Positions 1 through 64,000 of a stretch of DNA of 64,000 bases are shown here, one piece after another. Under the pieces are notes generated by a model, which was given only the letters and a program-made list of their open reading frames with translations, did not search any database and was not told the origin of the DNA. Positions within the stretch are counted from its first letter, which is position 1, and each line of letters opens with the position of its first letter. The position numbers and the translations under genes are program-made. This DNA comes from Spartinivicinus ruber (GTDB lineage: Bacteria; Pseudomonadota; Gammaproteobacteria; Pseudomonadales; Zooshikellaceae): the NCBI RefSeq assembly GCF_011009015.1, contig NZ_CP048878.1, positions 5,923,001-5,987,000 of the forward strand, written 5' to 3'.

Positions 1-77
1 AAGTGCACTGGTTGCTGGCAGGCAACCAAACCCAAAGCAGCAGATAAAACGAGAGTCGAGTGTTTTAGATAAGTCAT
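1..77 (-). CDS. lipoprotein, N-terminal fragment cut by window edge
   Basis: Reading leftward from an ATG at 77, the 25 visible codons encode a basic start, a hydrophobic core and the lipobox LVAC followed by QQPVH, a textbook signal peptidase II site. The start is preceded by GGAAGGG about 12 bases upstream. The rest of the gene lies outside the window, so the function cannot be judged. It is divergent from the desaturase fusion gene that begins at 295. Confidence 0.6.
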   Translation of the reverse strand, partial: MTYLKHSTLVLSAALGLVACQQPVH

Positions 78-294
78 TGCTTACACATCCCTTCCTAATT
101 TTGTTGCTAAAATAAGCGGCTTATATGAATCCTTGATGACATGACCAACTAGACTAAACACTCACAAGTAAGACAACAAGCTATATCAACTCCGAAGAAA
201 TAAATCTAATTTGCTTTAAAAATAGGTTATCAACTGCCCACACAACACATACAATAACGCGTTGACAATAAGATGTTAGGTAGCAGTATAAAAA

Positions 295-2004
295 ATGAGC
301 TGGGAACAACTGTACTCTTCATTCATTCCATTTATTCAATCAACCGAGCGGCTATACTGGCTTTATATTTTAAGTAGCCTGATCATATGTTTGCTGTTTA
401 TCAAAAAAACTCATGGTAACCCCAAGACGAAAGAGCTTTTCCAGTTACTTTTTCCTAAATCCGTTCTATTACATAAATCAGCTAAAATTGACTATGTTTA
501 CTTCTTCTTAAAAAAAGTTATTTTCATTTTACTGTTAGTACCTATCAATGGCTGGCTATACCATCAAATCACCCCTTGGCTAACCAACCACTTAGTACTG
601 CAGCCAATCACTTTTGCAGATAACAGTAATCTTATTTGGCTGGCCACCTTTTCATTTGTTTCCCTCCTTGCTATGGATTTTGGGTTATTTCTTGCCCACT
701 ATTTATTTCATAAAGTACCTTTCTTATGGACCTTCCATAAGGTGCATCACTCAGCTGAAGTGCTAACCCCTATGACAGTATACCGAATGCACCCAGTTGA
801 TGATTTATTGCACATGACTATATCCATGACCTTTATGTCGATTGCCAGTGCTTTATTTACCACCTTGTTTAATTACCAGCCAAATACACTGTTAGTTTAT
901 GGGCTTAATGTCTTCTTATTTGTTTTTTACTTGTTAGGATATAACCTGCGCCACTCCCATATACCTGTTGGTTATGCTAAAAAAGTAAGTCAATGGCTGG
1001 TTAGCCCATTTATGCACCAAGTTCATCATAGTTGCCTAAAGCCTCATATTGATAAGAATATGGGCTTTATTCTTTCTGTATGGGACCGCCTATTTGGTAC
1101 ACTTTATGTACCTAAACCAAATGAAAAAATTAGGCTTGGTGTTTCAGACTCTGATAAATTCAGTAACCCAATTAAGTTATTCACCATCCCCTTTATTGAA
1201 AATTTTCAAAAACACAAACTAATAACGCTTTTGCTAGTTGCTACAATTAGCTTGCTTGGTTTTAAAAGCATTACCAATCAAAAGATTCCCACATCAGTTT
1301 GGCTTGAAGATTTAACATCACCAGAGGTCGAATCTTTAATCGCCCAAGGCTATGTTAACGCACTCGTTCCTACTGGTGGCACGGAGCAAAATGGTGCCCA
1401 TATGATTTTAGGGAAACATAACTATGTACTAAAAACAACTGCAGAAACTATTGCCAAACAAGTAGGTAATACGTTAATTACACCAATTATCAAATACGTG
1501 CCAGAGGGAAATATAAACCCACCTGAAGGTCATATGCAGTTTGCAGGCACCTTATCAATTAGTGAAGCAACTTTTGAAGCTATATTAACCGAAACCACCC
1601 AAAGTCTTATCCAGCATGGTTTTAAAAATATTTTCTTTATTGGTGATAGCGGTGGCAACCAAGCCAGTCAAAAAAAAGTAGCTAACCAGCTCAATCAGCT
1701 TTACTCAACTCAAGGTATAAAAATACATCACATTGCTAGTTATTATGCTAATAGAGAGCAAGAGACATGGCTAAAAAACCAAGGATTTGCTCAAGGTCAA
1801 ATCGGCTTTCATGCAGGGATAAGAGATACTTCAGAGCTACTCGCTAGTAATGATTATGGTGTAAGAAAATATCTATTAAATGAACAAGGAAAGCATTCTG
1901 GAAGTGGCGGTGAGTTTGGTTATTCTTCTGTTTATTTGGGTAAAAAACTGTTAGGTATCAAAATAAATACAACCGTTAAATACATGACTCAACTTACTGA
2001 GTAA
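295..2004 (+). CDS. sterol desaturase/fatty acid hydroxylase fused to a creatininase-family domain
   Basis: A 569-residue membrane protein. Residues about 20-320 hold several membrane segments and the histidine clusters of the di-iron fatty acid hydroxylase superfamily: HYLFH (135-139), HKVHH (148-152), RHSH (219-222) and HQVHH (241-245). After a last membrane segment (about 308-325) comes a creatininase/creatinine amidohydrolase-like domain (about 335-565) with the landmarks TGGTEQNGAH (360-369), GDSGGNQ (450-456) and HAGIRDTSE (506-514). Against the classical EQHGPH...GTD and HAGE patterns, the positions of three of five metal ligands are changed (His to Asn366, Asp to His375, Glu to Ile509), so the hydrolase half may bind metal differently or be inactive. 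The desaturase half looks intact. Substrate unknown. The start has only a weak ribosome binding site. Confidence 0.85.
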   Translation: MSWEQLYSSFIPFIQSTERLYWLYILSSLIICLLFIKKTHGNPKTKELFQLLFPKSVLLHKSAKIDYVYFFLKKVIFILLLVPINGWLYHQITPWLTNHLVLQPITFADNSNLIWLATFSFVSLLAMDFGLFLAHYLFHKVPFLWTFHKVHHSAEVLTPMTVYRMHPVDDLLHMTISMTFMSIASALFTTLFNYQPNTLLVYGLNVFLFVFYLLGYNLRHSHIPVGYAKKVSQWLVSPFMHQVHHSCLKPHIDKNMGFILSVWDRLFGTLYVPKPNEKIRLGVSDSDKFSNPIKLFTIPFIENFQKHKLITLLLVATISLLGFKSITNQKIPTSVWLEDLTSPEVESLIAQGYVNALVPTGGTEQNGAHMILGKHNYVLKTTAETIAKQVGNTLITPIIKYVPEGNINPPEGHMQFAGTLSISEATFEAILTETTQSLIQHGFKNIFFIGDSGGNQASQKKVANQLNQLYSTQGIKIHHIASYYANREQETWLKNQGFAQGQIGFHAGIRDTSELLASNDYGVRKYLLNEQGKHSGSGGEFGYSSVYLGKKLLGIKINTTVKYMTQLTE

Positions 2005-2020
2005 ATATTTTCAAAATAAA

Positions 2021-2047
2021 AATAAAAGGGCAGCCATTTGCCTGCCC
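2021..2047 (-). terminator. rho-independent terminator of pilA
   Basis: The stem GGGCAG/CTGCCC (2028-2033 with 2042-2047) is followed, on the minus strand, by the T-rich run TTTTATTTTTATTTT. It lies about 20 bases past the pilin stop codon and also separates pilA from the convergent fusion gene. Confidence 0.75.
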
Positions 2048-2067
2048 CTTCAAACTATACCCCTATG

Positions 2068-2556
2068 CTAGCCTGGCGGATTAGCTGGTGGATTAGCTGG
2101 TGGATTAGCTGCAGCAGCTGCTGCTCTACAGTTACTTGGTACCCAAGCGTCTTCCATGTCAGTTCCTTTTTGACATGCCCATTGCAATGAGCCATTTTGG
2201 TCTGAAGGAGCTAATATTAGCTGAGCATTACTTTTCACTTCAGTATCATAGGTAATAGTGATTTTACCCTGTGCACCAACAACTACATTTGATACTGCAT
2301 TTCCAGTAGCGCCAGCCCAACCAACAGCAGCTGGTGCACTAGCGTCAGTTAAAGCTTGAAGTTGTGTATTTCCATTAACAGCCCAGTATTCTGCAACTGC
2401 TGCTTTAGCTCCTGCGGCTAAGTTTAAACCTTCAGAAACATGGGATCTTTTTGTGTAATTTTGATAAGCAGGTATGGCGACTGCCGCTAATATGCCAATA
2501 ATTGCTACCACAATCATCAGCTCTATCAGCGTAAAGCCTTGCTGATTTCTTTTCAT
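2068..2556 (-). CDS. pilA: type IV major pilin (PilA-like)
   Basis: A class III prepilin of 162 residues. The short basic leader MKRNQQG is cut by prepilin peptidase before F8, and the mature protein starts [20 protein letters not shown] with the conserved Glu at mature position 5. The hydrophobic helix packs in the pilus core. Cys128 and Cys143 can form the usual C-terminal disulfide loop. Beyond it the chain ends in an alanine run and three proline-rich units, [12 protein letters not shown], which is unusual. The ribosome binding site GGAGTGAG precedes the ATG at 2556. Pilus assembly genes are not in the window. Confidence 0.95.
2075..2110 (-). repeat. three 12-bp tandem repeats in the pilA 3' end
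   Basis: GGCGGATTAGCT followed by two exact copies of GGTGGATTAGCT (plus-strand reading). Each unit encodes a four-residue Asn-Pro-Pro-Ala or Asn-Pro-Pro-Gly step. The period is a multiple of three, so copy-number change by slippage would lengthen or shorten the pilin tail without breaking the frame. Confidence 0.9.
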
Positions 2557-3493
2557 TGTTTGAGTCTCACTCCGTACTAAAATTTAACTACTCTTTGTGT
2601 ATTTATTAGACATCAAGTGTGTTATGAGCATTTTTTATGCGAGCACTTAAGTACAGTACTACTTAACGAGCCCATCTCTTAGCCCATCAGCCAAGGAATT
2701 CAGCGCATTTACACTTAATCGACCTATTCAATACCATACATGTTGAAATATACGACAAAAAATGTAGAATAGTTCACAGTTTACTAGCACAATTGTTTTC
2801 CGACAAAAGGATAGTGTCGATCTATCCTACAATTTTCAGTCAAATTAGCCACAGCGAAGATTTTTTAGGGTAGGCAACAAGCGATGAAGCCCTAGGAGCC
2901 TATAAATAATAGGTGACTAGGGTGCAGGCAGTTTATTGCTCCTGCATAAACTGCATTTACACCGTCCTAGTGCTCAGCGCAGGTAACAGCCCCTAAGAAG
3001 TATTCGCAAAGGCTAATACAACATGTGCCAAATATTATGCATTAATTAATGGCTATTTTGCAATTTGTTGATGAAATTCTTATAGCGAATAACAACTAGT
3101 TAAAACTTAAACAGCTTAAGTTGTACATATTTTGTAGTACAAAACTACTCGTATTTGAGTGTTTCTGATGCAAATTGATTCATTAACAACCTGTTTTTAG
3201 TAAATGGCTGGCTGTTTTTATGATTTTTTAAGCTATAAGTATTAAATGACTACTTATCAGCCAATCCCAAAATATAAACATCTCGTCCTGCTAGACTTTC
3301 CAATCCTTCCTACCACCATGTACTATTTGTTTACTGTTACAATAATAAAGCACTAACTAAGTAATTTAGTATGTCTTCATATTTTGTTCTAGCCGATCAA
3401 TTTTTAACCTTGACTATTAATCAATCTATTGTTGACTAGATTTTCAGTACTTCCTTAACAAAAGAATACTGATGCTGTATTAGAGGTAGAGCT
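2557..3493. other. long intergenic region with one inverted-repeat element
   Basis: A 937-base gap between divergent pilA and the membrane protein gene at 3494. No convincing gene is seen on either strand. It contains a 172-bp inverted-repeat element (2845-3016, listed separately). No clear sigma-54 promoter for pilA was found. The remainder is AT-rich. Confidence 0.6.
2845..3016 (+). repeat. MITE-like inverted-repeat element, family 1, copy 1
   Basis: About 172 bp bounded by imperfect terminal inverted repeats: the left end TTAGCC...GCGAA...TTAGGG matches the complement of the right end CCCTAAG...TTCGC...GGCTAA. The interior holds a stem-loop, CCCTAG-GAG-CCTAT/ATAGG-TGA-CTAGGG (2890-2922). 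The same interior and ends recur at 20871-21046 and 39192-39318. No coding capacity. Confidence 0.75.
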
Positions 3494-4552
3494 ATGAATC
3501 AGCCCAGTGTTGGGTTAACTAACCCAAAAGCTGACTTTTTAATTGTTGGAGGCTTGTCGCTAGTGGCACTAGCCATAGTTGTGCTATTTGAGCCTTGGTT
3601 TAAAGGATTTGACCTATGGTATCTAACTTGGTTGTTAGCATTCTTTATTAATGGCCCCCACTTCCTCATTAGTTATTTATTGTTTTATCGTTTAGCTGGT
3701 CGCCGTGTAACCAAAGAGCCTCGTTTTATATTTGCAGGTATAATTACTCCCATAGCTTTAGTATCTACATTTGTTTTAGCTTGGTTTTTTAACAATGCTA
3801 CTCTGATGGTTCTAATGCTTTACACTATGTTTTTTCTGGTTGGCTGGCACTATGTTAAACAAGGTTTTGGGATATTAATTGTTCACTCTTCAATCAGAAA
3901 AGTATACTTTTCTAAAAAAGCTCAAGAACTTATTAGATTATGCCTCCATCTATTATGGTTTGCTTCTTTTTTAAACATTTTCAACTCGATCAATGGTTTC
4001 GGCCAATATTGGAACCTTGAATATCCCATCCCTACTGTATCCACAACCCTTATTCAAACATTCCAAGTCTTAGCTTGCCTTGGTTTAGTATTCCTAATTG
4101 GGTATTTTTTCCTCCGCCGTTATCAAGGAATTAAAGACAGCCCAAGCGGATTGCTGGGTTTATTTATTCAATATGTATGGTTACTACCTGTGTTTTACCA
4201 TACAGAATATGCCTTACTAATTCCGATGTTCCACTCCCTGCAGTACATGCTTTTCGCAAGCAATGTTGTAACTAATTTAGAAAAGCAGAAAGATCAAGCG
4301 AATGCAAAGAAGAAAATAATGATTAATTGGTGGGGTAGCGCTTTTATTTTAGCCGCTTTAGGCTTTTACTTTATACCTGACTACCTAGATAGCACCTTAG
4401 GAGCCCCAAGTAGCTTTGGCGATGCACTATTCTTTTTATTAAGCTTTATTCTCTTTATTAATATACATCACTACATCATAGACTCTGTTTTATGGAAGAG
4501 AGAAAGTGGCTTAGTAAGAGACTACCTTAAGCCATTAAAGCAACCTGCCTAG
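3494..4552 (+). CDS. polytopic membrane protein, unrecognised family
   Basis: 352 residues with about nine hydrophobic segments spread over the whole length and no soluble domain. Conserved-looking histidines lie at segment borders: NGPHFLISY (about residues 53-61), GWHYVKQGFG (about 117-126), YHTEYALLIPMFHSLQYM (about 235-252) and NIHHYIIDSVLW (about 323-334). Such His pairs in a membrane protein suggest a metal- or heme-binding integral enzyme, but I cannot assign a family. The ATG at 3494 follows a good ribosome binding site (AGAGGTAGAGCT). The gene stands alone, with gaps on both sides. Confidence 0.8.
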   Translation: MNQPSVGLTNPKADFLIVGGLSLVALAIVVLFEPWFKGFDLWYLTWLLAFFINGPHFLISYLLFYRLAGRRVTKEPRFIFAGIITPIALVSTFVLAWFFNNATLMVLMLYTMFFLVGWHYVKQGFGILIVHSSIRKVYFSKKAQELIRLCLHLLWFASFLNIFNSINGFGQYWNLEYPIPTVSTTLIQTFQVLACLGLVFLIGYFFLRRYQGIKDSPSGLLGLFIQYVWLLPVFYHTEYALLIPMFHSLQYMLFASNVVTNLEKQKDQANAKKKIMINWWGSAFILAALGFYFIPDYLDSTLGAPSSFGDALFFLLSFILFINIHHYIIDSVLWKRESGLVRDYLKPLKQPA

Positions 4553-4878
4553 TTATGTTGAAAGCAGCCAAGGATGGCCTCAAGAATAAGAACTAGCCAG
4601 CATTCATTCCACTGAAGCTGTACATTTTTTGTTGTATGAAAATACGGCATCACCCGTTTCACTTGGTTATTAAATACTCATCCCGGCGTATTCTTGGTTG
4701 TTTTTTAACTGGTTTTTAGCTGTTGAGTGGTTTTTGTTAGTAATAATTAACCAATTAGTCTAAAGCAGGTGATTCTTTGACACCTCAAGTTCTTTACTTT
4801 TTTTGACGACTATTCACTGCTCATGATACTTTCTCGGCCACTTTAATTGTCGGCTATTTCAATCTATATGGGTGGATC
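4553..4878. other. intergenic region, nothing recognised
   Basis: 326 AT-rich bases between two plus-strand genes. No gene, strong hairpin or repeat was recognised. Confidence 0.5.
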
Positions 4879-5562
4879 ATGCTTACTAATATTAAGGAGT
4901 TAGACAAGTTTGCAGATGATGATGAAGACATCAATGATGATCTTCAAGATTATGCAGAAGAAATCACGAAGGAGTTTTTGCAATCCCCAGAGGGTGAAGC
5001 CCTACAGGGCAAAGACAATGATCCAGGCTACTGGTGTTGTCAGTTTATATTTTTTGGTTATCAGTATATTGGTACAACCCTTCCTAGAATGTCAGTGGCT
5101 GAAGCCGATGAAATAGTCACTGATATATTCCCTAGAAAAATCTCACTATCAGCCCCTGAAGACGCCACTGAAGTAATTCCAGAGCTTATTGCTTTTTGGC
5201 ACTACCTTGGCCGTGTTTACAAACTAAGCAACAAAAACAAAATTATTCAATTATTAGAAGACCTTCAAGCCGACTACCTAAGCATCATGAATGACCCTTC
5301 TCGTTTTGGGATGGCAAAGCAGTTCATGATGGGTGCTCAACAAGCAGGTTATGATATAAGCGACAAGGACAGCCTTAATCAGTACATGCAAGAGTACAAC
5401 CAAAGCATGATGCTACAACGCGCCTTTTCAGAAGATATGTTGTTAGACAATGAGCCTGAGAATGAACCTAGAACCAAAGTCAGCAAAGCTAAGGCATTAA
5501 AACAAAAAGCCAAGAAAAAAATGGCTAAAAAATCCAGGAAGACCAACCGGAAGAAAAAATAA
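4879..5562 (+). CDS. hypothetical acidic protein with lysine-rich tail
   Basis: 227 residues, soluble, with no signal peptide. The N-terminus is strongly acidic (DDDEDINDDLQD). The middle carries a WCCQF patch and a helical region (about 95-190). The last 30 residues are almost all Lys, Arg and Ala, a likely nucleic-acid- or ribosome-binding tail. I do not recognise the family. The start ATG follows GGGTGG. The toxin-antitoxin pair begins 86 bases downstream after a perfect palindrome. Confidence 0.75.
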   Translation: MLTNIKELDKFADDDEDINDDLQDYAEEITKEFLQSPEGEALQGKDNDPGYWCCQFIFFGYQYIGTTLPRMSVAEADEIVTDIFPRKISLSAPEDATEVIPELIAFWHYLGRVYKLSNKNKIIQLLEDLQADYLSIMNDPSRFGMAKQFMMGAQQAGYDISDKDSLNQYMQEYNQSMMLQRAFSEDMLLDNEPENEPRTKVSKAKALKQKAKKKMAKKSRKTNRKKK

Positions 5563-5568
5563 TATCTA

Positions 5569-5587
5569 GTGCAATCATTGATTGCAC
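5569..5587. promoter_or_regulatory. perfect palindrome upstream of the toxin-antitoxin pair
   Basis: GTGCAATCA-T-TGATTGCAC, two perfect 9-bp arms around one base, immediately after the stop codon of the preceding gene and about 60 bases before the antitoxin start. No T-run follows, so an operator bound by the ribbon-helix-helix antitoxin is likelier than a terminator. Confidence 0.5.
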
Positions 5588-5590
5588 TCG

Positions 5591-5602
5591 AATGATATCA
5601 TT
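5591..5602. promoter_or_regulatory. second palindrome, candidate antitoxin operator
   Basis: AATGATATCATT is a perfect 12-bp palindrome, with a further partial half-site (TATCAT) at 5605-5610. Ribbon-helix-helix antitoxins usually bind short palindromes of this kind to autoregulate their operon. This is inferred from position only. Confidence 0.45.
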
Positions 5603-5648
5603 GCTATCATCAGCCTAAAAGTTAACCTTTAACCCCTATAGGTGGCTG

Positions 5649-5882
5649 ATGGCAAATTTAGTTGTTCGTAATATTGATGATGATGTCGTAAAAGCTCTCA
5701 AAGCCTTGGCAGGCAAGCATGGTATTAGTGCGGAAGCTGAACACCGCAGAATTCTTGAAGCAGCCCTATTAAGGCCAAAAAAGAAAAGCTTTGTTGAAGC
5801 ATTACAAACTATACCCAATGTAGGTCTTGATTCAGACTTTGAGCGTGTGCAGGACGACCAAGAGACCGATGTATTTAGTTGA
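5649..5882 (+). CDS. FitA/VapB-type ribbon-helix-helix antitoxin
   Basis: 77 residues. The N-terminal part (MANLVVRNIDDDVVKALKAL, then the GISAEAEHRRIL helix) is the FitA-like ribbon-helix-helix fold: the beta strand binds DNA and the helix A-E-x-E-H-R-R-I-L pattern is typical of the family. The C-terminal tail would wrap the toxin. It is translated from an ATG behind AGGTGG and overlaps the toxin gene by 14 bases, so the pair is coupled. It neutralises the PIN toxin and probably represses its own promoter. Confidence 0.9.
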   Translation: MANLVVRNIDDDVVKALKALAGKHGISAEAEHRRILEAALLRPKKKSFVEALQTIPNVGLDSDFERVQDDQETDVFS

Positions 5883-6285
5883 TACTAATGTAATCAGTGA
5901 AGTCAGGAAAGTTAATAAAGCAAACCCTGGAGTAGTAGATTTTTTCAAAAAGACAGAACGTGAGGATGCAAGAATCTATCTTAGTGTCATTACTATAGGA
6001 GAGCTACGCAGAGGCGTAGAAAAAATACGCCATCGTGGCGATATTAAACAAGCCAACCAACTGGAAAAGTGGCTAAACAATATTATTGTTAATTTCTCTA
6101 ATAATATTCTGGAGTTTTCTGAAACAGAAGCAAATGTATGGGGAAGGTTAAGGGTACCCCACCATGAAAATGCCATCGATAAACAAATTGCAGCGACAGC
6201 ATTAACTTATGGCTTAACGCTTGTCACCAGAAACACTAATGACTTCACCCAAACAGGAGTAAAACTTTTAAACCCTTTTACTTAA
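5869..6285 (+). CDS. VapC/FitB-type PIN-domain ribonuclease toxin
   Basis: 138 residues from the ATG at 5869, giving the standard PIN start MYLVDTNVISE. An upstream ATG at 5827 would add a tail lying inside the antitoxin gene and is unlikely. The acidic catalytic residues are visible: Asp in VDTN (residue 5), Glu in the IGELRRG helix, Asp in the AIDKQIAATA helix and Asp in the TRNTNDF motif. VapC/FitB toxins cleave RNA in a Mg-dependent way. All four residues are present, so the toxin should be active. Confidence 0.92.
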   Translation: MYLVDTNVISEVRKVNKANPGVVDFFKKTEREDARIYLSVITIGELRRGVEKIRHRGDIKQANQLEKWLNNIIVNFSNNILEFSETEANVWGRLRVPHHENAIDKQIAATALTYGLTLVTRNTNDFTQTGVKLLNPFT

Positions 6286-6290
6286 TCACT

Positions 6291-6545
6291 TCAATGCGCA
6301 TGTACCGGCCTGGTGGCTCTTCTCTTCTGCCGTTTCAAATTAGGTTTGCTAGGTTGTTGTACCCAGGCACCTTTTAGTTTAGCCAGGTCATATTTAGGGA
6401 GTGGATTAAACTGGTCACTTATTTCACCAGCAGTTTGGAATATAACCAAAGAGACTAAGATGATAGGTAGCCCCCAAGAAGCTCCTTGGGATAGCGCCAC
6501 TACGCCTAATAGCAATATTACAGTTGCCAGTGTTTTTAGCATCAT
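6291..6545 (-). CDS. small hypothetical membrane protein
   Basis: 84 residues from the ATG at 6545, chosen because a perfect AAGGAGG ribosome binding site lies 8 bases upstream. A longer reading frame would run through a repeat hairpin. One or two hydrophobic segments (about residues 4-36) are followed by a basic, proline-rich tail ending RPVHAH. Function unknown. It is convergent with the toxin gene, whose stop is only 5 bases away. Confidence 0.7.
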   Translation of the reverse strand: MMLKTLATVILLLGVVALSQGASWGLPIILVSLVIFQTAGEISDQFNPLPKYDLAKLKGAWVQQPSKPNLKRQKRRATRPVHAH

Positions 6546-6913
6546 AGTGACTACCTCCTTAGCGCACTTCAGGGTATCTCTAAAAATGCACTTTTTAAAG
6601 ACACCCTTTTGTTCTATTTTAGCACACTGATAATCACAATTATGATTAATTGGTAATATAGCTATCACAGTTAATTTATACCCTTCTCTTTGGCTATAGG
6701 TTGGTTTATATAAATTAATTTTGTTGGATTGTAATACTCCTGGTTTTTTTTAAATAAAAAACTTCCAACTATTTACTAACCAAACCCAACAACCATTTCA
6801 AGTTAAAACTCAACCTTCTAGCCCCCTTAAACTAAGGTCGAAAATCAATTTGCTACGTAAAAACTTTATAATTCGATTTCAACACAGACAAAACCAATCA
6901 ATGGAGTGATTTT
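6546..6913. other. intergenic region with a family 2 hairpin
   Basis: 368 bases between divergent small genes. Apart from the ribosome binding site of the minus-strand gene and the 37-bp hairpin at 6571-6607, it is AT-rich and holds no further recognised feature. Confidence 0.5.
6571..6607. repeat. 37-bp hairpin element, family 2, copy A
   Basis: AGGGTATCTCTAAA at the left pairs with TTTAAAGACACCCT at the right around TGCAC. The same length and ends recur at 20770-20806, with related copies at 11228-11263 and 27431-27515. It lies just upstream of the AAGGAGG of the minus-strand gene, probably inside its 5' untranslated region. Confidence 0.75.
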
Positions 6914-7369
6914 ATGAAATTTTGCAAAACAAAACTTGCCTCTGTTTTATTAGCTTTATCTTGCAGTTTTGGCGTACAGGCAGGTGATAATATTAGCTAC
7001 CAAGAAGCTGAAGCCAATCAGTTAATTGATTATTTACAAACACAAATTCCAGAACATATTAATGCCACTATTACGTATACTGAAACTAATGAAGACAGCT
7101 CAACATTAAATATCAATGTTGGTAATAATATTAATGATTTAATTGAGCCAAGCCCTTCCAGATGGATTAAAGCCAGAACCAAGTGTACATATTTTCATAT
7201 CAATGCTGCCGAACGCAGTTGCTCTTTAGATGGTACTACGGTAATTGGGCGTGCCACTTTAAAGCGGGGAACTTACCCTCAAGCATGTAAAGCTGCCAAG
7301 AAAGCCGCTAACGATCAAGCACCACGAGGCTGTAGAGCTAAGCACTGTTCTCCTTGTACTTATGAATAG
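6914..7369 (+). CDS. secreted cysteine-containing protein, unrecognised
   Basis: 151 residues with a signal peptide (MKFCKTKLASVLLALSCSFGVQA, cut before GD). The mature part has a helical N-terminal stretch, a beta-rich centre and a C-terminal region with six cysteines (KCTYF, RSCSLD, QACKAA, RGCRAKHCSPC) that suggest disulfides in the periplasm or outside. No family is recognised. GGAGTG precedes the ATG. It stands alone between two gaps of about 300 bases. Confidence 0.75.
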   Translation: MKFCKTKLASVLLALSCSFGVQAGDNISYQEAEANQLIDYLQTQIPEHINATITYTETNEDSSTLNINVGNNINDLIEPSPSRWIKARTKCTYFHINAAERSCSLDGTTVIGRATLKRGTYPQACKAAKKAANDQAPRGCRAKHCSPCTYE

Positions 7370-7382
7370 TTAACTATAATTG

Positions 7383-7406
7383 CTAGCCTCTAGTTTGAGG
7401 GGCTAG
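7383..7406 (+). terminator. weak terminator-like hairpin
   Basis: CTAGCCTC...GAGGGGCTAG forms a stem with a small bulge 14 bases past the stop of the secreted protein gene. Only a broken T-rich run (TTGACTCTTT) follows. Confidence 0.4.
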
Positions 7407-7663
7407 TTGACTCTTTCAACTCTTGTGCTGGCAGCAGAATATATAAATGCCAGCGATAGAAACCCTACCAGATCGAAACTTATCCTACTCTAAAACTTCA
7501 TCTTTGGCTGCAAACCCATACAACTCACAACCGTAATCGACACAGGGCTTATATATTTCCTGCCTAATTGAGTCTTACTTCAGGCTGAATCACCCCAACG
7601 GTTATACCCGTCTACACTTATGTTACTGGAGATCTCCACCTAGCTAATAAAAGAGGACTTAAC

Positions 7664-9046
7664 ATGGCTATTCCAAAACAGGTACAGCAAATCTTGGATG
7701 ACGAGCAAATCCGTTATCGTGTTGCTGATGTCAGTGACAGTCTAGAACGCCCTCCTAAAAGTGCTACTGCTGTTTCTGTTGTATTGGAAGATGATAAAGG
7801 CCAACTACAGATCATTTGCCCTCGGGACCATATGATCGACCTGGAGAAAATGAACGAGAAGCTGGGACGTAAGTTGATGGCTATTTCTTACCGAAGCCTA
7901 CAGAAACTTTACAGCAACCATGGCTTAGAGGTATTACCTGCAATTCCTCAACTTACCGGACTGCCTGCCTTGGTTGAAAACAGTCTGTTGAGAAACGAAT
8001 TTATATACATTGATTCAGGCACTCAGCACCAATATATCAAAGTTAAGGATGATGAGTTCAAACGAATAACCGGCAATGCCACTTTTATGGATATCACTAC
8101 ACCCGTAAGGGAGATCCACCAACGATTTCCCCAAGTGGAAGATGATATCCAGGATATTACTAATGCGGTTGAAAACTTTACGTCTTTAAGAATCAAGCAG
8201 CGGCTTGAGCAAACCATTGAAATTCCACCACTCCCTGAAACTGCTCAAAAAATAATTCAACTGCGAGTAGACCCAAACGCAGATATTCATCACTTGATTG
8301 AGGTTGTAGAAAAAGACCCTAGCTTAGCGGCACAAGTGGTTAGCTGGGCAGCATCACCTTACTACGCAGCACCAGGCAAAATTCGCTCGATTGAAGATGC
8401 GGTAATTCGGGTACTGGGCTTCGACTTAGTGATTAACCTAGCCATTGGCTTATCATTGGGCAAAACCTTAAACCCCCCTAAAAATGAGCCAGAGGGCTTC
8501 ACCCCTTATTGGAAACAGGCTGCTTACTGCTCTTTAGCCGTTGAAGGGATGGTGAGAAAAATCCCTCCCAAACAACGCCCTGAACTCGGATTGGCCTACC
8601 TGGGGGGGCTTTTACATAACTTTGGCTATTTAGTGTTAGCTTTTGTCTTTCCCCCTCACTTAGAGCTTATTAATCGTTATCGAGAGGCCAACCCTCATAT
8701 TAACTATGTGGATATTGAACGACATGTGTTAGGTGTTTCGCGAGATCAAATTGGTGGTTGGTTAATGCAAATATGGGATATGCCTGATGAAGTGGCTAAA
8801 GCCATTCGTTACCAAAATGATATTGAATATGTTTCAACCCATGCTGAATATGCCTACCTGCTCTATATTGCTTCACAGATGTTGTGTAAACATGGCATTG
8901 GCGATGGCCTGGACGAGCCTATTCCCGAGCACATGTTCAATACGCTTTCACTAACGCCCGGAGAAGCTGAAGAAGCAATTACCAACTTAATCGAGAAAAG
9001 TGAAGCAGTAGAGAACTTATATATGACGTTTAATTCCGTTGCCTAG
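7664..9046 (+). CDS. YbaK-like and HDOD domain signalling protein
   Basis: 460 residues. The N-terminal part (about 1-150) resembles the YbaK/prolyl-tRNA editing fold (aminoacyl-tRNA deacylase-like). The second half (about 185-390) is an HDOD domain with the motifs EIPPLPETAQKI, DPSLAAQVVSWAAS and GGLLHNFGYLVLA. HDOD domains are non-catalytic HD relatives used as scaffolds in motility and signalling. This architecture is known in Pseudomonas relatives, but its task is unclear. GAGG precedes the ATG by a normal distance. The gene is monocistronic. Confidence 0.88.
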   Translation: MAIPKQVQQILDDEQIRYRVADVSDSLERPPKSATAVSVVLEDDKGQLQIICPRDHMIDLEKMNEKLGRKLMAISYRSLQKLYSNHGLEVLPAIPQLTGLPALVENSLLRNEFIYIDSGTQHQYIKVKDDEFKRITGNATFMDITTPVREIHQRFPQVEDDIQDITNAVENFTSLRIKQRLEQTIEIPPLPETAQKIIQLRVDPNADIHHLIEVVEKDPSLAAQVVSWAASPYYAAPGKIRSIEDAVIRVLGFDLVINLAIGLSLGKTLNPPKNEPEGFTPYWKQAAYCSLAVEGMVRKIPPKQRPELGLAYLGGLLHNFGYLVLAFVFPPHLELINRYREANPHINYVDIERHVLGVSRDQIGGWLMQIWDMPDEVAKAIRYQNDIEYVSTHAEYAYLLYIASQMLCKHGIGDGLDEPIPEHMFNTLSLTPGEAEEAITNLIEKSEAVENLYMTFNSVA

Positions 9047-9066
9047 CTCTGCTCCCTTCTACCTAT

Positions 9067-9624
9067 CTAGAGTTTTAATGAAGCCAAAATCTGGTCAGTG
9101 GTCCAGTTTTGGCTTATCCAAATTGCCTGAGAAGAAAATAGAATAATCTGCTGAATGTCTTGTAACTTAAGCCAGTGCTGGCCATTTACCTGCTGATTAG
9201 CTCTGCCTACTTTACCCCTCGAGGATGTTTTTTTTAAAGGCTTACCCATCGACTGTTCCACCAGGTTCATTACATGCTCAAACCCAGGGAATTGCTGGTA
9301 ACAGCTAGATATTATCGCTGGCTTTTCATCATCACTGGGGATGTTGGCAATGCAAGTTAAAATCTCCAGATAGTCGTATGGACCAAATGGCTCGATATAA
9401 ACACGGCCTTTGCCGTTATATTTCTGCCAGATACTCGCCTTTGCCTTCATTGATAGAGACTTGGTAATGGGTGGCTCAGGCAGTGTTGGCAATTTCAGCA
9501 AGCCATACCAATACATCAGATAGGGTAGACAAACTAAACTGATACAAACTAGCAACAGCAAGATAATAATAAACTTAGGCAATGAAGTCATAATTTTGCA
9601 TAAATATGTCAATATTAACTTCAT
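9067..9624 (-). CDS. membrane-anchored hypothetical protein
   Basis: 185 residues with one strong N-terminal membrane helix (about 16-40) and a soluble remainder containing three cysteines (the C in ILTCIAN and in SSCYQQF, besides those in the helix). The end, IWISQNWTTDQILASL, faintly recalls helices near the active site of glycosyltransferase-51 enzymes, but the domain is far too short and I do not assign it. No clear ribosome binding site is seen, and Met12 is an alternative start. It is convergent with the HDOD gene. Confidence 0.65.
   Translation of the reverse strand: MKLILTYLCKIMTSLPKFIIILLLLVCISLVCLPYLMYWYGLLKLPTLPEPPITKSLSMKAKASIWQKYNGKGRVYIEPFGPYDYLEILTCIANIPSDDEKPAIISSCYQQFPGFEHVMNLVEQSMGKPLKKTSSRGKVGRANQQVNGQHWLKLQDIQQIILFSSQAIWISQNWTTDQILASLKL
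9081..9115 (+). terminator. long hairpin between convergent genes
   Basis: AAGCCAAAATCTGG (9081-9094) pairs with CCAGTTTTGGCTT (9103-9115), one base bulged. It lies 35 bases past the HDOD stop and within the last codons of the opposing gene. There is no T-run, so its role as a terminator of the plus-strand transcript is uncertain. Confidence 0.35.
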
Positions 9625-9724
9625 CTTAATGCAACAGAACCACCCTCCCCGCTGATCCTGTCACAGCTTTAGCAGTAAATATTTAGTCCCCTTGCGGAAA
9701 AAAATAACTGAAAATTTATGATGT

Positions 9725-10108
9725 TTAGCTTTTGCCTTTCTTGCCCTTTGGCATCCAATATTTGGTTAGCCCCTGAAACCACATCACTTCTTTGGTATCG
9801 CCAATAATTTTCAAGGTTTGCTTTTGGATAGCTTTCATAAAAGCTTCTTGCGCATTAGAGGCAGTAAAGGTGGTAAAGCCCGTGTTGGCATCGGAAAATT
9901 CCAAGGTGAAAGCAGGGGCCTGGCACTCTCCCGAATGGCTCTTGATCAAGCCATTGTTAACAATAAAGTGTCTGGCAACCTGTCCATCGCGAGTTTTTAT
10001 CTGAAAGCTAAGTTGCTTATCTGCTATTTTTTCCTTCAACTTTTGTTCTTTTTTACTGGCTCTTGACATTAAAAAGCCCATCATCCAGAGCAGTAATCTA
10101 AATTTCAT
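9725..10108 (-). CDS. conserved hypothetical, SCP2-like fold
   Basis: 127 residues from the ATG at 10108, which follows GGGAG at 5 bases. An upstream ATG at 10120 overlaps that site and is less likely. A short N-terminal hydrophobic helix is followed by a beta/alpha domain whose pattern (FTLEFSDANTGFTTFTA, QKQTLKIIGDTKEVMWFQGL) resembles small SCP2 sterol-carrier-like proteins of Pseudomonas relatives. Ligand and role are unknown. The C-terminus is basic (PKGKKGKS). Confidence 0.7.
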   Translation of the reverse strand: MKFRLLLWMMGFLMSRASKKEQKLKEKIADKQLSFQIKTRDGQVARHFIVNNGLIKSHSGECQAPAFTLEFSDANTGFTTFTASNAQEAFMKAIQKQTLKIIGDTKEVMWFQGLTKYWMPKGKKGKS

Positions 10109-10250
10109 AGCCGCTCCCATGGTCTGTATTGACTATTAAAGCTAATGACCACTTTTATAAATAGTTTTTCAGTTAATTGTTTATTTTTAGTTATTCTTGG
10201 CTAACCTGTTCGCGGCCTATTAAATCTGAACAAACTATTTAACAAGCTAC

Positions 10251-10532
10251 CTAGCTATTACCATTAACAACATCTTTAAATGCCTTTCCAGGCTTAAATG
10301 CAACCGTATTGCTGGCTTTAATTTGAATGGTTTCACCAGTTTGGGGGTTTTTCCCTGTTCTGGCCCCGCGATGACGCTGTTCAAAAGTACCAAACCCGAT
10401 AAGAACAACTTTATCCTGGCGATTGAGAGCATGAGTTATTTCATCAAGAATGGATGTTAATACCTGACCAGCCTGATCTTTGGTTAAATCTGCTTTATCA
10501 GCAATTGCAGCAACAAGATCCGGTTTGCGCAT
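10251..10532 (-). CDS. hupB: HU-family DNA-binding protein
   Basis: 93 residues from the ATG at 10532, preceded by AGGGGGAA; the reading frame extends further upstream but that part does not match the family. It has the canonical HU landmarks: N-terminal helices (RKPDLVAAIADKADLTKDQA), IGFGTFEQRHRGARTGKNPQTG with the DNA-intercalating arm NPQTGETI, and FKPGKAFKD. HU bends and compacts DNA as a dimer. Whether it is the alpha or beta paralogue cannot be told here, so the symbol is tentative. Confidence 0.93.
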   Translation of the reverse strand: MRKPDLVAAIADKADLTKDQAGQVLTSILDEITHALNRQDKVVLIGFGTFEQRHRGARTGKNPQTGETIQIKASNTVAFKPGKAFKDVVNGNS

Positions 10533-11002
10533 ATAGTTCCCCCTAAAAAACAATTCGTTCTGGCTTAAGTTTACATTGAAAGACAAAAGTACAATTAGGC
10601 CAGACTATTACTTAGTTTAGACATAGCCTAAATGCTTCATCAGATCACAACAATTTGGGATTAGTTCAATGAAGTATCCAGGCTACTGATTATCAGAATT
10701 TGCAACTAAATAACAGACTGCAACTGCCTTTTAATATGTCTGCCCAGTCAAAAAAGCAGATTTTTATAGATGCCATTATTATACTTTTTAATGATTTATT
10801 TTTTTAGTTATTGCTTATTTACTTTACAACTTATACTACTAACGCTTTAAAATAATTTATCAGTTGATTGCGTTTGGATAAACACACACCTTAGCAAATT
10901 TTTTTAGATAAGTCGGCTATTTAGTCGTTTATTTCAACCTGGCGAAATGGAAGTTTTTGATTACATTTAGTTAACAACTACATGCATTAATACAATCCAA
11001 GC
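10533..11002. other. AT-rich intergenic region
   Basis: About 470 bases upstream of the HU gene and downstream of rubredoxin. It presumably holds the HU promoter, but no specific motif, gene or repeat is recognised. Confidence 0.5.
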
Positions 11003-11170
11003 TCAACCAATTGCAATCATTTCAAAGTCCAACTTGCTTACTCCACAGTCTGGGCATAACCAGTCTTCTGGTACATCTTCCCAACGAGTACCAGGTGCAA
11101 TGCCTTCTTCTGGCCAGCCTTCGACCTCATCATAAATAAACCCGCAAACCACACATTGCCATTTTTTCAT
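11003..11170 (-). CDS. rubredoxin
   Basis: A 55-residue gene translated from the ATG at 11170 behind GAGGAG. The protein starts [18 protein letters not shown] and contains the two CxxC loops, CVVC (6-9) and CPDC (39-42), that bind one iron, plus the family motif [13 protein letters not shown]. Rubredoxins carry single electrons in the cytoplasm, for example to alkane hydroxylases or peroxide-reducing enzymes. It is divergent from ubiC, and a family 2 hairpin lies in the gap. Confidence 0.97.
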
Positions 11171-11227
11171 GTCAGGCTCCTCACTTATCTCATCATTCAG
11201 GCGACTGAATCAGCTGTACTTCGCTTC

Positions 11228-11263
11228 AGAGCATCTCTCATAACTGTTTATGAGAGGTATCCT
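11228..11263. repeat. 37-bp-type hairpin element, family 2, copy D
   Basis: AGAGCATCTCTCATAA-CTGT-TTATGAGAGGTATCCT. The inner 9-bp stem is perfect, and the outer bases match the AGGG(T/C)ATCTCT ends of the other copies less exactly. It lies between divergent rubredoxin and ubiC, 58 bases from the rubredoxin start. Confidence 0.55.
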
Positions 11264-11345
11264 TCTATTCAAAACTTGCAACTGATAGCAAGATATCGCA
11301 TTCTGCGCGCCAGACAACTAAACAGTATTAAGTAAAAACTTCATT

Positions 11346-11951
11346 GTGAGCGCATTATCCATTTTTGAAGCTGCCCAGTGGCAACGCCATCTTAACATAC
11401 CTTCGCCCTGGCAAAACTGGCTAACTTTCACTGGTTCCCTCTCACAACGCTTGCAGGATACCTTTGAATCCCTGTCAGTCAAGTTGATCAGCCAGTGTTG
11501 GCAGCCTGCACTACCCTCTGAACAAAAGCTGCTAGGCATCCCAAAACAGCAATCAGCTTTTATCCGTGAGGTAATCCTCTATGCCAACCAACAACCTGTG
11601 GTATATGCCCGCACCGTAATACCTGCATTTACCGGCCTGCTTAGCTGTCAGCCGCTGCTTAGCTTGGATACTGAACCATTAGGCAGACTTTTATTCAATC
11701 ATGCCAGCGCTAAGCGAAACCCAAACTTTACGTTTGCTCACTTTACCCAGCAACAGTTGCAAGTCTTGCCTGCGCCCTTAACAATAACGCCTCCAGCATT
11801 AACACCGTCAAGAATTAACCAAGACTGCTGGGCCAGACAATCAGTTTTTATTGTGAATCAACGTCAGCTAGCAGTCAGCGAACTGTTTTTACCCACTATT
11901 TTTTCAATGCAGCAATCTGTAAATAAACCCTTACAACACCAGCCAATGTAA
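11346..11951 (+). CDS. ubiC: chorismate pyruvate-lyase UbiC
   Basis: 201 residues starting with GTG at 11346. The enzyme removes pyruvate from chorismate to give 4-hydroxybenzoate, the first step of ubiquinone synthesis. Visible family features are [15 protein letters not shown] near the N-terminus, the central [22 protein letters not shown] strand region with the substrate-contacting Arg, and the C-terminal VSELFLPTI with the conserved Glu. ubiA follows after 16 bases, the standard ubiCA operon. Confidence 0.93.
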
Positions 11952-11967
11952 AACGAGCTTATTCATA

Positions 11968-12855
11968 GTGACTAACAGGATGGAACTAACAGACAGCCCT
12001 ACCAACAAGCTCAATGCCCTACTTAGCATCACCCGCTTAAACCGTCCTATTGGTATTTACCTGCTGCTTTGGCCCACTTTATGGAGCCTCTGGCTTGCGG
12101 CAAATGGCTTACCAGACTGGCACTTAATTATTATCTTTTGTTTAGGTGTAACAGTGATGCGTAGTGCTGGATGTGTAATCAATGACATTGCTGACCGAGA
12201 CTTTGATGGTCATGTTCAGCGCACCCAAAACAGGCCCTTGATTACTGGTGATCTAACGGTTAAAGAAGCACTATGGTGCTTTGTTGTGCTCTGTGTTGTT
12301 GCATTTGTATTAGTGCTTTTTACCAATCTGCTAACAATATTACTCAGTTTTGGAGGCTTGGCTTTAGCAGTTTGTTATCCCTTTATGAAGCGCTATACCC
12401 ATTACCCCCAAATTGTATTGGGGGCAGCTTTTTCCTGGTCGATCCCTATGGCCTATACTGCTCAAACTGGTGAATTAAACCATGCTATCTGGCTGCTGTT
12501 TTTGGCTAACCTGGCCTGGACAGTTGCCTATGATACGGCTTACGCCATGGTAGATAGAGACGATGATTTAAAAATAGGCGTCAAATCTACTGCTATTTTA
12601 TTTGGGAAAGCTGATAAACTTATGATTGGCTTATTACAAATAATTACTCTAGCTTTGTTAGCAGGGGTAGGCTATTTATTTCAGCGTGGTTGGCTGTTCT
12701 TTATTGGCATCGGCTTGATGGCTGGATTGTTTATCTATCAGCAGTATTTAATCAAAAATCGTGATCGGTCCCAATGCTTTAAAGCGTTTTTAAATAATCA
12801 CTGGGCAGGCATGTTTGTCTTTATTGGAATAGTTTGTGATAGTGCTGTTTCTTAG
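11968..12855 (+). CDS. ubiA: 4-hydroxybenzoate polyprenyltransferase UbiA
   Basis: 295 residues from GTG at 11968 (an ATG at 11980 is possible). The inner-membrane prenyltransferase attaches the polyprenyl tail to 4-hydroxybenzoate in ubiquinone synthesis. The two Mg-diphosphate binding motifs are intact: [20 protein letters not shown] (about 73-92) and [10 protein letters not shown] (about 190-199). Eight or nine membrane helices cover the rest. It is translated 16 bases after ubiC, whose product it uses. Confidence 0.97.
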
Positions 12856-12908
12856 TTTTGCCTTTGTAGGTAATAACTAGGAATACTTCTCACTGTGGTA
12901 TTGAGCCA

Positions 12909-12926
12909 CAGTCATAAAACTCATGG
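12909..12926 (+). promoter_or_regulatory. Pho box upstream of phoB
   Basis: CAGTCATAAAACTCATGG closely matches the PhoB-binding consensus (two CTGTCAT-like heptamers separated by an AT-rich tetramer). It lies about 105 bases before the phoB start and fits phosphate-starvation autoinduction of phoBR. Confidence 0.7.
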
Positions 12927-12959
12927 ATTGGTAACACTTTCAGGGCAGAGCCACAGGAA

Positions 12960-12977
12960 TGTCATGCAAATGTAACA
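12960..12977 (+). promoter_or_regulatory. second Pho box candidate upstream of phoB
   Basis: TGTCATGCAAATGTAACA is a second pair of TGTCA/TGTAACA half-sites with the 11-base phasing of Pho boxes, about 54 bases before the phoB ATG. Confidence 0.6.
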
Positions 12978-13030
12978 TTAAGTCTGTGTAATGCTCTGCT
13001 GACAACTTGAAAGCGAGAGAAGGCTTGAAA

Positions 13031-13720
13031 ATGGTTGGCAAAAAAATACTCATAGTGGACGATGAGGCCCCCATCCGGGAAATGATTGCAGTTGCTCTCG
13101 AAATGGCTGGCTACGAATGTCTGGAAGCAGATAACACCCAAGATGCGCATAGCATAATGATCGACAAGAAGCCCGATCTAATCTTGCTTGATTGGATGCT
13201 ACCAGGAACCAGTGGAATTGAATTGGCAAGGCGACTCCGTCGCGATGAAATTACTGCCAATATTCCTATCATTATGTTAACCGCTAAAGGTGAAGAAGAT
13301 AATAAGATTCAAGGGCTGGAAGTAGGGGCTGATGATTACATCACCAAACCATTCTCCCCCAGAGAACTGGTTGCCCGTCTAAAAGCAGTCCTACGACGCT
13401 CCGGTGCTCAAGAGCCACAGGAACCCATTCGGGTTGAAGGGCTAGAGCTGGACCCAATTAGCCATCGCGTTAGTATCAATGGCAAACCGACTGAAATGGG
13501 CCCTACTGAGTATCGCTTATTGCAGTTCTTTATGACTCATCAAGAGCGAGCGTACACCCGAGGCCAGTTACTGGACCAGGTTTGGGGTGGCAATGTGTAT
13601 GTTGAAGAGCGTACCGTTGATGTTCATATTCGGCGGCTACGCAAAGCATTAGGCACAGGCCATGACCGTTTTATCCAAACCGTTAGAGGCACTGGTTACA
13701 GGTTTTCAACTAAGGCTTAA
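13031..13720 (+). CDS. phoB: phosphate response regulator PhoB
   Basis: 229 residues from the ATG at 13031, preceded by AGAAGG. A TTG further upstream would add eight residues that are not part of the family. The receiver domain (1-120) has the acidic pair D10-D11, the phosphorylated D54 (LLDWMLPG) and K106 (ITKPF). The C-terminal winged helix (about 130-229) has the OmpR/PhoB markers [21 protein letters not shown] and VRGTGYRF. It activates the Pho regulon, including pstS here. phoR follows after 2 bases. Confidence 0.97.
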
Positions 13721-13722
13721 CC

Positions 13723-15048
13723 GTGAAGGCTAATTGGCAGGGCGAAATTATTCAGCGGCTCGCTATTACTGTTTCAGTCAGCGTATTGTTTGGAGTAGTT
13801 ATTGGAGAAGTAGCCTGGGTTTTAGCAATCGTTTTAGCTGGATACCTAAGCTGGACGCTATTACAGGTGTTTCGCCTCAGCCATTGGCTCCAGGAGAGTG
13901 AACATAATCACCTGGAACCACCTGAAAGTCGCGGCATTTGGGGAGATATCTTCGATGCTATCTACCGACTGCAACGCCGTGACCAAAAAGCCCGAGCCCG
14001 CCTCCAGGCAGTAATTGATCGGGTGCAAGAATCCACAGCCGCTTTAAATGACGCAGTCATTATGGTCGACAACCAGGGCAATCTGGAGTGGTGGAATAAA
14101 GCAGCAGAAGCCATGCTTGGCTTTAAAAGCCCTATTGACCAGGGCCAGCTCATTACAAACCTGATCAGAGACCCAGCTTTTACTAAATACTTCGATAAAA
14201 AAGACTACCAAGAAGCCCTTGAAGTCTCTTCTCCCATCAATGATCAGCTCATCCTACAGTTCAACATTACTCTGTTTGGTCGCAATGACCGCCTGCTACT
14301 GGTCAGAGACATCACCCGGTTACATAACCTGGAACAAATGCGCAAAGACTTTGTGGCCAATGTTTCCCATGAGCTAAGAACACCCCTGACAGTAATAAGA
14401 GGTTATCTGGAAACATTACTGGATAACGCTAATATTTTGCCTGAGCGCTGGATTCGGGCTTTACAACAAATGCAGCAGCAATCCGATCGGATGGAAAATC
14501 TGGTTAGCGATCTACTACTGCTATCAAGACTAGAGACCAGTGACCGGCAAACTGATTTGAAGCCACTGTATTTACATAAAGTCCTGTTCAATATTGTTAA
14601 TGATGCAAAAGCATTGAGCGGGGATCGCTGTCACCATATTCAGCTGGTTTGCCCAGAAGAAGCGAAGCTGTTCGGGCACGACCGGGAGTTGCATAGCGCC
14701 ATTTCCAATCTGATTTTTAACAGCGTTAAATACACCCCCGCTGAAGGACAAATTGATGTGCATTGGTGGGAAGATGAGAGTGGTGGACACTTATCAGTAA
14801 TGGATGACGGAGTTGGGATAGATCCAAAACATATCCCTCGCCTTACCGAACGATTCTATCGAGCAGATCCTAGTCGCTCAATCAATACAGGGGGAACCGG
14901 GCTGGGCTTAGCCATCGTGAAGCATGTATTGATACGCCACAATGCCCGGTTAGAAATACAAAGTGAGTTAGGTAAAGGCAGCTGCTTTATCTGCCACTTC
15001 CCACCCTCAATGATCGCCAGTGAAAACAGCCCAGAATTGGTGGAATAA
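13723..15048 (+). CDS. phoR: phosphate sensor histidine kinase PhoR
   Basis: 441 residues from GTG at 13723, translationally linked to phoB. Two N-terminal membrane helices (about 10-50) have almost no periplasmic loop, as usual for PhoR, which senses through the PstSCAB-PhoU complex. A PAS domain (about 95-200), the HisKA motif NVSHELRTPLTVIRGYLE with H216, and a HATPase domain with SNLIFNSVKYTP, DDGVGI and GGTGLGLAI follow. All catalytic boxes are present. Confidence 0.97.
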   Translation: MKANWQGEIIQRLAITVSVSVLFGVVIGEVAWVLAIVLAGYLSWTLLQVFRLSHWLQESEHNHLEPPESRGIWGDIFDAIYRLQRRDQKARARLQAVIDRVQESTAALNDAVIMVDNQGNLEWWNKAAEAMLGFKSPIDQGQLITNLIRDPAFTKYFDKKDYQEALEVSSPINDQLILQFNITLFGRNDRLLLVRDITRLHNLEQMRKDFVANVSHELRTPLTVIRGYLETLLDNANILPERWIRALQQMQQQSDRMENLVSDLLLLSRLETSDRQTDLKPLYLHKVLFNIVNDAKALSGDRCHHIQLVCPEEAKLFGHDRELHSAISNLIFNSVKYTPAEGQIDVHWWEDESGGHLSVMDDGVGIDPKHIPRLTERFYRADPSRSINTGGTGLGLAIVKHVLIRHNARLEIQSELGKGSCFICHFPPSMIASENSPELVE

Positions 15049-15089
15049 AACCTAAAAAGAAGTTCACCGTACCTAAAGCGAAGGGAGTA

Positions 15090-16028
15090 TCACCAGTATT
15101 TTTTTCCAGACCCAGTGGCAATAAACTTCGATAAATACTCAAATTTTTGCGGATCTTCATCAACAAACACCACAGAAATCACAATGTTTTCTGCGTTGGC
15201 ATTCTTTTCTGGTGCTTGCAGGGTATGAATTAGGCAATTTATTCGCGCAATATCTCCCTCAGAATCGTTCTGTTGCAAGTCTATTACGGCTGTATCCAAC
15301 AACTGTGGAATGCCATGTTGCCGACTAGCAATCACTTTCGCTTCTTTAAGGCTTATATCCTGAATTTCACAAGGAATGGTTTTATCATGCACCCGCAACT
15401 GTGCAGGGCCTTTGGTTGGCTTTTTGGCTGCCTGTGGTTTAGCGGCTGCTTTTCCTCCAGTTAAAGCCGCAACTGATCCTGCTTGAGTTGGCGCTTTTTG
15501 TGGTGCTGCTTTTGCTCCAGGTTTGGCAGCAGCTGATTTTCCAGATTCACCATCTAACGACTGTGCTCCCAATGCAGAAATAGACCCTTGGGAAACGCTA
15601 GCCTCAAGTGCACTTTTAGCAGCTTTCCCTTCTAAGACATTAGATGGAAGGCGCTTGGAAAGCACTTTTATCACTTTTTTTACTAGCTGCTCATTAGAAA
15701 AAGGCTTGCCAATATACTCGCTTACCCCAGCCTGAATGGCCTGCACCACATTCTCTTTGTCGCCACGACTGGTCACCATGATAAAAGGGGTTTTATTGTA
15801 CTGATATTCATTACGCATCCACTGCAATAGCTCCAGGCCACTTAGCTCCGGCATTTCCCAGTCACACAGCACCAAGTCGTATTCACTTTTCTCTAACATG
15901 GACATGGCTTTTTTGCCATTAATCGCTTCCTCAAAAATAAAGTGAGGAAAACGATCTTTAACTGCTTTTTTTACCAAGTCCCTGATGAAGGATGCATCAT
16001 CAACGACTAACAGCTTCACTTTTTTCAT
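15090..16028 (-). CDS. response regulator with receiver and PilZ-like domains
   Basis: 312 residues. The receiver domain (1-120) has D10-D11, the phosphoacceptor D56 (LVLCDWEMPELSG) and the SGLELL and GKPF motifs. A long Ala/Pro/Lys-rich linker (about 130-205) leads to a PilZ-like domain (about 205-312). The linker would be flexible. The PilZ c-di-GMP signature is degenerate: QDISLKEAKV replaces D/NxSxxG and the RxxxR is absent, so it may not bind c-di-GMP. A similar regulator neighbours phoU in Pseudomonas. Confidence 0.85.
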   Translation of the reverse strand: MKKVKLLVVDDASFIRDLVKKAVKDRFPHFIFEEAINGKKAMSMLEKSEYDLVLCDWEMPELSGLELLQWMRNEYQYNKTPFIMVTSRGDKENVVQAIQAGVSEYIGKPFSNEQLVKKVIKVLSKRLPSNVLEGKAAKSALEASVSQGSISALGAQSLDGESGKSAAAKPGAKAAPQKAPTQAGSVAALTGGKAAAKPQAAKKPTKGPAQLRVHDKTIPCEIQDISLKEAKVIASRQHGIPQLLDTAVIDLQQNDSEGDIARINCLIHTLQAPEKNANAENIVISVVFVDEDPQKFEYLSKFIATGSGKKYW

Positions 16029-16206
16029 TACTACGCCAGCCCCTTCGGGCTATATCCAAAAAGCTTGTCTATTGAGAATATAGACCAAATAGTCAACAGC
16101 CACTGACTGAAACTTACAAACACAAGCGGAACAAGCTTAATAAAGCAGAATATATTGCTCATATTTGTTTTCTGCAAAACGTTCATTATCTAACACAATA
16201 TTCAGG

Positions 16207-18681
16207 CTAGCCTGACTTAATCAGCGTTCTCTCACTGTGATTTGCCAAAAAATCTCCCATCTCTTTTGGCGGCAATGGCTTACTCAATAAATAACCCTGA
16301 ATAAAATCACAGTCATGAACATGCAAAAAGTCCCTCTGCTCTCTTGTTTCAACCCCTTCTGCTGTCAAACTGATCCCAAATTGCTTAGTCATAGCCACAA
16401 TAGCTTTGAAAATAACTTTACTTTCACTGTTTTCAGGAATTTCATCAATAAAGCTTTTATCAACCTTCAAGTTATCAATCGGCAATTTTTTCAAGGCACC
16501 CAATGATGAATAGCCCGTACCAAAGTCATCCATTGCGATGCCTACACCTTGGCCTTTAATTGCTTGAAGCATTTCAAAAGAGACATTTCCCGATTGCATA
16601 ATGCTGGTCTCTGTTAATTCTAGGGATAAGTATTTAGCCTCAAGCCCTGTTTGTCCGAGTTTGTCTGTTACCAGTTGGCTAATATCCACTCTATTAAACT
16701 GAATATTGGATACATTGACAGCTACTTTAATTGGTTTAAAACCCGCTATTTGCCATTCTTTTGCTTGCCTACAGGCTTCTTCTAAAACCCACTCCCCAAG
16801 AGGTACGATTAAGCCAGTTTCTTCAGCTAATGGAATAAAATGAAAAGGTGGAATTAAACCTTTGGTTGGGTGATCCCAACGAACCAGAGCTTCACAACCA
16901 ATTAGTTCACCTGTTTTCAGCTCTAACTGGGGTTGGTAATGCAAAATCATTTGCCCTTGTTCAATAGCTTTTCTCAAGTCAGTTAACAGTTCGTGACGCT
17001 CCATTGCTTTGGCCGTCATTGCATTATGGTAAAACTGATAATTATTTTTACCCATGCTTTTAGCGTGATACATCGCGGTATCAGCGTGCTTTAATAACTC
17101 CCCTGGCTCATCACCATCATCGGGATAAACAGTAATGCCTATGCTTGCACCTAAATGATAGCGCTGCCCTTTTAAAATAAAGGGGTGGGATAGTGCTTCA
17201 AGAATCCGTTCAGCTACCAGGCTGGCATCCTCCCCTTTAGCCACACCATTGAGCAAAATAGTAAACTCATCGCCTCCCAACCGAGACACACCTTTATCCG
17301 GGTCATCAATAGTTTCTTCAAAGTCGACTATATTGCGTGAGATTAAATCTTCAGTCCGCAGGCAAAGTCGCAACCGATTTGCAAAGGTTTTTAATAAATC
17401 ATCCCCTGCATCATGGCCTAAGGTATCATTAACCACTTTAAATCCATCAAGATCAATAAAAAGCAGGGCAAAACAAAGCTTCTGCCGCTTGCAATGAGCA
17501 ATGGCACGACTAAGTGACTCAATAAACATATTGCGGTTGGAAAGACCTGTTAGGCTATCTTGATAAGCAATTTTATGCAGGGCAATTCCAGTTTCACGCA
17601 AGCTATCGCGCATATCGTTAAACGCTTTGGCTAAGTCACCAATTTCATCTGTTTGACTGGTATCAATGGCAACTTTCATATTGCCATCAGCAATATTTAA
17701 GGCCGCTTGTTTAAGGTATAAAATGGGGTTAACAATTAAACTATTTAAAATCCAATACAACAGAATCCCACCCACTAACATGGTGCCAAAGGTGATTACA
17801 GCCACTACTACCTCAACTCGTTGAGTAATTGCATGAACATCGGCTTCCGGCCAAACAGCAATGAGATTCAGATTTTCAGCTAGTGGTACTAAAGACAGAT
17901 AAGATTCATTATTGGCAAATTGCGCTTTCAATGTTTCATTGACCTGGCTTTTCAATTGGCTGAATAGTGCTTTATCTTCCACAGTTTTATCAGGCTTAGG
18001 GGTATATAAAATCCTTCCCTGGCTATCAACCAAAAACATATAGCCATTGTTACCAATTCGCGCTTGCTGCAAATATTGCAGCAGCTCACTGGTTTCTACA
18101 GAAATAACCAAATAACCACGTAGTTTTGCTTCAGCAAATAGCGGATCAATAGACTGGTCAGCTAAGCGAATGGCTTTCGCTACCAATAATGCCAATTTCT
18201 GTGTATCGGGATGTAAGGTAAAAAATGCCTGCGTGTCCTGGTCACTTTCCTTTAACCGACGAAACCAAGGCTCTCCTCCCTCTTGATCTGTTTGGTTGGC
18301 AATCGGCTCCCAGGTTGAACGAATATCTTCAAAGCCATCAGGCATTAATAAGCGAATTTCAAAATGATCAGAATAAGTGTTTTGGTAGTTTTGAAAAACC
18401 TGAAGTAACGGGCGATAAAGTAGTTGATAACGCTTATTTTCATCTAATTGAAAATATCGTTTTAGTAAATTGGTGGTAGCCAATAAGCTGATATTGCCGA
18501 TACTCACCCGCTGCAAATGATTAACCTGGGTTTTTACCTCTTTTATTTTAAGGGTCATTTGATCAAGCGTTTGATGCTCATAAAGCCGTTTTATTTCCTT
18601 ATAAGCTAAAAACCCTAGCAGTAAGACAGGCAAAACTACCGTAGGCATCAACAACAAAATTATTTTCGCCCTTAACTTCAT
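16207..18681 (-). CDS. Cache-HAMP-GGDEF-EAL transmembrane c-di-GMP enzyme
   Basis: 824 residues. Membrane helices at about 7-26 and 290-312 bracket a periplasmic Cache-type sensor region (typical GYMFLVDSQGRILYTPKP). HAMP (about 313-365), GGDEF (about 378-550) with intact RLGGDEF, and EAL (about 565-815) with CEALVRWDHP, ELTETSIM and DDFGTGYSSL follow. Both domains carry their signature residues, so it could both make and degrade c-di-GMP. Together with the adjacent PotD-like protein, the layout recalls MbaA-NspS of Vibrio cholerae. It is encoded 132 bases downstream of that gene on the same strand. Confidence 0.93.
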   Translation of the reverse strand: MKLRAKIILLLMPTVVLPVLLLGFLAYKEIKRLYEHQTLDQMTLKIKEVKTQVNHLQRVSIGNISLLATTNLLKRYFQLDENKRYQLLYRPLLQVFQNYQNTYSDHFEIRLLMPDGFEDIRSTWEPIANQTDQEGGEPWFRRLKESDQDTQAFFTLHPDTQKLALLVAKAIRLADQSIDPLFAEAKLRGYLVISVETSELLQYLQQARIGNNGYMFLVDSQGRILYTPKPDKTVEDKALFSQLKSQVNETLKAQFANNESYLSLVPLAENLNLIAVWPEADVHAITQRVEVVVAVITFGTMLVGGILLYWILNSLIVNPILYLKQAALNIADGNMKVAIDTSQTDEIGDLAKAFNDMRDSLRETGIALHKIAYQDSLTGLSNRNMFIESLSRAIAHCKRQKLCFALLFIDLDGFKVVNDTLGHDAGDDLLKTFANRLRLCLRTEDLISRNIVDFEETIDDPDKGVSRLGGDEFTILLNGVAKGEDASLVAERILEALSHPFILKGQRYHLGASIGITVYPDDGDEPGELLKHADTAMYHAKSMGKNNYQFYHNAMTAKAMERHELLTDLRKAIEQGQMILHYQPQLELKTGELIGCEALVRWDHPTKGLIPPFHFIPLAEETGLIVPLGEWVLEEACRQAKEWQIAGFKPIKVAVNVSNIQFNRVDISQLVTDKLGQTGLEAKYLSLELTETSIMQSGNVSFEMLQAIKGQGVGIAMDDFGTGYSSLGALKKLPIDNLKVDKSFIDEIPENSESKVIFKAIVAMTKQFGISLTAEGVETREQRDFLHVHDCDFIQGYLLSKPLPPKEMGDFLANHSERTLIKSG

Positions 18682-18813
18682 GCTGGTGGGTGCTTTTCAT
18701 TAATGATGATTACTAAATCTTTACAAAAAAAGTTTCTCAGTATCAGTATATTAGCTCCAATTCCACAATCACGCTTTGTTATACCTTTGTCGAATGGATA
18801 AAAGAGAATTTGC

Positions 18814-19878
18814 TTATTGTAAATGGAAATAAATCTGACTAACTTTTTTGGTGGCCGTACTCGGCAGAGGTAATAATAATTCCAGTTTTTTCATAACATC
18901 AACACTCGGATATAGCCATGAACTCTTCTGCATTGACTCTGGCAGCAAGGCGACTGCAGCAGTATTTGGGCTTGAATAAGCGACATGGCGAGCATTTTCT
19001 GCCGCATTCTTTGGCTCATTAAGGAAGTCGATAAAATTAGCTGCCAATTGTTTGTTATCTGAGTCCTCAGCTACGGTCAAATAATCCAAAACCATTACCG
19101 AACCTTCATTTGGTATAGTAAAGCCAATTGGTATTCCACTACGCATTAACGAATAGGCCTCACCATTATAAATAGCACTTACCCATAAGTTTTCATTGAT
19201 AGCCCCTGTGGCAGGATAACGGATATCACTTGCCCACAATACAAATGGCCGCTGATTAGTTAATGCTATTTCCGCTTTCTGTAAAGCACTAATACTCGTA
19301 CTGTTAACTGAATAACCTAAACTCAGCAAGGTGACAGCGACAGTTTCCTGAGGAGTAGGTGGCATTAAAATTTTACTATATAGTGCAGGAGCAGGATTAA
19401 GTATGCTATTCCAGTGCATAATAGGCTCTTGCAACCTTTCATTGTTAAAAGCAATTCCAAGCACTTTCCAAAAATAAGGCACTGCAAATTTTTCCAACAA
19501 TGTATGTTGTTTTAGCCAACGGCTATCAATATGCTTAATGTTTTTTAGTGAAAAATCAGTGAGAGGAGCTAACCAGCCACTGGCGATATAAGCAGTTGCT
19601 GCAGAAGAGTCAACACAAATAACATCCACTCCAAGGCCATCACTTTCTAATAAGAATAAGTTTCGGTCATCATCACTGTTATAATAAACCAGCTTAACTT
19701 TCACATTAAATGCTTGCTCAAAGCGTTTATATACAGCCGGTGAAAGATAATTAGAACGAATAAGCACATTCAGCTCAGGCTTTTCGGTTTTAACTGTGTC
19801 ACTTGCTGTAGCACCAGCCAAAACACTATAGCCATAACTAAGCCAAACAGTGATGAGGCAAAATATATTGAAATGCAT
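18814..19878 (-). CDS. PotD/NspS-like periplasmic substrate-binding protein
   Basis: 354 residues with an N-terminal signal (about 1-24) and the fold of polyamine-type binding proteins: LNVLIRSNYLSPAVYKRFEQ, GVDVICVDSSAATAYIASGWLAPL and a C-terminal ANFIDFLNEP helix. No ABC permease or ATPase is nearby. The following gene is a membrane GGDEF-EAL protein, as in the NspS-MbaA polyamine-sensing pair. I therefore infer a sensing rather than an uptake role; the ligand is not known. Confidence 0.8.
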   Translation of the reverse strand: MHFNIFCLITVWLSYGYSVLAGATASDTVKTEKPELNVLIRSNYLSPAVYKRFEQAFNVKVKLVYYNSDDDRNLFLLESDGLGVDVICVDSSAATAYIASGWLAPLTDFSLKNIKHIDSRWLKQHTLLEKFAVPYFWKVLGIAFNNERLQEPIMHWNSILNPAPALYSKILMPPTPQETVAVTLLSLGYSVNSTSISALQKAEIALTNQRPFVLWASDIRYPATGAINENLWVSAIYNGEAYSLMRSGIPIGFTIPNEGSVMVLDYLTVAEDSDNKQLAANFIDFLNEPKNAAENARHVAYSSPNTAAVALLPESMQKSSWLYPSVDVMKKLELLLPLPSTATKKVSQIYFHLQ

Positions 19879-19970
19879 TATTTGTTAATAATAGCTTTCA
19901 ACAAACTAAGTAGCAGGCTTTATTTGTATTTTATTCAAGGGAAGGAAGGATTAAGAGAAGTAAAATTAAA

Positions 19971-20005
19971 CCCTCTCCCAAAGAGGATTAGCACAAAGGA
20001 GAGGG
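19971..20005 (-). terminator. terminator after phoU
   Basis: CCCTCTCC (19971-19978) and GGAGAGGG (19998-20005) form an 8-bp stem with a 19-base loop. On the minus strand TTTAATTTTA follows. It lies a few bases past the phoU stop codon. Confidence 0.6.
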
Positions 20006-20017
20006 GTTGAATAAAAA

Positions 20018-20740
20018 TTACTTTTCGAGCACTTCTTCTTTCATTCGTTTTAAGCCAATATGCCGTACATCGGTACCTTTAACTAAATAAATCACATGCT
20101 CGGCTATGTTTCTGGCATGGTCACCAATACGCTCTAAAGACCTAAGCACCCACATAATATTCAATACTCGGGTGATACTTCTTGGGTCTTCCATCATGAA
20201 GGTTACCAGCTCTCGCATGGCACTTTTGTATTCCAAGTCAACCGATTTATCTTCCTGAGCCACTCTCAAAGCCATTTCAGTATCAAACCGAGCAAAAGCT
20301 GTTAGTGACTCCTGAACCATACGACGTACTCGCGCGCCAATATGGCGAGTCTCAATATAACCTTTTGGTGCTTCACCCTCTTCAGTTAATTCAATAGCAT
20401 GGCCAGCTATTTTGGCTGCTTCGTCCCCTACTCGCTCCAAGTCGGTAGACATTTTCGAACAGGCAATCACCAACCGTAAGTCACTGGCTGCTGGCTGCCT
20501 TCTAGCCAAAATTCGAGCACACTCTTCATCTATCGTAAGTTCCATGCTATTGATTTGATCGTCATTTTTGCGGACCTGCTTAGCTAGTTCACTATCAGCG
20601 TCAATAAGTGCTCGTACTGCATCACTCACTTGTTTTTCGACTAAGCCGCCCATTGCCAGCAAGCTATTTCTTACTTCTTCAAGTTCGGCATTAAATTGTT
20701 GGGAAATATGCTGAGTATGAGTGTCTGTGTTGATATCCAT
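20018..20740 (-). CDS. phoU: phosphate signalling protein PhoU
   Basis: 240 residues from the ATG at 20740, preceded by AGGT; a TTG at 20752 is an unlikely earlier start. It is all helical, with two copies of the PhoU three-helix bundle. The metal-binding motifs occur in each half: DLERVGDEAAKIAGHA (about residues 84-99) and SLERIGDHARNIAEHV. PhoU links the PstB ATPase to PhoR and keeps the Pho regulon off when phosphate is plentiful. It is the last gene of the pst cluster, separated from pstB by a repeat element. Confidence 0.97.
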   Translation of the reverse strand: MDINTDTHTQHISQQFNAELEEVRNSLLAMGGLVEKQVSDAVRALIDADSELAKQVRKNDDQINSMELTIDEECARILARRQPAASDLRLVIACSKMSTDLERVGDEAAKIAGHAIELTEEGEAPKGYIETRHIGARVRRMVQESLTAFARFDTEMALRVAQEDKSVDLEYKSAMRELVTFMMEDPRSITRVLNIMWVLRSLERIGDHARNIAEHVIYLVKGTDVRHIGLKRMKEEVLEK

Positions 20741-20769
20741 TACTACCTGCAACCTTTACAGTTCACTTT

Positions 20770-20806
20770 AGGGTATCTCTAAATTACACTTTTTTAGAGG
20801 TACCCT
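20770..20806. repeat. 37-bp hairpin element, family 2, copy B
   Basis: AGGGTATCTCTAAA (left) pairs with TTTAGAGGTACCCT (right), 13 of 14 positions, around TTACACTTT. It has exactly the length of copy A at 6571. It lies 30 bases upstream of the phoU start, so it would be in the phoU leader. Confidence 0.8.
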
Positions 20807-20870
20807 CTTCATTGATAGCCTACTTAAATAATAGCTGAGATATGCCCTCAAAAACGACACAAGATGTTTA

Positions 20871-21046
20871 CATACCCTTCGCGAGTGAATTTTAGGGTTT
20901 GTTGTCGTCGCTCTTGACCACCATGGAAGGTGGAAATTCAGCTAATGCATGGAGCATTTAACTGTCACCCCAGTCACTTATTTCAATAAGCTCTTGGGGC
21001 CTCATCGCTCGACAGCCTCCCCTAAAAGCCACTCGCTTTGGCTATA
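20871..21046 (-). repeat. MITE-like inverted-repeat element, family 1, copy 2
   Basis: About 176 bp. The ends CATACCCTTCGCGAGTG and CACTCGCTTTGGCTATA are imperfect inverted repeats, each followed internally by TTTTAGG. The interior stem, read on the minus strand, is CCCCA-AGAG-CTTATT/AATAAG-TGAC-TGGGG. It fills almost the whole gap between pstB and phoU and so would be transcribed with the pst operon. Confidence 0.75.
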
Positions 21047-21067
21047 AGTCTCGAGGATAAATCCTAT

Positions 21068-21943
21068 TTAACCATATCGACCGGTAATATAGTCCTCTGT
21101 TTGTTTCTGTGATGGATTAGTGAAGAGTGTATCTGTATCATCAAATTCGACTAATTTACCCATGTACATAAATGCTGTGTAGTCGGAAACACGAGCCGCC
21201 TGTTGCATATTATGGGTAACGATAACAATAGTATATTTTGATTTTAGTTCGTTAATTAGTTCTTCAATTTTTAAAGTAGAGATCGGGTCTAGTGCTGAAG
21301 CAGGCTCATCCAACAATAAAACTTCAGGCTCTACAGCAATAGTTCTGGCAATAACCAAGCGCTGCTGCTGGCCACCCGACATGCCCAAGGCACTTTCATG
21401 CAACCGATCTTTAACTTCATCCCATAATGCAGCGCCTTTTAAAGCCCACTCCACCACTTCATCCAAAACACGCTTTTTATTAATGCCTTGAATTCTTAAT
21501 CCATAAGCAACATTTTCATAAATGCTTTTGGGAAAAGGATTAGGCTTCTGAAATACCATGCCAACCCTTCTACGAAGGTCCGCAACGTTCACAGAGCGAT
21601 CATAAATATTCTGATTATCCAAGGCGATTCGGCCTTCTACCCGACAACCATCCACCAGATCATTCATCCGATTCAAGCTTCTTAAAAGGGTGGATTTACC
21701 ACAACCAGAAGGCCCAATAAAAGCAGTCACCCGTTTTTGTGGAATTGACAAATTAATGTCAAACAGTGCCTGCTTCTCCCCATAAAACAAATTAACATTA
21801 GAAATTTCAAGGCAAAGCTGTTCTTGGCTTAAGTCAAGACTTTGTCTGCCACGCCCGAGGGTTGCCATGTCTACACCATGAGTCAATGGCTGGTTTCCCT
21901 GTTGGTTAGTTTGTTGTGCGTCAAGGGTTGCGAGGGTCGTCAT
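21068..21943 (-). CDS. pstB: phosphate ABC transporter ATPase PstB
   Basis: 291 residues, somewhat long because of about 40 extra N-terminal residues. It has Walker [10 protein letters not shown] (about 77-85), the PstB-typical [15 protein letters not shown], the ABC signature MSGGQQQRL, Walker [14 protein letters not shown] and the switch His in [11 protein letters not shown]. It hydrolyses ATP to drive phosphate import through PstCA in the inner membrane. A GAGAG site precedes the ATG. pstA ends 158 bases upstream. Confidence 0.98.
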
Positions 21944-22101
21944 AACATACTCTCACTCTTAATAATAAATGCTATTGGACTGGCTATATATAAATTAACT
22001 TCATATATCCCCTTCAATTTGGGTAATGCCAGTGTCGTATCCGATAATAACGATTGAATGCGACAATTAAGGGGGGTTGATATTTCCATCTAAAGACACC
22101 C

Positions 22102-23772
22102 CTATACTTCTAATGACTTATACTTTTCACGTAAATGGTTACGAATCGCGACTGCTGATAAATTTAATACTGCAATCACAATGACCAATAATAATGCTGT
22201 GGCATAGACCAAAGGACGAGCTGCTTCCACATTTGGGCTTTGGAAGCCGACATCATAAATATGGAAACCCAAATGCATAAACTTCTGATCAAGATGTAAA
22301 TAAGGATAGTTGCCATCCAATGGTAGTGAGGGGGCTAATTTAACCACCCCCACTAACATCAAAGGTGCAACCTCACCTGCAGCCCTTGCCACAGCTAAAA
22401 TTAAGCCTGTCATCATGGCCGGGCTAGCCATTGGTAGTACAACCCGCCACAGCGTTTCTGCTTTGGTGGCACCTAGTGCCAAACTGCCTTCTCGTACTGC
22501 CCGAGGAATACGGGATAGTCCTTCTTCTGTAGCGACAATAACCACTGGCAAGGTGAGTAATGCCAAGGTAATTGAAGCCCATAATAAACCAGGGGTACCG
22601 AAGGTTGGGGAAGGTAACGCTTCTGGAAAAAATAACTGATCAATATTAGAACCAAGAAAATAAACAAAAAAACCTAAGCCAAAGACCCCATAAACAATAG
22701 ATGGAACTCCTGCTAAGTTATTAACCGCAATCCGGATGGTTCTGGTAATTACACCCTGATTCGCGTATTCCCTTAAATAAACCGCTGCAATAACACCAAA
22801 TGGCGTTACCATCACCGACATCAGAATAACCATCATCACCGTACCAAATATGGCAGGGAAAATGCCACCTTCTGTATTAGCCTCACGAGGCTCATCACTC
22901 ACAAACTCCCACACTTTATCCCCATAAAAAGCTATTTTTTGAAAAATGCTCATATCATTGGGTTTATAGGCACGTACTACTTTTGCCAGGGATATTTCTG
23001 TTGTATTACCATCAACAGAATCAACGATTATGCTGTCACGTTGGAAGGTAACCTGTAGCTTGCCTAACTCTTTTTCAAGCTGCTTATATTGTGCTTGTAG
23101 TTCTGCTTCCTGAGCTTTTATATCTGCTAACCTAGTGGGAGTTAATTCACCAACTAGTTCCAGCTTGCGCTGCTGTAACCTTAATCTTTCCAGCCCAGAA
23201 TTAATTGAACCAATATCATGCTTTTCAATTTCATAAATATCATCGTAAATCGTTAATGCACGCTCAATTCGCTGCTGAAAAATATTCCACAACTCAGGGT
23301 CATTGGCTTCCGCAACAAGCTCTCCGCTCTCTTTAACACCTCTTAAATAGCCGTAAAAATTACCCCACTCCCGGCGTTCTATTGCCATAATTTCTTTGGG
23401 GTATTCAATGTTGGTTAGATAATTTGCCACTACCCACTGAAAATCAGCACTGGTTAAATCACGGTTGCCCACTTTGAGTAGCGTACGCTGCATAGTTTCT
23501 ACGCCATCAATAACCGGCACACCTGCATTCTCTAGGCGTTTTACAGGCACTTCTTCATGATCAACTTCTTCACCAGCTACCAACCGACTCTCAGCCCCTG
23601 GTAGCTCATAGTTAGCCTGCATGATAACGCTAGGCCAAAAATGCCCCATGCCTCTAACCGCAATTAATGCCAATAAACCAACCACCATAACAATACTGAT
23701 GGCTACGGCTCCTGCATTAAGCCAAACCCAAGGTTCACCGCTTCTATACCATTTTTTTAAAGAAACACGCAT
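22102..23772 (-). CDS. pstA: phosphate ABC transporter permease PstA (long form)
   Basis: 556 residues from the ATG at 23772 (a TTG lies 9 bases upstream). An N-terminal membrane helix (about 15-38) is followed by a large periplasmic insertion containing a coiled coil (about 185-245), then a five- to six-helix permease domain (about 285-545) with the inner-membrane EAA-like loop EGLSRIPRAVREGSLALGAT. This long form occurs in Pseudomonas-type systems. It starts 22 bases after pstC. Confidence 0.93.
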   Translation of the reverse strand: MRVSLKKWYRSGEPWVWLNAGAVAISIVMVVGLLALIAVRGMGHFWPSVIMQANYELPGAESRLVAGEEVDHEEVPVKRLENAGVPVIDGVETMQRTLLKVGNRDLTSADFQWVVANYLTNIEYPKEIMAIERREWGNFYGYLRGVKESGELVAEANDPELWNIFQQRIERALTIYDDIYEIEKHDIGSINSGLERLRLQQRKLELVGELTPTRLADIKAQEAELQAQYKQLEKELGKLQVTFQRDSIIVDSVDGNTTEISLAKVVRAYKPNDMSIFQKIAFYGDKVWEFVSDEPREANTEGGIFPAIFGTVMMVILMSVMVTPFGVIAAVYLREYANQGVITRTIRIAVNNLAGVPSIVYGVFGLGFFVYFLGSNIDQLFFPEALPSPTFGTPGLLWASITLALLTLPVVIVATEEGLSRIPRAVREGSLALGATKAETLWRVVLPMASPAMMTGLILAVARAAGEVAPLMLVGVVKLAPSLPLDGNYPYLHLDQKFMHLGFHIYDVGFQSPNVEAARPLVYATALLLVIVIAVLNLSAVAIRNHLREKYKSLEV

Positions 23773-23793
23773 AACTTTCAAACCTATCTAGTG

Positions 23794-26070
23794 TTATAGC
23801 GAGCTGTAACGCTTTCTAAGCCGATGACGAATCATTTCAGCCATGGTGTTAACAACAAAGGTGAATAAAAACAGCACCAATGCAGCTAAAAATAATACTC
23901 GGTAATGGGAGCTACCCACTTCAGACTCAGGCATTTCTACGGCAATATTGGCTGCCAAAGTCCGCATTCCTTCAAAAATATTGACATCCATGATAGGGGT
24001 ATTACCTGTTGCCATTAATACAATCATGGTCTCACCCACAGCTCTTCCCATACCTATCATCACTGCAGAAAAAATACCTGGGCTTGCGGTTAACAACACC
24101 ACACGGGTTAAGGTCTGCCAAGGTGTCGCGCCTAAAGCAAGAGAGCCATAGCTCAAGTGTTTAGGTACACTAAAAATAGCGTCTTCAGTAATAGAAAAAA
24201 TTGTCGGGATTACAGCAAAGCCCATAGCCAAACCAACGACAAGTGCATTACGCTGATCAAAACTAATACCATGCTCGACTAACCAGCTACGCATATTTCC
24301 ACTAAAAAATACGCCTTCCATTGTGGGGCTCATGGTAATAGCCAGCCAGCTTAAAATAATTACAACTGGTATTAACAATAATGGCTGCCAACCATCAGGC
24401 ACTCGGTGTCGAATAGAATCCGGTAATTGATGCCAACCGAATGAAAATAATAAGAAACCAATAGGTACCACCATAAGCAAGGCAAAAATACCTGTTAAGT
24501 GGTCTTCAACAAAAGGTGCAAGCCACAGCCCAGCCAAAAAGCCCAAAATAACTGTGGGTAATGCTTCCATTAACTCAATAACAGGTTTAACTTTTCGGCG
24601 CATGGCTGGAGCCATAAAATAAGCGGTATAAATCGCTCCACAAATTGCCAGTGGGGTTGCCAATAACATGGCATAAAAGGCGGCTTTTAAGGTGCCAAAT
24701 GCTAATGGCATCAGGCTCATTTTAGGCTCAAAGTCATTGGTGGAAGCAGAGGACTGCCAAATATAAGCTGGCTCGTCATAATTCTCGTACCACACTTCCC
24801 TCCATAATGAAGACCAGGATATTTCTGGATGCTCATTATCAATGTTCCAAAAACTTAACTGGCCACTATGGTCCTCAGCTAAAAATGCTTTACCACGGGG
24901 AGACACCGCCAGCCACTCAATTGGTTTGTCGCTGATTTGCTCACTAATCAAGGAGCGGTGAGCCGTAGTGTTATAAATGCCTATTTGCCCTTTATCATCT
25001 GCTACTAAAAATCCTTTACGTCGGTGTTCTGGAGCTATGCTAGTTATATTATTTTCAGCCAGCTTAAAGTCTCTAATCTGCTCTAAACGCCATTGGCTGT
25101 CTTTGTTTTTGACTAAAAACCACTGAGAAATATTGCCACCACTATCACCCAATAATAACGAAACACCCCCAAGCAATAATTTAGCTTGAGAAAGCTGATA
25201 TTCACCGCTAGTAACATTTAATACACTATTAATTTTTGGGTGTTCCCGATCAGCAATATTAAGCACCGCTATTTGCGTCTGATTAATTGTTACATACAAC
25301 CAGCGTTGCTCTGGGTCAATTAACAAGCCCTTCACATCACCAGTAATTTTTGGCAACTCTAAATGTTCTTCTTCAAAAGTGATTTCTTCAGTTAAAAAGT
25401 CTTCTTCTTTATTCAGTATATTAAGGAGCAACTTGTCATTTGTTGCCCCAGCAATGACCAGTGCTTCTTCAGTATCGCGGATGGCGATATGGGTGATAGC
25501 ATCTCCAGTTTCAGATAATACTACTGGCTCTTTTCCATAAGGATACTCAATGGAGGGATCAATTTGACGTTGATTATTATCGCCATAGCTCACTTTATAT
25601 TCATGCTTAAAAACCAGTACTTCACCGTTACTAAAACCTAATGCAAGTTCATCAGTAGCTGGCCCAGCTTCAGCTATAGCAGTGACTTCACTATTTGCTG
25701 GTACTGGTAAAGCATGTTTTTTGAGGATTTCACCAGAATTGGTTTTGAAAAAAATGGCATTACCCACTTCATCAACTCTAATCCCAATTTCAGCTTGCTC
25801 TTCCATACTGAGATAGAGGGTTTTGGCTTGCTCTGCCACCGCAGGCAAAGAATACTGACTGACTTTTTCTATTGAGGCCGACTTAAATAGCGGCATTACC
25901 TCATACATCAAATAAAGAAATATCAACAAAATGGCAACAATAACGCCAATGCCGCCGATTGCTACTCCCCACTTAGCAAAGATATCTTTAAAGTGGCGCA
26001 AGCGGCGGTAACGTTTGGCACTTGCTGTATTTAAATCAACAGTTGGTGTGTATGTGGTTTGCTCTTTCAT
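23794..26070 (-). CDS. pstC: phosphate ABC transporter permease PstC (long form)
   Basis: 758 residues, more than twice the length of the enteric PstC. A first membrane helix (about 32-56) is followed by a periplasmic region of some 390 residues with repeating beta-propeller-like strands (about 60-450), then the permease domain (about 455-750) with the LSYGSLALGATPWQTL loop. The periplasmic part may contact PstS or sense the envelope, which is inference. No strong ribosome binding site is visible before the ATG. Confidence 0.92.
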   Translation of the reverse strand: MKEQTTYTPTVDLNTASAKRYRRLRHFKDIFAKWGVAIGGIGVIVAILLIFLYLMYEVMPLFKSASIEKVSQYSLPAVAEQAKTLYLSMEEQAEIGIRVDEVGNAIFFKTNSGEILKKHALPVPANSEVTAIAEAGPATDELALGFSNGEVLVFKHEYKVSYGDNNQRQIDPSIEYPYGKEPVVLSETGDAITHIAIRDTEEALVIAGATNDKLLLNILNKEEDFLTEEITFEEEHLELPKITGDVKGLLIDPEQRWLYVTINQTQIAVLNIADREHPKINSVLNVTSGEYQLSQAKLLLGGVSLLLGDSGGNISQWFLVKNKDSQWRLEQIRDFKLAENNITSIAPEHRRKGFLVADDKGQIGIYNTTAHRSLISEQISDKPIEWLAVSPRGKAFLAEDHSGQLSFWNIDNEHPEISWSSLWREVWYENYDEPAYIWQSSASTNDFEPKMSLMPLAFGTLKAAFYAMLLATPLAICGAIYTAYFMAPAMRRKVKPVIELMEALPTVILGFLAGLWLAPFVEDHLTGIFALLMVVPIGFLLFSFGWHQLPDSIRHRVPDGWQPLLLIPVVIILSWLAITMSPTMEGVFFSGNMRSWLVEHGISFDQRNALVVGLAMGFAVIPTIFSITEDAIFSVPKHLSYGSLALGATPWQTLTRVVLLTASPGIFSAVMIGMGRAVGETMIVLMATGNTPIMDVNIFEGMRTLAANIAVEMPESEVGSSHYRVLFLAALVLFLFTFVVNTMAEMIRHRLRKRYSSL

Positions 26071-26182
26071 GGCAGGTACATTAGTGGCTGATTATTACAG
26101 ATATGTTACAAATGAATGAAGAGCCGTGTTGAATTATTCACATGCTTACTTTTTGGTATTTTCAACCGATAAAAACAAAAGT

Positions 26183-26213
26183 AACCGAGTGCTACTTGGC
26201 ATAGCACTCGGTT
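26183..26213 (-). terminator. terminator/attenuator between pstS and pstC
   Basis: AACCGAGTGCTA and TAGCACTCGGTT form a perfect 12-bp stem with a 7-base loop, followed on the minus strand by TTTTGTTTTTA. It lies about 70 bases past pstS and would limit read-through into pstCAB-phoU, so that pstS is made in excess. Confidence 0.85.
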
Positions 26214-26281
26214 AATTATTTGCCTTCACTTAACTTTCTAATTAGCCTAAGTAAGCGCTTTAGGCTAGATATTTGAGTTGA

Positions 26282-27259
26282 TTAAACACCTAACTTCTTC
26301 AACTGTTTATCAACCACTTTAGAAGGTAGAGGGATATAGCCATCTTTAATCACTACCTCCTGACCTTGCTTTGATAAAACAAGCTTAATAAATTCTCTAT
26401 CAAGTGGAGATAGTGGTTTGTTTGGCTGCTTGTTTACATAGACATACAAGAACCGAGACAGCGGATAGTTGCCTTTAACTGCATTTTCAGGGGTTGCCTC
26501 AATAAATGGCTGTCCATCTTTCTTTGCAAGCGGCACAGTACGTACACTGGATGTCTTATAACCAATGCCTGAATAACCAATACCATTAATAGAGGCACTT
26601 ACAGACTGGACAACGGAGGCTGACCCTGGCTGCTCATTGACATTGTTTTTAAAGTCACCTTTACAGAGTGCTTTCTCTTTATAGTATCCATAAGTACCAG
26701 ATACTGAATTACGACCAAACAATTGGATATCACGCTTTTCCCATGAGCCATTTAGTCCTGCCTTACCCCAGGTACTGATATCTTCTTTATGGCCACATTT
26801 GCGCGTTGTAGAGAAAATAGCATCTACTTGCTTAATCGTAAGCCCTTTAACTGGGTTATCTTTGTTGACAAATACTGCTAGTGCATCAATAGCAACAGGA
26901 ATTGCAGTTGGTTTGTAGCCATACCTTTTCTCAAACGCTTCCAACTCTTTATCTTTCATCTTACGGCTCATTGGGCCGATGTTAGCAGTCCCTTCTGTTA
27001 ATGCAGGAGGAGCAGTCGATGAACCTGCTGCCTGAATTTGAATATTAACGTTTGGATAAACCCGCTTGAACTCTTCTGCCCATAGGGTCATTAAGTTAGC
27101 TAACGTATCTGAACCAACACTTGATAAGTTGCCAGAAACACCACTGGCCTTAGCGTAGCTGGCAATTTTAGGGTCTACCTCTTGAGCTGCTTGGGTTAGC
27201 CCGCTAATAGTGCCCACTGCTACTAGGGCGACTGCTGGAAAAATGCCTATCAATTTCAT
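26282..27259 (-). CDS. pstS: phosphate-binding periplasmic protein PstS
   Basis: 325 residues from the ATG at 27259, with AGGAG 6 bases upstream; the in-frame GTG at 27262 is too close to that site. A signal peptide (about 1-25, ending TQA-AQ) is followed by the PstS fold: [16 protein letters not shown], the phosphate-contacting [11 protein letters not shown] loop, IGPMSRKM and [12 protein letters not shown]. It captures phosphate for PstCAB. A Pho box candidate lies upstream and a strong terminator downstream. Confidence 0.97.
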
Positions 27260-27329
27260 CACATGCTCCTAATGGGGTTGTTTCCTGGCACAGTATCTAT
27301 CTAAGCGGTGTTAACTATATGGATGAATT

Positions 27330-27346
27330 ATGACGTTTTTGTTAAA
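27330..27346 (-). promoter_or_regulatory. Pho box candidate upstream of pstS
   Basis: Read on the minus strand, TTTAACAAAAACGTCAT matches 12 of 17 positions of TGTCATAAAACTGTCAT. It is 70 bases upstream of the pstS start codon, the usual place for PhoB activation. Confidence 0.5.
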
Positions 27347-27430
27347 TATCTGAGCGAAAAATCAGCAGCTTGTCACTAAATCTTCGCACTTTGATCGCTT
27401 TTAGAGCTAATCGATATTTTTTCTATTACA

Positions 27431-27515
27431 AGGGCATCTCTAATAATTGTTTATTGTCTTGTTCAAGACCCCGTTAGCTTGCCCAGAGGACATAAACAAT
27501 TATTAGAAGCGCCCT
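27431..27515. repeat. 85-bp inverted-repeat element, family 2, copy C
   Basis: The left arm AGGGCATCTCTAATAATTG continues TTTATTGTC. The right arm, read in complement, is AGGGCGCTTCTAATAATTG continuing TTTATGTC, giving a stem of about 25 pairs with few mismatches around a 30-base centre. Its ends match those of the 37-bp copies. It lies between divergent pstS and the TRAP permease gene. Confidence 0.8.
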
Positions 27516-27716
27516 AAAGTTTTTCTTTTTCTAACTATCACCGCTCTGCAATTTAAAGTGTTCTACAAATCGCTAAAGTAAGGTAACTTGGTATACTGGC
27601 TTGGATACTTGTCCACTAGGGCAGCCAGGGATTACTCATGGTATTTAGGCCATACAAATAAACAACAAGATATAAGAGCACTCAGTGCCTTTATAAAGTG
27701 TCAAAATAGGTGTCAG

Positions 27717-28268
27717 ATGAGCATTAAAAAGATAACAACTGCTGTTGCCATCATTGACCGTATCACAGAAGCAATTGGGAATTTTGCAGCATGGTTTAAC
27801 CTGCTACTGATGACTATTGTGTTCGTGGTAGTGGTTTTACGTTATGGGTTTGGTTTTGGCTCTATAGCTTTCCAAGAGTCAGCCATTTATGTCCATGCTT
27901 TTATATTTCTCGCAGCTAGTGGCTATACCCTTAAACACAATGGCCATGTGCGAGTGGATATTTTCTATTGCCGTTTTTCTAGCAAAACTCAGGCACTAAT
28001 CAACTGCTTAGGCAGCTTATTCTTACTTATACCTGTAGTGTTATTTATTGGCTGGATGAGCTGGTCTTTTGTCTTCGAATCCTGGCGCATTTATGAAGGC
28101 TCCAGTCAGGCAGGTGGATTGCCTGGCGTTTTTGTATTGAAAAGCTTTATTTTGGTGATGGTAGCTACCCTGCTCCTGCAAGGTATTGGGGAATTTCTTC
28201 GAGCAATCCTCATTATTAAAAACCAAGATACACCTTCTAATGAGTCTATAAATGAGGGGGCAGCCTAA
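27717..28268 (+). CDS. TRAP transporter small permease (DctQ family)
   Basis: 183 residues from the ATG at 27717, chosen for the AGGTG site 5 bases upstream; the frame is open further upstream but unlike the family. Four membrane helices, with the DctQ pattern VLRYGFGFGSIAFQESAIY and LKHNGHVRVDIFY. DctQ pairs with the large permease DctM for sodium-driven uptake of small acids delivered by a periplasmic binding protein. The stop overlaps the start of dctM (TAATG). No binding-protein gene is nearby. Confidence 0.9.
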   Translation: MSIKKITTAVAIIDRITEAIGNFAAWFNLLLMTIVFVVVVLRYGFGFGSIAFQESAIYVHAFIFLAASGYTLKHNGHVRVDIFYCRFSSKTQALINCLGSLFLLIPVVLFIGWMSWSFVFESWRIYEGSSQAGGLPGVFVLKSFILVMVATLLLQGIGEFLRAILIIKNQDTPSNESINEGAA

Positions 28269-29650
28269 TGCTGGAAGCAATACCACTGTTGATGTTTGTT
28301 GTTGTCTGTGGGGTTCTGCTATTGGGTTACCCTGTCGCCTTCTCCCTTGCAGGCACGGCGATTGTGTTTGCTGCAGTAGGTTCCACTACAGGTGCTTTCG
28401 ACCCTGCTATTCTCCATGCGTTACCCAGCCGCCTCTACGGTACCATGACCAATCAAACCTTGATGGCTGTGCCACTATTTGTATTTATGGGGGTTATGTT
28501 AGAGAAATCTAAAATAGCAGAAAACCTACTGAACAGTATGGCCCTTTTATTTGGTCGTTTTCCTGGCGGGCTAGGTATTTCAGTTACAGTCGTTGGTATG
28601 CTGTTAGCGGCTAGTACCGGAATTGTCGGCGCAACCGTGGTTACCATGGGGCTGTTGTCTTTACCAACGATGCTAAAAAGAGGCTATAACAAAAGCCTCG
28701 CCGCAGGCACTATCTGTGCTACTGGGACTTTAGGACAAATTATCCCTCCTTCTATTGCCTTGGTTTTGCTTGGTGATGTGTTATCAAGCGCTTATCAGCA
28801 AGCTCAAATTGATATGGGTATTTTTTCACCTAAAACTGTATCCGTAGGTGATTTATTTGTTGGTGCTATTATTCCAGGGTTATTGTTAGTAATTATGTAT
28901 GTTGCTTATCAATTTGTTGTTGCACTATTCAAGCCTGCCAATGCCCCCGCTATTAATACAGAGCAGCTCAAAAAAGACATTCAAGATAACAGCAGTTTAT
29001 TAGGTAGTCTTATTCCTCCCCTACTATTAATTTTTGCTGTACTCGGTTCCATTTTAGGTGGACTAGCTACCCCGACAGAAGCAGCTGCAGTAGGTGCTGT
29101 GGGTGCAACTTTACTCGCTTTCAGTAAAAAACAACTCAGCTTTAAGCAGCTTCAAGCAGTTGTTCAATCCACCACCAAAGTTACTTGTATGGTCTTTATG
29201 ATATTGATTGGTGCCTCTGTTTTTTCATTGGTATTTAGAGGCTATGGCGGTGATGAAGTCATTCAGGAAATTTTTAACGATATGCCTGGTGGAGTCATTA
29301 CAGCCACATTTATTGTAATGCTGGTGATTTTCCTGCTTGGCTTTATATTAGATTTTATTGAAATTACCTTTGTCGTAGTGCCTATTGTAGGCCCCGTATT
29401 ATTAGCTATGGGATTAGACCCCATTTGGTTAGGTGTAATGATTGCGGTTAACTTACAAACCTCATTTTTAACTCCTCCCTTTGGCTTTGCACTTTTTTAT
29501 CTACGTGGCGTTGCTCCAAAGGGGTTATGCACTACTGATATCTATAAAGGAGTTGCTCCCTATATCATTATTCAATTAATTTTGCTGGCCCTACTAGCCT
29601 ATTGGCCTGGGCTAACAACCTGGCTGCCAAAAGTGATGTATGGATCGTAA
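28268..29650 (+). CDS. TRAP transporter large permease (DctM family)
   Basis: 460 residues and about twelve membrane helices with the family repeats, for example VPLFVFMGVMLEKS, STGIVGATVVTMGLL, ATGTLGQIIPPSI (substrate/sodium site) and NLQTSFLTPPFGFALFYLRG. It is the main translocation subunit, in the inner membrane, coupled by a TAATG overlap to the small permease. The substrate cannot be inferred because the DctP-type binding protein is missing from the window. Confidence 0.93.
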   Translation: MLEAIPLLMFVVVCGVLLLGYPVAFSLAGTAIVFAAVGSTTGAFDPAILHALPSRLYGTMTNQTLMAVPLFVFMGVMLEKSKIAENLLNSMALLFGRFPGGLGISVTVVGMLLAASTGIVGATVVTMGLLSLPTMLKRGYNKSLAAGTICATGTLGQIIPPSIALVLLGDVLSSAYQQAQIDMGIFSPKTVSVGDLFVGAIIPGLLLVIMYVAYQFVVALFKPANAPAINTEQLKKDIQDNSSLLGSLIPPLLLIFAVLGSILGGLATPTEAAAVGAVGATLLAFSKKQLSFKQLQAVVQSTTKVTCMVFMILIGASVFSLVFRGYGGDEVIQEIFNDMPGGVITATFIVMLVIFLLGFILDFIEITFVVVPIVGPVLLAMGLDPIWLGVMIAVNLQTSFLTPPFGFALFYLRGVAPKGLCTTDIYKGVAPYIIIQLILLALLAYWPGLTTWLPKVMYGS

Positions 29651-29671
29651 ATTGGGTATTTCTACTCCATA

Positions 29672-30541
29672 CTAACCCGTAGAAAACAAACCAAATTGCT
29701 GGCTCACTTTAGAGAATAAAGGAGAGCCAGCTTCTCCTAACTGATCTAACATCGTGTAATGGTTAACTCCTTTAACCTGTATTTGCTTCAAATACGGTAA
29801 ATACCTTTGCCAACTTTCGCCAAATGCCTGCTGCTGATCATGGAATCCTATTGCTTCCTGCTCTCCTACCGCTAATAACAGCGAGGGTTGTACCATTGGT
29901 ACTAAACGAATAGGGCTAAATTGACTGACTTCCACATCGGTTAGCTTCAAGACTCTATTCACAAAACAGTTTTGAATAGGTCCCAAATTATAAATACCAC
30001 TTAATGCAGCAATGCCTTTGATGAGATTATTGGGAATTTTAGGGCTCAGTTGCTGCCAATCAACAGTTAATAAATAACTGGCTAAATGAGCACCAGCTGA
30101 ATGCCCCACCAGATATAGCTGATCTCGATTAATTTGATAGTCTGCTGCATGTTGGTAGATCCAGTGCAATGCTCTTTGAATGCTGTTAGTAATTTCGGTT
30201 ATCGATGCATGAGGGGCAAGTGGGTAATTAATAAAAATAAAGTTAACCCCACGATCAACCCACATGGGCGCTAAAAAGTGAAAAAACTTTTTATCCATCG
30301 ACTGCCAATAACCACCATGAATAAACAAAATTGCAGGCTGATTAGCATGCTTGGCTGGAAAGATATCAATTGATTCCCGATTAGACAGGCCATACTTAAT
30401 ATCATCAAAATGGATGTAAAACTGTCGGGCTCTTTTGCTGGTATCCTGCCAGGAAGCAAGTATTTGCTCAAAATTCTTCACTGTCTGGCGATTGTTATAA
30501 TCTCTATCAAGGGACTGCTGAGTATACTGTTGGTATTGCAT
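29672..30541 (-). CDS. alpha/beta hydrolase, arylformamidase-like
   Basis: 289 residues, cytoplasmic. The oxyanion motif HGGYWQ (about residues 75-80) and the nucleophile elbow GHSAGAHLA (about 145-153) with catalytic Ser match the kynurenine formamidase/carboxylesterase group. The acid and His of the triad lie near VGEQEA and VNHYTML. A formamidase of tryptophan breakdown is likely, but no other kynurenine gene is present, so another small ester is possible. GGAAGGG precedes the ATG. Convergent with the TRAP operon. Confidence 0.85.
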   Translation of the reverse strand: MQYQQYTQQSLDRDYNNRQTVKNFEQILASWQDTSKRARQFYIHFDDIKYGLSNRESIDIFPAKHANQPAILFIHGGYWQSMDKKFFHFLAPMWVDRGVNFIFINYPLAPHASITEITNSIQRALHWIYQHAADYQINRDQLYLVGHSAGAHLASYLLTVDWQQLSPKIPNNLIKGIAALSGIYNLGPIQNCFVNRVLKLTDVEVSQFSPIRLVPMVQPSLLLAVGEQEAIGFHDQQQAFGESWQRYLPYLKQIQVKGVNHYTMLDQLGEAGSPLFSKVSQQFGLFSTG

Positions 30542-31052
30542 AGCCCTTCCTGGTTTATCAGTATTTGAATCAATTCATACTTTTAATTTGATCCACATTA
30601 CAAATAAAGTTTAACTCTTGCAATGCAATTCAGTTCATACTCATCATGAACAAAAGGAATACACAGTTATCTACTAAATAGAAGCTCCCACTTATCTTTG
30701 ATCTAACCCTCTTTTAACTGCGTAATTTCAGTACACTTGCTCCAATTAATAGTCGGTGGTTTTTGAACTCCCCTCTTAATTAATTGACGATTTTTTTTAC
30801 TAACTTTTTTATGACCTACTTAATTCTAATGGTTAGTTTATTGAACGAATACACGTTTAACCACTCAACAAAAATAGTATACGCGAATCTAAAACTCATT
30901 AGACATTTAATCACCAGCATATAATTAATATTTTGTCAGAAGCATTTACATACTTTTAATTCATGATTCGCCCTAAAAATAAAACAACTTTCTCACTGAA
31001 ATCACTTTGTGAATTATCACTATATTCCTGTAAATATTTTTAACAGACAAAT

Positions 31053-31068
31053 TGTGCAAAACAGCACA
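31053..31068 (+). promoter_or_regulatory. candidate enhancer-binding palindrome
   Basis: TGTGC-AAAACA-GCACA, two 5-bp arms, centred about 50 bases upstream of the sigma-54 promoter. Activators of sigma-54 bind such upstream sites. Assignment to a PrsR-like regulator is inference. Confidence 0.4.
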
Positions 31069-31111
31069 CTATAAAAAATAAAGCTCACTAGAAAGCTAAT
31101 TTAATTAAAAC

Positions 31112-31127
31112 TGGCACGATGCTGGCA
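31112..31127 (+). promoter_or_regulatory. sigma-54 (RpoN) promoter
   Basis: TGGCACGATGCTGGCA differs from TGGCAC-N5-TTGCA at one consensus base, with GG and GC at the required spacing. It lies 95 bases before the PEP-CTERM protein start. Sigma-54 with the PrsK/PrsR system is known to control PEP-CTERM genes in other bacteria. Confidence 0.8.
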
Positions 31128-31221
31128 GTTAGGGAAAGGTAAATTCACTGCACATATAGCTTTTATCAAAAACCATCTGTGCAGGTCATACACGACAAAC
31201 TCATATAAGGTTATAAAGCAA

Positions 31222-31890
31222 ATGATTAAAAAAGGATTGGCTACATTAGCACTAGGTTCTGTTTTAGCTGCATCAGCTCATGCAACTGTTTACACTTATG
31301 AGCAAGGCATGAGAAATGTTCAAAGTGCCAAATTCACTTATGATGACCAAACACAAAAATTTTCTCTTAATGCAACACTAAAAGGGAATACAGATGGCCT
31401 ATGGGCAGTGGTTAACCGTGGTAACAGCCCAAGCACAAAAAATGCTGGCTTTATGCACATTGACTTGAAAAACAACGTAATTACCGTTAACAAAGGCTAC
31501 AGCATTCTTGGTCAAAACTACAAAAATCCTGTTGTTCAACGCTTTGAAAACGTTATCAATTATCACAAGCAAAATAACCAAACTACACTTGACTTCACTA
31601 TTGACGTTGCACAAATCAATGCTCAATTACGTCAAAACGATCCTTTAGGTGGTATTGAGTTTAATAATACTATTGGTGGCTGGGTCCACGTAGACTATAG
31701 CCCACGCGCTAGCTACAACGGCAACCAACTAACTTACTGGAAATATTCTGGGGTTAACGGCTTAGATTTCCACAACAAGCAATCTACCGTTATTGTTCCA
31801 CCTAAGCCTCCAGTACCAGTACCAACTCCAGCACCTCTTGCTTTAATTGCTTTAGGCTTACTTGGTCTATATCGTCGCGCTAAAGCTTAA
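31222..31890 (+). CDS. PEP-CTERM-type exported protein
   Basis: 222 residues: a signal peptide (about 1-21, cut after AHA), a beta-rich body with Asn-rich strands, a proline spacer (VPPKPPVPVP), and a C-terminal sorting signal with the PEP-CTERM order of motif (VPTPAP), hydrophobic helix (LALIALGLLGL) and basic tail (YRRAKA). Such proteins are recognised by an exosortase and released with exopolysaccharide. The usual VPEP is VPTP here. No exosortase is in the window. Served by a sigma-54 promoter and a strong terminator. Confidence 0.85.
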   Translation: MIKKGLATLALGSVLAASAHATVYTYEQGMRNVQSAKFTYDDQTQKFSLNATLKGNTDGLWAVVNRGNSPSTKNAGFMHIDLKNNVITVNKGYSILGQNYKNPVVQRFENVINYHKQNNQTTLDFTIDVAQINAQLRQNDPLGGIEFNNTIGGWVHVDYSPRASYNGNQLTYWKYSGVNGLDFHNKQSTVIVPPKPPVPVPTPAPLALIALGLLGLYRRAKA

Positions 31891-31911
31891 TTGCTTTCAA
31901 GCATACGAACT

Positions 31912-31941
31912 AAAAAAGGCTACATTAATGTAGCCTTTTTT
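31912..31941. terminator. bidirectional rho-independent terminator
   Basis: AAAAAAGGCTACAT pairs with ATGTAGCCTTTTTT; T-runs occur on both strands. It lies between the PEP-CTERM gene and the convergent gene at 31972. Confidence 0.93.
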
Positions 31942-31971
31942 GTTTAAGGGATAAAGGGCACCCCTAAAATC

Positions 31972-32400
31972 TTACTCTACACAGAATATTTTTTTAAAAC
32001 AATTTAGCAAATCCAACTGAATAGCCTCATCACCTACCAATACAGGTGCAATACGAATGGAAATACTCTGACCATTACCCCATGGCCACCAGGCACAATA
32101 CAAAAACGAACCATTTATTGGATTAGATATCAGCAGCTGTTGCCCAGGCACAATGCCTCCAAGATTACTGGATACCTGCTTTACTGCTTCAGATGCGTTT
32201 TCGATACTAGATTCATCCCAAGTTATATCAAGGCTTTTACTAACCGCTTGGTGCACTAACTCCTTTTTATCCACAGAAAAAGCGGTTAATACAGTATTAA
32301 ACCTGCTATCCCACTCCCAGGATAGCTCACCTGCAGCTAACGACTGCATTAAGTCTTGAGCAATATTTTCCAGGTTAGTGTCTTGATTTTCAGTAGCCAC
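31972..32400 (-). CDS. hypothetical protein
   Basis: 142 residues starting with GTG at 32400 behind GAGGG. Soluble, acidic, no signal peptide. Helical N-terminal half, and a beta-rich C-terminal half containing CAWWPWGNG and ending KKIFCVE. I do not recognise a family. It begins the minus-strand run of accessory genes but is followed directly by the shared terminator. Confidence 0.65.
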   Translation of the reverse strand: MATENQDTNLENIAQDLMQSLAAGELSWEWDSRFNTVLTAFSVDKKELVHQAVSKSLDITWDESSIENASEAVKQVSSNLGGIVPGQQLLISNPINGSFLYCAWWPWGNGQSISIRIAPVLVGDEAIQLDLLNCFKKIFCVE

Positions 32401-32448
32401 CGCCTAACCCTCATATCGGTTAACCTTATTAATCTTTAATAATAGCAG

Positions 32449-32850
32449 TTAATATAACACTAGGCCTGGATAAGGGTTTTCTTTCAATGTGTGTAAACGG
32501 CTTTGCAGGCAACCAACGTGAATTTCCAGCTTGTGACCATCAGGGTCCAGTATATAGAGAGAACTACCTTCACTCGTATTAACCTTCCATTGCCTGATTT
32601 TCATATCAATGAATCGATTCTTTAAAATAGAAAAGCCTTGCTCGCCAATATCAAATGCAATATGCGTATAATCTTTTCTTGATTGAACTTCATCATCTCG
32701 TGACAAGCAAAACCAAAGGCTTCCTGCACTAAGATAAGCGCCTTTAGTCCACTTTGCATGAGGTTTAAAACCCAAAACCTCCACATAAAATTCAAACGAC
32801 TTATTTAAATCACTTACTGCCAAAGTAATATGGTTTAGACCATTAATCAC
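32449..32850 (-). CDS. fosA: FosA-family fosfomycin-modifying glutathione transferase
   Basis: 133 residues from GTG at 32850. The Mn ligands of FosA are present (H7, H63, E109), as are the antibiotic-contacting residues T9, W46, K89, S93, S97, Y99 and R118. FosA opens the fosfomycin epoxide with glutathione. The full active-site set makes a true FosA likelier than a generic glyoxalase, though resistance is not shown by sequence. It overlaps the upstream GrpB gene by 8 bases. Confidence 0.9.
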   Translation of the reverse strand: MINGLNHITLAVSDLNKSFEFYVEVLGFKPHAKWTKGAYLSAGSLWFCLSRDDEVQSRKDYTHIAFDIGEQGFSILKNRFIDMKIRQWKVNTSEGSSLYILDPDGHKLEIHVGCLQSRLHTLKENPYPGLVLY

Positions 32851-33328
32851 TGTTATTAAAGCTCCAAAATCTGTCTAATAAAGTTGCTTTTTTCTCGCGG
32901 TATTGTTCTTCTGATAAATTCTGACAAGATAACTTTATGTTATTATACTCCAATAGCAGCCTATAATCACTTTTCAATTTATCACGAAATACCAAGAAAA
33001 ACTCAAATTTAGAGCCGTTAGCGACAAGCTGAATTGCAGTATCACACTCATATTGGCCTGCTTCCAACATGCAAAGCGATTCAGTACGAAGCGTATCTTT
33101 TTTAATTCTAAATCCTAAGCTTATAATTTTATCAATGCATTCCTGATGAACAGCTAACGGTACACCCACAAAAATATCTAAGTCTCCTTTTGATATAGCA
33201 CCTTTGATTGCTGATGAGCCAATATGCTCTACTCTGGCAAAAGGAATTGCATGAATGATTTTACTTGTTACCTGATCAAAAATAAGTTTGTTTCTTTCGT
33301 AGTATTGGTCTGAATTAAGGAGTTTCAT
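32843..33328 (-). CDS. GrpB/UPF0157 family nucleotidyltransferase-like protein
   Basis: 161 residues. It has the GrpB core HIGSSAIKGAISKGDLDIFV, a nucleotidyltransferase-fold motif (GS...DLD), and later the typical FRDKL...YRLLLEYNNIK and YREKKATLLD helices. The biochemical role of the family is unresolved. The stop codon lies inside the start of fosA, so the two are co-translated. Confidence 0.85.
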   Translation of the reverse strand: MKLLNSDQYYERNKLIFDQVTSKIIHAIPFARVEHIGSSAIKGAISKGDLDIFVGVPLAVHQECIDKIISLGFRIKKDTLRTESLCMLEAGQYECDTAIQLVANGSKFEFFLVFRDKLKSDYRLLLEYNNIKLSCQNLSEEQYREKKATLLDRFWSFNNSD

Positions 33329-33338
33329 TCTATTTTAC

Positions 33339-33366
33339 GACTGTCATTAAGAGCTTAATGACAGTC
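33339..33366. terminator. perfect hairpin between carbonic anhydrase and grpB genes
   Basis: GACTGTCATTAA and TTAATGACAGTC form a perfect 12-bp stem around GAGC. TGTTTTT follows on the plus strand only, so as an intrinsic terminator it points against the flanking minus-strand genes. It may be an operator or an attenuator. Confidence 0.5.
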
Positions 33367-33401
33367 TGTTTTTAAAGATTAAGAAGTGATGAAGGAAGGA
33401 A

Positions 33402-34031
33402 TTATTTTACTCGATGAATCTGATCTATCTCATCCAAGCCAGTAGTACAAACATTCAAATCTCGTAAAATCCCATCTTCAATACTATAAATCCAGCCATG
33501 AACAGCTAGTTCCTGCCCTGCTTTCCAAGCATTTTGTACGATTGTGGTATGGCATACATTGGCTACCTGCTCAATAACGTTCAATTCACACAGAACATTA
33601 ATTTGTTCTTCTTCATTTTGAATTGCATTAAGCTTTTCCTGGTGGTAACGGTAGATATCTTTGATATTTCTCAGCCAGTTATCGATCAAACCATGCTCAT
33701 GATGATCTATTGCCGCTTTAATACCACCACACCCATAGTGACCACAGACAATAATATGCTTTACTTTCAGTACCTCAACAGCAAACTGTAAAACAGAAAG
33801 GCAGTTGAGATCAGTATGGACCACTACATTGGCAATGTTACGATGAACAAACACTTCACCTGGGGGTAAATCAACAATCTGGTTGGCAGGCACTCGGCTA
33901 TCAGAGCAACCAATCCATAGATACTCAGGTGCTTGCTGTTTAGACAGCTGAGCAAAAAACTCTGGATCCTGCTCTTTAATTGAAGCAGCCCAAGCCCGGT
34001 TTCTATCAAGTAAGTGTTTCAGTGTTTTCAA
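33402..34031 (-). CDS. can: beta-class carbonic anhydrase
   Basis: 209 residues, apparently starting at TTG (34031) with GGAG about 10 bases upstream. The zinc ligands C42, H98 and C101 and the Asp/Arg pair D44-R46 (GCSDSRVPAN) are all present, with VVHTDLNCLSVLQFAV and CGHYGCGG as family landmarks. It converts CO2 to bicarbonate in the cytoplasm. It is a housekeeping-type gene within a run of accessory genes. Confidence 0.95.
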   Translation of the reverse strand: MKTLKHLLDRNRAWAASIKEQDPEFFAQLSKQQAPEYLWIGCSDSRVPANQIVDLPPGEVFVHRNIANVVVHTDLNCLSVLQFAVEVLKVKHIIVCGHYGCGGIKAAIDHHEHGLIDNWLRNIKDIYRYHQEKLNAIQNEEEQINVLCELNVIEQVANVCHTTIVQNAWKAGQELAVHGWIYSIEDGILRDLNVCTTGLDEIDQIHRVK

Positions 34032-34211
34032 AACCTAGATGCTCCATGATTTCTGTGTTGTAAGCCCACATAACCAAATGTTATCCAAGTCATCTTAGTT
34101 TTGCTATACAAACTTACTCTCTTTAGCGGTTATTACCTACTCTCCAACCTAATACTCTATAATTGACCAACATCAATTCAAACGTATGATTAGATTAATT
34201 AATGCTCATCA

Positions 34212-34586
34212 TTAAACTACTACAACCCATTGCCTTCGCCAGAGCGGTGTCTCAAAGCTGTCAGGCCAATATTCTTTTTGCCTGCTAATCACCCCTTTTT
34301 CTACTTTATGGAAGGTGATAACCGTTGCACTTACTTCATTATCACTGACTTCCACTTCAGTGACTACCTGATTATCCTTACCGAGTATATTATTTATATG
34401 AAATTTCCACTCTCCATTTACAGGATAATGTGTATTAATTTTAGCGAAGTTGTCTCGACCAACAATTAACTCTGAAGACTGTGGCCAATAACACTCAAAG
34501 TCTTCTGCTAGCCACTCACTTGCCTTATAAAAATTATTGGCATTCATAGTCTGCCAGAAAATAATCACTATTTCTTCTGGTGTCAT
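34212..34586 (-). CDS. SnoaL/NTF2-like protein
   Basis: 124 residues with the cone-shaped NTF2 pattern: helices at the N-terminus (EEIVIIFWQTMNANNFYKAS), DFECYWPQSSELIVGRDNF, and paired strands ending WVVVV. Members act as small hydrolases, isomerases or binding proteins, and the specific role is not predictable. The start overlaps the stop of the DHFR-like gene (4 bases), so the pair is an operon. Confidence 0.8.
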   Translation of the reverse strand: MTPEEIVIIFWQTMNANNFYKASEWLAEDFECYWPQSSELIVGRDNFAKINTHYPVNGEWKFHINNILGKDNQVVTEVEVSDNEVSATVITFHKVEKGVISRQKEYWPDSFETPLWRRQWVVVV

Positions 34587-35134
34587 TTTATCAAGGCTAT
34601 CTTTGAATCATTAAATATATATTGTGTTTGAACAAAACCATTGTTAAAAATCTTAGTTTCTACATGGGTCAACTTTACTTCACTGATTACAGAGCCAAAC
34701 AGAGGAATACCCTCTCCAAGCAGAACTGGTATCTTCGTTATAGTTATATCTGTGAGTAGTTTAAGTTGAAGAAAAGACTGAATTGTAATACCACCATCAA
34801 CATATAGTCTTTGCTCTCCTTCCATGCTTAATTTTTCTATTAAGCTGGTAAGTTCACCACTAAACAACTCAGATTTATGTTTAGTTAAATCAGGCAGTTG
34901 CTTTATAATATTACTAAGCACAACCACTCGTTTATTTGGATAAGGCCACTCGGAAAAGCTCAATATTTTCTCAAATGTGTTTCGCCCTATAACCAAACAA
35001 CTGACTGTTTTTATAAAGTTTTCATACCCATAATCTTCTTCTTGGCATTCTGCATCCATTAACCAATCTATATCACCGTTTTTTTTTGCAATGAAACCAT
35101 CTAAACTGGTTGCAATATAAGCTGAAACTTGCAC
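34583..35134 (-). CDS. dihydrofolate reductase/RibD C-terminal family protein
   Basis: 183 residues from GTG at 35134 behind AAGGA. It begins VSAYIATSLDGFIAKKNGDIDWL and contains VIGRNTFEKI and LYVDGGITIQSFL, typical of the stand-alone YyaP/RibD C-terminal reductases related to DHFR, which use NADPH. Substrate unknown; not a folate-pathway DHFR by length and motifs. Co-translated with the SnoaL gene. Confidence 0.88.
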   Translation of the reverse strand: MQVSAYIATSLDGFIAKKNGDIDWLMDAECQEEDYGYENFIKTVSCLVIGRNTFEKILSFSEWPYPNKRVVVLSNIIKQLPDLTKHKSELFSGELTSLIEKLSMEGEQRLYVDGGITIQSFLQLKLLTDITITKIPVLLGEGIPLFGSVISEVKLTHVETKIFNNGFVQTQYIFNDSKIALIK

Positions 35135-35144
35135 TACTCAATCC

Positions 35145-35572
35145 TTATTTTTGTTTCATTAACGCCACAGCCAAACCAGATGACAGGAAACTAATGCCCG
35201 CTCCTATATTAAGACCTGTTAATACAGCAAACCAAATACCATAACCCAACAATTGAATGGTAACTGATCCTAGATTAGGCTCAACAAACTGAGGGATAAA
35301 AGCCAGCACAAACAACCCTGGTTTTGGGTTTATAGTACAGCTGATAGGAACCCTGTTGAAAATATTGTTGTCTGCAGCAACAATGTAAACCCAAAAGTTG
35401 CTGCAAGTACATGGAATTATATTCCAGCTCCTGAAGACAATCCTGATACCACTGCAGCTGTATTACCTTGACTAAGCCCTCTTCCTATTGCCAATTAGTT
35501 ATCCGGCCCCGGCGAAATAACTAATAGTATGCAAGCAAGCGTATAAGCAACTACAATATCTATAGGAAACAT
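35145..35572 (-). pseudogene. decayed LysE/RhtB-family amino acid exporter
   Basis: From the ATG at 35572 the sequence reads a LysE start ending in ISPGPDN, then stops (TAA), resumes in frame LAIGRGLSQGNTAAVVSGL, stops again, and after a deletion and frame change ends NPKPGLFVLAFIPQFVEPN and a final membrane helix finishing ALMKQK. These are the hallmark LysE motifs (PGPD, NPKxxLF). At about 430 bases it lacks roughly a third of the normal gene. No functional product is expected. Confidence 0.9.
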
Positions 35573-35603
35573 TTTAACTCCTTGTCGTGCATGGTTGAGT
35601 AGT

Positions 35604-36140
35604 TCAGTTGTTTTTTCTATTTAGTCCATAAATTGCATGATTTACTATTTTTCCATCAACATTTTCTGCATTAGTAATAATCCCTTCTAATTTCATTCCC
35701 AGCCGTTCGCAAACAGCCCGGCTTTTATGATTTTCCTCCGCAGCAGAAATTTGCACTTTATCCATATTATAGTGATTAAAAGCAATTTCGATTAGTTTTT
35801 GGCAAACATTAGTAATAATTCCTCTCCCTTGATACTCAGATGCCAGCCAATAGCCAATTTCAACCTTCTTCAGCATCGGATTAATTGAGTTAAAACCACA
35901 AACCCCAACCAGTTCTTCTTGATATTTAATTACACACACCATTTTTTTGTCATCAGCATAATCATGCAAAGCTTGATTGATAAAAGACTGGTAGTCTTCA
36001 ATTGATTTCGTTTTATTCACCCATGGTAGCCACTCTGACAAGTATGCTCTATTTTTTTCCACTAACTCATGCAAGTGTTTAGCCATTACAGGATGAACTA
36101 ATTCAAGCGCAGTTTCTTTATCTATATTAAGCGAAAACAC
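35604..36140 (-). CDS. RimJ/RimL-type GNAT acetyltransferase
   Basis: 178 residues from GTG at 36140 behind AAGGA. It has the RimL pattern: LPWVNKTKSIEDYQSFI, VGVCGFNSINPMLKKVEIGYWLA, the acetyl-CoA loop EYQGRGIITNV, and NHKSRAVCERLGMKLEG. Such enzymes acetylate N-termini of ribosomal proteins or small molecules. Substrate unknown. Confidence 0.9.
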   Translation of the reverse strand: MFSLNIDKETALELVHPVMAKHLHELVEKNRAYLSEWLPWVNKTKSIEDYQSFINQALHDYADDKKMVCVIKYQEELVGVCGFNSINPMLKKVEIGYWLASEYQGRGIITNVCQKLIEIAFNHYNMDKVQISAAEENHKSRAVCERLGMKLEGIITNAENVDGKIVNHAIYGLNRKNN

Positions 36141-36159
36141 TGTTTTTCCTTAGTATTTT

Positions 36160-36534
36160 TTATATTGTTTCATGCAAGAAATTCACTTCAACACCAATAC
36201 CAGCAGGATCTTTGAAGAACAGTTGAGTCATTCCTATATCTGACAAATGTTCAATATTGAACTTAATTTTAAACTCTCTCAACTTATCTATAAATTCTTC
36301 CAATCCCGTCGCTTGAAAAGCAATATGGTCTAAATACCCCTGTCTTTCATTACTATAATGCTTATTACTCTCTGTTAAGTGAATTAATGCCTTCTCATCA
36401 AAATAAAGCCAATATCCTTTTCTAAAAAAGTTTGGCCGATACCCTTCAACCAAACCAAATAACTCACAATAAAATAGCTTTAATTTATCCAGTAACTCAA
36501 TAGGAGTACTGATATTAATATGCTCAATAAACAT
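36160..36534 (-). CDS. VOC (glyoxalase/dioxygenase) superfamily protein
   Basis: 124 residues with the two beta-alpha-beta-beta-beta modules of the VOC fold: FIEHINIST at the start, YLDHIAFQATGLEEF in the middle, and FFKDPAGIGVEVNF at the end. Possible metal ligands are His5, the central His in LDHIAF and Glu in GVEVNF. Substrate unknown. It is 5 bases downstream of the next GNAT gene, in one operon. Confidence 0.82.
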   Translation of the reverse strand: MFIEHINISTPIELLDKLKLFYCELFGLVEGYRPNFFRKGYWLYFDEKALIHLTESNKHYSNERQGYLDHIAFQATGLEEFIDKLREFKIKFNIEHLSDIGMTQLFFKDPAGIGVEVNFLHETI

Positions 36535-36539
36535 ATATA

Positions 36540-37022
36540 CTATGACTCAGCTAAATCTAACAATGCCTGGCCTGCTAAGCGGTATCCTACCCACTCACTT
36601 TGAGCTTTAGCTCCTATTGACTCATAAAACTTGATAGCAGATTCATTCCAATCAAGAACACTCCACTCAAATCTCCCACAATTATTAGATACTGCTTGCT
36701 GAGCTAAGTATCTTAATAGTGCTTTACCGGCTCCAGTTCCTCGCTTCTTAGGCGTAATGTACAAATCTTCGAGGTATAAACCATTCTTTCCTAGCCAGGT
36801 TGAATAATTAAAAAAGTATACGGCATAACCAATCGGCTCACCATCGTTTTCACAAATTACAGCTTTAGCCCTTGAAGAGTTAGCAAATAGTGATTCAATG
36901 ATATCAGCTTCTGATGCAATAACTTCATCTTCAGCTTTTTCATACCGAGCTAATTCCTTGATAAATTCAAGAATTAATCCTGCATCCTGACCTGTCGCTT
37001 GACGAATAACTAATTCAGACAT
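36540..37022 (-). CDS. GNAT acetyltransferase, diamine/thialysine acetyltransferase-like
   Basis: 160 residues from the ATG at 37022. LYLEDLYITPKKRGTGAGKALL, RFEWSVLDWNESAIKFYESIGA and the final WVGYRLAGQ closely follow the spermidine/spermine and thialysine N-acetyltransferase pattern, including the acetyl-CoA loop RGTGAG. Polyamine or diamine acetylation is a reasonable guess from the family. Confidence 0.88.
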   Translation of the reverse strand: MSELVIRQATGQDAGLILEFIKELARYEKAEDEVIASEADIIESLFANSSRAKAVICENDGEPIGYAVYFFNYSTWLGKNGLYLEDLYITPKKRGTGAGKALLRYLAQQAVSNNCGRFEWSVLDWNESAIKFYESIGAKAQSEWVGYRLAGQALLDLAES

Positions 37023-37080
37023 CACTTATTACTCTCATTAAAATACTATTTTTTAGTTGATTTCACATACCAATACTAGT

Positions 37081-37515
37081 TTACAGTTGCATATGCAGTA
37101 AAGGATAAGGTTTTCCCAGCCCATCCACTGACGAACGGTTTATAGTTTTAAATCCTAAATGTGTGTAAAATCCTACTGCTTGGAGATTTTGTTCATTAAC
37201 ATCAACTTTGTTTGCACCTAACTCATGCACAGCATAATTTATTAACAATTTACCAATACCTTTGCCTCTACATTCAGGCAAGATAAATAGCATTTCAATA
37301 TTACCATCTGCAACGCCAAGAAACCCAATGATTCCTCCTTCGCTATTTTTGACACACCAAAGTTGTTCTACAGCTTTAAGGTACTCATTTAGTATTTTAG
37401 GTTTAAAAAATTGAATATCTTTTTCTGATAAAAAGTCATGGGTTGCTCTCACGGAGGCCTCCCACACATCAACTATTTCGATATAGTCGGCTCTATCTAC
37501 AACATCTATTTTCAT
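37081..37515 (-). CDS. GNAT acetyltransferase
   Basis: 144 residues. The acetyl-CoA loop ECRGKGIGKLLI, the preceding strand NIEMLFILP and the C-terminal NLQAVGFYTHLGFKTI are standard GNAT features. The substrate is not predictable. It is in the minus-strand run between the diamine-type GNAT and the methyltransferase, about 20-60 bases from each. Confidence 0.87.
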   Translation of the reverse strand: MKIDVVDRADYIEIVDVWEASVRATHDFLSEKDIQFFKPKILNEYLKAVEQLWCVKNSEGGIIGFLGVADGNIEMLFILPECRGKGIGKLLINYAVHELGANKVDVNEQNLQAVGFYTHLGFKTINRSSVDGLGKPYPLLHMQL

Positions 37516-37537
37516 TATAAGCTCTACAAAACTACAG

Positions 37538-38314
37538 TTAACTCTTCTTCCCTAAAATAGAGTATACAAGTGGCATATCATATTTAAATTTGTCTAGGAA
37601 AAATCTCCCAGGCTCCTTTTCCAACATACCTTCAAAGCAGTTATATGGACTAAATGGAAACTCATTTAACTGATCAATTTTTATACCAGAATTTATAAGA
37701 GAGTTAATCACATTACTTAACGGGTGTGACCAAGTAACTAATTTAGACTTTTCACCATTACAGTTTTCTGTATAAGTACCTGATTCATCGATATCTGGAT
37801 CTGGCAAATAAAAATAGGAATAATCAGCTATAAGATCATAAACAGGGTGAAACTCAACCATATAAAATATTCCACCAGGCTTCAAATTGCTTGCTATCGT
37901 TTCTGCCCATTTATTTAAGTCTGGAAGCCAACAGATGGCCCCATACGAGGTAAAAACTATATCAAAGCTATTTTTTTCAGGAATATTGTTGTCTATTTCA
38001 TAAATATCTGAACAAATAAACTCAGCATCTATATTTACTTGTTTCTTTATTTTATTAGCAGCCTCAATCGCAACAGGTGACAAGTCTATGCCTGTAACAA
38101 TTGCACCTTTTCTAGCCCAAGACAATGAATCGAGACCAAAATGGCATTGCAAATGAAGTAATTTTTTTCCTTTCACATCAGTTAATTCAGCAATCTCTAT
38201 CTCGCGTAACGAAGTTGTGCCTTCTAAAAAATTTTTTACATCATAAAACTCAGAATCTATATGAACTTTCGCCCGCTTGTCCCAAGCATCTCTATTGATA
38301 TTTAAGTAATCCAT
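37538..38314 (-). CDS. class I SAM-dependent methyltransferase
   Basis: 258 residues from the ATG at 38314 (a TTG directly precedes it). Motif I is LLHLQCHFGLDSLSWARKGA with the acidic end of strand 2 at VTGIDLSP. Motif II/III is FDIVFTSYGAICWLPDL, then LKPGGIFYMVEFHPV. Small-molecule methyltransferases of this form are common; the substrate is unknown. Confidence 0.88.
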   Translation of the reverse strand: MDYLNINRDAWDKRAKVHIDSEFYDVKNFLEGTTSLREIEIAELTDVKGKKLLHLQCHFGLDSLSWARKGAIVTGIDLSPVAIEAANKIKKQVNIDAEFICSDIYEIDNNIPEKNSFDIVFTSYGAICWLPDLNKWAETIASNLKPGGIFYMVEFHPVYDLIADYSYFYLPDPDIDESGTYTENCNGEKSKLVTWSHPLSNVINSLINSGIKIDQLNEFPFSPYNCFEGMLEKEPGRFFLDKFKYDMPLVYSILGKKS

Positions 38315-38324
38315 CAAATTACAC

Positions 38325-38600
38325 CTATGTAATCATTTTCTTTATTGTTGTGCCAACTTCTACCGTTCCTGGCTCAATAATTTTTGCATTCATTCCACGT
38401 AAATTTAATTGCTTACCCTGTTTAGAGTTTAAAAATTTAACTGCATCCATACTAAACTGATCTGCAAACTTCCTGCACCCTAAATGCGGCTCTTCAGTCA
38501 CTTCTTTAGTTGCACTACCTACTAATAGTCAAGTTCCTGGTGACTGCCGAATGGTTTCTAGTGCTAACTCAAGGCCCTCTCTTGATGTATAATTACTCAT
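38325..38600 (-). pseudogene. decayed MOSC-domain protein
   Basis: From the ATG at 38600 it reads MSNYTSREGLELALETIRQS, then an in-frame TGA after PGT, then continues in the same frame with MOSC-type motifs: EPHLGCRKFADQFSMDAVKF and LNLRGMNAKIIEPGTVEVG. The conserved cysteine (GCRKF) remains. Compared with intact relatives, about 80 residues are missing at the position of the stop, so this is an internal deletion plus a nonsense codon. Confidence 0.85.
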
Positions 38601-38639
38601 TTAGCACTCCATTCCATTCTATTGAAAAGTATATATAAC

Positions 38640-38929
38640 TTATTTATTAACAGCACCTGTTTTAGAAACCTGAACGATTTCTATTAATCCTAATTCAACG
38701 TATTTTTTTGTATGCTCTTCTTCAAAATGCTGCTTGAATGCCATTTCATCGTCAAATCGCTCCCATAATAGAAAGCGCATTGGCTCGCTTTGATCTTGAT
38801 GTAAGGTGAAGACAGTACACCCAGACTCTTCTATGGTTTTACTACAAAGCTCTAATAATGCACTCGTAGTTTCTTCTATTTTGTTTTGATCTTTAATTCT
38901 GCAGTTACATAATAACCTGAATCAAACAT
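38640..38929 (-). pseudogene. frameshifted ABM-domain monooxygenase-like gene
   Basis: The ATG at 38929 starts MFDSGYYVTAELKIK, then the frame hits a TAG. One frame over, the protein continues DQNKIEETTSALLELCSK, MRFLLWERFDDEMAFKQHF and EIVQVSKTG to a TAA at 38640, the pattern of antibiotic-biosynthesis-monooxygenase (YgiN-like) proteins. A single-base change next to AAAGATCAAAA separates the parts. Real decay or a sequence error are both possible. Confidence 0.75.
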
Positions 38930-39095
38930 AGTATTTCCTATTTTTTCTGATAATAAATATCACTTAGAATAAAGACCCTAGCCAGTTAACTAATACTCAC
39001 ACCATATATCCCATTGCCTACTCTCTGTAAGAATCATGTAAAGGGCAACTATAAAAGCCAACAAGTATTTTTCGTCGAACAGAATATATGAACAT

Positions 39096-39126
39096 AAAAA
39101 AGGCCGCATTGAAATGCGACCTTTTA
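39096..39126 (-). terminator. terminator downstream of trmB
   Basis: AAGGCCGCAT and ATGCGACCTT form a stem with one mismatch. On the minus strand TTTTTTTATG follows, and TTTTATT on the plus strand. It lies about 200 bases past trmB, with a repeat element in between. Confidence 0.7.
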
Positions 39127-39191
39127 TTAATACATTAAATGTTGTACTACTAGCGAGGCAATGGAAAGAGTCTTTAAGGATTCCCTTAATT

Positions 39192-39318
39192 TATACCCAA
39201 TCCGAATGGTTTTTAGGTACGACCATCAAATGACGAGGCCCCATGAGCCTATAAATAATAGGTGATTGGGGCGAGGAATGAAGATAACAAAACCTAGAAA
39301 TCATTCGTGAAGGGTATA
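39192..39318 (+). repeat. MITE-like inverted-repeat element, family 1, copy 3
   Basis: 127 bp, the shortest and cleanest copy. Ends TATACCC..CGAATGgTTTtTAGG and the complement of CCTAGAAATCATTCGTGAAG-GGTATA match at most positions. The interior stem is CCCCA-TGAG-CCTAT/ATAGG-TGAT-TGGGG (39238-39271). It lies directly downstream of the trmB stop. Confidence 0.8.
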
Positions 39319-39331
39319 TTTATGCATGATG

Positions 39332-40033
39332 CTACTTTATACGTTTATATACCAAGTCCCACACGCCATGCCCTAATCTTTCACCACGCTTTTCAAACTT
39401 TGTAATTGGACGATAACCTGGACGTGGTACATAGCGACCATTTGAAGAAGTATTCTCAAAACCTTCAGCCTGCTGCATTACTTCTAGCATATGCTCTGCA
39501 TAGTTTTCCCAGTCTGTTGCCATGTGGAAAGTTCCACCTATTTGTAGCTTGGCTCGTAATGCTTGAACAAAGGCAGGCTGCACTATACGGCGTTTATGAT
39601 GGCGCTTTTTATGCCATGGGTCAGGAAAATATAACTGTAGTCGATCAATACTTTCATCTGGAATGCAGTGTTTCAACACCTCAACAGCATCATCACAGTA
39701 CACACGAAGGTTGGTGAGTTCAGCTTTTTGTGCTTCATTTAATAGGCTACCTACACCAGGGCGATGGACTTCAATACCAATGAAGTTTTTCTCAGGCTCC
39801 TGCTCAGCCATTTGCAATAGTGAATGGCCCATTCCAAAGCCAATTTCTAATACCAGTGGAGCAGATCGAGAAAACAGCTCATCTATATTTTTAAGGCCAT
39901 CATCAATGGTAAGTCCCATCTCAGGCCATACTTCATCCCAGCCACGTTGCTGGCCTACAGTCATTCTCCCTGCTCTAAGTACATAGCTTTTGACCTGCCG
40001 GAGATGTTTTGTTGATTGCTTATCTTGATTCAT
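39332..40033 (-). CDS. trmB: tRNA (guanine-N7)-methyltransferase TrmB
   Basis: 233 residues. It makes m7G46 in tRNA using SAM. Visible motifs: [15 protein letters not shown] (SAM site), [30 protein letters not shown] (catalytic and tRNA-binding, including the PDPW box) and [20 protein letters not shown] at the C-terminus. All are intact and the length is normal. Confidence 0.97.
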
Positions 40034-40114
40034 AGGTAACGTCTAAGTGAAATGCAAACAAAGCGGGCTATTCTATAGTGTTTATATTTCAAACAACAAG
40101 CAAGAATTGAATGT

Positions 40115-40492
40115 TTAACTAGGTGATTTGACTGCAAACCAGCAAACACAAACCCATCCAATAATAAACGCCACGCCACCGATAGGTGTTATTGCTCCAA
40201 GCCATTTAGTATCCGTTATAGCCAACAAATAAAGACTACCACTGAATATCAATATCCCTGTAATAAAGCTCCAACCGGCAGCTATAAGCGGGGTACTACC
40301 TGGCCAGCGATATAAAGCCAAAGCAATAAACCCTAGCGCCATGGTATGGTAAAAGTGATATTGGACCCCAGTTTGATAAACCGCCAATAGGTTTTCTGTC
40401 AACCGCAGCTTCAACCCATGAGCACCAAATGCCCCCAATACAACTGCCAATACACCACTGACTCCTGTAAGTAGCAACATGAGCTTGGCCAT
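40115..40492 (-). CDS. DUF423 (YgdD-like) membrane protein
   Basis: 125 residues and four membrane helices. It matches the DUF423 pattern: GVLAVVLGAFGAHGLK, YQTGVQYHFYHTMALGF, GILIFSGSLYLLAITDTKWLGAITPIGG. Function unknown. It is 81 bases upstream of trmB on the same strand and could be co-transcribed with it. Confidence 0.9.
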   Translation of the reverse strand: MAKLMLLLTGVSGVLAVVLGAFGAHGLKLRLTENLLAVYQTGVQYHFYHTMALGFIALALYRWPGSTPLIAAGWSFITGILIFSGSLYLLAITDTKWLGAITPIGGVAFIIGWVCVCWFAVKSPS

Positions 40493-40843
40493 AATTTCAC
40501 CATCAGAGTAGGTTATTTAGATTTAAGCAAATGAGTATAATGGATTAACAATACTGACAGTAATGGGATAACTGCCAATTCAGAGTTTTAGGCAAGAGTT
40601 AGAAAAGGAACGTTTTTGGTCCGAAGGAATAATAGTAGGGCGTTTAAACCTAACACAATATTTCTGTTTATTTAGTTTTTGTTACGCCCTACAGCCCAAT
40701 AAGTCAACAGCTTAATGGTTGTACCAAGGTACTGAAATTGTTTATAACCTCTACTCTTAAAGTACTTCCAGATAAGAAAGCCAGCCAGATTGATAAGTTT
40801 AGCCATAGAGTCTGAATACAACCTTCATTAACTATAAGCCAGC
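40493..40843. other. intergenic region with one hairpin
   Basis: 351 bases without a gene. The only structure seen is the 58-bp inverted repeat at 40635-40692. Confidence 0.5.
40635..40692. repeat. 58-bp inverted repeat
   Basis: GTAGGGCGT and ACGCCCTAC are perfect 9-bp arms separated by a 40-base AT-rich centre (TTTAAACCTAAC... ...TTTAGTTTTTGTT) with partial further pairing. The AGGGCG end resembles the right end of family 2 copy C, but the following bases differ. Confidence 0.45.
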
Positions 40844-41062
40844 TTAGTTAGGCTGCTGGCTTTCTTCTTGAGCAACTGTTCTAGCAATACACCTTGCCTC
40901 TGCCAGCTCGTTCGCCATTTCGGCTAAGCGGGCACGGTTATTACCAGAAATTTCAACAGTGCCTCCAGGTATATCAGCAACTAAAATCCATCCGCCATCA
41001 GGAATGGGTTGACAATCTGCTTCAGTAAAATGGTGAAGCGATACACTTAATACATGCGACAT
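40844..41062 (-). CDS. small hypothetical protein
   Basis: 72 residues, soluble: IPDGGWILVADIPGGTVEISG followed by a helix (NNRARLAEMANELAEAR). ATG at 41062 behind AAGG. No family is recognised; it looks like a conserved small cytoplasmic protein rather than a chance frame, because of its coherent strand-helix pattern and good start. Confidence 0.55.
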   Translation of the reverse strand: MSHVLSVSLHHFTEADCQPIPDGGWILVADIPGGTVEISGNNRARLAEMANELAEARCIARTVAQEESQQPN

Positions 41063-41806
41063 AACAGTACCAACCTTATATTTATCTTGTTCGTTCAGCT
41101 ACACAACAATAGACTTCTTTTTAAAGAAAAGTTCTGGCTAAGGACAATCACTTACTCACAACTCTTCCAGCTTTTTTTCATTCTGATAATGGCTTCTTAT
41201 TTTTTGTTCGAATGGTTTAATTGGGTACAGCTACTTATTTATTACCACTGTTTTTTGAGTACAGCTTCTAGAGCATGTTTTATGCCAGATAAAAGATTGT
41301 ATTTTATGCGACATTCGCTTTATTAAGCTTTATTTTTATTCACAATATGTAGCTTTTATCCTATGATCCTCCTTAGTTGGCCTGTCTGACTCCTTGAAAC
41401 GGCTGGTTCAGTGCTTTAATCCTTTTCCGAAAGTGAGCTAAATGTCCAAATTTTAGACAATTCTATCACACTAGCTCTTTGAATCATCGTATAAAATTTA
41501 TTCACACTCTAAGTGATTTATTTATCAGTACTATTATTTTTTTATGACAATATTCTAAGCTTAATTAGGCTCATTTTTTTCCATACCAGAGTTGAAAATC
41601 GCTAGTTTTACTAGGGTGTGTTAAACCCATTCTAATAGAAAAGCCATTAGGGTATGTCAGCTATTTTTTCATTGTCACTGACTTTTTTGAAGAGCTTTTT
41701 AGCAGAAAATTACTTGATCAAGAAAACATTATTTTTAGAAATAAAAAACCTGCCATATAAGCAGGTTTTCATTAAAATTTTATCTATATCGTTATTTCAT
41801 TTAGCT
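41063..41806. other. long AT-rich intergenic region
   Basis: 744 bases between the small gene and rpoH. Only the rpoH terminator (41745-41769) is recognised. Short open frames here lack ribosome binding sites and family features. Confidence 0.5.
41745..41769 (-). terminator. rpoH terminator
   Basis: AAAACCTGC and GCAGGTTTT form a 9-bp stem around CATATAA. On the minus strand TTTTTTATTTC ends the structure. About 38 bases past the rpoH stop. Confidence 0.85.
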
Positions 41807-42661
41807 TTACGCCAGCATTGTTCCTTTCAGCTTCTTCAACGCATTTTTTTCTAATTGCCGAATACGCTCAGCAGATACGCTGTATTTAGCCGCTAACTCA
41901 TGCAACGTAGATTTATTTTCATTCAACCAACGATGCTGCAAAATATCTCGACTACGGTCATCCAGTTTTTCCATTGCCTGCTGTAGATTCTGCGTTGCAG
42001 CGCCTTTCCAGTCAGACTCTTCTAACTGAAGAGCTGGATCATACCGCTTATCTTCGAGGTAGTAAGCTGGCGCTTGGTAAGCCTGGTCGTCGTCTTCATC
42101 AACCCCCGCATCAAATGCAGTATCTTGGCTAGCCATACGGCTTTCCATTTCACGAACAGTTTTTGGCTCTACACCTAAGTCTTTCGCTACAGCATTCACT
42201 TCATCATTAGTGAACCATGCTAAGCGTTTTTTACAACTTCTTAGGTTAAAGAACAGTTTGCGCTGCGACTTGGTTGTAGCAACCTTAACTATACGCCAGT
42301 TACGTAGGATAAACTCATGCATTTCTGCTTTTACCCAATGCACAGCAAATGAGACCAAACGTACACCCATTTCTGGGTTAAAGCGCTTTACCGCTTTCAT
42401 CAGGCCGACATTACCTTCTTGGATCAGATCAGCTTGAGATAACCCGTACCCAGTGTAGCTTCTGGCAATATGGACAACAAACCGAAGGTGAGCCAACACC
42501 ATCTGACGTGCGGCCTCTAGGTCATTTTCATAATAGAGTCGCTCAGCCAGCTCTTTTTCTTGCTCAGCTGTTAATACCGCAATACCGTTAACTGCTTGAA
42601 CATAAGCTTCCAGGTTCTGACCTGGAGTTAGCGCTTCTATTGTCTGTAAACTGGTGCCCAT
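41807..42661 (-). CDS. rpoH: heat-shock sigma factor RpoH (sigma-32)
   Basis: 284 residues from the ATG at 42661 behind GGAG. Sigma region 2 (about 50-120) has [22 protein letters not shown] and [24 protein letters not shown]. The RpoH box [13 protein letters not shown] (about 129-141) distinguishes it from other sigma factors. Region 4.2 ends the protein ([26 protein letters not shown]). It directs transcription of heat-shock genes. Placed downstream of ftsEX as in many gammaproteobacteria. Confidence 0.97.
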
Positions 42662-43007
42662 ATAGTCTCCGTAACAGCAAGTCTCCGTAATAACAATCTA
42701 TGCACTGCAAACTATGAACTACAACTACATTAATATAAAACTATGCGTAACAACAAAGAGATTGAAAGTCTAACACTGTTTTTTTAAGAGTGCGATCTTC
42801 TCAGAAAGTTCCTGTAAGTCGAAACACGTCTAACAAAATGAAATAAGTCGACACTGCCCAACTGTTAAAAGATAGTAACTTGATCCCAAGGAATATCAAG
42901 CAGCTTAGAATATAAAATACACAACTTGTGTAAACCATTACAGCTACTCACTAAACAACCAGCTCATAATTCATTAACCAAAATCAGAGTCTTTTAGATA
43001 AGGTCCT
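42662..43007. other. ftsX-rpoH intergenic region
   Basis: 346 bases that should contain the rpoH promoters and leader. No individual promoter could be assigned with confidence. Confidence 0.5.
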
Positions 43008-44021
43008 CTAGCGAGGTTCAATCTCTCTTAGGTAGTGCCAGCTAGTCAACCAAGCACCACTACAGCCTAAACCAGCACTCACCCCCAACAGGACCAAACT
43101 ATCAGAAAAACTTAGCCCAGTTATTTTGAAGTTACTATCATATAGTGCTGATAACTCAGCTACTGGGTCTGCTAATGAGCCTATCAAGCCTTGTAATAAA
43201 ATCAGTGCTAATACTCCGCCACCTATACCAAACCAAAAGCCCAGATAAAGGAATGGCCTGCGAACATAACCATTGGTAGCCCCGATTAGCTTGATCACCA
43301 TAATCTCAGCGCGTCTGCTTTCTATTGAAAGCTTGACAGTATTCCCGATTACCAGCATCACTGCTAGTGCTAAGCCTGCACCAATAATCACACTAAATTG
43401 GGAAGCGATAGCCGTCATTTTGTTCAGCTTATCCACCCAGGCTAGATCATATTGAATCACATCAATCCCTGCTAATAACCGCCACTCAGCAACAAGCAAT
43501 TGAATATCAGATGAGTTGAACTGACCACCAAACTTAACAACCAATACCGTAGGTAATGGATTGTTGGGCAGAAATCGAGCAACCCCATCAAACCCTCCAG
43601 TGCTCTCCAATTGGCTTAAAGCCTGTTCAGGGGTTATCGTGATCACCTGCTCTACAACACTGGCTTCCTTGATTTTATTGGCTAAGGCATCAGCCTGTGT
43701 TTGCTTAACATTTTTTTTAAGAAACACCGACAGCTGTGGAGCACCGTCCCAGCGCTCTCCCAATGTTTTTACATTGGCTAAACCAATATACATCGCCGCA
43801 GGTAATGCTAATGCCAGGGCTATCATTAACCAGGTAAACACCGTTGATATCGGTGCCTTCATCAGCCTTTTGAAAGCATCCCACATAGAAAACTGATGGT
43901 GTTGACAATATTGAACAACAGGATGAGCGACTTTAGCCGCTTTATTGGTCGGTCGGGCTGGATCTTGGCTGGCTTTAACGGCATCCGCTCGATGGCGAGG
44001 TATGTCATTAATACTATTCAT
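43008..44021 (-). CDS. ftsX: cell division protein FtsX
   Basis: 337 residues, slightly long because of an N-terminal cytoplasmic tail of about 55 residues. Four membrane helices with a large periplasmic loop between the first two (LSVFLKKNVKQTQADALANKI, IDVIQYDLAWVDKL), and the cytoplasmic SIESRRAEIMVIKLIGATNGYVRRPF loop. FtsX with FtsE controls septal murein hydrolases. It overlaps ftsE by 8 bases. Confidence 0.95.
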   Translation of the reverse strand: MNSINDIPRHRADAVKASQDPARPTNKAAKVAHPVVQYCQHHQFSMWDAFKRLMKAPISTVFTWLMIALALALPAAMYIGLANVKTLGERWDGAPQLSVFLKKNVKQTQADALANKIKEASVVEQVITITPEQALSQLESTGGFDGVARFLPNNPLPTVLVVKFGGQFNSSDIQLLVAEWRLLAGIDVIQYDLAWVDKLNKMTAIASQFSVIIGAGLALAVMLVIGNTVKLSIESRRAEIMVIKLIGATNGYVRRPFLYLGFWFGIGGGVLALILLQGLIGSLADPVAELSALYDSNFKITGLSFSDSLVLLGVSAGLGCSGAWLTSWHYLREIEPR

Positions 44022-44685
44022 TGAGTGTTACATCTCTTAACAGTCGTCCTTCTTGCAAGGTAATCACCCGGTGTTTCATGCTGGCAATTAAGCTCAAATC
44101 ATGGCTAGCTACCAACACGGTTACCCCTACCTGATTAAACTCGGCGAATAAGCGCATAATTTCAGCTGACAATTCAGGGTCTAAATTCCCCGTTGGCTCA
44201 TCGGCCAATAGTAAGGGGGGTTTATTGACTACAGCCCGAGCAATTCCCACGCGCTGTTGTTCACCACCAGAAAGTGCTAAAGGATTCTGTTTTTCTTTAT
44301 TTAATAGGCCTACTTTATCAAGTGATGCTCTTACTCTCCGCGGAATATCACGATAACTATAGCCTGCAATTTGTAAGGGTAGCGCCACATTATCAAACAC
44401 TGTTCGATCAAACAGTAACTGATGATCCTGAAATACCACACCAATATTACGTCGCAAAATAGGAATATGATTACGCCACAAACTTTGCAGGTTTTGTCCA
44501 CCAATTGAAACTTGGCCGGCTGTCGGTTTTTCCATGGCAATAATCAATTTCAACAGGGTACTTTTACCAGCACCGGAGTGCCCCGTTAAAAATGCCATTT
44601 GGCTTCGAGGTATGTGTAAATCAATACACTCTAAGCCCTGATGTCCATTAGGATAACGCTTACTTACACCATCAAAACGTATCAT
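44014..44685 (-). CDS. ftsE: cell division ATPase FtsE
   Basis: 223 residues. Walker A is GHSGAGKST, the Q-loop FQDHQLL, the signature [16 protein letters not shown], Walker [14 protein letters not shown] and the switch VASHDLSLI. It is the ABC ATPase partner of FtsX at the division septum. ftsY, usually just upstream, is absent here; a MarR gene lies upstream instead. Confidence 0.96.
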
Positions 44686-44865
44686 ATACTCAGTAAATTG
44701 ATTATTGATGAACCGCTATACACTTAGTGTACGGTTATGCAAAGCAAGACACCAGCTTCTAAGTTAGTACTACTTGTTTTAATTTTAGAAGCTGAGATGT
44801 AAGGTAGTTAACGTATAAGATATGAACAGCAGTTGTTACCTTTGGGGGAGTAGTTAAAAAAGCTA

Positions 44866-45291
44866 TTAACTGACTAACAACTGCATTAACGACATAAGTT
44901 GTGCTCTTTGGTTTTTATCCAGTTTACTCAAATACTGTTTATTGACAGCTTTAGCCTCGGCAATTAACTCTGGCTCTAGCTCTCGTCCTTTTTCGGTCAA
45001 AAAAATTCTGAACGCACGACGGCTATCCGGGTCTGGTCGTCTTTCAACCAACCCCAACTCTTCAAGCTTATCTAAAACTCGCGTCGTAGTGTAATTGCGG
45101 GTCTGACAGGCTTTCGCCAGTTCAGTTTGGGTACAGCCTTCTTGCTGCCAGAGTAAAAATAGTGTCGGCCATAAGGCTAAATTCAAGCCATACTTCTTGA
45201 GTCGAGCATCCAGACTATACCCCATCTGCTGTGAAACTACAGCGATCAGCCAGCCAAAGCTATCCTCTCGTTTCAGTTTTTTGGATGACAC
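44866..45291 (-). CDS. MarR-family transcriptional regulator
   Basis: About 141 residues from GTG at 45291; a TTG start at 45324 would add 11 residues. The winged helix-turn-helix is clear: LWQQEGCTQTELAKACQTRN, TTTRVLDKLEELGLVERRPDPDSRRAFRIFLTEKG. An inverted repeat upstream is a likely operator. It lies between ftsE and the cytochrome b561 gene, all on the minus strand but separated by gaps. Confidence 0.88.
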   Translation of the reverse strand: MSSKKLKREDSFGWLIAVVSQQMGYSLDARLKKYGLNLALWPTLFLLWQQEGCTQTELAKACQTRNYTTTRVLDKLEELGLVERRPDPDSRRAFRIFLTEKGRELEPELIAEAKAVNKQYLSKLDKNQRAQLMSLMQLLVS

Positions 45292-45312
45292 GATAAACAA
45301 TACCCATGAGTT

Positions 45313-45340
45313 AATACGCAACAAATAAGTATCGCGTATT
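45313..45340. promoter_or_regulatory. candidate MarR operator
   Basis: AATACGC and GCGTATT are perfect 7-bp arms 14 bases apart, just upstream of the MarR gene. MarR proteins often bind such inverted repeats at their own promoter. Confidence 0.4.
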
Positions 45341-45420
45341 TAGGGTATTGTTACCAGGAGTGAGTAGTAGTATTTACTACTAATAAAATGAAAAGCTAAT
45401 CCTCTCTTAGCCCCCTTACT

Positions 45421-46146
45421 TTAATTGATAGTCACAATTAATAACCCCACTAACCCAAGCGCCACTACCAGTGTGATGATTAATTTTATGCCGCCGGCAA
45501 AAGCAAGCTCCCTATTGTCCAACATCTCAGTGCTATCCAGCTTACCTGTCACCATTGCTCTCACCAGTCGCTGGCCTTTTAACAGGTAAACAATAACGGC
45601 GATTAAATGAACTGCTATACAAAACACTAACAAACAGGCCAGCACCCCATGGGCTACACCAGCGAATTCGTCAACAGCATTTCCCGTTATAGTAGTTAAA
45701 TCGATAATGCCACCAAGATGCATTCCCGTGCCAACCTGACAAGTCAGCAGCACCAACATGGTCATCACCATCCAACCTCCTGCCGGATTATGCCCAATAG
45801 CCAACTGATTCTTATTTTCTTTAAAGCTTCCACGAAAGTAATGAAAAACAGCGATAGGCCCTTTCACAAACTGACTGAACCGAGCGGTATGACTACCCCA
45901 TACCCCCCATAACCAGCGCCAAACAACTGCCCAAGTTAGCAGTAGCCCTGCAACCATATGAGGAGGACGATCCCCCAACCCCACAAATCCAGAAATAAGT
46001 AATGTACAAACCAAAACGGCTAATAACCAATGGTTAATACGAGTCGCAAGATCCCAAATTTTAACTGAAGAATTAAGCTCAACACCGCTATCAGCAGGTA
46101 AATGTGCCTGCTGATAGTTTGCTCTAGGCTGGTTTTTTGTACACAT
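45421..46146 (-). CDS. cytochrome b561-type membrane cytochrome
   Basis: 241 residues, four or five membrane helices, with the di-heme cytochrome b561 landmarks: WDLATRINHWLL (helix 1 His), RPPHMVAGLLLTWAVVWRWLWGVWG, and GVAHGVLACLLVFCIAVHLIAV (helix 4 His pair). It passes electrons between membrane quinols and a periplasmic acceptor. The divergent gene encodes cytochrome c', its probable partner. Confidence 0.88.
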   Translation of the reverse strand: MCTKNQPRANYQQAHLPADSGVELNSSVKIWDLATRINHWLLAVLVCTLLISGFVGLGDRPPHMVAGLLLTWAVVWRWLWGVWGSHTARFSQFVKGPIAVFHYFRGSFKENKNQLAIGHNPAGGWMVMTMLVLLTCQVGTGMHLGGIIDLTTITGNAVDEFAGVAHGVLACLLVFCIAVHLIAVIVYLLKGQRLVRAMVTGKLDSTEMLDNRELAFAGGIKLIITLVVALGLVGLLIVTIN

Positions 46147-46278
46147 TACTTCTCTATTTACAGCTCACACTCATTTAAGTAAGGCGTAGTTTGCCTAAAT
46201 AAAATTGCATTTGCAATACTTGCTAACACAAATATAATAAAAGCGATTTTTACTATTGCTATAATAGAGGAGATAAAT

Positions 46279-46716
46279 GTGAACAAGTTGTACTTCACTA
46301 TTTGCACGCTCGCTGCATGCACTACTACCCAATCAAGCCTAGCTGAAGACTTTTCTAATACAATTAAGCAACGACAACAGACTTTCAAAGCAATTGAAGC
46401 ATTTATCGATGATTTCGAGAAACCTATTAGCAACATTGAATGGGAAATAATAAATAAAAAAATATCTGAATTAGCAAAATTAACTCATCAATTGCCAGAA
46501 CTATTTCCACCAGGTAGCAGTGAAGACAGTAAAAGTAAAGAAAAAATATGGGATAGCAAACAAGACTTTAACCATCGACTTGCTGAGCTAAATAACGCTT
46601 TTAATAATATGCAACAAGCTTCCTTAGAAAAAAAATGGCAACTACTAACTGAAAACTATAAAATAGCAAAAAACAGCTGTAATAGTTGCCATCGAAAATA
46701 CCGTTCACTATGGTAA
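46279..46716 (+). CDS. class II cytochrome c (cytochrome c')
   Basis: 145 residues from GTG at 46279 with GAGGAG 6 bases upstream. A signal peptide (about 1-22, ending LAE) precedes a four-helix bundle, with the heme site CNSCH close to the C-terminus (SCNSCHRKYRSLW), the diagnostic placement for cytochrome c'. Such proteins bind NO or carry electrons in the periplasm. Divergent from cytochrome b561, 132 bases apart. Confidence 0.9.
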   Translation: MNKLYFTICTLAACTTTQSSLAEDFSNTIKQRQQTFKAIEAFIDDFEKPISNIEWEIINKKISELAKLTHQLPELFPPGSSEDSKSKEKIWDSKQDFNHRLAELNNAFNNMQQASLEKKWQLLTENYKIAKNSCNSCHRKYRSLW

Positions 46717-46774
46717 ACTAAAAGAATTCATTACTATACTTAAGCACCTTTTAATTGAAGTAGATATTTATAAT

Positions 46775-47121
46775 ATGGCACAAATGAAAAAAATTTATCT
46801 TAATTTGGTTATACTTTCAATTTGCGGGTGCAGCCTTAACAGTAAAACAAGTAACTCATTTAACTTTTATTGCTCAAAAAATAGTAGTGATGTAATAGTA
46901 CGAGCCTATTTACCTAAAGGAAAACCGGCTAAAAAAGCAGAAATTACTGTTTATGATGATGCTAGTAGGATAGTACTTCAAAAAAGTTGAACAATAAAGG
47001 TCACGCCAGCTTTCGTTTCCCTTCCTATGCTGATGAAATCACTGTTTATGTTAAAAGCCAGGAAGGATGGGAAGATAAATGTAGTTTATTTAGACCACTC
47101 AATAAATTTAGAAAAATATAA
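46775..47121 (+). pseudogene. small lipoprotein gene with a frameshift at an A6 run
   Basis: The first frame encodes MAQMKKIYLNLVILSICGC, a probable lipoprotein signal (or from Met4), and continues to a TGA at 46988-46990 after AEITVYDDASRIVLQKS. One frame over, the protein continues directly as NNKGHASFRFPSYADEITVY and KCSLFRPLNKFRKI to the TAA at 47121. The break falls at CTTCAAAAAAGTTG. One extra A, or a -1 slip, restores a protein of about 115 residues. It lies 58 bases after the cytochrome c' gene. Confidence 0.65.
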
Positions 47122-47134
47122 CCCCTCACGGGGT
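47121..47134. terminator. short bidirectional terminator
   Basis: ACCCC-TCAC-GGGGT between convergent genes. TTT follows on the plus strand and TATATTTTTC on the minus strand. Confidence 0.6.
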
Positions 47135-47146
47135 TTCAAAACTCAG

Positions 47147-47608
47147 TCAAGACGTTTGTTGTAATTGCTTAGGACGAAGCCTGCCTGCCATTTTTAAACC
47201 ATCACGAATATTCATTCCCATCAGCGTTAAATTGACTGCACCTGCTAATAACTCTATACATTGCACAATATAAAACTTGGTATCGAATGATCCAATTGAT
47301 GCCCAATGATTGAGAAATAACGCTGCAGGTATCAAAATAAGTATTCCATTTGCCGCAACTATTGGCATGCGTTTCTTTTTGGCTTCAACTAAGCATCCCT
47401 TTCGAACTTTTGCAATTTTGGCACCCGTAGCCCCAGTTAATGCCATAGCAGGAACCAGAATAAATAAGCCAGGCATCACAATTAAGCTTTTCACCATAGC
47501 AATAGACTCTTCAGAGCCAAATAGCTCAACCAACAAAGTAGACACAGAAAAGGTTGCCATACATAAAGCAGCCAGGATTGCTGCAAGGCGGTGTATGGTA
47601 TATATCAT
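47147..47608 (-). CDS. small inner-membrane protein, unrecognised
   Basis: 153 residues from the ATG at 47608, which has AGGAG 7 bases upstream; the frame is open further but runs into operator sequences. Four membrane helices with a basic cytoplasmic loop (KVRKGCLVEAKKKRMP). No family is recognised. It is divergent from a MarR gene, and the shared intergenic palindromes make it the likely regulated target. Confidence 0.75.
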   Translation of the reverse strand: MIYTIHRLAAILAALCMATFSVSTLLVELFGSEESIAMVKSLIVMPGLFILVPAMALTGATGAKIAKVRKGCLVEAKKKRMPIVAANGILILIPAALFLNHWASIGSFDTKFYIVQCIELLAGAVNLTLMGMNIRDGLKMAGRLRPKQLQQTS

Positions 47609-47630
47609 AGCATTACTCCTACTATTTATT

Positions 47631-47646
47631 TGACAATATACTGTCA
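47631..47646. promoter_or_regulatory. MarR operator palindrome 1
   Basis: TGACAATATACTGTCA: perfect TGACA/TGTCA arms, in the short space between the divergent membrane-protein and MarR genes. Confidence 0.7.
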
Positions 47647-47649
47647 AAC

Positions 47650-47665
47650 TGACAATATGTTGTCA
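47650..47665. promoter_or_regulatory. MarR operator palindrome 2
   Basis: TGACAATATGTTGTCA, a second copy of the same site with arms TGACAA/TTGTCA, 19 bases centre to centre from the first. Two near-identical tandem palindromes strongly suggest cooperative binding of the adjacent MarR protein. Confidence 0.7.
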
Positions 47666-47692
47666 ACTTATTTTAAACGAACGAGCATTGAT

Positions 47693-48139
47693 ATGAAGCA
47701 CACTCGTCAAGGTCAAGCATTTACAGAAATAGTACTAGAAGTGTTCAAGCTCAGCGGCTTACTCGTAACTGAAGGCGATAAGCTAACAGCTGAATTTGGG
47801 CTAACCAGTGCACGCTGGAAAATTCTTGGTGCGCTTATCAGGTCAAACAATCCAATCACTGTTTCTCAAATAGCACGCCTTATGGGGCAAACCCGCCAAG
47901 CAGTGCAACGATTAACAGATGATATGCAGAAAGAAGACTTACTGGCTTTTATAGACAACCCAAACCACAAACGCGCTAAATTAGTATCACTTACCAAAAA
48001 AGGAGAAGAGATTTACTACCAGCTTGAGCAAAAACAAATACCCTGGGCAAATCAGTGTTCAGCAGATATAACGGCAACGGATTTAGAAACAACACTTACT
48101 GCACTCAGACATATCTCAAATTTATTTAAAATAAAATAA
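47693..48139 (+). CDS. MarR-family transcriptional regulator
   Basis: 148 residues from the ATG at 47693; earlier ATGs lie within or upstream of the operator palindromes. The DNA-binding wing region reads NPITVSQIARLMGQTRQAVQRLTDDMQKEDLLAFIDNPNHKRAKLVSLTKKGEE. It probably represses itself and the divergent membrane protein through the two TGACAATAT palindromes. The inducer is unknown. Confidence 0.9.
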   Translation: MKHTRQGQAFTEIVLEVFKLSGLLVTEGDKLTAEFGLTSARWKILGALIRSNNPITVSQIARLMGQTRQAVQRLTDDMQKEDLLAFIDNPNHKRAKLVSLTKKGEEIYYQLEQKQIPWANQCSADITATDLETTLTALRHISNLFKIK

Positions 48140-48510
48140 GTTTTTATAATGTTTCATAGCGCCCTTAAATTATTTACAACTCTTATTAAATATCAAATTC
48201 TTTAAACGGCACTGAAACTACTCTCCCTAACAAGCCAAAACAAACTTAAACATTGTTTAATATATAGATTATTATTAATACCTATAAAAAAGCATAGTAG
48301 TTTTCTAAATTAAAATAAAACCTTATATATAAATAACACTATAAGAATTCTGATTTAAAACATGATTTTCCACCAAAAAAAAAACACCTATCAAATGGTT
48401 AGTCAACTTATTAAAATTTATTCTATTATAAACATGTAACACTTATATTTACCCTCTCCTGTTCTCAGAGAAAGGGAAAGGTATTTATCGTAATGAAAAA
48501 AGGTACCATT
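48140..48510. other. AT-rich intergenic region before the GTPase operon
   Basis: About 370 very AT-rich bases that must hold the promoter of the four-gene operon. No specific promoter or operator can be singled out. Confidence 0.5.
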
Positions 48511-49065
48511 ATGACTAAGAAATCTCATAATGTGGTTCATAGCGTTAACTCATCAATACCGAAAGAAGATAACCCAGACAAGCTAACTTCTATTCGCCAA
48601 CTTTTATTCGGTGAAGAAATTGCCAGGCTAGATGCCACCATTGCTGATCACTATAAGCTATTTTCAGAAAAGTTTATAAGCTTAGAAACTTTAATCAAAA
48701 CTAGCAACGATAAGATTGAAAAAAATATACAATCAGCTATGTCAGAGCTTAATCAATCCATCAGTGTAAATAATAACAAGCATCTTCAACAAGAAGATAA
48801 ACTCGAGCAAAAGTTGATAGATTTTAGCTCTCGATTTAAAGAGTTTAAAACACACACCGAACACGATTTATCAGAGGCACATAGTGAACTAGAAACCTCT
48901 GCTACCAAAATTTATAAATCCTTGGAAAAAGAGGTGAGGTTACTATCGAAAAAAATTGAGCAAACTTCTCAAGAGCTTAGCGCTAATAAAACAGACCGAA
49001 AAACACTTGCCACCTTACTTGAAACTATGGCCGTAAACTTGATCCAAGGACAGAAACAGGAGTAA
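48511..49065 (+). CDS. coiled-coil protein, first gene of the GTPase operon
   Basis: 184 residues from the ATG at 48511, behind AAAAAAGG at 7 bases (an ATG at 48493 would add six residues). After a polar N-terminus it has LTSIRQLLFGEEIARLD, related to a motif near the N-terminus of the next protein, then long heptad-like helices (about 45-175) predicted to form a coiled coil. No enzyme motif is seen. The following gene starts 2 bases after its stop, so the products are likely partners. Confidence 0.75.
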   Translation: MTKKSHNVVHSVNSSIPKEDNPDKLTSIRQLLFGEEIARLDATIADHYKLFSEKFISLETLIKTSNDKIEKNIQSAMSELNQSISVNNNKHLQQEDKLEQKLIDFSSRFKEFKTHTEHDLSEAHSELETSATKIYKSLEKEVRLLSKKIEQTSQELSANKTDRKTLATLLETMAVNLIQGQKQE

Positions 49066-49067
49066 TT

Positions 49068-50846
49068 ATGAGCAGTGGCCACGCCATAAAAAATAGCCAT
49101 AACCTTGAACATACTCATGAGGAAGATCATCAACGTTTGAGATCTCTAGTATTAGGAGAAGAACTCGAGACTTTCTTAAACAAAAAGGTTAAACAGGATG
49201 AAATACAACACACTGCGGAAATATTAACTGAGGCATTTACAATTCGCAATAAAATGGATTCATCTCTAACAGAAGAACTATCCCCTATTCTATCAAAGTC
49301 GATTGAAAGCTCAATTAAACAAAATCGTTTAAGTTTTGCAGATGTTATTTATCCAGTCATTGGTCCTGCGGTTAGAAAAGCTGTTGCTAATGCATTATCT
49401 GACATGATTTATTCTTTGAATCAGTTATTAAAAAAGAGTTTGTCTGCGCGAGCGATTATATGGCGTTTTAAAGCATGGTTCTCAGGAATTCCCTATAGCC
49501 AGTTTGTGATACTGCAAAACTTACAGTTCAGGGTAGAACAAGTATTTTTGATTCACCGAGAAACAGGACTATTGATTGAATCCTGTTCAGCAAAAGATAT
49601 TTCTTCACAAGATCCAGATCTTATATCAGCAATGCTAACAGCTATTACAGACTTTATTAAAGATTCTTTCAATCAGGTCCAAAATACACAAAATACAGAC
49701 ACTCTAAACTCTATACAATTTGGTGAGTGGAATCTACTTATTGAAACAGGCCCCTATGCCACTATTGCTCTAGCCATAAGAGGCAATGTCCACAAAGATA
49801 TTAAAGACCGCTTACAGGAAATTTGTGAAGCAATTCACTCCGAGTTTAGCTCACAACTGAAATTATATTCAGGCGATAATACTTTTCTAGAAGGTTGCTA
49901 TCCTTTACTTGAGGATGCATTAATTGAAAAACAAAAACCTGTAGAAAAATCCTATCCATGGCTAGCAATAGTTGTCCTGATGCTCATAGGTATAATAACA
50001 AGTTACTCTATATACATCACTTACACTAACAACAAAAATATGGAGCATCTAATTGGAGAAATAATTAAAAAAATTCAGTTAGAAAAAGGTTATCAAATAA
50101 TTAGTCATCAATATAATAACAATGAACTTAACATTAATTTACTCAAATCACCAACTTCAAGACCAATTAATCAAGTAATATCTAAAAACAAAACACCAAA
50201 ACTAAAAATAAATATTACAGACATGAATGCTTCTATCTATGACCCACAACTATTCTTACCTGTTTTAGAGCATAAATATTTAATCAAATTTCAATCAATA
50301 TCAACAGATAATGGTATCAAGCTAATTGCAGAAGGAACCTTACCCGAAGATCAATTAAAAGCCCTGGCTATCGATCCAATGGTAAAAAATCTTTTTTCAG
50401 AATTTGATACCTCTCAAGTAAAAATACAATTACCTAGAAATCGGCTTGCTGAATTGGATACTGAATTCTTGGCTCTAGTTGAAGATATAAACAACATCAA
50501 TATTTATTTTGAACATCGTTTATCAGTTATTATTAATGAAAGCCATAACACGCTGTCTACATTAATCAACCAACTAAATATATTACAAAAAATTTCCTTG
50601 GAGTCTAGCTACTCAATTACACAAATAACTGTATTAGGATTGGCAGATAGAGAGGGCAGGAATAGTGCAAACCTGTCAATAAGTAAAAAACGAGCCCAAT
50701 TGATAGCTTCTCAATTAAAGGCGAATGGTATTAATGAGAACATTATCGTCGCCTGGGGGTTGGGGGCTATAGATCTACCAAACGTACCCTTAGAACAACA
50801 AAGACGTGTAAACATTCGCGTACTATTCCATCAAAAAGTGGAGTGA
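49068..50846 (+). CDS. transmembrane OmpA-like protein with longin-like cytoplasmic region
   Basis: 592 residues. The N-terminal part contains HQRLRSLVLGEELETFLNKK (21-40), the ADVIYPVIGPAVRKAVANAL helix (91-110), and FRVEQVFLIHRETGLLIES (about 154-172) opening a region (to about 270) whose strand-helix order resembles longin/roadblock-type domains. One membrane helix (about 297-318) follows. The C-terminal part (about 430-592) is OmpA-like, with ITVLGLADREGRNSANLSISKKRA and a final QRRVNIRV, which binds peptidoglycan in relatives. It would link the cytoplasm to the cell wall. The GTPase gene starts 4 bases later. Confidence 0.8.
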   Translation: MSSGHAIKNSHNLEHTHEEDHQRLRSLVLGEELETFLNKKVKQDEIQHTAEILTEAFTIRNKMDSSLTEELSPILSKSIESSIKQNRLSFADVIYPVIGPAVRKAVANALSDMIYSLNQLLKKSLSARAIIWRFKAWFSGIPYSQFVILQNLQFRVEQVFLIHRETGLLIESCSAKDISSQDPDLISAMLTAITDFIKDSFNQVQNTQNTDTLNSIQFGEWNLLIETGPYATIALAIRGNVHKDIKDRLQEICEAIHSEFSSQLKLYSGDNTFLEGCYPLLEDALIEKQKPVEKSYPWLAIVVLMLIGIITSYSIYITYTNNKNMEHLIGEIIKKIQLEKGYQIISHQYNNNELNINLLKSPTSRPINQVISKNKTPKLKINITDMNASIYDPQLFLPVLEHKYLIKFQSISTDNGIKLIAEGTLPEDQLKALAIDPMVKNLFSEFDTSQVKIQLPRNRLAELDTEFLALVEDINNINIYFEHRLSVIINESHNTLSTLINQLNILQKISLESSYSITQITVLGLADREGRNSANLSISKKRAQLIASQLKANGINENIIVAWGLGAIDLPNVPLEQQRRVNIRVLFHQKVE

Positions 50847-50850
50847 ACAC

Positions 50851-51390
50851 ATGCTTTCAAAGAAAATATGTATGTTAGGTGCCTTTGCAGTAGGAAAAAC
50901 GAGTTTAGTAAAGCAATACGTACACAGTATTTTTAATGAAAAATATCATACTACTATTGGCGTAAAAATTGATAAACGCCTAGTTAGTATTAATGATCAA
51001 CCTATACAGTTAATTCTATGGGATATAGAAGGTGTTGATATTTTCACTGAGCTAAACCCTTCTTATTTGAGAGGTGCCAGTGGGTATATATTGGTGATTG
51101 ATGGAACTCGCCCCCAAACCCTAGAAACAGCCCGAGAAATCATGGGCCAATTACAGCTCAACTTAAATGAAAGAAAACTAATCCTTCTCATCAACAAATC
51201 AGATTTGAAAAATAAATGGCTAATCAATGATAGTCAATTATCAGAACTTATGATTAAAGAAGAAGATATTTTTATAACCAGTGCAAAAACTGGTCAACGA
51301 GTAGAACAAGCATTTCAGCATATCGCTGAACTCATTGCACCAATCACTTGTTATCAAGCAGATCAACATGAATACACCTCTAACCGATAA
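50851..51390 (+). CDS. Ras/Rab-like small GTPase
   Basis: 179 residues with all five G boxes: G1 GAFAVGKTS (10-18), G2 Thr35 in YHTTIGVKI, G3 WDIEG (57-61), G4 NKSD (115-118) and G5 TSAK (143-146). The numbering coincides with Ras. The catalytic Gln after G3 is replaced by Val62, and position 12 is Phe, so intrinsic GTP hydrolysis should be slow and need a partner. No lipid-anchor motif is visible. It lies between the OmpA-like and the c-di-GMP genes. Confidence 0.9.
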   Translation: MLSKKICMLGAFAVGKTSLVKQYVHSIFNEKYHTTIGVKIDKRLVSINDQPIQLILWDIEGVDIFTELNPSYLRGASGYILVIDGTRPQTLETAREIMGQLQLNLNERKLILLINKSDLKNKWLINDSQLSELMIKEEDIFITSAKTGQRVEQAFQHIAELIAPITCYQADQHEYTSNR

Positions 51391-53566
51391 TAACAATTCA
51401 TATATACTTTCTGATATCCTAACTCAACTGGACATCGCTGCTTTTTATTATAACCATGAATATTTTACTCCAATATACCAGTTACCTTCCTGGTTTATCA
51501 ATCTTTATAAAATAAAGTCTAAACAACAACTTATATCAACAAACAAATATTTTTTGATAGAGAGCTTTCCATTTATAGAAAATTTTTTACATGATGCTAA
51601 AAATACATGGAATAAAGATATAACAAAGCCTCTTCGATCTGGAATCTGGTCCGAATCACTTGATGATATCCATGAGTTAAATTTGGAAGCAATTGCTTTA
51701 ACATCTCAAAAAAAACCACTAATACTAATTGTAAATGAAACCAGAAATTTTAAATCTAAACAAAAAGTATATCAAAACGCAAGAAACTTGGCATTAAAAA
51801 ACGAGCGTTTAGAGTCTGCAATTCATCTGCACCAGAGAAAATTACAATTTCGTCTTGAAAAAAATTATACACAAAAAAAATCATTTGAAAATATTAATAA
51901 AGATATACAAGATGAATCAACAGCAGTTTTAATTTGTCGTTATGATGGCAGTGTAGAGGTTTATAATAAAGCCCTCATTGATATATACTCACTCCCAGGA
52001 AAAAAAGAATTATATGAGAAATCTTTACTCAAAAAATGGAGTAAAGAGGCAGAGCGTCAGTATCCGGAAATACATAGAGTATTAGAAAGTGGACATCACT
52101 GGGAAGGAGAATTTGAAACTTTAGACAATGACAATAATAAAAAATGGGTTCATTTAATGATAGCCCCAATTTTTGATCAGTCTAATACCTTAGAACACTA
52201 TATTTGTATTGCTAATGATATTAGCAACATCAAGCTTTCCTCTAAAGAAATAGAACTATTAACACAAATTGATCCTGTTACTCAATTACCTAATCGCCGT
52301 AATTTTTGGAGCTATCTATATGAAAAAATAGATAAAAACAGTCAGGAAAAAAAAAGTCTAGCTTTATTTTATCTTGATCTGGATCATTTCAAGCGAGTGA
52401 ATGATGATCTTGGCCCCGAACAAGCTGACTTTTTACTAAGCGCTGTAGCTAATCGATTAAAGCAATCTTTGAAAAAGCAAGATTTTATTGCTCATCTTGG
52501 TGGCGATGAGTTTGCTATAGTTATAGATGGTATAGAAGACCAACATAATTTATCAAAAATTGCTCAACGAATAAAAAATAATATTTATCGAGATATTTCT
52601 TTTGATGATTTTATACTCAACGTAAGCACTAGCATCGGAATCGCAATCTATCCGCAACATGGAGTTAAACCTCACCTTCTAGTAAAAAATGCTGACTATG
52701 CTATGTACCATGCAAAGGAAATGGGAAGAAACCAATTTCAGTTTTCTAGTCCCTATAGCACACGCCATATCAAACGAAAAATTCATATTGATCAAGGGTT
52801 AAAAATTGCGTTAGCAAACAATGAATTTACTTTACTTTATCAGCCTCAAATCAGCTTAAATAACAAAGAAGATTATAGAGTAGAAGCCTTAATTCGTTGG
52901 TACCATCCTAAGCATGGAATGATTACTCCTTCTGAGTTTATATCTATAGCAGAAGAATCAGGTACCATTATTGAAATTGGTCGATGGATATTAAATACGG
53001 CTTGTTTAGAAATTAAAAATCTCAATAAATTTTATATTCCAATAAAAATTTCAATCAACATTTCTCCTAACCAATTCAAATTTTCTAATCTAATACAAGA
53101 AGTTAATAGATCTTTACAAAATCATAAAATTGATCCTTTTCAACTAGAACTAGAAGTGACAGAAAGTATATTTCTTGATGACTTAGACAATGTTATTAAA
53201 CAATTAAAATCCTTAAAAAAAATAGGTATTACCCTTGCTCTCGATGATTTTGGAACTGGATATTCTTCATTAAACTATCTAAAAAAACTTCCTATTGATA
53301 TTATTAAAATTGATCGTAGTTTTATTAATGAAATTCCTTTAAATTGTCATAGTTGCACTATTGTTGAGTCAGTTATTAAGATGGCACACCAATTACATAT
53401 TAAAGTAGTTGCTGAAGGTGTAGAAACAGAAAGACAATCAAAGTATCTTAGAAGTTTAAACTGTGATTACATACAAGGATTTTTATTCTATCCACCTCTC
53501 ACTAATAAAGAACTTATTAACCTTTACCAATCCCGCTCACCTTTCAAATCAATCAAAAAATATTAA
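51368..53566 (+). CDS. PAS-GGDEF-EAL c-di-GMP enzyme
   Basis: 732 residues from the ATG at 51368, overlapping the GTPase gene by 23 bases, so the two are coupled. No membrane helix. An N-terminal region of about 150 residues without recognised motifs and a short coiled coil lead to a PAS domain (about 185-300), GGDEF (about 305-475) with intact LGGDEFAIV, and EAL (about 490-725) with VEALIRWYHP, ELEVTESIF and DDFGTGYSSL. Both catalytic signatures are present. In this operon it is probably the output of the small-GTPase switch. Confidence 0.92.
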   Translation: MNTPLTDNNNSYILSDILTQLDIAAFYYNHEYFTPIYQLPSWFINLYKIKSKQQLISTNKYFLIESFPFIENFLHDAKNTWNKDITKPLRSGIWSESLDDIHELNLEAIALTSQKKPLILIVNETRNFKSKQKVYQNARNLALKNERLESAIHLHQRKLQFRLEKNYTQKKSFENINKDIQDESTAVLICRYDGSVEVYNKALIDIYSLPGKKELYEKSLLKKWSKEAERQYPEIHRVLESGHHWEGEFETLDNDNNKKWVHLMIAPIFDQSNTLEHYICIANDISNIKLSSKEIELLTQIDPVTQLPNRRNFWSYLYEKIDKNSQEKKSLALFYLDLDHFKRVNDDLGPEQADFLLSAVANRLKQSLKKQDFIAHLGGDEFAIVIDGIEDQHNLSKIAQRIKNNIYRDISFDDFILNVSTSIGIAIYPQHGVKPHLLVKNADYAMYHAKEMGRNQFQFSSPYSTRHIKRKIHIDQGLKIALANNEFTLLYQPQISLNNKEDYRVEALIRWYHPKHGMITPSEFISIAEESGTIIEIGRWILNTACLEIKNLNKFYIPIKISINISPNQFKFSNLIQEVNRSLQNHKIDPFQLELEVTESIFLDDLDNVIKQLKSLKKIGITLALDDFGTGYSSLNYLKKLPIDIIKIDRSFINEIPLNCHSCTIVESVIKMAHQLHIKVVAEGVETERQSKYLRSLNCDYIQGFLFYPPLTNKELINLYQSRSPFKSIKKY

Positions 53567-53583
53567 TTTTTTTATTTTAAGCT

Positions 53584-53616
53584 GTATAGTTTTAATCAAA
53601 ATAATTAAAACTATAC
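53584..53616. terminator. bidirectional terminator between convergent genes
   Basis: GTATAGTTTTAAT and ATTAAAACTATAC form a perfect 13-bp stem around CAAAATA. TTTT and A/T runs flank both sides. It lies between the GGDEF-EAL gene and the RND transporter gene. Confidence 0.75.
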
Positions 53617-53635
53617 TTTTAATAAAAAATTAAAA

Positions 53636-56600
53636 TTATATCTTTACTCTATAAAACACTGCATACAACACAGGCAATACAATTAGAGTCAGCAACGTCG
53701 CGCAGCCCAAACCAAAAATAATAGTAACCGCCATACTTTCAAAAAAAGCATCAACCACTAACGGAATCATTCCTAACATAGTGGTAATGGCTGCCATACA
53801 AACCGGACGAACCCGACTAACCGATGCATGGAATATTGCGTCATAACAGTTTTTACCAGAGTCTGCTTCTAGTTTAATTTGTTCAACTAATACAATTCCA
53901 TTTTTCAACAACATACCAATTAAACTCAATAAACCTAATAGCGCCATAAAACTAAAAGGCTTATTTAATAACAACAAACCACCAACAACGCCTATTAGTG
54001 ACAATGGCACAGTTAACCAAATGACAATAGGCTGCCTGGTTGTATTAAACAGCAGCACTGTAATTAAAAACATAAACAGTAAACCTACTGGCAACGAGCC
54101 AAATAAGCTGGCTTGCGCTTTCGTAGCTGTTTCATATTCGCCCCCCCACTCCAGCTCATAACCATCAGGCAAAGGGATTGACTCTATTTCTTTTTTTATA
54201 CGCTTAAATACACTATCTGCCGTTTCATCACTTAGCAATACAGGGTCTGCATAAACCGCCAGCATTCTCTTACGATCACGCCGTTTGATTAATGGGTTTT
54301 CCCAGTCAATATGAATGCCTGAAGTAATTTGTGATATAGGCAAATAGGTTGAATATTCCGGGCTCCATACTTGTAACTCAGTCAAACTGGAAGCACTAAG
54401 CCGCTCTTTATCTGGCGCACGAACAACAATAGGAATCAGGTCTGTACCATCCCGATAAGTACCCATAACCTTACCGCTAAAGTTCACCAGTAACGCTTCA
54501 TCTAAAGTATTTTTTGTAATACCTGCCCGCCGTGCTTGTTCTTCCAACAACTCAGGCCTAATTACCTTTACTCGGTTACGCCAACTATGACGTATATTAT
54601 CCGTCCAAGGATCAGCATTAAACACGTCAATCGCTTGAGCTGCTAATTGACGCAATATTTCTGGGCTTTCTCCATAAAACCGCGCCTCTATCTTTGCAGC
54701 GGGAGCAGGACCATTTTCCAATTTTTTAACCCTAAAATCCGCTTTAGGGTGGTCGGTTCTTAATAACTCAGTCACCTGTACCAGCGCTTTTTCAAGCAAC
54801 TCAAGATCTTCCATATTGACGATTAATTGTCCATAGCTACTGTAACTGTCTTCAGGTGCATAAGGTAAAACGAACCGTTGCGAACCACCACCAATAACTG
54901 CAGTTACATTCATTACACCAGGCACTACTTTTACTTCTTTTTCAAGTTTAGCAATGGCTTTATTAGTCGCTCGAATATCTGTTCCTTCTGGTAACCAGTA
55001 GTCAACAAAAAAAATAGGTGTTGTCGATGCAGGGAAAAATACATTTTTTACTTTGGTAAAACCAAAAATTGCAGAGGCTAGCATAGCAACTACAACCACT
55101 ATGGTTATAATACGATGTTTTAAACACCAGCTGAGCAATACTTTATATACCTCAAAAAAGGCACCTTGATAAAGCTCTCCAGTTGTTTCTGTAGCATTAA
55201 GTTCTTTATAAAACAAATCAAAAAAGAAAGGCGTTAACGTAATCGCCGTTATCCAACTTAAAAACAGCGCGACTAATAACACCCAAAATAGGGAGCCAAC
55301 AAACTCACCGGTAGAGTCTGCCGAAAGCCCAATTGGTGCAAATGCCATAATGGCAATCACCGTTGCTCCTAATAATGGCCACTTAGTTTGGTCAACAACC
55401 GCTTTCGCTGCTTCCAGTTTAGTCAGCCCTTTCTGTAAACCAATCAACATCCCTTCAGTAATAACAATGGCATTATCAACTAACATTCCCAATGCAATTA
55501 CTAATGCACCTAAGGAAATAATCTGCAAGTCGATAGCCATCACTTGCATTACAATAAAAGTACCCAAAATGGTTAGCAGCAAAATCAATCCCATCAGGAT
55601 GCCGCTACGAGCCCCCATAAAGACCAATAACACTACAATCACAATAGCAACTGCTTCTAATAAGTTGATTAAGAAAGCAGATACTGACTGATCTACTACC
55701 TCTGCCTGATTGTAAACATTTGTAATTTCCATCCCTAGTGGACGGTCACCTTCTAACTCATCAATACGAGCCATCACTGCACGACCGACATCAACGACAT
55801 TTACCCCGGCCATAAATGACACACCTAGTGACAAGGCAGGCTCACTATTCAAGTGATAAAGCTTATTGGGCTGATCTGTAAAAGCTCGCTGAATGGTAGC
55901 AATATCCCCTAAATACACTAGTTGTTCACTACCAGAAGCACTAATAAGTAGGCGTTCCATTTCTTTTACATCATTAAACTCCCCAGTTGGGTGAATTCTT
56001 ATTGACTCATCACCAACAAAAATATCTCCAGCATTAGAAACCACATTCTGATTTTTCAATAAATCAAAAATGCGCTGCATACTAATTCCTAATGCAGTCA
56101 TTTTCTCTCGCGAGATTTCTACATACACTCGCTCTGGTAAAGATCCATCAATAGAAACTTTTTTTACACCCGGTACTAGCACCAGCTCTCGTCGTAATAG
56201 ATCTGCATAATCTTCAAGATCGTGGTAGGAGTAACCAGCACCAGTAATATTTAATAAAATACCAAACACATCGCCAAAATCATCTACCACTAATGAAGGC
56301 CTTACCCCTGGAGGAAGTGAAGCTTGGGCATCATATACCTTTCTTCTCAGTTCATCCCAGACCTGTGGCAAGGTATCTTTATTGTAGGTATCTTTTATTT
56401 CTACCTTAATTTGAGATAACCCAGTACTGTTAATAGAGGTAACATGATCAATATACGCTAATTGCTGGATAGCATCTTCTAGCTGGACTGATACTTCTTC
56501 TTCAACTTGTTGAGGCGTTGCGCCAGGGTAACTGGTAACCACCAAAGCATCTTTAATAGTAAACTCAGGGAACTCTAATTGCCCCAACTTAAAAAAAGAC

Positions 56601-56680
56601 GAAATCCCCCCCAGCAATAAAATTAAAGCAAACATCCAACTAATAACTTTATTGCGAATAGAGTACTCTGCAATATTCAT
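53636..56680 (-). CDS. RND-family efflux pump inner-membrane transporter
   Basis: 1014 residues of the AcrB/MexB-related hydrophobic-amphiphilic efflux type. Twelve membrane helices flank two large periplasmic loops. The proton-relay helix contains GALVIALGMLVDNAIVITEG with paired Asp-type residues, and the N-terminus has EFPEFTIKDALVVTSYPGATPQQVEEEV. The substrate is unpredictable from sequence. Its start overlaps the adaptor stop by one base (TAATG). No TolC-like gene is nearby, so an outer-membrane partner from elsewhere would be used. Confidence 0.95.
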   Translation of the reverse strand: MNIAEYSIRNKVISWMFALILLLGGISSFFKLGQLEFPEFTIKDALVVTSYPGATPQQVEEEVSVQLEDAIQQLAYIDHVTSINSTGLSQIKVEIKDTYNKDTLPQVWDELRRKVYDAQASLPPGVRPSLVVDDFGDVFGILLNITGAGYSYHDLEDYADLLRRELVLVPGVKKVSIDGSLPERVYVEISREKMTALGISMQRIFDLLKNQNVVSNAGDIFVGDESIRIHPTGEFNDVKEMERLLISASGSEQLVYLGDIATIQRAFTDQPNKLYHLNSEPALSLGVSFMAGVNVVDVGRAVMARIDELEGDRPLGMEITNVYNQAEVVDQSVSAFLINLLEAVAIVIVVLLVFMGARSGILMGLILLLTILGTFIVMQVMAIDLQIISLGALVIALGMLVDNAIVITEGMLIGLQKGLTKLEAAKAVVDQTKWPLLGATVIAIMAFAPIGLSADSTGEFVGSLFWVLLVALFLSWITAITLTPFFFDLFYKELNATETTGELYQGAFFEVYKVLLSWCLKHRIITIVVVVAMLASAIFGFTKVKNVFFPASTTPIFFVDYWLPEGTDIRATNKAIAKLEKEVKVVPGVMNVTAVIGGGSQRFVLPYAPEDSYSSYGQLIVNMEDLELLEKALVQVTELLRTDHPKADFRVKKLENGPAPAAKIEARFYGESPEILRQLAAQAIDVFNADPWTDNIRHSWRNRVKVIRPELLEEQARRAGITKNTLDEALLVNFSGKVMGTYRDGTDLIPIVVRAPDKERLSASSLTELQVWSPEYSTYLPISQITSGIHIDWENPLIKRRDRKRMLAVYADPVLLSDETADSVFKRIKKEIESIPLPDGYELEWGGEYETATKAQASLFGSLPVGLLFMFLITVLLFNTTRQPIVIWLTVPLSLIGVVGGLLLLNKPFSFMALLGLLSLIGMLLKNGIVLVEQIKLEADSGKNCYDAIFHASVSRVRPVCMAAITTMLGMIPLVVDAFFESMAVTIIFGLGCATLLTLIVLPVLYAVFYRVKI

Positions 56681-57768
56681 TACAGCCCCCGCTCTTTAAC
56701 CCATGGCTTAACTTTCAAGCCAGCTTTCAGGTGCTGAATACCCGCTACCACAATTTTATCACCAGGCTTTATACCAGTTAGCACTTGTACGCCCTCATCA
56801 AGTAATTGGCCCAGAGTAACCTCAACCGGCTCAACGGTTTGCAGCTCTGAGTTATATCGCCATACAACTGCCTTATTATCCTGGTCAGGGTTATCAACCG
56901 CAGCAACGGGGACGATTACTGCATTTTCACTGGAAGGACGACTAATCTTTGCAAAATCAATAGTTATTGTTGCACTCATACCAGGCAAAATATTCATTCC
57001 TTTAGGCGCAGGCATAGTAAAAAGCACCTCATAAGTTTGAGTACCAGGGGTTACCTGAGTCGAGTGCTCTTTGTATTGCACCTCATATTGAGTATCTTGC
57101 TGGGAGGCAAAGTAAGCTGTCGGTTTATAATTTACTTGTCTTGCATCTTTGCGAATATTAGCAATAAATTGATCAGGAATTTGTAAACTAATATCAATAT
57201 TGTCATGGTTTTCTAATAACAATATTGGCTGCTTGGCTTGCACAGTCTGGTGATTATCAACTAATGTTTTTGCAACTGTACCATCAAAGGGTGCTTTTAA
57301 AACTGTATATTGAACATTATCTCTGGCTAGTTCTAGTGCTGCTTTAGTTGATGCTAATTTTGCTTTAGCTTGATCATATACAGATCTTGATACGGTGCCT
57401 TTTTTATATAATTGAAACTTACGCTGATGATCTGCCAGAGCTAGATCATAGCTTGCTTGCCTATCCGATAACTGATTTTGCATATCAGCATCATCTAACT
57501 TAGCCAGCAAAGAACCTTTAGTAACCTGTTGACCTTCTTTTACATTCAGCTCAATCAGCTCGCCATTAACCCGAAATGATAACTCAGCTGCCTGAGACGC
57601 CATAACCTTGCCAGGGAAGCTTCTGACTAAACCACTGTTACTATCTTGCACCGTGGTCAGCTTAACTGGTCTTATGGAGGCCTTTTTAATTGGCGCTTCA
57701 GTCTTACTACAACCTACAACCGCTAGCGCAACAAGCACAGCTACCCAAAAACTGTTTACTGAGGCCAT
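56680..57768 (-). CDS. RND efflux periplasmic adaptor lipoprotein
   Basis: 362 residues. The N-terminal signal ends in a lipobox, AVVGC, with the lipidated Cys about residue 20. The mature protein has a lipoyl half-motif (GELIELNVKEGQQVTKGSLLAKLDDADM), a coiled hairpin, the second lipoyl half (YTVLKAPFDGTVAKTLVDNHQTV), and beta-barrel and membrane-proximal domains ending VVAGIQHLKAGLKVKPW. It connects the RND pump to the outer membrane channel. GAGGAA precedes the ATG. Confidence 0.94.
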   Translation of the reverse strand: MASVNSFWVAVLVALAVVGCSKTEAPIKKASIRPVKLTTVQDSNSGLVRSFPGKVMASQAAELSFRVNGELIELNVKEGQQVTKGSLLAKLDDADMQNQLSDRQASYDLALADHQRKFQLYKKGTVSRSVYDQAKAKLASTKAALELARDNVQYTVLKAPFDGTVAKTLVDNHQTVQAKQPILLLENHDNIDISLQIPDQFIANIRKDARQVNYKPTAYFASQQDTQYEVQYKEHSTQVTPGTQTYEVLFTMPAPKGMNILPGMSATITIDFAKISRPSSENAVIVPVAAVDNPDQDNKAVVWRYNSELQTVEPVEVTLGQLLDEGVQVLTGIKPGDKIVVAGIQHLKAGLKVKPWVKERGL

Positions 57769-58168
57769 TAGGCATTCCTCTTCAGCTCAATAAGTTAATC
57801 TGGTTACAAATAGTAATAGAGGAGTATTGCAAGTGCAACAATAGCTACTTTATTGTTTAAAGAAATAACAGTTAGTGTCGTTAAAAATAGAAGACTAAAA
57901 ATTATTAGTCTAACTAAATTTATAAATTTAAAAGTCTATACCATGAAAAATAATTTTTATTTTAATTAACTATTATTAAGTCTGAATACATATTAATTTA
58001 AAAGATTAAGTTAATACGCCTGAAAGATAGGAGGAGAGTATAAAATAGTTAGATTAACGAAAGAAGCTAGAAAAAATGGCTCAGTTATATTCTTATTAAC
58101 CCTTAAGTTTTAACAAAAACTTAACTGAGCTGTTAGTCAAAAAGCTAGGTGAAAATACCTATAAAATA
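57769..58168. other. AT-rich intergenic region
   Basis: 400 bases upstream of the efflux operon and downstream of the YgdI-like gene. Besides the terminator at 58079-58130, nothing is recognised. It should contain the efflux promoter; no regulator gene is adjacent. Confidence 0.5.
58079..58130 (-). terminator. terminator of the YgdI-like gene, with alternative hairpin
   Basis: GCTCAGTTA and TAACTGAGC form a 9-bp stem with a long loop, and on the minus strand CATTTTTT follows. Within it TTAAGTTTT/AAAACTTAA (58103-58124) can form an alternative small stem that overlaps the outer one. Confidence 0.55.
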
Positions 58169-58378
58169 TTACATGTCATCAATAGTGACGATCTCATCTT
58201 TATTCACCGTTCTCAGGCGACCAGTTGTATCTTCATATTCGTAAAAACCTGTGTCCTCATTGAAATAGACTTCGTCAGGCGTATTGATAGTTGAACCATC
58301 CTTCATTTTAATAACCTGCGGAGAAGAACATCCGGCTAACAAAGCAGCGACACTGAATACGAGAAAGAGTTGTTTCAT
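58169..58378 (-). CDS. YgdI/YgdR-family lipoprotein
   Basis: 69 residues: signal and lipobox ALLAGCSS (lipidated Cys about 17), then the small SH3-like domain of the family, VIKMKDGSTINTPDEVYFN and FYEYEDTTGRLRTVNKDEI. AAGGAAG precedes the ATG. These outer-membrane lipoproteins are common in gammaproteobacteria but have no firmly known role. Confidence 0.92.
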   Translation of the reverse strand: MKQLFLVFSVAALLAGCSSPQVIKMKDGSTINTPDEVYFNEDTGFYEYEDTTGRLRTVNKDEIVTIDDM

Positions 58379-58733
58379 TTAATCTTCCTTCACTCATCAA
58401 TAAATTTATACCCGGAATATCAGGCAGTAAATAACACAAGTTTAAAAAACTTTTCAGCAAATCCGAAAAGCCAAGCTAACCGACAATAGCGAATTATTAT
58501 TGCTAGGGCAAATTTTTTACAAATCTCTGCGACTACATTCAAACACTTGTTACATTAGGATCAGTACAAACTACTAATTAGGGAAAGTCATTAAGTAGTG
58601 AATATTTAGCACAAATAAGGCATGAGTATCATAAAAAACCCTTCGTTTAGATTATCTGGTAGATAAATGTCGGCTATTTTTCAATTATCCCTATCCCGTA
58701 CAAATCGAAAGATATATAGCAACAATACTCAAT
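58379..58733. other. AT-rich intergenic region
   Basis: 355 bases between the YgdI-like gene and the EF-hand-like gene. No gene, strong hairpin or repeat is recognised. Confidence 0.5.
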
Positions 58734-60113
58734 CTAGGGCCTGTTCACACTGTTTTTCTTGAGCTTTTCATTTTGCTCAGCCAGTTTATCAAGTAACTGC
58801 TCAACTATTGACTTACTTTCTTCAGCTTGTTTGACAATGGTATTACCATATGCTCTTTGCTCATCCCTTAACCGTTGTAGTTTTTCAATAATATTGTTGA
58901 CTTGTCCAGTACTCTGCAAACCAGCTAAGTCATTGTTATTTGGCATCTGATTAATATCTACAAGACCCTGAACTCTTTCGTGAAAATTATTGAGAAGTCT
59001 GTCAAAAAATGTTGTATTAAATGCTGCAGCACCAGTTTCGTTTAATTGATTCGAATTTGTCTGTATGGCCAAGTCAACTTCCTGAATGGTTTTTACATCA
59101 CCATTTTCCATCAACACAATGCCATTTCCTTTAATATTACCTAAAAGAACGCCCTGCTTTGAGACCAGGTTAAAATCATCTTGAGTATGACCTAAGTAAA
59201 TTGCACCAACACCAACTTCAGCCAAAGATTTCAATACTCCGCCCTCACTGCCATCTTGAACCCACAGTTTTAATTCTTGAAAAATCGGGTCATTCTCATC
59301 AATCCATAAATTATTATCACTATCATACAGAGCAAGCTCAGCAAATCCTTGTCCTGTTTGGGGTCCAAAAAGCTCTAGCCCACTATCAACAATACCATTA
59401 TTATTTTGATCTAAAGCGAAATAACCACTACCAGAGCCAAGCTGAGATACTTGTTCAGTTTCTCCATCGCCATTTAAGTCAAAGTTAAAAAATGTATCAG
59501 TCAAGTTAACTGTTTCGGCGCCAAAGTTAATGACAAGGGGGTCTACTACTTGCTGCACAACAATTGACTCACTGGACGACTCAAACAATTGGGTTTGTTG
59601 TACTTGAAAACCAATTGAAAATTCTATTTTTTTGCCATCAGCTGTGACTACACTACCTGTTGCCGAAAATTGACTTTGCTCATTAATATGAAAAAATTGG
59701 TACTGATTAATTTGTACTATACTTGTTTCTGGTAATTGCTGAAACTGATTAGCAGCAGCTAAGTTGTTTGCGGTTGTTAACGAACTTACTCCCACTTGAA
59801 ATCTACTTAATATAGAGTTGCTAACTGCTTTAATAAACTGTTTGGTAGATTCTGTAGTATGATTATCTAAATTTCCAGTAACTTGCTGATTTTTATATAC
59901 AGATTGATTGTGATTTATATAATTCCTTACCTGGCTTGCTGAATTGAAATCCTGCTGCAAATGATATAGATATTTCTGCCGTGCATCTAATGATATGCTT
60001 ACTTTATCAGTACCAAATTGAAAATTCCGTGACCGCCTATCATTTACAGTCAAGGCTTCAATGACACGAGAGTGGCTATATTCCATGCCCACAATAGCAG
60101 CTGAAATTTTCAT
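58734..60113 (-). CDS. conserved protein with EF-hand-like calcium motifs
   Basis: 459 residues, no signal peptide. The first 170 residues are polar with short helices. The centre has three Asp/Asn-rich loops resembling EF-hand or dockerin calcium sites: FDLNGDGETEQ (about 218-228), LDQNNNGIVDSGLELFG (about 242-258) and YDSDNNLWIDENDPIF (about 271-286). The last 50 residues form a charged helix, probably a coiled coil. Proteins of this form recur in gammaproteobacteria without known function. GGGATATTCA precedes the ATG. Confidence 0.8.
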   Translation of the reverse strand: MKISAAIVGMEYSHSRVIEALTVNDRRSRNFQFGTDKVSISLDARQKYLYHLQQDFNSASQVRNYINHNQSVYKNQQVTGNLDNHTTESTKQFIKAVSNSILSRFQVGVSSLTTANNLAAANQFQQLPETSIVQINQYQFFHINEQSQFSATGSVVTADGKKIEFSIGFQVQQTQLFESSSESIVVQQVVDPLVINFGAETVNLTDTFFNFDLNGDGETEQVSQLGSGSGYFALDQNNNGIVDSGLELFGPQTGQGFAELALYDSDNNLWIDENDPIFQELKLWVQDGSEGGVLKSLAEVGVGAIYLGHTQDDFNLVSKQGVLLGNIKGNGIVLMENGDVKTIQEVDLAIQTNSNQLNETGAAAFNTTFFDRLLNNFHERVQGLVDINQMPNNNDLAGLQSTGQVNNIIEKLQRLRDEQRAYGNTIVKQAEESKSIVEQLLDKLAEQNEKLKKNSVNRP

Positions 60114-60226
60114 TGAATATCCCTGCCAGCTACGCTCAACCGAACAAAAAAATCTTCTAAATAGTGTATCGACCAGATGCTATTTATATTTAGTTCATTC
60201 ACGAATAATTATTATAAATGCCATTT

Positions 60227-61012
60227 TTACTTTAAACTGAGTAGGTAATTTTTTGGGCTTACTCCCATCTGCCGCTTAAACATATTAATAAAGGCCGCAC
60301 TTGACTCATATTGCAGCTCAAAGGCAACTTCAGTAACTGTCATCCCACTAATCAGTAACTCAATTGCTTTGAGCACTTTTAAACGTTGCTTCCACTCACT
60401 AAAACTCATTTGAGTTTGTTTAACGAAAATTCGTCTGATCGTTCTAGCAGAAGCTCCAAGTTGAATGCCCCAGGCTTCTAAGGACTGATTATCAGTTGGT
60501 TGTTGTAAAAGGGAGTTTACCAATTTAGTCAAACGAGTGTCTTGTGGCACAGGCAAATTCAACGGAACAGTTTCAGCAGATTTCAAACTGTCAAACAACA
60601 CTAGCCATAAGTGCTTAATGATGCTGCTTGGCTTACCTTTAACTGGAATGTTAATGATAGCTAAAATTATTTCTCTTAATAAAGCTGCAACATGAATAAC
60701 ACCCGTTGGTCGACTAAGCTTTTCAGACCAATACTTATCAATATACAAGCTACGAAATTTAGCTCCGGATAGTGTAGATACTTCATGATCTGTATAAGGC
60801 GGCACCCATACAGCTTGTTGGGGTGGCACCAAAAAAGTACCAGCTTCAGTCTTTACACAAATGAGCCCTTCTACAGCAAATAAAAGCTGCCCCCAAGGAT
60901 GTTGATGAGCAGCAACAAAGTACTTAGGTGGCATATCTACAGCTCTTGGTTCTACAATCCATCGTAATGTTTTAGGAACATCCGACATACCACCCACAAC
61001 AAGAGTATCCAC
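60227..61012 (-). CDS. AraC-family transcriptional regulator
   Basis: 261 residues from GTG at 61012; an ATG at 60988 is equally possible. The N-terminal cupin (about 30-95, HQHPWGQLLFAVEGLI, VPPQQAVWVPPYTDHEV) would bind a ligand. The C-terminal pair of helix-turn-helix motifs (about 160-261) has LGASARTIRRIFVKQTQMSFSEW and TEVAFELQYESSAAFINMFKRQMGVSP. It is divergent from the MFS gene, which it probably controls. Confidence 0.93.
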   Translation of the reverse strand: MDTLVVGGMSDVPKTLRWIVEPRAVDMPPKYFVAAHQHPWGQLLFAVEGLICVKTEAGTFLVPPQQAVWVPPYTDHEVSTLSGAKFRSLYIDKYWSEKLSRPTGVIHVAALLREIILAIINIPVKGKPSSIIKHLWLVLFDSLKSAETVPLNLPVPQDTRLTKLVNSLLQQPTDNQSLEAWGIQLGASARTIRRIFVKQTQMSFSEWKQRLKVLKAIELLISGMTVTEVAFELQYESSAAFINMFKRQMGVSPKNYLLSLK

Positions 61013-61159
61013 TCACAAATCTCAACTATTTGGCAAATTTGTCCATATCAATAAACTATCTGGCAATATTAATATATTATGACAGGTAATTATCCTTTAT
61101 GCTAGGGGCTGTTAACCCTAATTATGGGTAATTAGTCTTTATAAAAGAATTGAATACTA

Positions 61160-62359
61160 ATGAAGTTAATGAATAAATACGGTACGCCAAAAATATTTTT
61201 AATTTTATTGTCTATTGCAATGCCGCTTTGCTTCTCCATCTGGCAAGTGTTGCTTAATAACTTTAGTATTCAAGAAGCAGGGTTTACTGGAAAAGAAATA
61301 GGTATCCTACAAAACCTTCGAGAAGTACCTGGCTTTCTTGCCTTTACTGCTGTTTTTATCTTATTAGTTATAAAAGAGCAACGATTTGCTGTTATTTCTC
61401 TGGCAATACTCAGCATTGGCGTTGCTATTACAGGATTCTTTCCAACTGAGTATGGCCTGTATGCAACAACAGTATTAATGAGCACTGGCTTTCACTACCT
61501 GGAAACTATCAAACAGTCTCTAGCTTTACAGTGGCTGGATAAAAATACCGCCCCAATATTTATGGGAAAACTATTAGCAGTCGGCTCATTAAGCTCTTTA
61601 GTAGCTTATGGATTAGTCTGGTTGTTAAGCTTAATTAACATAAGCTTTACCAATACTTATTTATTAGGCGGTAGCCTTGGGCTGATCATCGTAGCAATTT
61701 TATTACTGGGATTCCCTTTATTTCCAGAAAAAGTAGCACAGCATAAAAAATTAATCTTAAGAAAACGTTATTGGTTATATTATTCACTTACTTTTTTAAG
61801 TGGAGCAAGAAGACAAATTTTTATTGTGTTCGCTGCGTTCATGATGGTTGAAAAATTTGGTTATACAGTAGCAGAAATAAGCATTCTTTTTATTATCAAT
61901 CATGCTGCCAACCTTTATCTAGCTCCTCTTTTCGGTAGGCTTATTCAAAAGCTAGGTGAGAAAAAAACATTAACCATTGAGTATGTTGGTTTAATCATTG
62001 TATTTACAGGCTATGGAATTGTCGAATCTGCAACAGCAGCAGCTGTACTTTATATCGTTGACCACCTGTTTTTTGCAATGGCCATTGCGATCAAAACTTA
62101 TTTTCAGAAAATTGCAGATCCAGCTGATATTGCTTCCAGTGCAGGTGTTAGCTTTACTATAAACCACATTGCAGCAGTAGTTATACCAGCAATTTTTGGA
62201 TTGATTTGGTTAGTAAACCCCTCATTAGTTTTTTATATTGGCGCATTGATTGCCTGCTTATCTTTATTAACCGCTCAATTCGTGCCAAACAATCCAACCC
62301 AAGGCAATGAAAATATATTTTCACGTAATAAACAATTTTCAACACGGTTAGAGCAATAA
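61160..62359 (+). CDS. MFS transporter
   Basis: 399 residues and about twelve membrane helices. The first half has VLLNNFSIQEAGFTGKEIGILQNLREVPGFL, and the cytoplasmic loop between helices 6 and 7 is basic (HKKLILRKRYWLYY). FGRLIQKLGEKKTLTIEY in the second half is the MFS motif-A equivalent. Substrate unknown. Divergent from the AraC-family gene with 147 bases between them, a usual arrangement of regulator and target exporter. Confidence 0.88.
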   Translation: MKLMNKYGTPKIFLILLSIAMPLCFSIWQVLLNNFSIQEAGFTGKEIGILQNLREVPGFLAFTAVFILLVIKEQRFAVISLAILSIGVAITGFFPTEYGLYATTVLMSTGFHYLETIKQSLALQWLDKNTAPIFMGKLLAVGSLSSLVAYGLVWLLSLINISFTNTYLLGGSLGLIIVAILLLGFPLFPEKVAQHKKLILRKRYWLYYSLTFLSGARRQIFIVFAAFMMVEKFGYTVAEISILFIINHAANLYLAPLFGRLIQKLGEKKTLTIEYVGLIIVFTGYGIVESATAAAVLYIVDHLFFAMAIAIKTYFQKIADPADIASSAGVSFTINHIAAVVIPAIFGLIWLVNPSLVFYIGALIACLSLLTAQFVPNNPTQGNENIFSRNKQFSTRLEQ

Positions 62360-62856
62360 ACAGAACAAAAATTTGCAAGGCCATGTTTCTTAGCTACAAT
62401 TACACAGTCAGCTAAGTCCAAATATAACATGTTAAAAAGTAGTTTATTTAAAGCGCTGCTTTTTGGTGCCTTTCTGTTACCTGAAATTATTTGCATTTTA
62501 TATTTTTAGAGATGCAGCAAAGCACTAATAGATAGGAAATAATTATCATAGCAGCTAATAAAGCCTTCACCATAGGCAGCTCTATCATTTTTTATGCTTA
62601 AAAATAGATCAAGCTTGATACAAGAAGATAAGCAGGAAATAATAAAGCTATATTTAGTATGAGAAAATTGTATTGTTAAAAAATACTACCAAATATATTT
62701 TTTTGTAAAAAAAGAAAAACCCAGCAGCCCGCAGAACATCCCTCCTGCAGGCTGCTAGTCACTCACGGCCTCTTTGCCTGAGTATTTCAAATTATAGCAT
62801 ATAAACTTTATTAATATTGGCGCTTTCTCTTCCAAACAAATGTTACTAAACGCTAA
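62360..62856. other. intergenic region with one terminator
   Basis: About 500 AT-rich bases after the MFS gene. Only the hairpin at 62723-62756 is recognised. Overlapping minus-strand open frames here lack a ribosome binding site and family similarity. Confidence 0.5.
62723..62756 (-). terminator. terminator of the SutA-like gene
   Basis: AGCAGCC-C-GCAG (62723-62734) pairs with CTGC-A-GGCTGCT (62745-62756). On the minus strand GGGTTTTTCTTTTTTT follows. It lies about 100 bases past the small gene at 62857. Confidence 0.8.
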
Positions 62857-63045
62857 CTATTTTTCTTTGTTGGGAGGGTTACCAAGCACGATGCCAACTC
62901 GCGGCTTATTGCCTTCCATACCGCTTTGCCCTTTAGGGATTTCTTGGATTTTTCCACCTGATTCAAGGAATGCAGCAACTTGTGCATCAATATTTTTCTG
63001 GCGGGTCTCACTTGATAGTTCATCTTGTAGTTTCTTGCGTGCCAT
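62857..63045 (-). CDS. 62-residue protein with a SutA-like motif
   Basis: ATG at 63045 with an AGGAG-type site (GCAGGAGCACCC) upstream. MARKKLQDELSSETRQKN is followed by VAAFLESGGKIQEIPKGQ, and the C-terminus is basic and flexible. The FLxxGGKIQEI segment recalls the conserved part of SutA, a small RNA-polymerase-binding regulator of Pseudomonas, and similar short gammaproteobacterial proteins. The acidic arm of SutA is missing. A link to RNA polymerase is inference. Confidence 0.7.
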   Translation of the reverse strand: MARKKLQDELSSETRQKNIDAQVAAFLESGGKIQEIPKGQSGMEGNKPRVGIVLGNPPNKEK

Positions 63046-63148
63046 GGGTGCTCCTGCTTAAGTTGAGCAACCATTATACACGAAAAGCAAGTCATTTGGC
63101 TGTTTACAGATAATTGGCACAAAAATATCACCTGTAATATATCATAAG

Positions 63149-63178
63149 TAGAGCCTCTGACTTTAAACAAAGGCTCTA
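63149..63178 (-). terminator. hairpin after the phosphatase-like gene
   Basis: TAGAGCCT (63149-63156) pairs with AGGCTCTA (63171-63178) around a 14-base loop, just past the stop. No T-run follows, so terminator activity is uncertain. Confidence 0.4.
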
Positions 63179-63185
63179 CCATGTA

Positions 63186-64000
63186 TTACTCCACTTTTAG
63201 CTCAGATAACTCCATAGCATCAGGACTACCAATACAGTCAAACTTAGCTACATGCTCATTCCTTCCTAGGGTGACCGGAGTTCCTGCATCAGCATCCCAT
63301 TGAAAGCCACAGCTAGTATCATTAATTGTTGTAGTCATTCCATAACTATTGATTTGCATTAAATCTGCGTGACCAGCGCAATCAAACTTAGCTACATGCT
63401 CATTTTCTTCAAGAGTTAATGGTGTTCCCTTATCAACATCCCACTGCAAACTACAACCAGAGCCATGAATATTGGTATATATTTTATTACCTCGGATAAA
63501 CAAGGGATCCGCATTACCATCACAGTCAAATTTAGCAACATGTTCATTTTTGGTTAACGTAATAGGAGTCCCTGCATTAGTATCCCATTCTAAGCCACAT
63601 TTTTTCCCACCAATATCAACATAAACTTTAGTTGCTGTAATACTGCCTATTAGTGGTAATCCATCTAATCCCCAGTGCTCGTCATTCATAATATTAAGAA
63701 AACTAAGAATAGTAGGAACAATATACGTCTGCGCAGGTTCATTATAAAGTCCACCAAAACTATTATTTGGAACAGCAGCCACTTGTTTATAATTACTATT
63801 TAATGGTTTGTTACTAGCAATAAAGATTGTCTTCTCTTTTTGTGTTTGACTACCGTGCCCTTTCCCCCATGCATCCCGCCCATGATCTGTGGTTACAAGA
63901 ACCAGCCAGTTTTCTCCGAGTTGCAACTCCCTATTTTCAACTTCATCCAATAACAGTCCAAGCCGTCGGTCAGATCTTAATATCGAGTCATCATAAGCTT
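63186..64000 (-). CDS. alkaline phosphatase superfamily protein with C-terminal repeats (5' end outside window)
   Basis: The frame is open to the right window edge (AYDDSILRSDRRLGLLLDEV...), so the start lies beyond 64000. WLVLVTTDHGRD...GKGHG carries metal-binding Asp and His residues of the alkaline phosphatase/phosphodiesterase superfamily, followed by IVPTILSFL and the end of the catalytic fold. The C-terminal 145 residues are three repeats of exactly 48 residues (63483-63626, 63339-63482, 63195-63338), each with C...W-D...GTPxTL...NEHVAKFDC and two cysteines. The protein is presumably exported. Only the 3' part is visible, so the exact enzyme is unknown. Confidence 0.85.
   Translation of the reverse strand, partial: AYDDSILRSDRRLGLLLDEVENRELQLGENWLVLVTTDHGRDAWGKGHGSQTQKEKTIFIASNKPLNSNYKQVAAVPNNSFGGLYNEPAQTYIVPTILSFLNIMNDEHWGLDGLPLIGSITATKVYVDIGGKKCGLEWDTNAGTPITLTKNEHVAKFDCDGNADPLFIRGNKIYTNIHGSGCSLQWDVDKGTPLTLEENEHVAKFDCAGHADLMQINSYGMTTTINDTSCGFQWDADAGTPVTLGRNEHVAKFDCIGSPDAMELSELKVE

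Follow-up and report, generated by a model that had tools for sequence, protein, structure and literature searches.

Four tightly packed genes on the forward strand of the window (the 64,000-nucleotide stretch of Spartinivicinus ruber DNA analysed here) constitute a Group 1 Rup signalling module, a kind already in print. The Group 1 Rup system with this four-gene neighbourhood was described computationally in 2014 (Wuichet and Sogaard-Andersen, PMC4316618), and the available part of that paper indicates no essential difference between it and the window operon, contrary to the original prediction that no described pathway has this combination. Common to both are a Ras-superfamily GTPase of <240 aa without the G3 glutamine (here 179 aa, with WDIEGV), adjoining coiled-coil and DUF-TM-OmpA proteins, and an output protein whose N-terminal region contains a conserved Gln (here a GGDEF-EAL protein with Gln136). 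Relative to that part of the 2014 description, our analysis adds longin-like and PAS-like predictions, swapped outputs, a motif common to the two upstream proteins, and indications that the trans-glutamine idea is not general. According to the accessible text of PMC4316618 and PMC4915359, Rup GTPases are the prokaryotic group closest to Rab/Rho/Ras/Ran; phylogeny does not resolve their relationship to these families (PMC4915359), and as of 2014 no Rup GTPase had been characterised (PMC4316618).

Operon layout and conservation

The first gene (48511..49065, + strand; 184 aa in the ORF list, with an alternative in-frame ATG at 48493) encodes the coiled-coil protein, so judged from its sequence and weak coiled-coil-type matches. 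It is followed after 2 bases by the OmpA-type protein gene (49068..50846, +; 592 aa; ORF list, Pfam and fold prediction), after a further gap of 4 by a Ras/Rab-like small GTPase gene of the Group 1 Rup type (50851..51390, +), and, with an overlap of 23, by the output protein gene (ATG at 51368, end at 53566, +; 732 aa), a layout that reproduces the spacing originally reported.

In 78 of 84 loci among the matches listed, the coiled-coil gene is followed by the longin-OmpA gene and then by the GTPase gene, so this is not a chance arrangement, and the co-occurrence of the upstream genes with the GTPase, for which a neighbourhood survey had been proposed, is conserved; a profile of the coiled-coil protein likewise matches in 78/84 of those listed. 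The pairing is not obligatory, since four loci (L032, L033, L082 and L089) contain the GTPase and its upstream DNA with neither upstream gene found there. In two loci counted as present (L063 and L079), the longin-OmpA frame stops some 0.8-1.1 kb short of the GTPase frame and so may be interrupted. All 84 were picked by GTPase similarity, the genome loci being the best 80 of at least 575 that matched the GTPase alignment and were confirmed, so the sample is biased towards close GTPases; some of these loci also went into the profiles with which the counts were made, and L010 and a Legionella plasmid locus (L015) were excluded. Record titles place the loci, with classes partly assigned from genus names, in gamma-, alpha- and betaproteobacteria, cyanobacteria, Bacteroidales, Desulfobacterales/Desulfovibrionaceae, Acidobacteria, Meiothermus, and Nitrospirales.

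The coiled-coil protein contains two conserved motifs, IRQLLFGEE near its N-terminus and DRKTLATLL near its C-terminus. An [IVL]RxLLxGx[EQ]-like N-terminal pattern, composed after inspecting some of the same sequences, is common to both upstream proteins, occurring in 72 of the 78 coiled-coil and 55 of the 78 OmpA-type members of the pairs (among the matches listed); shuffled sequences contain it at rates of 1.6% and 1.3%, respectively.

The window GTPase matches the Pfam Ras family (E 1.9e-30) and is 46.9% identical to a Mesorhizobium relative; a Group 1 Rup member is named in Mesorhizobium loti in the text available of PMC4316618. The G boxes claimed for it are all present (GAFAVGKTS, TTIG, WDIEG, NKSD, and TSAK), though Val stands where the G3 glutamine is expected. 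Across the GTPases, this position is Glu in 68 and Gln in 2 of 84 among the matches listed.

A predicted longin-like domain in the OmpA-type protein

From its N-terminal LRSLVLGEE motif, the OmpA-type protein proceeds through a helical region, the longin-like domain, a TM helix, and a periplasmic part to the OmpA domain. The membrane helix (about residues 298-317; 49959..50018, +) has a Kyte-Doolittle peak of 2.38, and the best three of the hydropathy windows listed all lie at residues 298-318, while the OmpA family domain (residues 480-572; 50505..50783, +) matches Pfam PF00691 with E 4.4e-7; a membrane helix and the OmpA-like end, as in the original description, are both recovered. The Pfam OmpA domain is found in 55/62 OmpA-type proteins. 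Of the 74 such proteins at genome loci, 61 entered this Pfam count and 57 the structure alignment, each together with the window's own.

The cytoplasmic region had been guessed to be of longin or roadblock type, and structure prediction, the test named for that guess, backs it. The predicted domain (residues 154-265; 49527..49862, +) was delimited in an AlphaFold2 model built from a 58-row alignment (57 genome-locus proteins and the window's), with a mean pLDDT of 78.9 and a pTM of 0.51; over residues 151-280, pLDDT per 10-residue block is 78-97 except for one block at 63. The predicted model contains the b-b-a-b-b-b-a longin fold with C-terminal helices, as well as an extra helix ahead of strand 1, as in roadblocks. 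In Foldseek, each of the 23 matches at E<=0.001 belongs to an entry on a longin or longin/roadblock-type protein, and several of these entries are complexes that include Arf1 or Ypt7. The superpositions are modest: across the best 50 rows, TM-score by target runs from 0.17 to 0.75 and rmsd from 3.5 to 8.5. We conclude that this domain is predicted to adopt a longin-like fold, weakly indicated by sequence.

A longin profile, Intu_longin_3, reaches 18.9 bits in the window's protein against a Pfam cut-off of 27.1; no longin profile matches significantly. When the 58 members were searched individually, longin/roadblock families appeared sporadically (Intu_longin_3 in 2/58, best E 0.007; Fuz_longin_1 in 4/58, 0.033; Robl_LC7 in 2/58, 0.032), and unrelated families score as well on the same members (DUF2292 in 5/58, best 0.055; RNA_pol_Rpb1_7 in 2/58, best 0.0024). 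With E 10 as the limit, a PDB profile search with the domain returned two matches, one to a roadblock (0.4) and one to a phage-type tail/baseplate protein (0.78). Comparison by hhalign with 19 roadblocks gave a probability of 0.7, no better than unrelated controls (0.5 and 0.9), and a roadblock identity is not supported by sequence. These 19 come from 30 loci; the others were near-duplicates, contained a stop in the extended part, or had problems with the frame or a contig end. The window's genome contains no Robl_LC7 match, and therefore no MglB-type partner was found there. The analogy to MglB drawn originally is thus ill suited by sequence.

A predicted PAS-like domain and interchangeable outputs

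The output protein comprises, in order, a PAS-like N-domain of type B, a PAS, a GGDEF, and an EAL domain. Pfam recognises the latter three, with one PAS, GGDEF at E 5.9e-41 and EAL at E 3.4e-73, and the GGDEF and EAL signatures are intact, as had been stated. The further PAS-like domain (about residues 8-123), absent from the original prediction, has no Pfam PAS match; with its long C-terminal helix, which carries Gln136 and Arg139, it spans residues 8-168 (51389..51871, +; fold prediction, Foldseek and alignment). Its model (pLDDT 91.9) gives three Foldseek matches at E<=0.001, all PAS or LOV, and points to a PAS fold for this N-terminus. Because PAS/LOV proteins lead for this model and no longin entry occurs among its best 50 rows, Foldseek separates the two folds. 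The same 50 rows also include CACHE/Tlp sensor domains, the secretion ATPases EpsE/PilB/PilF/PilT, the EAL protein YkuI, and EagT6.

Across the loci the N-domain comes as one of two types, A or B, one or both of which lie downstream of the GTPase in 80/84 loci among the matches listed; an hhalign probability of 35 (E 0.0004) is suggestive only of a relation between them. Of 59 type A rows, 56 carry the helix Gln, 2 are gapped there and 1 has Arg; of 55 type B rows, 50 carry it, 2 are gapped and 3 have Arg. Three residues further along, type B has an Arg in 53/55, the other 2 being gapped (all among the matches listed); in type A no Arg is conserved at this second position.

At the level of sequence, outputs are swapped behind one constant core. 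Among the 79 output proteins listed, HATPase_c occurs in 33, adenylate/guanylate cyclase in 18, GGDEF in 11, and EAL in 9, and HD and SpoIIE are found beside these kinases, cyclases and GGDEF/EAL proteins. The original proposal of c-di-GMP as output suits the window, where the intact GGDEF-EAL protein would make it the readout, but is too narrow for the family at these frequencies. In its available text, PMC4316618 gives the Group 1 Rup outputs as GGDEF/EAL or kinase with a conserved N-terminal Gln, does not mention HD, SpoIIE, or cyclases other than diguanylate, leaves the domain of the OmpA protein as unknown, and refers to no longin or PAS-like fold.

Proposed switch model, alternatives and related systems

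We give even chances to a model in which a longin protein anchored in the wall controls the nucleotide state of the GTPase, which in turn acts on the PAS-like domain of the output. The OmpA domain would grip peptidoglycan and report the state of the envelope via the membrane helix; the longin-like domain, aided by the coiled-coil protein, would serve as the platform for exchange or activation on the GTPase; and the GTP-bound GTPase would bind the PAS-like domain, whose long helix would alter the activity of the enzyme behind. The direction from GTPase to output is assumed. It is also possible, though we lean somewhat against it, that several bacterial phyla carry a dedicated one-operon longin-GTPase pair, with a peptidoglycan-anchored longin protein determining the nucleotide state of the bacterial GTPases nearest to Rab and Ras. 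If so, this would be a bacterial counterpart of the Rab-longin partnership, which the literature available to us discusses for archaea and eukaryotes, and it would be connected both to the cell wall and to second-messenger enzymes that can be exchanged. The predicted longin-like domain encoded beside Rup GTPases is a concrete candidate regulator and bears on the origin of the Rab-longin pairing, and a wall-to-second-messenger switch would become testable in laboratory strains of cyanobacteria or rhizobia. The literature searched contained no biochemistry on such systems.

The GTPase might instead act as a spatial scaffold that brings the output enzyme to longin-OmpA sites anchored in the wall, with the coiled-coil and OmpA-type proteins as platform and no switch in activity. 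The N-terminal motif common to those two proteins is what one would expect of a shared docking site, and in 21 cyanobacterial loci (a manual count among the matches listed) the type A domain, of about 130 residues, is a separate protein without an output domain. The long helix right after the PAS-like domain, however, fits activity control, and adenylate cyclases and similar outputs do not obviously need to be anchored at the wall, so we consider this reading rather unlikely. We regard as improbable a flow in the reverse direction, with the output N-domain as a GTPase-activating protein, so that the output protein would control the GTPase and this in turn would act on longin-OmpA and the wall. 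The rarity of the G3 glutamine and the conservation of the helix Gln and type B Arg favour it, and a trans-glutamine GAP is a speculation offered for Group 1 Rup in the accessible part of PMC4316618. Yet in the G432 family (genome of L091, Desulfovibrio sp.), the Gln position of the 24 type B domains listed is Arg in 16, Gln in 5, His in 1, Asn in 1, and unclear in 1, which weakens the idea as a universal rule; the position also falls where the helix following the PAS-like core begins, and linker residues there may owe their conservation to something else, and the missing type A Arg does not fit. A first impression from L074, that a G3 Gln compensates for a lost effector Gln, was dropped because only 1/16 GTPases beside non-Gln type B domains of this family has one (among the matches listed).

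Of similarly low probability is that the longin-like domain has just a generic alpha-beta fold, grouped with longins by Foldseek, and no role towards the GTPase. Sequence profiles reach no longin or roadblock model significantly, and a longin Pfam match at 0.01 occurs in just 1/62 full-length OmpA-type proteins. Against this, the best 50 Foldseek rows of the domain are longin/roadblock-type and include no PAS protein, whereas PAS proteins lead for the neighbouring PAS-like model, and the domain adjoins a Rab-like GTPase in nearly all of the loci listed (78/84).

Taken as predicted, the partnership resembles MglA-MglB of Myxococcus xanthus in joining a small GTPase to a longin/roadblock-superfamily partner, with bacterial signalling links. 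It differs in that the window's partner is not detectable as a roadblock by sequence and is predicted to be wall-anchored, no MglB-type roadblock gene coupled to the GTPase was found by the genome Robl_LC7 search or hhalign, and the best PDB matches of the GTPase are Rab-type (best 60 of 773). The actinobacterial conservons (Cvn) likewise combine a small GTPase, a partner for it, and a signalling enzyme in one operon, but in the available descriptions CvnB is an MglB homologue and neither an OmpA nor a coiled-coil protein is among the four Cvn proteins listed. Eukaryotic longin platforms (TRAPP, Mon1-Ccz1, and AP complexes) share the predicted fold and GTPase class (Rab/Arf), whereas the window's is bacterial, a single polypeptide with a membrane helix and an OmpA domain, and no SNARE, DENN or other TRAPP parts were found in its system.

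An anti-phage reading of the operon was rejected, the PADLOC matches being only weak ones to ZorA, ZorB, and PbeC (best E 9.9e-5). Between the operon and a convergent RND gene lies a 13-bp perfect stem (53584..53616, no strand assigned; z-score -4.68), which is absent from the listing of a consensus scan and is possibly a terminator common to both.

An operon of a known kind with a conserved gene order

Four close-set genes on the + strand at 48511-53566 encode a coiled-coil protein, an OmpA-type membrane protein (OmpA domain; Pfam, E 4.4e-7), a Ras-like GTPase (Ras family; Pfam, E 1.9e-30), and a GGDEF-EAL output protein (Pfam, E 5.9e-41 for GGDEF and 3.4e-73 for EAL). ORF analysis confirmed the predicted operon, its coordinates, and its spacing, with 2 bases between the first two genes, 4 before the GTPase gene, and then a 23-base overlap, given ATG 51368 as the start of the last gene. 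The closest PDB sequences to the GTPase are of Rab type, led by Rab27A (E 7.2e-21; best 60 of 773 matches), and its G3 motif, WDIEGV, is without the catalytic glutamine. By sequence inspection, the output protein carries the intact GGDEF and EAL signatures that had been predicted, together with DDFGTGYSS and EVTES, and has KKQD instead of RxxD at the usual I-site position. A perfect 13-bp stem (53584-53616; fold z-score -4.68), with the operon on one side and a convergent RND transporter gene on the other, is possibly a terminator common to both.

The operon matches the neighborhood of the Group 1 Rup GTPases described in PMC4316618. These GTPases lack the G3 glutamine, and their neighbors are genes for a coiled-coil protein, for a DUF-TM-OmpA protein, and for an output protein that has an invariant glutamine in its N-terminal part and is typically either a histidine kinase or a fusion of diguanylate cyclase and phosphodiesterase. 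The combination is thus of a known kind, contrary to the original prediction, which knew of no described pathway containing it. According to PMC4316618, none of the Rup members had been characterized by experiment, and transcription was known for one; our literature search (openly licensed PMC papers, partial listings) found no experimental study of any Group 1 Rup system. The operon is an ordinary member of a described class.

A scan of genome contigs with a GTPase alignment identified at least 575 confirmed relatives, the best 80 of which, with the window and three plasmid loci, make up a set of 84 loci. In 78 of these, the GTPase gene is preceded by the coiled-coil gene and then the longin-OmpA gene; deeper profiles recovered the identical 78, bearing out the expected co-occurrence of the upstream genes with the GTPase across genomes. 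Where the pair is missing, the GTPase is at most 0.9 kb from a contig end (L061, L078), or neither gene was found in 3.7 to 7 kb of upstream DNA (L032, L033, L082, L089). Downstream of the GTPase, 80/84 loci encode type A and/or type B, two sequence families of PAS-like domain found at the output protein's N-terminus (79/84 with later models, which additionally missed L014); none was found in about 1.1 kb in L070 or 0.4 kb in L089. Two Meiothermus loci (L025, L036) keep the coiled-coil, longin-OmpA, and GTPase genes, with no type A or B domain found in about 7 kb downstream. A Legionella adelaidensis plasmid gene (5992-6939 of locus L015; 31% identity) is annotated as a Rab family GTPase, and the other three operon genes are not in the annotation around it.

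When the window's phylum was sampled evenly in a separate survey, the longin-OmpA N-domain occurred in 50/398 genomes, 29 of the 50 belonging to one family (hand count), and the OmpA-type protein is present in 2/37 near relatives, its own genome counted in. The flanking genes are conserved in two congeners, the main pieces at about 80-86% identity, but roughly 165 and 435 bases stand where the operon would be (region 48105-53635 of the window). The G+C content of the operon is 32.3%, versus 37.7-39.8% in the flanks measured, and the closest GTPases within the best 80 of at least 575 loci (59-62%) are from Aliikangiella, Pleionea, and a Kangiellaceae MAG. Horizontal gain would explain this most simply; the two congeners may instead have lost the operon. 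A second segment, at about 47272-47984, is likewise absent from both. A Ras-family search of the genome recovered the operon GTPase (6.7e-30) and four far weaker matches (3.8e-10 to 7.2e-4), all within longer frames.

A predicted longin-like domain in the OmpA-type protein

Interest lies not in the gene combination but in the structure of the OmpA-type protein's cytoplasmic part, which was predicted from a 58-row alignment (mean pLDDT 78.9, pTM 0.51). In this model, residues 154-265, ahead of the membrane helix, form b-b-a-b-b-b-a; pLDDT per 10-residue block is 78-97 across residues 151-280, with one exception (63 at 201-210). Foldseek against the PDB returned 23 matches with E<=0.001, the best at 1.6e-5; by their titles, the entries concern AP adaptor complexes, COPI zeta, a TRAPP subassembly, the Sec22b longin domain, Mon1-Ccz1, and GATOR1-Gtr-Lam. 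MglB follows at rank 35 (E 2.3e-3) and an Asgard roadblock at rank 42, and TM-scores by target are 0.17-0.75 over the best 50 rows.

These matches suggest that the domain belongs to the longin/roadblock superfamily, nearer the longins by Foldseek, in agreement with the longin/roadblock-like region originally predicted. According to PMC10933270, roadblocks and longins are distinguished by their terminal helices; we use the superfamily-level name because the model has helices at both ends, one ahead of strand 1 and others following strand 5. Sequence tests for longin/roadblock were weak or negative, and the fold assignment therefore rests on structure prediction. That the wider superfamily extends to bacteria was already known: "Longin/Roadblock" is entered as present in bacteria in a review table (PMC4917890), and longins are derived from MglB-type roadblocks in PMC3521125. 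The longin-like reading of a domain left unassigned would be the new element, as no paper tying a Group 1 Rup system to a longin domain was found among openly licensed PMC papers (partial listings).

The OmpA-type proteins of Mesorhizobium and Rhizobium (L012, 2924-5989; L013, 2923-5988) contain, by eye, about four tandem unit copies in the periplasmic part, as if forming an adjustable spacer to the wall, and the window protein is much shorter (592 versus 1021 aa). The Nostoc protein (L014, 3650-5941) has extra AP-x-I-x-x-AI-type repeats, also by eye, ahead of the longin-like domain.

Predicted PAS-like domains and the glutamine

Residues 1-170 of the GGDEF-EAL protein were modelled at pLDDT 91.9 as a PAS-like fold followed by a 44-residue helix. 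Three Foldseek matches reached E<=0.001 (best 2.9e-4), namely a LOV protein and a PAS protein represented by two chains; lower rows are mixed, with PAS/LOV frequent. The N-terminal place is taken by type B (as in the window, whose genome yields a single type B match at E<=0.01), by type A, or by both in one protein (e.g., L023, L076, L093), and the two are different sequence families (hhalign prob 35). In 21 cyanobacterial loci (hand count), type A stands alone as a protein of about 130 residues, and a type B frame comes after it. The enzymes attached in 79 output proteins, one protein possibly counting under several domains, include HATPase_c (33), Guanylate_cyc (18), HisKA (12), GGDEF (11), EAL (9), HD_5 (7), SpoIIE (5), Response_reg (5), and Sigma54_activat (1). 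The outputs are exchanged while the core stays the same, which suggests that the PAS-like domains do the coupling.

The G3 residue in the 84 GTPases is Glu in 68, Val in 5, Gln in 2, and others in 9. A helix Gln is present in 56/59 type A rows (2 gapped, 1 Arg) and in 50/55 type B rows (2 gapped, 3 Arg); type B also has an Arg three residues beyond it in 53/55 rows, the remaining 2 being gapped. In the family of one Desulfovibrio sp. genome (G432), type B domains occur in 21/247 genomes, and the residue at the Gln place in 24 such domains, which take in loci L074, L075, and L091 again, is Arg (16), Gln (5), His (1), Asn (1), or unclear (1). Of the 16 non-Gln domains beside which a GTPase was found, one adjoins a GTPase with a G3 Gln (rows read by hand). 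Therefore, supply of the catalytic glutamine in trans by the output protein, an idea put forward in PMC4316618, cannot hold generally.

A motif common to the two upstream proteins

Both the coiled-coil and the OmpA-type proteins carry a motif like [IVL]RxLLxGx[EQ] near their start (IRQLLFGEE and LRSLVLGEE, respectively, in the window). A fixed pattern, defined after several of the tested sequences had been inspected, matches 72/78 coiled-coil and 55/78 OmpA-type proteins, with both members matching in 52 pairs, and matches shuffled sequences at 1.6% and 1.3%. When the two families were compared by hhalign, only the motif stretch aligned (prob 10.6, E 0.003). From these sequence patterns, we infer that the motif is a docking site shared by both proteins. 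A further conserved element, DRxxLAxLF, lies at the C-terminal end of the coiled-coil protein.
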